A stretch of DNA of 16,674 nucleotides from Firmicutes bacterium UBA6132 (GTDB lineage Bacteria > Bacillota_A > Clostridia > Tissierellales > Sedimentibacteraceae): contig DIVM01000372.1 of assembly GCA_002435835.1 (NCBI GenBank), positions 1 to 16,674 on the forward strand, written 5' to 3'. Under the pieces are notes generated by a model that saw only the letters and a list, made by a program, of their open reading frames with translations, had not been told where the DNA came from and did not search any database. Made by a program: the position numbers and the translations under genes. The first letter of the stretch is position 1; each line of letters begins with the position of its first letter. This document shows, one piece after another, positions 1 through 16,674 of this stretch.

Positions 1-1958
1 ATCGTAATATAAAAACAAATACAATTTACTATTCAAATAGATGTAAACAAATGCTTGGATATAATATTGATGAAATAAGCGATGACGCTGATGAATGGAT
101 GAAAAGAATTCATAAAGATGACGTTAAAATTGTTAGGGATAAAATAAACAGACATTATAAAGGCGAGGAATATGATGCGGAATATCGATTAAAATGTAAA
201 GACGGTAATTATAAATGGGTAAGAGTAAGAGGAAAAGTCATAAAGTGGGATGATGAAGGTAATCCTTTGAGGATGACAGGAACTATTTCAGATATCAATG
301 AAGAGGTACTCATCAGAAAGAAAAATGAAGAAAATGAAAATAGGTTAATGTGGCTTTATGATTCACTAAGTGTTGGAATTGTACATGGGGAGATGATACT
401 TGATAGCTTTGGTGATCCAATAGATTATAAATATCTACACATGAATAATTATATGAAAGAAGTTATTGGTATAACACCTGAGGAATTTTATAAAGATAAT
501 ATTTTAAAGCTGCTACCCCTAACAGGTAAAAATTGGTTTAATATTTTTGGACAATCTATATTAAATGGTAAATCTTTTATTTTCGAGCATTACAATGAAA
601 ATAAGGATAAATATTTTAAAATTAATATTTATTCTCCAAATTCAATGCAATTTGTACTTTTAATTACAGATATTTCTGAAAATAAGAAAAAGGAAATTGA
701 GTTAAGTCAAAAATATGAAGAACTGCAGATTGTGTATGCAGAACTACAGACAGTAAATGATGAACTAACAATTACTGAAGAAGTGCTAAGAGATAATTAC
801 AGGGAATTAGAAAAAGCAAATGAAAATGTAGAAACAGCTAATAAAGCAAAATCGCAGTTTCTTGCAAATATGAGCCACGAACTTAGAACTCCTTTAAATG
901 GGATATTAGGATGCACACAACTGCTTAAGTTCAGTAATCTAAGCTATGAGCAAAATGAAGATGTATTGATGATAGAAGAATCTTCAAATCATCTATTGGA
1001 ACTAATAAATGAAATTCTAAATTTGTCAAAGATTGAGTCTGGAAATATTGAATTAAAAGGTAAAAGGTTTAATTTTATGGAACAAATGGAATTTGTAATA
1101 AAAGAGTTAACTTTTCTTGCAAAGGATAAAGACATAGAAATATTGTACTATATAGACCCATTTACAAATAAAGAACTAATAGGGGATAATTTTAGGCTGA
1201 AGCAGATAATAAATAACTTAATAAGTAACGCTGTTAAATTTACTGAACATGGCCATGTGTTTTTTAAGGTAAAACAAATAAGCAAAACTATAGATGAAAC
1301 AAAGTTACAATTTATAGTTGAAGATACAGGAAAAGGAATTAAAGAAATTTTTAAAAATGATATTTTTAATAAATTTACTCAAGAGGAATCAAATTATACA
1401 AAAAAATATGGAGGGACGGGCTTAGGACTTGCCATATCAAAAGAGCTTGCAAAAATGATGGGTGGAGATATAGGTTTTGAAAGCGAAGTCGGTAAAGGAT
1501 CTAAGTTTTATTTTACTGCAGATTTTAGAAATGTAACTGACTATGTTATAGATAATAAAAAGAATTTCCATTATAATAAAGAAAATGCAGAAGATAAAAC
1601 AATACTAGTTGTTGAAGATAATGATATAAACCTAAAAATAGCTGTTGCTTTTTTAAAACAATTAAATTATAAATACGTTTTTGCTCATAATGGCCAAGAG
1701 GCAATTTACTATTTAGAAGAAAACAAAGCAGACATTATTTTGATGGATGTTCAAATGCCTATTTTAGACGGATGCGAGGCAACAAAATTAATAAGAGAAA
1801 AAGAACTTAAAACTGGCGAACATAAAATAATCATTGCAATGACAGCCTATGCAATGGATGGTGATAGAAAAAAATTCATTGATTGTGGAATGGATGATTA
1901 TATTTCTAAGCCTTTTAATATTGAAACTTTAGGCGAAATGATTGAAAAATTTATTTAG
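1..1958 (+). CDS. Hybrid sensor histidine kinase, PAS-PAS-HisKA-HATPase-REC (5' partial)
   Basis: The reading frame is open to the left edge (codons start at base 3), and residues before the first Met (base 51) continue a PAS fold, so the true start lies outside the window. In order: a PAS_3-like domain containing WMKRIHKDD, a second divergent PAS (about 340-690), a short coiled coil, a HisKA dimerisation domain with phospho-acceptor His in NMSHELRTPLNG (His codon 876-878), an HATPase domain with N box NLISNAVKFT and G boxes VEDTGKGI and GGTGLGLAI, and a C-terminal receiver with acidic pair VVEDND, phospho-Asp in LMDVQMP (codon 1746-1748) and the KPF lysine. No membrane segment is seen in the visible part. 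The protein probably autophosphorylates and passes the phosphate to its own receiver. The signal and the downstream partner cannot be inferred, because no HPt or response-regulator gene adjoins it. The end of the gene looks complete. Confidence 0.93.
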   Translation, partial: RNIKTNTIYYSNRCKQMLGYNIDEISDDADEWMKRIHKDDVKIVRDKINRHYKGEEYDAEYRLKCKDGNYKWVRVRGKVIKWDDEGNPLRMTGTISDINEEVLIRKKNEENENRLMWLYDSLSVGIVHGEMILDSFGDPIDYKYLHMNNYMKEVIGITPEEFYKDNILKLLPLTGKNWFNIFGQSILNGKSFIFEHYNENKDKYFKINIYSPNSMQFVLLITDISENKKKEIELSQKYEELQIVYAELQTVNDELTITEEVLRDNYRELEKANENVETANKAKSQFLANMSHELRTPLNGILGCTQLLKFSNLSYEQNEDVLMIEESSNHLLELINEILNLSKIESGNIELKGKRFNFMEQMEFVIKELTFLAKDKDIEILYYIDPFTNKELIGDNFRLKQIINNLISNAVKFTEHGHVFFKVKQISKTIDETKLQFIVEDTGKGIKEIFKNDIFNKFTQEESNYTKKYGGTGLGLAISKELAKMMGGDIGFESEVGKGSKFYFTADFRNVTDYVIDNKKNFHYNKENAEDKTILVVEDNDINLKIAVAFLKQLNYKYVFAHNGQEAIYYLEENKADIILMDVQMPILDGCEATKLIREKELKTGEHKIIIAMTAYAMDGDRKKFIDCGMDDYISKPFNIETLGEMIEKFI

Positions 1959-2928
1959 TGTTGTCATAGATATATAAGATCTTCAGACATTTTAATTTAA
2001 ATGGTGTAAACTTATAAATAAGAGTACCGCTCTTTGTAAATATTATACAAGCCATTCCTTCAATGAAATTGCCTTGGAGTTTTCCTAACTTTGCTAATTT
2101 AAGAGCTTTGTCGCATTCATCTAAACCATTGCATTCAACAGGTTTTAAATCAACTATTAAATTTTGCTCAATTACAGAATTTTTAATTGCTTCTGTAATA
2201 CCGCCAGAGCGCGCCAAAATTCTTCCAAAATAAGATGCATTATCAAGTGGAGATGCTTCACATTTTGATGGCTCAATATCATAAGCATCAAGATATGCTA
2301 TTAGTTCTTCAAAACTTATTGCATATTGAATGTCATCTTTTAAGTTGTCCTCAGTAATTTCTGCTTTTTTTGCAACGCATGGTACTATGAATATTACTTT
2401 TACACTAGGGTCGGTCTCTCTTATAAGTCTTGCTGTTGCAATCATAGGGGATACTGATGTTGATATGTTGTCTGTAAGTTCAGGATATTTTATTTTTATA
2501 TATGAAACAAATGCAGGACAGCAGGATGATGTTACAAATTTTTTGTGTTCAAGTTCTTTTTCAAGAAGCTTCGCTTCATAATCAGCAACAATATCAGCAC
2601 CAAGGGCAGCTTCAACAACTTCATAAAATCCAAGCTTTTTTATTGCACATACAATGTTTTCAATTTCAGCATCAGGGAACTGAGCAGAAATTGCAGGAGC
2701 TGCAACGGCATATACTTTATATTTTGTATTTTTTTCTGATTGTTCAATTAAATCCATTATTTCTAAAACATGAGATTTATCAGTAACTGCTCCAAAAGGG
2801 CACCTTGTAACACATGCACCGCAATTAATGCATTGGTCATAATCTATAATAGATTTTTTAGTTTCTGGATCATAATTTAATGCTCCTACTTTGCATGATG
2901 TTTTGCAAGGCCTTTTAACATAATGAAT
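1951..2928 (-). pseudogene. [FeFe] hydrogenase (group-B-like), remnant lacking both ends
   Basis: The frame is open from 2928 and holds a ferredoxin-type cluster region (PCKTSCKVGAL, then CINCGACVTRCPFGA) followed by the hydrogenase catalytic domain. The first H-cluster motif, TSSCCPAFVSY, and the second, PCVAKKAE, are present. The third motif starts (EGMAC, Cys codon 2046-2048) but the usual following GGC-x-GG is absent: from about 2045 the frame runs into unrelated sequence and stops at 1951. In this family the missing Cys bridges the diiron site to the 4Fe-4S cluster, so the product should not hold a working H-cluster. The N-terminal part, normally about 100 or more residues with further cysteine motifs, is also missing. 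There is no proper start: a TAG lies directly before 2928, and the first in-frame Met (2757) falls after the cluster motif. The remnant is fused to the truncated SpoIIE gene upstream. A frameshift alone cannot explain these losses. Confidence 0.85.
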
Positions 2929-3798
2929 CTAAATCTACTTCAAGGTTTAACCCTAATGCTCTTTGAGCTATAAGAGCAGTTGTGCCGCCACAAATTATTT
3001 TTCGGTTGCTTCCTTCTGTCATTTTTTTTACTAAAAAGCTTCAAAAGATTCATGAGATGGAGGTCCTATAAAAACATCAGTATACTCAGGCTTTCTTACC
3101 TTAATTGTAAGAATTGTAGTATCATCACCTGGTTTGTCATTATAAAGGTTGTTGCAAACTGCAATAAAATTTCCATTCATTGTTTGAGATGCATTGTTAA
3201 CATCATTGAGGTTTTTTAAATATTTGTTAATTTCATCCCAGCTCCATCCAAGATTGAGCATTTGACCTATTCCTGCATGTATTGCTCCGTCACTTACAAC
3301 GCATATAGTATCGCCCAGTTCAAGATGAATATCTGATTCATAAATTTTCTTTGAGCCTATGATTCTTTCTTTTTTATCAATAGGAAAACTTCTGTTGTGA
3401 GAATAATAAAAGTAAGGAGGACTGTCATATTCAGCAATATATGCGTCATAAACATTATTGTTTTTGTTTATTTGTATTATTGTAAATGTTGAATAAGCAA
3501 GCTTTCTTACTTTGCACTCTGGCAAAGTATTTATTATTGTTTTAATTGTGTCATAAATAGATGCACCGTTTTTTAACATTGTTGCTGCTATTTTTGTTGT
3601 CATTGTAGCAAGGATATTAGCTTTAACTCCGCTTCCTAACCCATCTGACAAAACTATTATGCAATTATCGTCATTGTTAATAAATTCAACTTTATCGCCG
3701 CAAAGTTCCTCGCTATATTTATTTATGCTTTTATAACTGATGTCTAAAAATTTTTCTATATCATAATTATTTTCATTGAAATCAATATTGTAACTCAT
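2915..3798 (-). pseudogene. SpoIIE-family protein phosphatase of a hydrogenase operon, frameshifted and truncated
   Basis: The PP2C-like SpoIIE domain is well preserved: LSDGLGSGVKAN carries metal-binding Asp and Gly residues, VVSDGAIHAGIG follows, and PGDDTTILTIKV sits near the end. The ATG at 3798 begins one base after the stop of the upstream PAS fragment; a Met seven codons earlier is possible but less natural. The frame stops at 3031 after SHESFEAF. Restoring one T in the T run read on this strand (3033-3037) continues it as LVKKMTEGSNRKIICGGTTALIAQRALG, with the family's typical KIICGGTTA segment. That continuation stops at 2915, shortly after LNLEVDLDSLC, where a family member would run roughly another hundred residues. 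Such phosphatases are usually encoded beside PAS-containing [FeFe]-hydrogenase-like sensors, as here. Frameshift plus truncation make it a probable pseudogene, although the catalytic domain alone (256 residues) could still fold. Confidence 0.8.
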
Positions 3799-3799
3799 T

Positions 3800-4156
3800 T
3801 TATTTACCGCTTTCTTCAAGAACTACACCTTTAAACTTTAATAAGGCAGCTTTGGTTTCAGCAGTAGTTTCACCTAATAATCCTGCGATTTCTTGAGCAA
3901 CGCGCATTTGTTTTTCTATAACTTTGTCAGCAGTTTCCAATGTGTTTAATTTCAAATTTAAAAGTTGATTTTTTTTGTTTTCTTCATTTGTTATATCGTT
4001 TAAAATTCCAAAAATTATTTTGTTTTTAGGAAGATAAACAACGCTTTGAAGAACAGTTAACCCATAGTTGTTAAGCACTGCTTTTTTACCTAAAATATTT
4101 TCACCATTATTTAATACTTCTTCATAGTCATCGGAAGGTAAAAGTGTTGAAATGTT
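3800..4156 (-). pseudogene. C-terminal remnant of PAS-containing sensory [FeFe]-hydrogenase-like protein
   Basis: The frame is open from 4156 (a TAA precedes it) to a stop at 3800. It contains the end of a PAS domain (LTVLQSVVYLP, IIFGILNDITNEE) followed by a helix with KVIEKQMRVAQEIAGLLGET, which is the characteristic C-terminus of large PAS-containing hydrogenase-like sensor proteins of Clostridia. The whole iron-sulfur and hydrogenase part, several hundred residues, is absent. Only a weak GTG start (4078) exists inside the PAS remnant. The next gene, the SpoIIE phosphatase, starts one base after the stop, the usual operon arrangement. The deletion end lies near 4157, next to the leader of the YbjQ-family gene on the other strand. 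Almost certainly not functional. Confidence 0.82.
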
Positions 4157-4220
4157 TTAGCGGGGGTTTGTATATACGTTCTTGTTGAACGAATTAAAGA
4201 AATAAGGAGTGGTGAAGAAG

Positions 4221-4532
4221 ATGATCTTAGTAAATACTGATTACATTACAGGAAAAGAGTTTGAAATGCTTGGTCTTGTTAAAGGAAGCACTATCCAGTC
4301 AAAAAACATCGGTCGTGATATTACACAAGGTTTTAAGACTCTTGTAGGAGGAGAACTAACAGCATATACGGAAATGATGAATGATGCAAGAGCTCTTGCG
4401 ACAAAACGTATGGTAGCTGAAGCGGAAGAGTTGCATGCTGATGCTGTTATAAATATCAGGTATGCTTCTGCAGCAGTTATGCAAGGTGCTGCTGAAGTAA
4501 TGGCTTATGGAACTGCGGTTAAATTTAAGTAA
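4221..4532 (+). CDS. YbjQ/UPF0145 family protein
   Basis: A 103-residue protein with the family signature throughout: VNTDYITGKEFEMLGLVKGS, then SKNIGRDITQGFKTLVGGEL, YTEMMNDARALATKRM, and a C-terminal AVINIRYASAAVMQGAAEVM segment. The family forms small beta-rich homopentamers. Its role is unproven, and it is often listed as a putative heavy-metal-binding domain, although no Cys or His cluster is visible here. The ATG at 4221 was chosen because homologues begin at MIxVxTDY; the in-frame GTG at 4209 overlaps the AAGGAG (4204-4209) and is unlikely. The gene is monocistronic, ending before a strong terminator. Its leader abuts the deletion end of the hydrogenase remnant, so its original upstream context may have been lost. 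Confidence 0.92.
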   Translation: MILVNTDYITGKEFEMLGLVKGSTIQSKNIGRDITQGFKTLVGGELTAYTEMMNDARALATKRMVAEAEELHADAVINIRYASAAVMQGAAEVMAYGTAVKFK

Positions 4533-4547
4533 TAGACAATTAGGTAT

Positions 4548-4587
4548 AAAAAAGAGGCAAATCTTTACTATAGATTGCCTCTTTTTT
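4548..4587 (+). terminator. Rho-independent terminator after the YbjQ-family gene
   Basis: A hairpin with arms AGAGGCAAATCT and AGATTGCCTCT (one bulged A), a short loop, flanking A and T runs that can extend the stem, and a six-T tail. It starts 15 bases after the stop codon. The A-rich left flank could let it act in both directions. Confidence 0.9.
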
Positions 4588-4766
4588 ATATTTTGTATTG
4601 TTTGAAGTGAATTTGGTGTTTAAAAAGTGTTTGCGGATAATTTTTAAATTAAAAAATATTTTTTTATTAAAACAACGTTACACAACAAAAACAACAGGTC
4701 GAGTATATACTTAAAGAAATTGAGCATAGCATTATGCTGTGACTTATATATTAGGAGGAATAATTT
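4588..4766. other. AT-rich leader upstream of nhaC with a small perfect hairpin
   Basis: This 179-base gap should hold the promoter of the nhaC gene cluster. I find no convincing -35/-10 pair; a TATACT-like hexamer near 4693 lacks a well-spaced -35. A perfect inverted repeat, AGCATA-GCAT-TATGCT, lies at 4723-4738, about 15 bases before the AGGAGG (4753-4758), where it could form a leader hairpin or an operator. No riboswitch was recognised. Confidence 0.45.
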
Positions 4767-6194
4767 ATGGAAAGTACTACAAAAAAACCATCATTTACTA
4801 TTTCACTATTGATAGTAGCATTTTTATTCGTAATTATTATTGCTCAGGTGCTAGTAGCAGGTAGCCCTGATATCCACATGACACTGGTATTTTCAATTGC
4901 TTTTGCTGTGTTGCTTCTTATGATGACAGGTACAGAGTGGTCAAAAATAGAAGATGGCATTATGCATGGATGTAAAATTGCAACAGTTCCAATGTTAATA
5001 CTTATGTTTATAGGTATGTTAATACCTGCTCTTATTGCAGCAGGAACAATCCCAATGCTTATATATTATGGATTACAAATTATTAACCCTTCAGTATTTC
5101 TATTAACTACGGCTCTTGTATGCAGTGTTTCATCAATGTGTACAGGTAGCAGCTGGACTACAGGAGGAACTTTTGGTGTAGCTTTCATGGGCATAAGCAT
5201 AGGTCTTGGAATACCACCAGCATTAACAGCAGGTGCAGTTGTTTCAGGAGCTGTCATAGGAGATAAGCTATCTCCACTTTCAGATTCTACAAACTTAGCA
5301 GCTGGTGTTTGTGAAACAAATCTTTTTGCACACATAAAAAGTATGTTTTACACAACTGTACCTGCATTTATAGTTTCATTAGTACTTTATACTGTTTTAG
5401 GAATGAAATACAGTGCATCTACAATCGATACAACTTCAGTAGATGCAATACTTGGTGGAATTTCAAACAATTTTAATATTACACCTTTATATTCAATTAT
5501 TAGCTTAATTCCTCTTTTAGCTGTTATATTTATGGCTGTTAAGAAAGTAAGCGCTCTTGCTGCTATGGTAGTTGCATCAATTATAGCAATGATAATTGCT
5601 ATGTTTACTCAAGGACATACAATACTTGAAATGATGGCATTTATGAATTACGGTTTTAGTATTGATACAGGAGTTGAAGCTGTTGATAAACTTCTTAACA
5701 GAGGTGGTATTCAGTCTATGATGTGGACGGTTTCTTTAGGATACTTAGGACTTTCATATGGCGGTATTCTTGAAAAAACAGGAACATTGGAATCTTTGTT
5801 AGACAAAATGGCTGGATTGACAAAAAGTGCAGGAAACTTAATTATTACACATGTTATATCATCAATTGCTATTAACTTTATTTCAGCAAGTCAGTACGTT
5901 GCAATAATTATACCTGGAAGAATGTACTTACCAGCTTATAAAAAACTTGGTATTAGAAGTGATGTAGCATCAAGAACATGTGAAGATTCAGGTACAGTAA
6001 CTTCACCATTGGTACCTTGGGGATTATGCGGAGTGTTTTTCACTGGAGCATTAGGCGTTAGCACATTAGAATATCTTCCATTTGCATTCCTATGCTACTT
6101 AACTCCGATTGTTGCAATTGTTTATGCAGTTACAGGAAAATTTATTTGGAAAGAAAATGATTCAAAAAATTCTGTAGAAAACGCTGTAAAATAG
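4767..6194 (+). CDS. nhaC: Na+/H+ antiporter, NhaC family
   Basis: A 475-residue integral membrane protein with about eleven to twelve hydrophobic segments along its length, the usual size for the family. The conserved NhaC core GDKLSPLSDSTNLA is at residues 165-178, and GTVTSPLVPWG lies near the C-terminus. Members exchange Na+ for H+, and some exchange a carboxylate pair such as malate/lactate, so the label antiporter is safer than a fixed substrate. It starts at an ATG eight bases after AGGAGG. The M20 peptidase gene follows after 39 bases, suggesting co-transcription; similar NhaC genes beside peptidase or amidohydrolase genes may import a substrate or sustain the ion gradient for it. That link is an inference from position. 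Confidence 0.9.
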   Translation: MESTTKKPSFTISLLIVAFLFVIIIAQVLVAGSPDIHMTLVFSIAFAVLLLMMTGTEWSKIEDGIMHGCKIATVPMLILMFIGMLIPALIAAGTIPMLIYYGLQIINPSVFLLTTALVCSVSSMCTGSSWTTGGTFGVAFMGISIGLGIPPALTAGAVVSGAVIGDKLSPLSDSTNLAAGVCETNLFAHIKSMFYTTVPAFIVSLVLYTVLGMKYSASTIDTTSVDAILGGISNNFNITPLYSIISLIPLLAVIFMAVKKVSALAAMVVASIIAMIIAMFTQGHTILEMMAFMNYGFSIDTGVEAVDKLLNRGGIQSMMWTVSLGYLGLSYGGILEKTGTLESLLDKMAGLTKSAGNLIITHVISSIAINFISASQYVAIIIPGRMYLPAYKKLGIRSDVASRTCEDSGTVTSPLVPWGLCGVFFTGALGVSTLEYLPFAFLCYLTPIVAIVYAVTGKFIWKENDSKNSVENAVK

Positions 6195-6233
6195 GAGATA
6201 TCTCTTAAGTTTATAAAGGAAATGGTATAAATA

Positions 6234-7427
6234 ATGTACAAAATTGAGAAGGAACAAACAACTAAATTATTGATGGATTTGGTTTCTATTGAAAGTCCAT
6301 ATTTTGAAGAAGATAACATTATAGAATATGTATATAAATGGTTACAAAAAAACAAAATAAAATCATTTGTCCATGAGTATCATGAGTCAAAAGTTACAGG
6401 TTTTAAAGGCAAGAATATCGTAGTGAATTTAGAAGGTGAAAAAGGCGGACCTGTAATATGTTTAAATGGACATTTAGATACAGTTAAATTATGCAATGGG
6501 TGGACAGCTAATCATAGGGGAGAAATAAGAGGTGATAAACTTTATGGAGTTGGAGCACTGGATATGAAGTCTGGATGTGCATCAACAATGATTGCATTAA
6601 AGGCCTTTTATGAAAATCATAAACACTTTAAAGGAAAAATAATTTCCACTTATGTATCTGTAGAAGAAGGACCTTATGGAATGGGAACTAACGCTTTAAT
6701 TGAAGAAGGATACATAAAGGATGTTGACTTTTCAATTATTACAGAGCCAAGTGCAGCATTTACGGGCAATGAATTCCCTAATGTTTGTTTAGGAGCACGA
6801 GGAGGATATGGCTTAGAAATTGAATTTTTCGGTAAATCATCACATGCAGCAACCCCTGAACTTGGTATGAATGCAGCAGTAGATGCTGCAAAAGTAGTAT
6901 GCGAGCTGGAAAATGTAGAGTATGTAGAAGATTCTCATCTTGGCAAGGGAGCAGCTTGCGTAGTAGCTCTTGAAAGCGATGGAGGTGCATGCAGTGTTCC
7001 TGATTATGCAAAAATACGTCTTTTCTGGCATATCGTTGTAGGTGAAAGTGAAAAAACAATAACGAAAGAAATTGAAAAAGCTATAAAAAGAGCAAATATA
7101 AAATGTAAGTATAAAATTAATTTTAGAGAAGCACCATCTGAAGGTTCTAAGGGATTTATGCCTTATACTATAACTGGTAAAGAACCTTTGGCAAAGGACT
7201 TTATTGAAACAATAGAAAATGTATGTTGTAAAAAGCCAAGTATTTCTTATTTCCAAAGCATTGGAGATTTTAATTATTTAGGTTCAAGATTAGGTGCACC
7301 AGCTATTATTTTTGGCGCTGCAGGCAGTAATTTTCATGGAAGCGATGAATATGTAGAAATAGAATCAGTTGTGAAAACTGCAGAAGTAATATATGCATTT
7401 CTCGAAAAAGTATTAGTTAATAATTAA
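6234..7427 (+). CDS. M20 family metallopeptidase (ArgE/DapE-like)
   Basis: A 397-residue cytoplasmic di-zinc hydrolase with a full set of M20 residues. GHLDTV gives metal ligand His80 and Asp82; GALDMKSG gives bridging Asp110; VEEGPYGMG gives catalytic Glu144 and ligand Glu145; ITEPS gives Glu171; SSHAATPE gives His204 in the dimerisation lid; and NFHGSDEY gives ligand His368. Family members remove acyl groups from amino acids or cleave small peptides and carbamoyl compounds, so the substrate is open. The gene sits 39 bases after nhaC, with a modest AAAGGA 13 bases before the ATG, and is followed by a hairpin terminator. No signal peptide is visible. Nothing appears truncated. Confidence 0.9.
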   Translation: MYKIEKEQTTKLLMDLVSIESPYFEEDNIIEYVYKWLQKNKIKSFVHEYHESKVTGFKGKNIVVNLEGEKGGPVICLNGHLDTVKLCNGWTANHRGEIRGDKLYGVGALDMKSGCASTMIALKAFYENHKHFKGKIISTYVSVEEGPYGMGTNALIEEGYIKDVDFSIITEPSAAFTGNEFPNVCLGARGGYGLEIEFFGKSSHAATPELGMNAAVDAAKVVCELENVEYVEDSHLGKGAACVVALESDGGACSVPDYAKIRLFWHIVVGESEKTITKEIEKAIKRANIKCKYKINFREAPSEGSKGFMPYTITGKEPLAKDFIETIENVCCKKPSISYFQSIGDFNYLGSRLGAPAIIFGAAGSNFHGSDEYVEIESVVKTAEVIYAFLEKVLVNN

Positions 7428-7441
7428 TTAAAATTAGATAT

Positions 7442-7479
7442 AAGGGAAGCATAGTTTCTGAATTATGCCTTCCCTTTTT
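7442..7479 (+). terminator. Rho-independent terminator after the M20 peptidase gene
   Basis: Arms AAGGGAAGCATA and TATGCCTTCCCTT pair with one bulged base and are followed by a five-T run. Only about 40 bases separate it from the next start codon, leaving little room for a full promoter, so it may act as a partial terminator that lowers downstream expression. Confidence 0.82.
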
Positions 7480-7519
7480 CAATAATTACATATTTAAATA
7501 AGAGTATGGAGGAAATAAA

Positions 7520-9166
7520 ATGAAGTTTGATATATTACTTGTTAATGGTAAAATATATACGATGGAAGAAGAAGGCAAAATACAAGAAGCCATTGGAATA
7601 AAAGATGGAATTATAAAATTTGTTGGGACAAATGAAAAAGCTGCATGTTTTGAAAGTGATGAAATAGTAGATTTAGAAGGAAAAACTGTGGTGCCTGGGA
7701 TGGCTGATTCCCATATGCATATGTATGCTTATTGCCAAAATCAAACTTCTGTAAATTTAGAATCAGCTCGCAGTATAAATCAAATGATTGAACTTATGAA
7801 GGAAAAGGTAAAAGAAACACCTCAAGGAAACTGGATAAAGGGTGTTAACTTTGATCAAAGCAAGTTTAAGGAAAACTGTTTGCCAACAAAACATGATTTA
7901 GATAAAATCAGCATATTTCATCCAATTGTCATTAGAAGGTGCTGTCTTCATACAATTGTTGCAAATACAATGGCATTAAAACTAGCAGGTGTTGGGAAAG
8001 GATACAATGGTGGAACTGGCGGAATTGTAGAATTTGATGATGACGGAGAACCAAACGGCATATTAAGGGAGCAATGCACGAAAGTATTTGATGAAATTAT
8101 TCCTGATCCATTATCAGATGACAATGAAAAACGCCGTATTATGCTAAAAGCATTTGAAGATTTAGCATCAAAAGGAGTTACTTCTATTCACACATATGCT
8201 GCAAAAATATGGAAGTATAATGAAGATATTGAATTATATAAAGCTTTTCAAAAGGAAGGAATGCTACCTCTAAGAGTTACGGTATGCTTAGATGAACTTT
8301 TTAAACCAGAAATACTTTCCAGTGCAAAGAAAAGTGATCCTTACAGAATGGTTCAATATGGCTCGTATAAGCTGTTCACTGACGGTTCTTTAGGCTCGAG
8401 ATCTGCAGCCCTTAAAGAACCTTATGCTGATGATGATTGTAATAAAGGATTTGTTATATGCAGCCAAGAAGAATTAAATGAAAGAGTTTTGACAGGCTAT
8501 GAACATGGTCTTCAACTTGCAATACATGCTATTGGGGATGCTGCACTTTCAATGACTCTCAATTCCATTGAAAACACATTGATTGTTACTCACAATAAAG
8601 GTATGACAAAGGAAGAACAAAAGTCACGTCTTCCATTTAGAATTATACATGCACAAATGATTGATAATGAATTAATTGAAAGAATGAAAAAGCTCCCTAT
8701 AGTTTTAGATATACAGCCTATATTTTTGTGTACTGATTTACATTGGATTGAAGATGTAATTGGTAAGGAAAGGATTAAAGGAGCATATGCTTGGAAAAAA
8801 ATGCAGGATGAAGGTTTGATTTTAACAGGAGGTTCAGATTGCCCTGTGGAAAGTTTTGATCCTTTAAAAGGAATATATGCTGCTGTAACAAGATGTGATA
8901 TAAAAGGGTTTCCAAAAGGCGGGTTTAATCCGGAAGAAAAGTTGTCAGTATATGAGGCGTTTTCTTTATTTACTAAAAATGTCCATGTTGCAACAGGTCA
9001 AGAAGATAAATTAGGCACATTAGAAATAGGAAAGTTTGCAGATCTGGTTGTACTTGATAAAAATCCATTTGAGATAATAGAACAAGAACTTTTAAATGTT
9101 AAGATTTTACAGACATTTGTTGCAGGAAAAAGTGTTTATATGTTACAATCATTATTAAATAAATAA
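7520..9166 (+). CDS. YtcJ-type metal-dependent amidohydrolase (Amidohydro_3)
   Basis: A 548-residue protein of the amidohydrolase superfamily, of usual length for YtcJ or N-substituted formamide deformylase-like enzymes. The metal-binding layout looks complete: HMH at His65 and His67 in PGMADSHMHM, a probable bridging Lys284 in SYKLFTDGSLGSR, His336 in IHAIGD, His377 in IIHAQM, and Asp440 in GGSDCPVES. These enzymes hydrolyse amide-type bonds in the cytoplasm, and the actual substrate cannot be read from sequence. A GGAGG (7508-7512) precedes the ATG. The second paralogue follows after 61 bases, so the two are probably co-transcribed, perhaps with read-through from the M20 gene. Confidence 0.92.
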   Translation: MKFDILLVNGKIYTMEEEGKIQEAIGIKDGIIKFVGTNEKAACFESDEIVDLEGKTVVPGMADSHMHMYAYCQNQTSVNLESARSINQMIELMKEKVKETPQGNWIKGVNFDQSKFKENCLPTKHDLDKISIFHPIVIRRCCLHTIVANTMALKLAGVGKGYNGGTGGIVEFDDDGEPNGILREQCTKVFDEIIPDPLSDDNEKRRIMLKAFEDLASKGVTSIHTYAAKIWKYNEDIELYKAFQKEGMLPLRVTVCLDELFKPEILSSAKKSDPYRMVQYGSYKLFTDGSLGSRSAALKEPYADDDCNKGFVICSQEELNERVLTGYEHGLQLAIHAIGDAALSMTLNSIENTLIVTHNKGMTKEEQKSRLPFRIIHAQMIDNELIERMKKLPIVLDIQPIFLCTDLHWIEDVIGKERIKGAYAWKKMQDEGLILTGGSDCPVESFDPLKGIYAAVTRCDIKGFPKGGFNPEEKLSVYEAFSLFTKNVHVATGQEDKLGTLEIGKFADLVVLDKNPFEIIEQELLNVKILQTFVAGKSVYMLQSLLNK

Positions 9167-9227
9167 TTGAAATTAAATTGATAATATGTATTGCTTTTAT
9201 ATAAATTGCTTTTATGGAGGAATTATA

Positions 9228-10763
9228 ATGTATGCAGATATTCTAATTAAAAATGGCAGATGCATGACTATGGAAGAAAGAGAAATAAAGGAATGGCTTG
9301 CCATTGAGAAAACAAGAATAATTGCAATGGGAAATGGCAATGAATATGAATCTCTTATTGGAAATGATACCGTTGTATTTGATGCACAAGGAAGAACTGT
9401 TCTACCAGGATTCATCGACAGCCATTTTCATGTTGTACAAACTGCACTTAATTCTGTTAGCCTTGATTTGAGTGGCGTGAAAACTCATGAAGAGTTAGGA
9501 GAAATAATTAGGGAAACTTCTAAAACTTTTTTGGGTGGCTATATACGTGGAATAAAACTTGAAGAAGGGCAGTTCAAGGAAAAGAAATTTCCAAACAGAA
9601 CATTTTTGGATAAATACTGCAATGATGTACCTGTTTTGCTAAATTCTTATGAATATCAAGTTAGTATACTTAATACTTACGCCATGCTATATTTTAAAAT
9701 TCCATTTACTGCTGAAGGAATAGAAATGGATGAAAAACAAATGCCTACAGGTATTTTTAGAAAACAGGCAAATGCAATTTTACGTACAAATATATTAAAA
9801 AATATAAAAGAAGATGTAAGAAGAGATGCTATATCAGGTATTATGGCTACTCTTTTAATGAATGGCATCACAACTGTAAACGCTATGGAAGGCGGATTTA
9901 TGTACAGTGACAAAGATGCAGAGTTTATATTTGAGCATGGGAAAGAATTTCCTATAGATATGGTTTTATTTTACCAGACTATGGATATTGAAAAAATTAA
10001 ATCAATGGGATTAAATAGAGTTGGTGGTTGTCTTTATATCGACGGTACTTTTGGAGCGAGAACAGCTGCGCTTTCCTTTGAATATGCAGATTGTCCTGGA
10101 ACTATGGGGAGCCTTCGCTTGACACAGCAGGAAATAAATGATTTCGTATTGAAATGCTATAAAAATGATCTTCAGCTTGCTTTATATACAATTGGCGACA
10201 GAGCTATTGAAACTGCTTTAAATGCACATGAAAACGCATTATATCAAACAGGTATAACTGGGCTTAGACACAGATTAGAGCATGTAGAATTAGCTAATGA
10301 AAAACAAATAAAAAGGGCTAAAGATTTAGGAATTGTATTTTCCATGCAGCCAACCTATGAAACTTATTGGGGAGGATGTGGAAAAATGTATGAGCAAAGA
10401 TTGGGAAATAAATACAAGTTAACAAATCCATTTAAAGAAATCATTGATGATGGTGTAGTTATTTGTGGTGGTTCAGATAGTGATATTACTGAACCAAGGC
10501 CTCTCTTGGGAATTCATGCTGCTGTGAACCATCCAATAAAGGAACATAGAGTAGATATTTATGAAGCATTGAAAATGTTTACTTGCAATGGTGCGTATGG
10601 TATATTTGAAGAAAATGAAAAGGGTACTTTAAGAGTTGGAAAACTTGCTGATATTGTAATTTTAGATAAGGATTTACTTTCAGTGCCATCAAATGAAATA
10701 GAAAAAATAAAGGTTTGTGTAACAATTAAGTCAGGAGAAATACTGTTTAATAATCTTGGATAG
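9228..10763 (+). CDS. Amidohydrolase paralogue (YtcJ-like) with altered metal-site residues
   Basis: A 511-residue protein of the same family as the preceding gene, with shared landmarks: HFH (His66, His68) in PGFIDSHFHV, DGTFGARTAAL, RLEHVEL (His352) and GGSDSDITEP (Asp417). Two positions differ from the paralogue. The lysine of the YKLFTDGS strand is replaced by Cys268 (GGCLYIDGT), and the histidine of HAIGD is replaced by Tyr320 (LYTIGD). The enzyme may therefore bind a single metal or use other chemistry. The start was placed at the ATG at 9228, nine bases after GGAGG (9215-9219); a longer frame from 9186 lacks a ribosome site and is not family-like. The BTAD regulator gene follows almost immediately. 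Substrate unknown. Confidence 0.9.
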   Translation: MYADILIKNGRCMTMEEREIKEWLAIEKTRIIAMGNGNEYESLIGNDTVVFDAQGRTVLPGFIDSHFHVVQTALNSVSLDLSGVKTHEELGEIIRETSKTFLGGYIRGIKLEEGQFKEKKFPNRTFLDKYCNDVPVLLNSYEYQVSILNTYAMLYFKIPFTAEGIEMDEKQMPTGIFRKQANAILRTNILKNIKEDVRRDAISGIMATLLMNGITTVNAMEGGFMYSDKDAEFIFEHGKEFPIDMVLFYQTMDIEKIKSMGLNRVGGCLYIDGTFGARTAALSFEYADCPGTMGSLRLTQQEINDFVLKCYKNDLQLALYTIGDRAIETALNAHENALYQTGITGLRHRLEHVELANEKQIKRAKDLGIVFSMQPTYETYWGGCGKMYEQRLGNKYKLTNPFKEIIDDGVVICGGSDSDITEPRPLLGIHAAVNHPIKEHRVDIYEALKMFTCNGAYGIFEENEKGTLRVGKLADIVILDKDLLSVPSNEIEKIKVCVTIKSGEILFNNLG

Positions 10764-10776
10764 GAATAGGTACAAT

Positions 10777-11979
10777 ATGCTAAATATTTGTTTTTTAGGA
10801 AAATCAAGATTTGAATATGATGGAATAGGATTTGGTGAACAGTTAGGAAATAAGGCTGTTGCTTTAATTTGCCTGCTCGCACTAAATGAGAAAAGATATT
10901 TAAGCAGAGAAAAAATTATCGGGTATTTATGGCCAGACAGCAATGCAGAAGCAGCAAAATATAATTTAAGATACAATTTGTGGCTTATAAAGAAAAACAT
11001 AGAGCAAGATAAAAATGGACATCAATTTCTTCGTGTTGACAATGATTGTTGCTGTATAAATCAGGATTATGAATTTGAATGTGATATTTTTGATATTATA
11101 AAATTTAAGCCAAGCAATAATGATTCAATTGAAGGAATGTTGAAACTAAAGCAGTTGTTTAGAGGAGATTTGTTAGAAGGATGTTATTTTAATAAATGCG
11201 ATGAACTTAATGAATTTATTATTTTTGAAAGGATAAATTTTGAACAACGTAAAGTTAAAATTTTGAAGCGATTAGTTGAGCTTTATGAAAATGAAAATAA
11301 TTATGATTCTTGTATTGAAATAATAAATGAAATTCTTGAAATAGAGCCTTATGATGAAGAAATGGTTTTAAAAATATTGGACATATACATAAAATGCGGA
11401 AAGCAAGTTGCTGCTATTACATATTATAATAATTTCAGTAATGTATTAGCAGGAAGTTTAGGGATATCACCATCTTATGAACTTAGAAACAAATATAAAG
11501 AAATAAGATTGACATTGTCAGATTGTAATAATGATGATGATTTATCATATGAAGGTAAGCCTTCTATATTGTCTGATAAAAAGAATATCCATTCAGATAT
11601 AAAAATTTTTTCAGACTGTATGAAAAATATAGATTATTTTTGGATTTCAAATGTAATAGGAAAAATAACAACAGTTGTTGAAAAGGCTTATTTAAAGCAA
11701 TTAAGTAAAAAAGAACTATTAGATTTGAGCGTTATACAAAGTGATATATTAAGTTGTTTAAATTTAGATGAAGAATTAGATTTAATTGCAACTTGTAAAC
11801 GAGAAGTAATGGGAGTTAGCATTATTAATGCATTTATAAAATTATTAACGCATGTTAGTCATAATCAAAGTGTAACAATAGTTATTTTAAACAGTGCAGA
11901 TATGGATGAAGTTTCTTCTAATGTGCTAAAATATCTTAAAAGAAACAAAATAGAAGGTTTAAATTTAATTGAAGAATAA
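10777..11979 (+). CDS. BTAD/SARP-type transcriptional regulator with shortened ATPase-like C-terminus
   Basis: A 400-residue protein. The first 90 residues look like a winged-helix DNA-binding domain (ALICLLALNEKRYLSREKII, GYLWPDSN, NLRYNLWLI), followed by a bacterial transcriptional activator domain of paired helices (about 100-240, with ELYENENNYDSCIEIINEIL and AITYYNNFSNVLAGSLGI). The last 150 residues are unusual. TIVILNSADMDEVSSNVLKYL resembles a Walker B strand plus helix of the AAA-type ATPase domain found in MalT-like regulators, but no Walker A GxxxxGKT is present, the usual DD is replaced by NS, and the protein stops soon after. The ATG at 10777 has AGGAATAGG before it and begins 14 bases after the amidohydrolase stop; an in-frame TTG at 10756 would overlap that gene. 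It probably regulates the preceding cluster. Confidence 0.82.
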   Translation: MLNICFLGKSRFEYDGIGFGEQLGNKAVALICLLALNEKRYLSREKIIGYLWPDSNAEAAKYNLRYNLWLIKKNIEQDKNGHQFLRVDNDCCCINQDYEFECDIFDIIKFKPSNNDSIEGMLKLKQLFRGDLLEGCYFNKCDELNEFIIFERINFEQRKVKILKRLVELYENENNYDSCIEIINEILEIEPYDEEMVLKILDIYIKCGKQVAAITYYNNFSNVLAGSLGISPSYELRNKYKEIRLTLSDCNNDDDLSYEGKPSILSDKKNIHSDIKIFSDCMKNIDYFWISNVIGKITTVVEKAYLKQLSKKELLDLSVIQSDILSCLNLDEELDLIATCKREVMGVSIINAFIKLLTHVSHNQSVTIVILNSADMDEVSSNVLKYLKRNKIEGLNLIEE

Positions 11980-12075
11980 TGTTAAAGAAGTTCTTACCAA
12001 GTACTTAAAGACATCGGTACCAGGTAATTAAGTTATTTTAGTAGGCAAGAGATAATGGATACTGGAGGATACATG

Positions 12076-12975
12076 ATGATTCAATCACATTTAGGTGAAA
12101 TTTATTCACTCTTTACAGCAATATTTTGGACTATAACTGCCATATGCTTTGAAATAGCAGGCAAAAAAATAGGTTCTTTGTCTGTAAATTATATAAGATT
12201 AATTATTGGATTTATATTAATAAGTTTGTTCACAACCTTTTCAAGAGGAATGCTGTTGCCAGTTGATGCATCATTAAGTGCATGGCTGTGGCTTAGTATT
12301 TCCGGACTCATTGGCTTTGTTATCGGAGATTTATTTTTGTTTCAAGCTTATTTAGAAATAGGCGCTAGAACTTCTATGCTTATTATGGCACTGGTGCCTC
12401 CAATCACAGCATTATTGGGATTTATAACAATGAGAGAATTGATATCTCTATCAGATTTTGTTGGGATGGTTGTAACAATTTTAGGTATAGCAGTTGTAGT
12501 ATTAGTGAAAAATCCAGAAGGCAATAATTTAAAATTCTCTCATTCTATTAAGGGAATAGTATTTGCCTTGGTTGGTGCGCTCGGTCAATCATTAGGATTA
12601 ATATTTAGCAAAATAGGCATGGGAAACTATGATCCGTTTGCTGCCACACAAATTAGAATTATATCTGGTATAGTAGGCTTTACTGTTGTTATTTTATTTA
12701 TGAAGAGGTGGGACAAGTTAAAGGAAGATATTAAAAATAAGGATGCAACAAAGTATCTGTTCTTTGGTTCGTTATTTGGCCCTTTTTTAGGTGTATCCTT
12801 CAGCCTTCTGGCAATTCAATATACTACAACCGGCGTTTCTTCAACTATAACATCAATAATACCTGTACTTATTATTCCTCTGTCAATATTTGTTTTAAAA
12901 GAGAAAGTATCTCCTAAGGAGATATTAGGCGCTATTATATCAGTTATAGGGGTTACAATACTATTTGTAATATGA
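12076..12975 (+). CDS. EamA-family (DMT superfamily) transporter
   Basis: A 300-residue membrane protein with about ten hydrophobic segments forming two EamA repeats. The N-terminal half has FTAIFWTITAICFEIAG and an FQAYLEIGARTSMLIMAL stretch; the C-terminal half mirrors it with GALGQSLGLIFSKIG and LFGSLFGPFLGVSFSLLAIQ, ending in STITSIIPVLIIPLSIFVL and a final hydrophobic helix. The family exports or imports amino acids and other metabolites, so the substrate is unknown. A GGAGG (12064-12068) fits the ATG at 12076 best (7-base gap); 12073 is possible and 12055 unlikely. It lies 96 bases after the BTAD regulator with no terminator seen between, so it may belong to the same transcript. Confidence 0.9.
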   Translation: MIQSHLGEIYSLFTAIFWTITAICFEIAGKKIGSLSVNYIRLIIGFILISLFTTFSRGMLLPVDASLSAWLWLSISGLIGFVIGDLFLFQAYLEIGARTSMLIMALVPPITALLGFITMRELISLSDFVGMVVTILGIAVVVLVKNPEGNNLKFSHSIKGIVFALVGALGQSLGLIFSKIGMGNYDPFAATQIRIISGIVGFTVVILFMKRWDKLKEDIKNKDATKYLFFGSLFGPFLGVSFSLLAIQYTTTGVSSTITSIIPVLIIPLSIFVLKEKVSPKEILGAIISVIGVTILFVI

Positions 12976-13063
12976 TGTATATATATTATAGCAGGAAACT
13001 TGTTGATGAAATGAAGGAAGAGGTTAGGAAATGATGAATCGGTATTGTTAAATTTAAACTTGA

Positions 13064-13180
13064 AATAGAATTTACAATTGTTTTAAAAATGTAGCGAATA
13101 CGGCATCTACTGTAGCGGGTGGAACAGCTGGTTGGGTAGGAGGTGCTACTGCTGGAGCTGTATCTGGTAGTATTTTGTAA
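13064..13180 (+). pseudogene. Glycine-zipper peptide fragment, no start codon
   Basis: After a TGA at 13061 this frame is open for 38 codons and reads VANTASTVAGGTAGWVGGAT followed by AGAVSGSIL. The regular Gly/Ala spacing looks like a glycine-zipper or bacteriocin-like membrane segment. There is no ATG, GTG or TTG with a ribosome site that would express it whole. Just before it, an overlapping 19-codon frame starts at 12975 (the TGATG of the EamA stop) and ends at 13034. The stretch 12976-13200 is best read as gene debris. I cannot name the parent gene. Confidence 0.35.
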
Positions 13181-13225
13181 ATAGTTCAAGTAATTAAATA
13201 TGGGAAGATGGAATTTATCATATTT

Positions 13226-13264
13226 AAATAAATATAAGCGTCAAATAGACGCTTATATTTATTT
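13226..13264. terminator. Bidirectional terminator between convergent gene groups
   Basis: A perfect 17-bp stem (13226-13242 with 13248-13264), GC-rich at the top (AAGCGTC/GACGCTT), with a five-base loop AAATA and T-rich flanks on both strands. It lies directly after the stop of the minus-strand dehydrogenase and after the plus-strand debris, so it can end transcription from both sides. Confidence 0.9.
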
Positions 13265-14338
13265 TTATAAAAGTGTTTTATCTGGTGTAACAATAATCTT
13301 TACATGCATTTTCTTTTCTGGTCCCGTTAAAGCTCCGAACCCTTCTTTAACTATATCATCCAAAGATATTTTCTTTGTAATATAGCCGTCAGCTTTTACT
13401 CTGCCATCACTCATTTGAGCAATTGTAGCAGGGAATTCATGTCTGTATGCAATTGTTCCTACTACATTTTTTTCACTGAATACTAAAACATTTGGATTAA
13501 AACTTACTGCTTTTTCCCAAATACTTGTTATAACCAAAGTTCCTTCAAATTTTATGCTATCAATTCCTATATTAAATCCTAATTCTGATCCTGTTGTTTC
13601 AAATGCTACATCTACTCCTAAGCCACCTGTGAGTTTTTTAACTTCTTCTACAATATTAACTTCATTAGGATCAAGAACTACATCTGCACCAGCTCTTTTC
13701 GCATATTCTTGTCTAATTGATTTTCTTTGTAAAACTATAATAAGTTTTGCGCCAGCTGCTTTCAAGCATTCTATAGTAGCAAGTCCTATTGGTCCAGAAC
13801 CTAATACTAATGCAGTATTACCTGTTAAGAATTTCCCTACTCTTATTGAATGTAATGCAACTGCCATTGGCTCAACTAAAGCTGCTTTTTCATAAGTCAT
13901 ATCATCTGGAATTTTATGAATGAATTCTTCCGGGAATACTGTGTACTCAGCAAATCCGCCGCCACCGCCACAAAGTCCATGAAAACCTAAAGATGAACAA
14001 AGATTATATTTTCCTTCTCTGCAAGCAGCGCATTTTCCGCAAGCTACTATTGGTTCAACTATAACCCTGTCACCAGCACTAAACTTTGTAACTCCTTCTC
14101 CGACTTCGACTATTTCTCCTGAAAACTCATGTCCTAAAACTACCGGAGCAACATCTTTACTCAATGGATGAGGCTGTCCCACAGGAATAAATATAGGTCC
14201 TCCTAAATACTCATGTAAATCAGAACCGCAAATTCCACACCATTTGACTTTAATTTTAACTGAACCTGCTTTTACTGACGGTTCTGCAATTTCTTCGACT
14301 CTTACATCATTTTTACCATACCATAGTGCTGCTTTCAT
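13265..14338 (-). CDS. bdhA: 2,3-butanediol/acetoin dehydrogenase-like zinc alcohol dehydrogenase
   Basis: A 357-residue medium-chain dehydrogenase. WCGICGSDLHEYLGGPIFIP and PHPLSKDVAPVVLGHEFSGE are hallmark stretches of BdhA-type butanediol dehydrogenases, which interconvert acetoin and 2,3-butanediol with a nicotinamide cofactor. Catalytic zinc ligands are Cys37, His70 and Glu156, with Glu71 beside them. A structural zinc site is present at Cys100, Cys103, Cys106 and Cys114. The Rossmann motif is GSGPIG (180-185). At the end of the second strand, where NAD-dependent members carry an acidic residue, this protein has Gln204 followed by Arg-Lys-Ser, so NADP(H) use is possible. AAGGAG lies eight bases before the ATG. 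A sigma-54 promoter precedes the gene and its probable activator is encoded next upstream. Confidence 0.9.
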   Translation of the reverse strand: MKAALWYGKNDVRVEEIAEPSVKAGSVKIKVKWCGICGSDLHEYLGGPIFIPVGQPHPLSKDVAPVVLGHEFSGEIVEVGEGVTKFSAGDRVIVEPIVACGKCAACREGKYNLCSSLGFHGLCGGGGGFAEYTVFPEEFIHKIPDDMTYEKAALVEPMAVALHSIRVGKFLTGNTALVLGSGPIGLATIECLKAAGAKLIIVLQRKSIRQEYAKRAGADVVLDPNEVNIVEEVKKLTGGLGVDVAFETTGSELGFNIGIDSIKFEGTLVITSIWEKAVSFNPNVLVFSEKNVVGTIAYRHEFPATIAQMSDGRVKADGYITKKISLDDIVKEGFGALTGPEKKMHVKIIVTPDKTLL

Positions 14339-14380
14339 AATAGATTCTCCTTTTTGTATATGTTAATTTTAAAATTTTTA

Positions 14381-14394
14381 GTTAATTAATTAAC
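14381..14394. promoter_or_regulatory. Perfect palindrome at the predicted bdhA transcription start
   Basis: GTTAATTAATTAAC is a perfect 14-bp palindrome within the first bases predicted to be transcribed from the sigma-54 promoter. It could be an operator, but in such AT-rich DNA it may be chance. Confidence 0.3.
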
Positions 14395-14406
14395 AATCGT
14401 ATATAT

Positions 14407-14422
14407 AGCAATTATCATGCCA
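14407..14422 (-). promoter_or_regulatory. Sigma-54 (-24/-12) promoter for the bdhA-like gene
   Basis: Read on the minus strand this is TGGCATGATAATTGCT, which fits the RpoN consensus TGGCAY-R-N4-TTGCW at every fixed position, with the required spacing between GG and GC. Transcription should start near 14396, about 58 bases before the dehydrogenase ATG. The neighbouring activator carries the GAFTGA sigma-54 contact motif, which supports the call. Confidence 0.88.
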
Positions 14423-14460
14423 GGGCAAAAAGCGCAATAAATGGTATTCTACAAATTAAA

Positions 14461-14477
14461 TGTGCCAATATGATACA
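14461..14477. promoter_or_regulatory. Putative activator (UAS) site 1
   Basis: TGTGCCAATATGATACA, itself an imperfect dyad of the form TGT-n2-CA-n3-TG-n2-ACA. It lies about 40 bp upstream of the -24 element of the sigma-54 promoter, in the reverse orientation to sites 2 and 3 on the plus strand. Confidence 0.65.
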
Positions 14478-14485
14478 TTATGCAT

Positions 14486-14502
14486 TGTATCATATTGGCA
14501 CA
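14486..14502. promoter_or_regulatory. Putative activator (UAS) site 2
   Basis: TGTATCATATTGGCACA, the exact reverse complement of site 1. Its distance from the promoter is typical of enhancer sites bound by sigma-54 activators. Confidence 0.65.
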
Positions 14503-14513
14503 TTTAATTTATA

Positions 14514-14530
14514 GATGTCATTTTGGCACA
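14514..14530. promoter_or_regulatory. Putative activator (UAS) site 3, degenerate copy
   Basis: GATGTCATTTTGGCACA matches site 2 at 13 of 17 positions, including all of TTGGCACA, and is offset from it by 28 bp. It lies just downstream of the activator gene's stop codon. Confidence 0.5.
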
Positions 14531-14535
14531 CTTTA

Positions 14536-16467
14536 TTAATCATTTTTGATATCATACTTTTTAATTTTTCTATATAACGTGGACCTTCCAATATTTAAAA
14601 CTTCAGAAACTTTAACCATATTGCCGCCATATTTTTTTAATGCATTTTCAATGGCTTCTTTTTCTACGGTTTCCATAGGTACTACGCTCATATCTTCTTT
14701 TTTGTTTTCAACCCTGCTGTTATTGCTGTATTCTTTCTCCACATAATATTCTAAATCTAAATTCATATCGCCCAAATAATAATCTCTTTCAACTACATTT
14801 CTAAGTTCTCTTACGTTACCGTTCCAATTATATTCTTTAAGGTTGCTAATATACTGTCTGCTGACTTTTTTATCTTGCCCAGTTTTAGCATTCAATATTT
14901 TCACAAAATATTTTGTGAGTATTTCTATATCTTCTTTTCTTTCATTTAGAGGTATTGTTTTTATATTCATAACACTCAGCCTATAATATAGGTCTTGTCT
15001 GAAATTTTTCCTTTTTACTTCTTCCTTTAAATTTCTATTAGTAGCACCAATAACTCTCACATCAAGCTGCTTTTCGTAGTTGCCTCCAACCCTGGTTATT
15101 TTACAGTTATCTAAAACTCTTAAAAGTTTTGTTTGAATATCTAATGGCAATTCTCCGATTTCATCCAAAAAAATAGTTCCTCCATCAGCAATTTCAAATT
15201 TTCCAGGATGTCCTTCCTTTGATGCTCCTGTGAAAGCTCCTTTTTCATATCCAAAAAGCTCGCTTTCCACAAGATCTCTTGGTATTGAAGCACAATTTAT
15301 TGCTACGAAAGGTCCTGATGATCTGTCGCTATAGTTGTGTATTGACTGGGAAATAAGTTCCTTGCCTGTTCCGCTCTCCCCCTCAATTAGTATGTTGCAG
15401 TCGCTTTTGGATGCTTTTTTTGCAAATTCAATCATATGCTTCATATTTTGATTTTCAGTTATAATATCATCGAAGTTATAAGATGCTTTATAACCAACTA
15501 CTTTGCTTACTAATTTGTGTACATATTGTGTTTCTCTAAAAGTTATTACAACTCCAACAAATTTTTCATTAACCCTCATAGGAACTGCATTAATAATACA
15601 CTTAACTCTATTATTTTTTATATAAAAGTCACATTCTACATTATTATAAGCATTATATTCCTGATTTAATATTTTATCAAAGCTAACATTTTTTAAGGTA
15701 TCTGTGATATTTATATTAAGAATATCTTTAAGATTTATATTTAATATTTCAAGGGCTCCATCATTTACCCTTTTAATTTTTAATTTCTCATCTAAAACAA
15801 TTATTCCCTCACAAGTAGAATTGAAGGTAACATTCATTAAATTATTTGAAACAGTTAGGGCTAATTGCTTTTGTATAGAATATGCTGCTGAAGTTACCAT
15901 CCCTAAAGTATGTGGATGGGCATTATAATAATTACCAGACATATTAATACATCCGACTATGTTGCCTTCTTCATCATGAACAGGCGAAGCTGAACAAGTC
16001 CAGGAATGCTGGTTTATGCAGTAATGCTCTGCCCCTATTGTTTGTATTACCTTATCCAAATAAAGGGCAGTGCCAATTGCATTAGTTCCGACTGCTTGTT
16101 CAGTCCACAATGCACCCTTTATGAAATTCAGCTCATCCATTTTTTTCAGCATATCATCATCACCAATAACTTCAATTATATATCCATGTTTATCAGTCAA
16201 TATTATAGCAAATTCAGAACCCTTCACAATATTATATACATTTTCCATTATAGGTCTGGCAACAGAAATTAGCTCAGCATTTTCTTGTAGTTTAACATTG
16301 ATAGGGACACTAAACTTAGTGTTTCCTTTTCCATTCAATGGATCTACATTATAGCTTTTGCATCTTTTCCATGAATCTGCTATTTCATGTCTCACTACAT
16401 CATCTAAATAACCGGTTTCTATAAATTTCTTCCATGATTTTTCTATTAATTTTATATATGATTGCAT
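14536..16467 (-). CDS. AcoR-like sigma-54-dependent transcriptional activator
   Basis: A 643-residue enhancer-binding protein counted from the ATG at 16467. The order is an N-terminal helical segment (SWKKFIETG, IADSWKRC), a GAF-type sensor domain with GTNAIGTAL and HSWTCSASPVHDEEGNIVG, a PAS domain (CEGIIVLDEKLKI), an AAA+ domain with Walker A GESGTGKE (363-370), sigma-54 loop GAFTGA (410-415), Walker B TIFLDE (431-436) and NWNGNVRELRNV, and a C-terminal Fis-type helix-turn-helix (KVSEVLNIGRSTLYRKIKKY). The layout matches AcoR, which responds to acetoin. The dehydrogenase it faces, with a sigma-54 promoter and repeated upstream sites, is the obvious target. The ATG at 16467 has GGGG seven bases upstream; an earlier in-frame ATG at 16500 lacks a ribosome site at normal spacing. 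The ligand remains an inference. Confidence 0.92.
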   Translation of the reverse strand: MQSYIKLIEKSWKKFIETGYLDDVVRHEIADSWKRCKSYNVDPLNGKGNTKFSVPINVKLQENAELISVARPIMENVYNIVKGSEFAIILTDKHGYIIEVIGDDDMLKKMDELNFIKGALWTEQAVGTNAIGTALYLDKVIQTIGAEHYCINQHSWTCSASPVHDEEGNIVGCINMSGNYYNAHPHTLGMVTSAAYSIQKQLALTVSNNLMNVTFNSTCEGIIVLDEKLKIKRVNDGALEILNINLKDILNINITDTLKNVSFDKILNQEYNAYNNVECDFYIKNNRVKCIINAVPMRVNEKFVGVVITFRETQYVHKLVSKVVGYKASYNFDDIITENQNMKHMIEFAKKASKSDCNILIEGESGTGKELISQSIHNYSDRSSGPFVAINCASIPRDLVESELFGYEKGAFTGASKEGHPGKFEIADGGTIFLDEIGELPLDIQTKLLRVLDNCKITRVGGNYEKQLDVRVIGATNRNLKEEVKRKNFRQDLYYRLSVMNIKTIPLNERKEDIEILTKYFVKILNAKTGQDKKVSRQYISNLKEYNWNGNVRELRNVVERDYYLGDMNLDLEYYVEKEYSNNSRVENKKEDMSVVPMETVEKEAIENALKKYGGNMVKVSEVLNIGRSTLYRKIKKYDIKND

Positions 16468-16500
16468 ATGTTTACCCCATAATTTTCTTGCATTGACCAT

Positions 16501-16674
16501 CCCATGATTTTAGGAGTATATAAAAATTTCTCCATGTTTTTGAATTATATCATAAATATATATTATAAATTTTAAATTTTTCAAATTTTTTAAAATCAAT
16601 CGTGAAGGTCATACATCTGGTGTTTAAATTGAATTATTGTCAAACACAACCTTTAAACTGCTTTGTTTTTCTGC
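16501..16674. other. AT-rich region upstream of the activator gene
   Basis: No gene is seen. On the minus strand a TTGACA (16638-16643) and a TATAAT (16544-16549) exist but are much too far apart to pair, and neither has a good partner, so no promoter is called. Confidence 0.4.

Follow-up and report, generated by a model that had tools for sequence, protein, structure and literature searches.

In the description of Thermoanaerobacterium hfsABCD given by PMC11837493, hfsB encodes a hydrogenase-like sensor, hfsC a serine-phosphatase homologue and hfsD a ferredoxin-linked [FeFe]-hydrogenase. As far as the published descriptions go, hfsBCD and HydS/HydA2 of Ruminococcus albus resemble the intact sensor, phosphatase and hydrogenase operons that we found in two genomes of the genus studied here (G1110 and G1129). 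They differ in that the third gene in Sedimentibacter encodes a group B hydrogenase (TIGR04105, 553.5 bits in an intact relative against a cut-off of 450), and all three genes are broken in the window, i.e., the whole 16,674-nucleotide stretch of DNA that was analysed. In the part of PMC6776011 that concerns group C sensory [FeFe]-hydrogenases, a protein with an H-cluster domain adjoins a putative Ser/Thr phosphatase. To that extent, the intact G1110 sensor is similar, with Pfam matches to Fe_hyd_lg_C at 73-298 and to an FeS cluster domain, whereas the window retains only the last 118 residues, without the Fe-S or H-cluster part. When compared with group B [FeFe]-hydrogenases, as outlined in PMC12578642 and modelled by TIGR04105, the hydrogenase piece in the window is 70-80% identical to homologues P0002-P0026, including named Sedimentibacter proteins, and differs from them in the loss of the first 144 and last 49 residues and in a score below the TIGR04105 cut-off.

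In an intact set, the hydrogenase-like sensor would detect H2 or the redox state and act through the phosphatase to tune the ferredoxin-linked hydrogenase. The copy in the window can probably perform none of the sensing, signalling or tuning.

Structure of the remnants and their joints

The remnant spans positions 4156-2047 on the minus strand, with the sensor, the SpoIIE-type phosphatase and the hydrogenase in operon order. The original prediction had proposed three remnants arranged as in a clostridial operon; alignment located each of them where it had been placed, and intact operons with the same order and strand occur in G1110 and G1129.

The sensor piece (3803-4156, minus strand; tblastn) comprises the C-terminal 118 of the 571 aa of a HydS/HfsB-type hydrogenase-like sensor. 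Three intact sensors match it over residues 454-571 (to 569 in G1134), with identities of 68-86% (tblastn, 86% to G1130 and 75% to G1110) and E = 4e-56 in a search of four sequences, far beyond chance. These residues alone are left; the N-terminal Fe-S and H-cluster domain is absent, and an in-frame stop codon lies directly upstream of the piece. The proposed sensor C-terminus on the minus strand is thus confirmed, and its description as PAS-containing is not, since Pfam gives no PAS match at E <= 1e-3 in either the intact G1110 sensor or the window piece. The PAS label for sensors of this type comes from the HydS/HfsB literature.

The phosphatase open reading frame (3031-3819, minus strand) is shortened by a frameshift and retains a complete PP2C domain (PF07228 positions 2-192 of 192, 56.6 bits), with 75-81% identity to intact homologues and E = 1e-138 in the four-sequence search, again far beyond chance. 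Homology runs from 3801 to 3034 in one frame and from 3037 to 2921 in a second, the frame change lying at a T run near 3031-3037. The second-frame continuation (2921-3037, minus strand), which reaches the internal joint, aligns with G1130 over 39 aa, at 74% identity. Homology stops at residue 277 of 388 of the G1134 protein, so that the last ~111 residues are gone, and with them the C-terminal extension present in Sedimentibacter homologues, which are 388-393 aa long; a frameshifted SpoIIE phosphatase without its end had been correctly recognised.

The third piece (2047-2919, minus strand; tblastn, alignment and NCBIfam) covers residues 145-435 of a 484-aa group B [FeFe]-hydrogenase, which is the middle part, as had been suggested. 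Its similarity is likewise far beyond chance (E = 3e-153, four-sequence search), and its TIGR04105 match of 358 bits, below the cut-off of 450, covers model positions 164-448 of 462. The cysteine-rich N-terminal part went with the first 144 residues. At the other end, homology ends after GMAC, and the following GGC, kept in 7/7 intact homologues aligned, is lost. Within the piece, GPC reads VPC. A glycine invariant across the 24 hydrogenase homologues compared is a valine at 2385-2383. TSCCP, GPC and GMACxGGC are the motifs that we take to be those of the H-cluster, and the set in the window is therefore incomplete. An in-frame tail (1951-2046, minus strand) follows the end of homology, and its similarity to intact hydrogenase C-termini is not convincing.

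Compared with intact homologues, the set is truncated at both ends, has lost one internal stretch and carries one frameshift. DNA matches to five genomes for the hydrogenase start at 2045-2048 and end at 2921, and those to four genomes for SpoIIE and the sensor start at 2915-2924 and end at 4132-4157; a junction proposed at 2915-2931 is thereby narrowed to about 2921. Set against the operons that are intact in G1110 and G1129, this joint between SpoIIE and the hydrogenase (2918-2926) corresponds to a deletion of 756-765 nt. At the joint on the sensor side (4150-4240), the sensor meets the 3' end of a small plus-strand gene of ~74 aa, of which 28 aa are left; the gene, cut at 4157, precedes ybjQ in three relatives. 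There, the sequences of the relatives overlap by about 3 nt or less, as judged by eye. Within about 350 nt on either side, no direct word of more than 10 bases crosses a joint, and the longest word common to both sides has 10 bases, at distant positions. A mobile-element scar was rejected, since the two end regions have no common repeat of at least 8 bases and no insertion-sequence-like signature. We also rejected the idea that the fragment simply inserted into the small gene that precedes ybjQ, as the front part of this small gene is unrecognisable in 1959-2059. An imperfect 18-nt repeat (78%), one copy of which ends at 2921 and others of which lie at 1904-1921 and 3562-3579, is taken as a chance feature of AT-rich DNA. 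No Rfam element in the window reached the gathering score.

The locus in related genomes

The comparison set was the 25-genome genus that contains the closest genomes, evidently Sedimentibacter from the names of database proteins, which was reached from an RpoB tree of sampled genomes through the order and a search of that order. Searches at order, class and phylum level from other starting points returned no close matches. SpoIIE gave one match per genome at E <= 1e-40 in 21 of the 25 and none in the remaining four. In all 21, the sensor adjoins SpoIIE, and BKACE and/or rho lies within about 6 kb (BKACE in 20, rho in 17, glpX in 15). In contrast to this ancestral locus near rho and BKACE/glpX, with which the position of the remnant does not agree, the window has no match to rho or glpX and, among open reading frames of 90 aa or more, none resembling BKACE.

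The remnant lies instead between a plus-strand hybrid histidine kinase, recognised by domain search and open at the window edge (3-1958), and an intact ybjQ (PF01906, 4209-4532, plus strand), the DNA from 4157 being 91% identical to G1134. A homologue search with the kinase returned nine proteins at 70% or more identity, and positions 1-2044 have no counterpart among the matches listed for the 25 genomes. Beyond ybjQ, nhaC, an M20 peptidase, two amidohydrolases and a BTAD regulator (4746-11979, plus strand) are collinear with G1134, with 78% DNA identity over 4753-11976.

The 484-aa hydrogenase itself is present in only five of the 25 genomes and is unlinked to the sensor and SpoIIE in three of these: G1134, where it stands beside the nhaC block, G1133 and G1127. 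Since the sensor and phosphatase occur in 21 genomes and this hydrogenase in five, the pair probably does more than regulate the hydrogenase. Hydrogen metabolism need not depend on the 484-aa hydrogenase, which is optional in the genus; 14 of the 25 genomes have another protein that matches it at 39-42%. A scan of contigs with the hydrogenase piece returned nothing above 60% identity across most of the query, and one match of 36 residues at 67%.

Constraint on the pieces and age of the breakage

The hydrogenase piece differs from its homologues at 4 of the 108 columns that are otherwise invariant, and the SpoIIE piece at 2 of 92, a small excess for SpoIIE. The former count used 24 of 120 listed homologues, P0002-P0026 without P0005; P0005 and P0027 (contig pieces of 1.2 and 1.9 kb, respectively) and all later ones were left out. 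The latter, like the SpoIIE tree, used 118 of 120 (short P0224 was left out, and P0121 is the window itself). Pairwise dN/dS between the pieces and their relatives was 0.05-0.18, compared with 0.05-0.21 for intact pairs; dS was mostly saturated, and relative-rate counts did not all point in one direction. These estimates were based on five genomes for the hydrogenase and on four each, not all 21, for SpoIIE and the sensor. The few departures, together with dN/dS values like those of intact pairs, suggest that the breakage is recent; the clean reading frames had been read in the same way, and the pieces would indeed have evolved much like intact genes until recently.

The hydrogenase tree (P0002-P0035 and the five genomes) was also considered as a guide to whether the piece came from an operon-borne or a solo gene. 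We dropped this approach, as the AU test separated none of the five trees from the rest (p 0.19-0.66).

Origin of the fragment

We consider it somewhat better than an even chance that a dead fragment of the Sedimentibacter sensor, phosphatase and hydrogenase operon lies here out of place. That it is out of place follows from the proximity of SpoIIE to BKACE and/or rho in every genome bearing it, neither of which the window shows. An ancestral piece that began in the final fifth of the sensor, took in the phosphatase and extended into the hydrogenase would have arrived at a site between the ybjQ pair and the hybrid kinase, with both ends cut at relocation or later; the cut at 4157 would also have taken the front of the small gene. 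A 0.76-kb internal deletion would have joined SpoIIE to the hydrogenase, and a frameshift would have broken SpoIIE. We infer this direction of events, as well as that the fragment is a copy with an intact core operon elsewhere and that the assembly is right. Because both ends may have been cut in a single relocation or copying event, the losses within the fragment would reduce to one internal deletion and one frameshift, and the at least three separate losses of the original prediction are not needed. Its view of the pieces as real remnants of a clostridial-type operon holds; its conclusion that the lineage had lost the module is not supported, as the remnant lies off the BKACE/rho locus of the relatives.

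The cluster of pseudogenes is in itself ordinary decay. It also carries a caution: operon-ordered pieces look like a loss in place unless their surroundings are compared as well, and a dead, misplaced copy says little about the loss of hydrogen metabolism.

Several observations stand against this explanation. The flank on the hydrogenase side is only about 2 kb long, and neither the hydrogenase tree nor the end regions, which share no repeat of at least 8 bases, give a signal of origin. In G1134, an intact hydrogenase adjoins the nhaC block, and the two are oriented towards each other as they are in the window, so that the position could be older than a chance insertion.

An unlikely alternative, close to the earlier proposal, is that the only copy decayed in place: a rearrangement moved the operon or its region, and three deletions and a frameshift followed. 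Order and strand are preserved, second copies are unusual (SpoIIE matches only once per genome in all 21 that have it), and gene order is variable, the neighbourhoods of nhaC, EamA, ybjQ and the hydrogenase differing among G1110, G1112 and G1134. However, the sensor-SpoIIE locus is conserved in all 21, unlike the other loci that we looked at, and the four genomes in which SpoIIE was unmatched do not prove its absence, given their unstated completeness.

It is rather improbable that the contig is a chimera in which the assembler or library fused sequences from two or more Sedimentibacter genomes that occurred together. Different blocks have different closest genomes (AcoR, 98.3%, G1130; ybjQ, 91%, G1134; EamA, 87%, G1112), G1130 matches AcoR at 98% DNA identity yet SpoIIE at just 81% aa identity, and the hydrogenase and SpoIIE open reading frames of the window occur in the protein database on one 17,123-bp contig only. 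Against this, the relatives share no more than a few bases of overlap at the joints, and direct words across them reach at most 10 bases, so a k-mer graph would probably have had little reason to join them. In two genomes, the pieces that meet at 2921 are adjacent in the operon, with matching order and strand, which is unlikely for a random fusion, and the other block borders fall between genes.

It is more doubtful still that the window records a failed step in a recurring Sedimentibacter process that takes the group B hydrogenase, by copying or relocation, from the operon near rho and glpX to new sites. A moved solo hydrogenase, as in G1134, G1133 and G1127, would escape its H2 sensor; in the window, sensor and phosphatase pieces would have come along, and all three would have decayed.

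Finally, it is very improbable that the short forms still work, with SpoIIE as a trimmed phosphatase and the other pieces as passengers: PF07228 is complete, dN/dS of SpoIIE to relatives is 0.05-0.07, another short SpoIIE exists (P0224, 243 aa, on a 10.4-kb contig) and the G1119 match breaks off within its contig at residue 356 of 391, but in 19 of 21 relatives the match extends at least to residue 389 (the other exception, G1122, meets a contig end), the upstream part of the operon is gone, the hydrogenase has lost residues 1-144 as well as the motif that follows GMAC, and the window SpoIIE departs at more of the 92 invariant columns than any of the 118 homologues compared.

The three gene pieces and the intact operon

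On the minus strand, positions 1951-4156 contain fragments of three genes: first a sensor, then a SpoIIE-type phosphatase and last a hydrogenase. DNA alignments with five genomes carrying the hydrogenase and four carrying the sensor-phosphatase pair gave the same breaks relative to intact relatives (2045-2048, 2915-2924 and 4132-4157); therefore, the original prediction of remnants in operon order, with losses near 2045, 2915-2931 and 4157, was confirmed and sharpened. The sensor piece corresponds to residues 454-571 of 571 in intact relatives (75% identity to comparison genome G1110 and 86% to G1130), and the hydrogenase piece spans residues 145 to 435 of 484. The phosphatase is frameshifted and lacks its end, as predicted: it keeps a single frame down to 3034, shifts into another at a run of T near 3031-3037 and loses homology at 2921, residue 277 of 388 in the G1134 protein. 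For the hydrogenase piece, the group B model (cut-off 450 bits) gave a score of 358 bits; the piece is missing the GGC after GMAC that is present in all seven intact homologues aligned.

Among the best 120 matches per search, the window hydrogenase and SpoIIE ORFs occurred in the protein database on one 17,123-bp contig only, and the best intact homologues, several named Sedimentibacter, were 80% (hydrogenase) and 85% (SpoIIE) identical. An order-level search yielded five genomes with hydrogenases 72-86% identical to the database protein P0002; one of these, G1110, belongs to a genus that was used for comparison (25 genomes) and that, judging from the names of homologous proteins, appears to be Sedimentibacter. 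G1110 and G1129 carry all three genes as one cluster whose members overlap or abut: the sensor (571 and 573 aa), SpoIIE (388 aa) and the hydrogenase (484 aa). The G1110 sensor has domains for an H-cluster and for an Fe-S cluster, and no PAS domain was reported in it by Pfam at E <= 1e-3. The arrangement is that of hfsB-hfsC-hfsD of Thermoanaerobacterium as outlined in excerpts of PMC11837493 and PMC5707799, where it is likened to hydS/hydA2 of Ruminococcus albus. Excerpts of PMC6776011 propose that a sensor and phosphatase of such type read H2 levels, and those of PMC12578642 report group B enzymes as active.

Position relative to the conserved locus

These pieces raise a question: was the module lost by this lineage, through at least three separate losses, as first proposed? 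SpoIIE gave one match each in 21 of the 25 genomes (E <= 1e-40), and in all 21 the sensor adjoins it, with BKACE, rho or both as anchors within ~6 kb. BKACE was near SpoIIE in 20 genomes, rho in 17 and glpX in 15. BKACE is missing solely in G1122, at a contig end; rho is missing at contig ends in G1130 and G1124, and none was seen in G1121 and G1125 within the 2.4-2.7 kb of sequence beyond the sensor. The weakest anchor is glpX, since five genomes (G1114, G1121, G1124, G1125 and G1128) genuinely lack it between BKACE and SpoIIE. The window, which extends 12.5 kb on the sensor side and only ~2 kb on the hydrogenase side, contains no match to rho or glpX and no BKACE-like ORF among its ORFs of at least 90 aa. 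The remnant is flanked there by a hybrid histidine kinase (3-1958, plus strand) and ybjQ (4209-4532, plus strand). It therefore lies outside the conserved locus: comparison with relatives upheld the pieces as parts of a real operon, but not at the relatives' sensor-SpoIIE site, and loss of the module from the lineage is not supported.

Moreover, a gene of ~74 aa precedes ybjQ in three relatives (G1134, G1112 and G1110), and the window retains only its last 28 residues; thus, the genes on either side of 4157 were both truncated at this joint. The chief revision of the first interpretation is that a single relocation or copying event could have cut both ends of the displaced remnant, and the series of three or more losses is not borne out. 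The remnants in the sequence are real, and we lean towards a dead, out-of-place fragment of an operon of known kind; the region is ordinary decay.

Several observations concern the neighbours themselves. The ~74-aa gene (window 4154-4240; homologous stretches L136, L141 and L142) is hydrophobic by eye, overlaps ybjQ in three Sedimentibacter genomes and has no Pfam match. Words like GTTTAAAAAGTGTTT, possibly a regulator site, occur upstream of nhaC at 4616-4640 in the window and before the nhaC genes of G1134 and G1112; the variants in G1110 are looser. The hybrid kinase has 9 homologues at >=70%, and none of the matches listed for the 25 genomes was a DNA match to it.

Joints, rates of change and competing origins

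At joint 2921, 756 nt are missing relative to G1110 and 765 nt relative to G1129; because both genomes have SpoIIE and the hydrogenase side by side with matching order and strand, an internal deletion accounts for this joint better than random fusion. Within ~350 nt of the three joints, no direct word of >10 bases was common to both sides, and the relatives' sequences overlap by a few bases only. That so little is shared is typical of end joining and would leave an assembler little cause to join. The combination of joints was found in no relative among the 25 genomes and the best 120 matches per search. The SpoIIE match reaches at least residue 389 of 391 in 19 of 21 genomes; it is cut by a contig end in G1122, and in G1119 (C151:15135-16193) it goes no further than residue 356 although the contig continues. 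P0224, a short SpoIIE homologue of 243 aa on a 10.4-kb contig, ends close to the window frame break.

Among columns that do not vary in the rest of the homologues compared, the hydrogenase piece departs at 4 of 108, a count likewise reached by three of 24 other hydrogenases; the SpoIIE piece departs at 2 of 92, with none of 118 others exceeding one. The dN/dS values between window and relatives were 0.10-0.12 (hydrogenase), 0.05-0.07 (SpoIIE) and 0.11-0.18 (sensor piece), and those of computable intact pairs were 0.05-0.21, with dS mostly saturated. Against G1110 with G1129 as outgroup, window changes were in excess (26 to 12 for SpoIIE, 17 to 6 for the sensor); other comparisons gave the window fewer changes, and counts go both ways. 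Taken together, invariant columns, dN/dS and relative rates indicate that, until recently, the pieces evolved in much the same way as working genes. The predicted recency, drawn from clean frames, holds to this extent, but a recent break, a recent copy and a chimera are compatible with these rates alike, with no separation between the three.

Loss in place after an earlier relocation and, at slightly lower probability, a chimeric contig are less likely than the displaced dead fragment but are its serious rivals. In G1134, the hydrogenase lies beside the nhaC block in the same orientation relative to nhaC as in the window; this may be chance, or the site may be an old second home. One finding speaks against simple readings: the AcoR-like gene (14554-16674) has 98.3% DNA identity to a 4.2-kb contig of G1130 (L140, C220), versus only 81% protein identity for the G1130 SpoIIE, which lies near BKACE and glpX without a hydrogenase; this may also hint at mixed genomes in the window. 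Shared strain, transfer and wrong binning are candidate explanations of the AcoR match. If the contig is truly G1130's, the window species probably has an intact core pair and the window copy is a diverged second; if it is misbinned, no inference follows. In G1110, ADH (C2:485878-486829) and AcoR (C5 end) lie at two contig ends (L145, L146) and are thus probably neighbours, as in the window.

The hydrogenase across the genus

The 484-aa enzyme (>=72% identity to P0002) was present in only 5 of the 25 genomes. A different protein with 39-42% identity to part of it was detected in 14, and G1129 has both. Three of the five genomes keep the enzyme apart from sensor and SpoIIE: in G1134 it adjoins the nhaC block, and in G1133 and G1127 it lies at other sites. 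Solo intact group B hydrogenases of three genomes occupy L133 9251-10705, L134 9883-11337 and L135 7716-9170, and promoter-like sequence was seen by eye upstream of that in G1134. A tree of the window piece with 39 others did not fix its placement, the AU test rejecting no tree. The sensor-phosphatase pair occurs without the 484-aa hydrogenase in 16 genomes, which is the more useful by-product of this survey.
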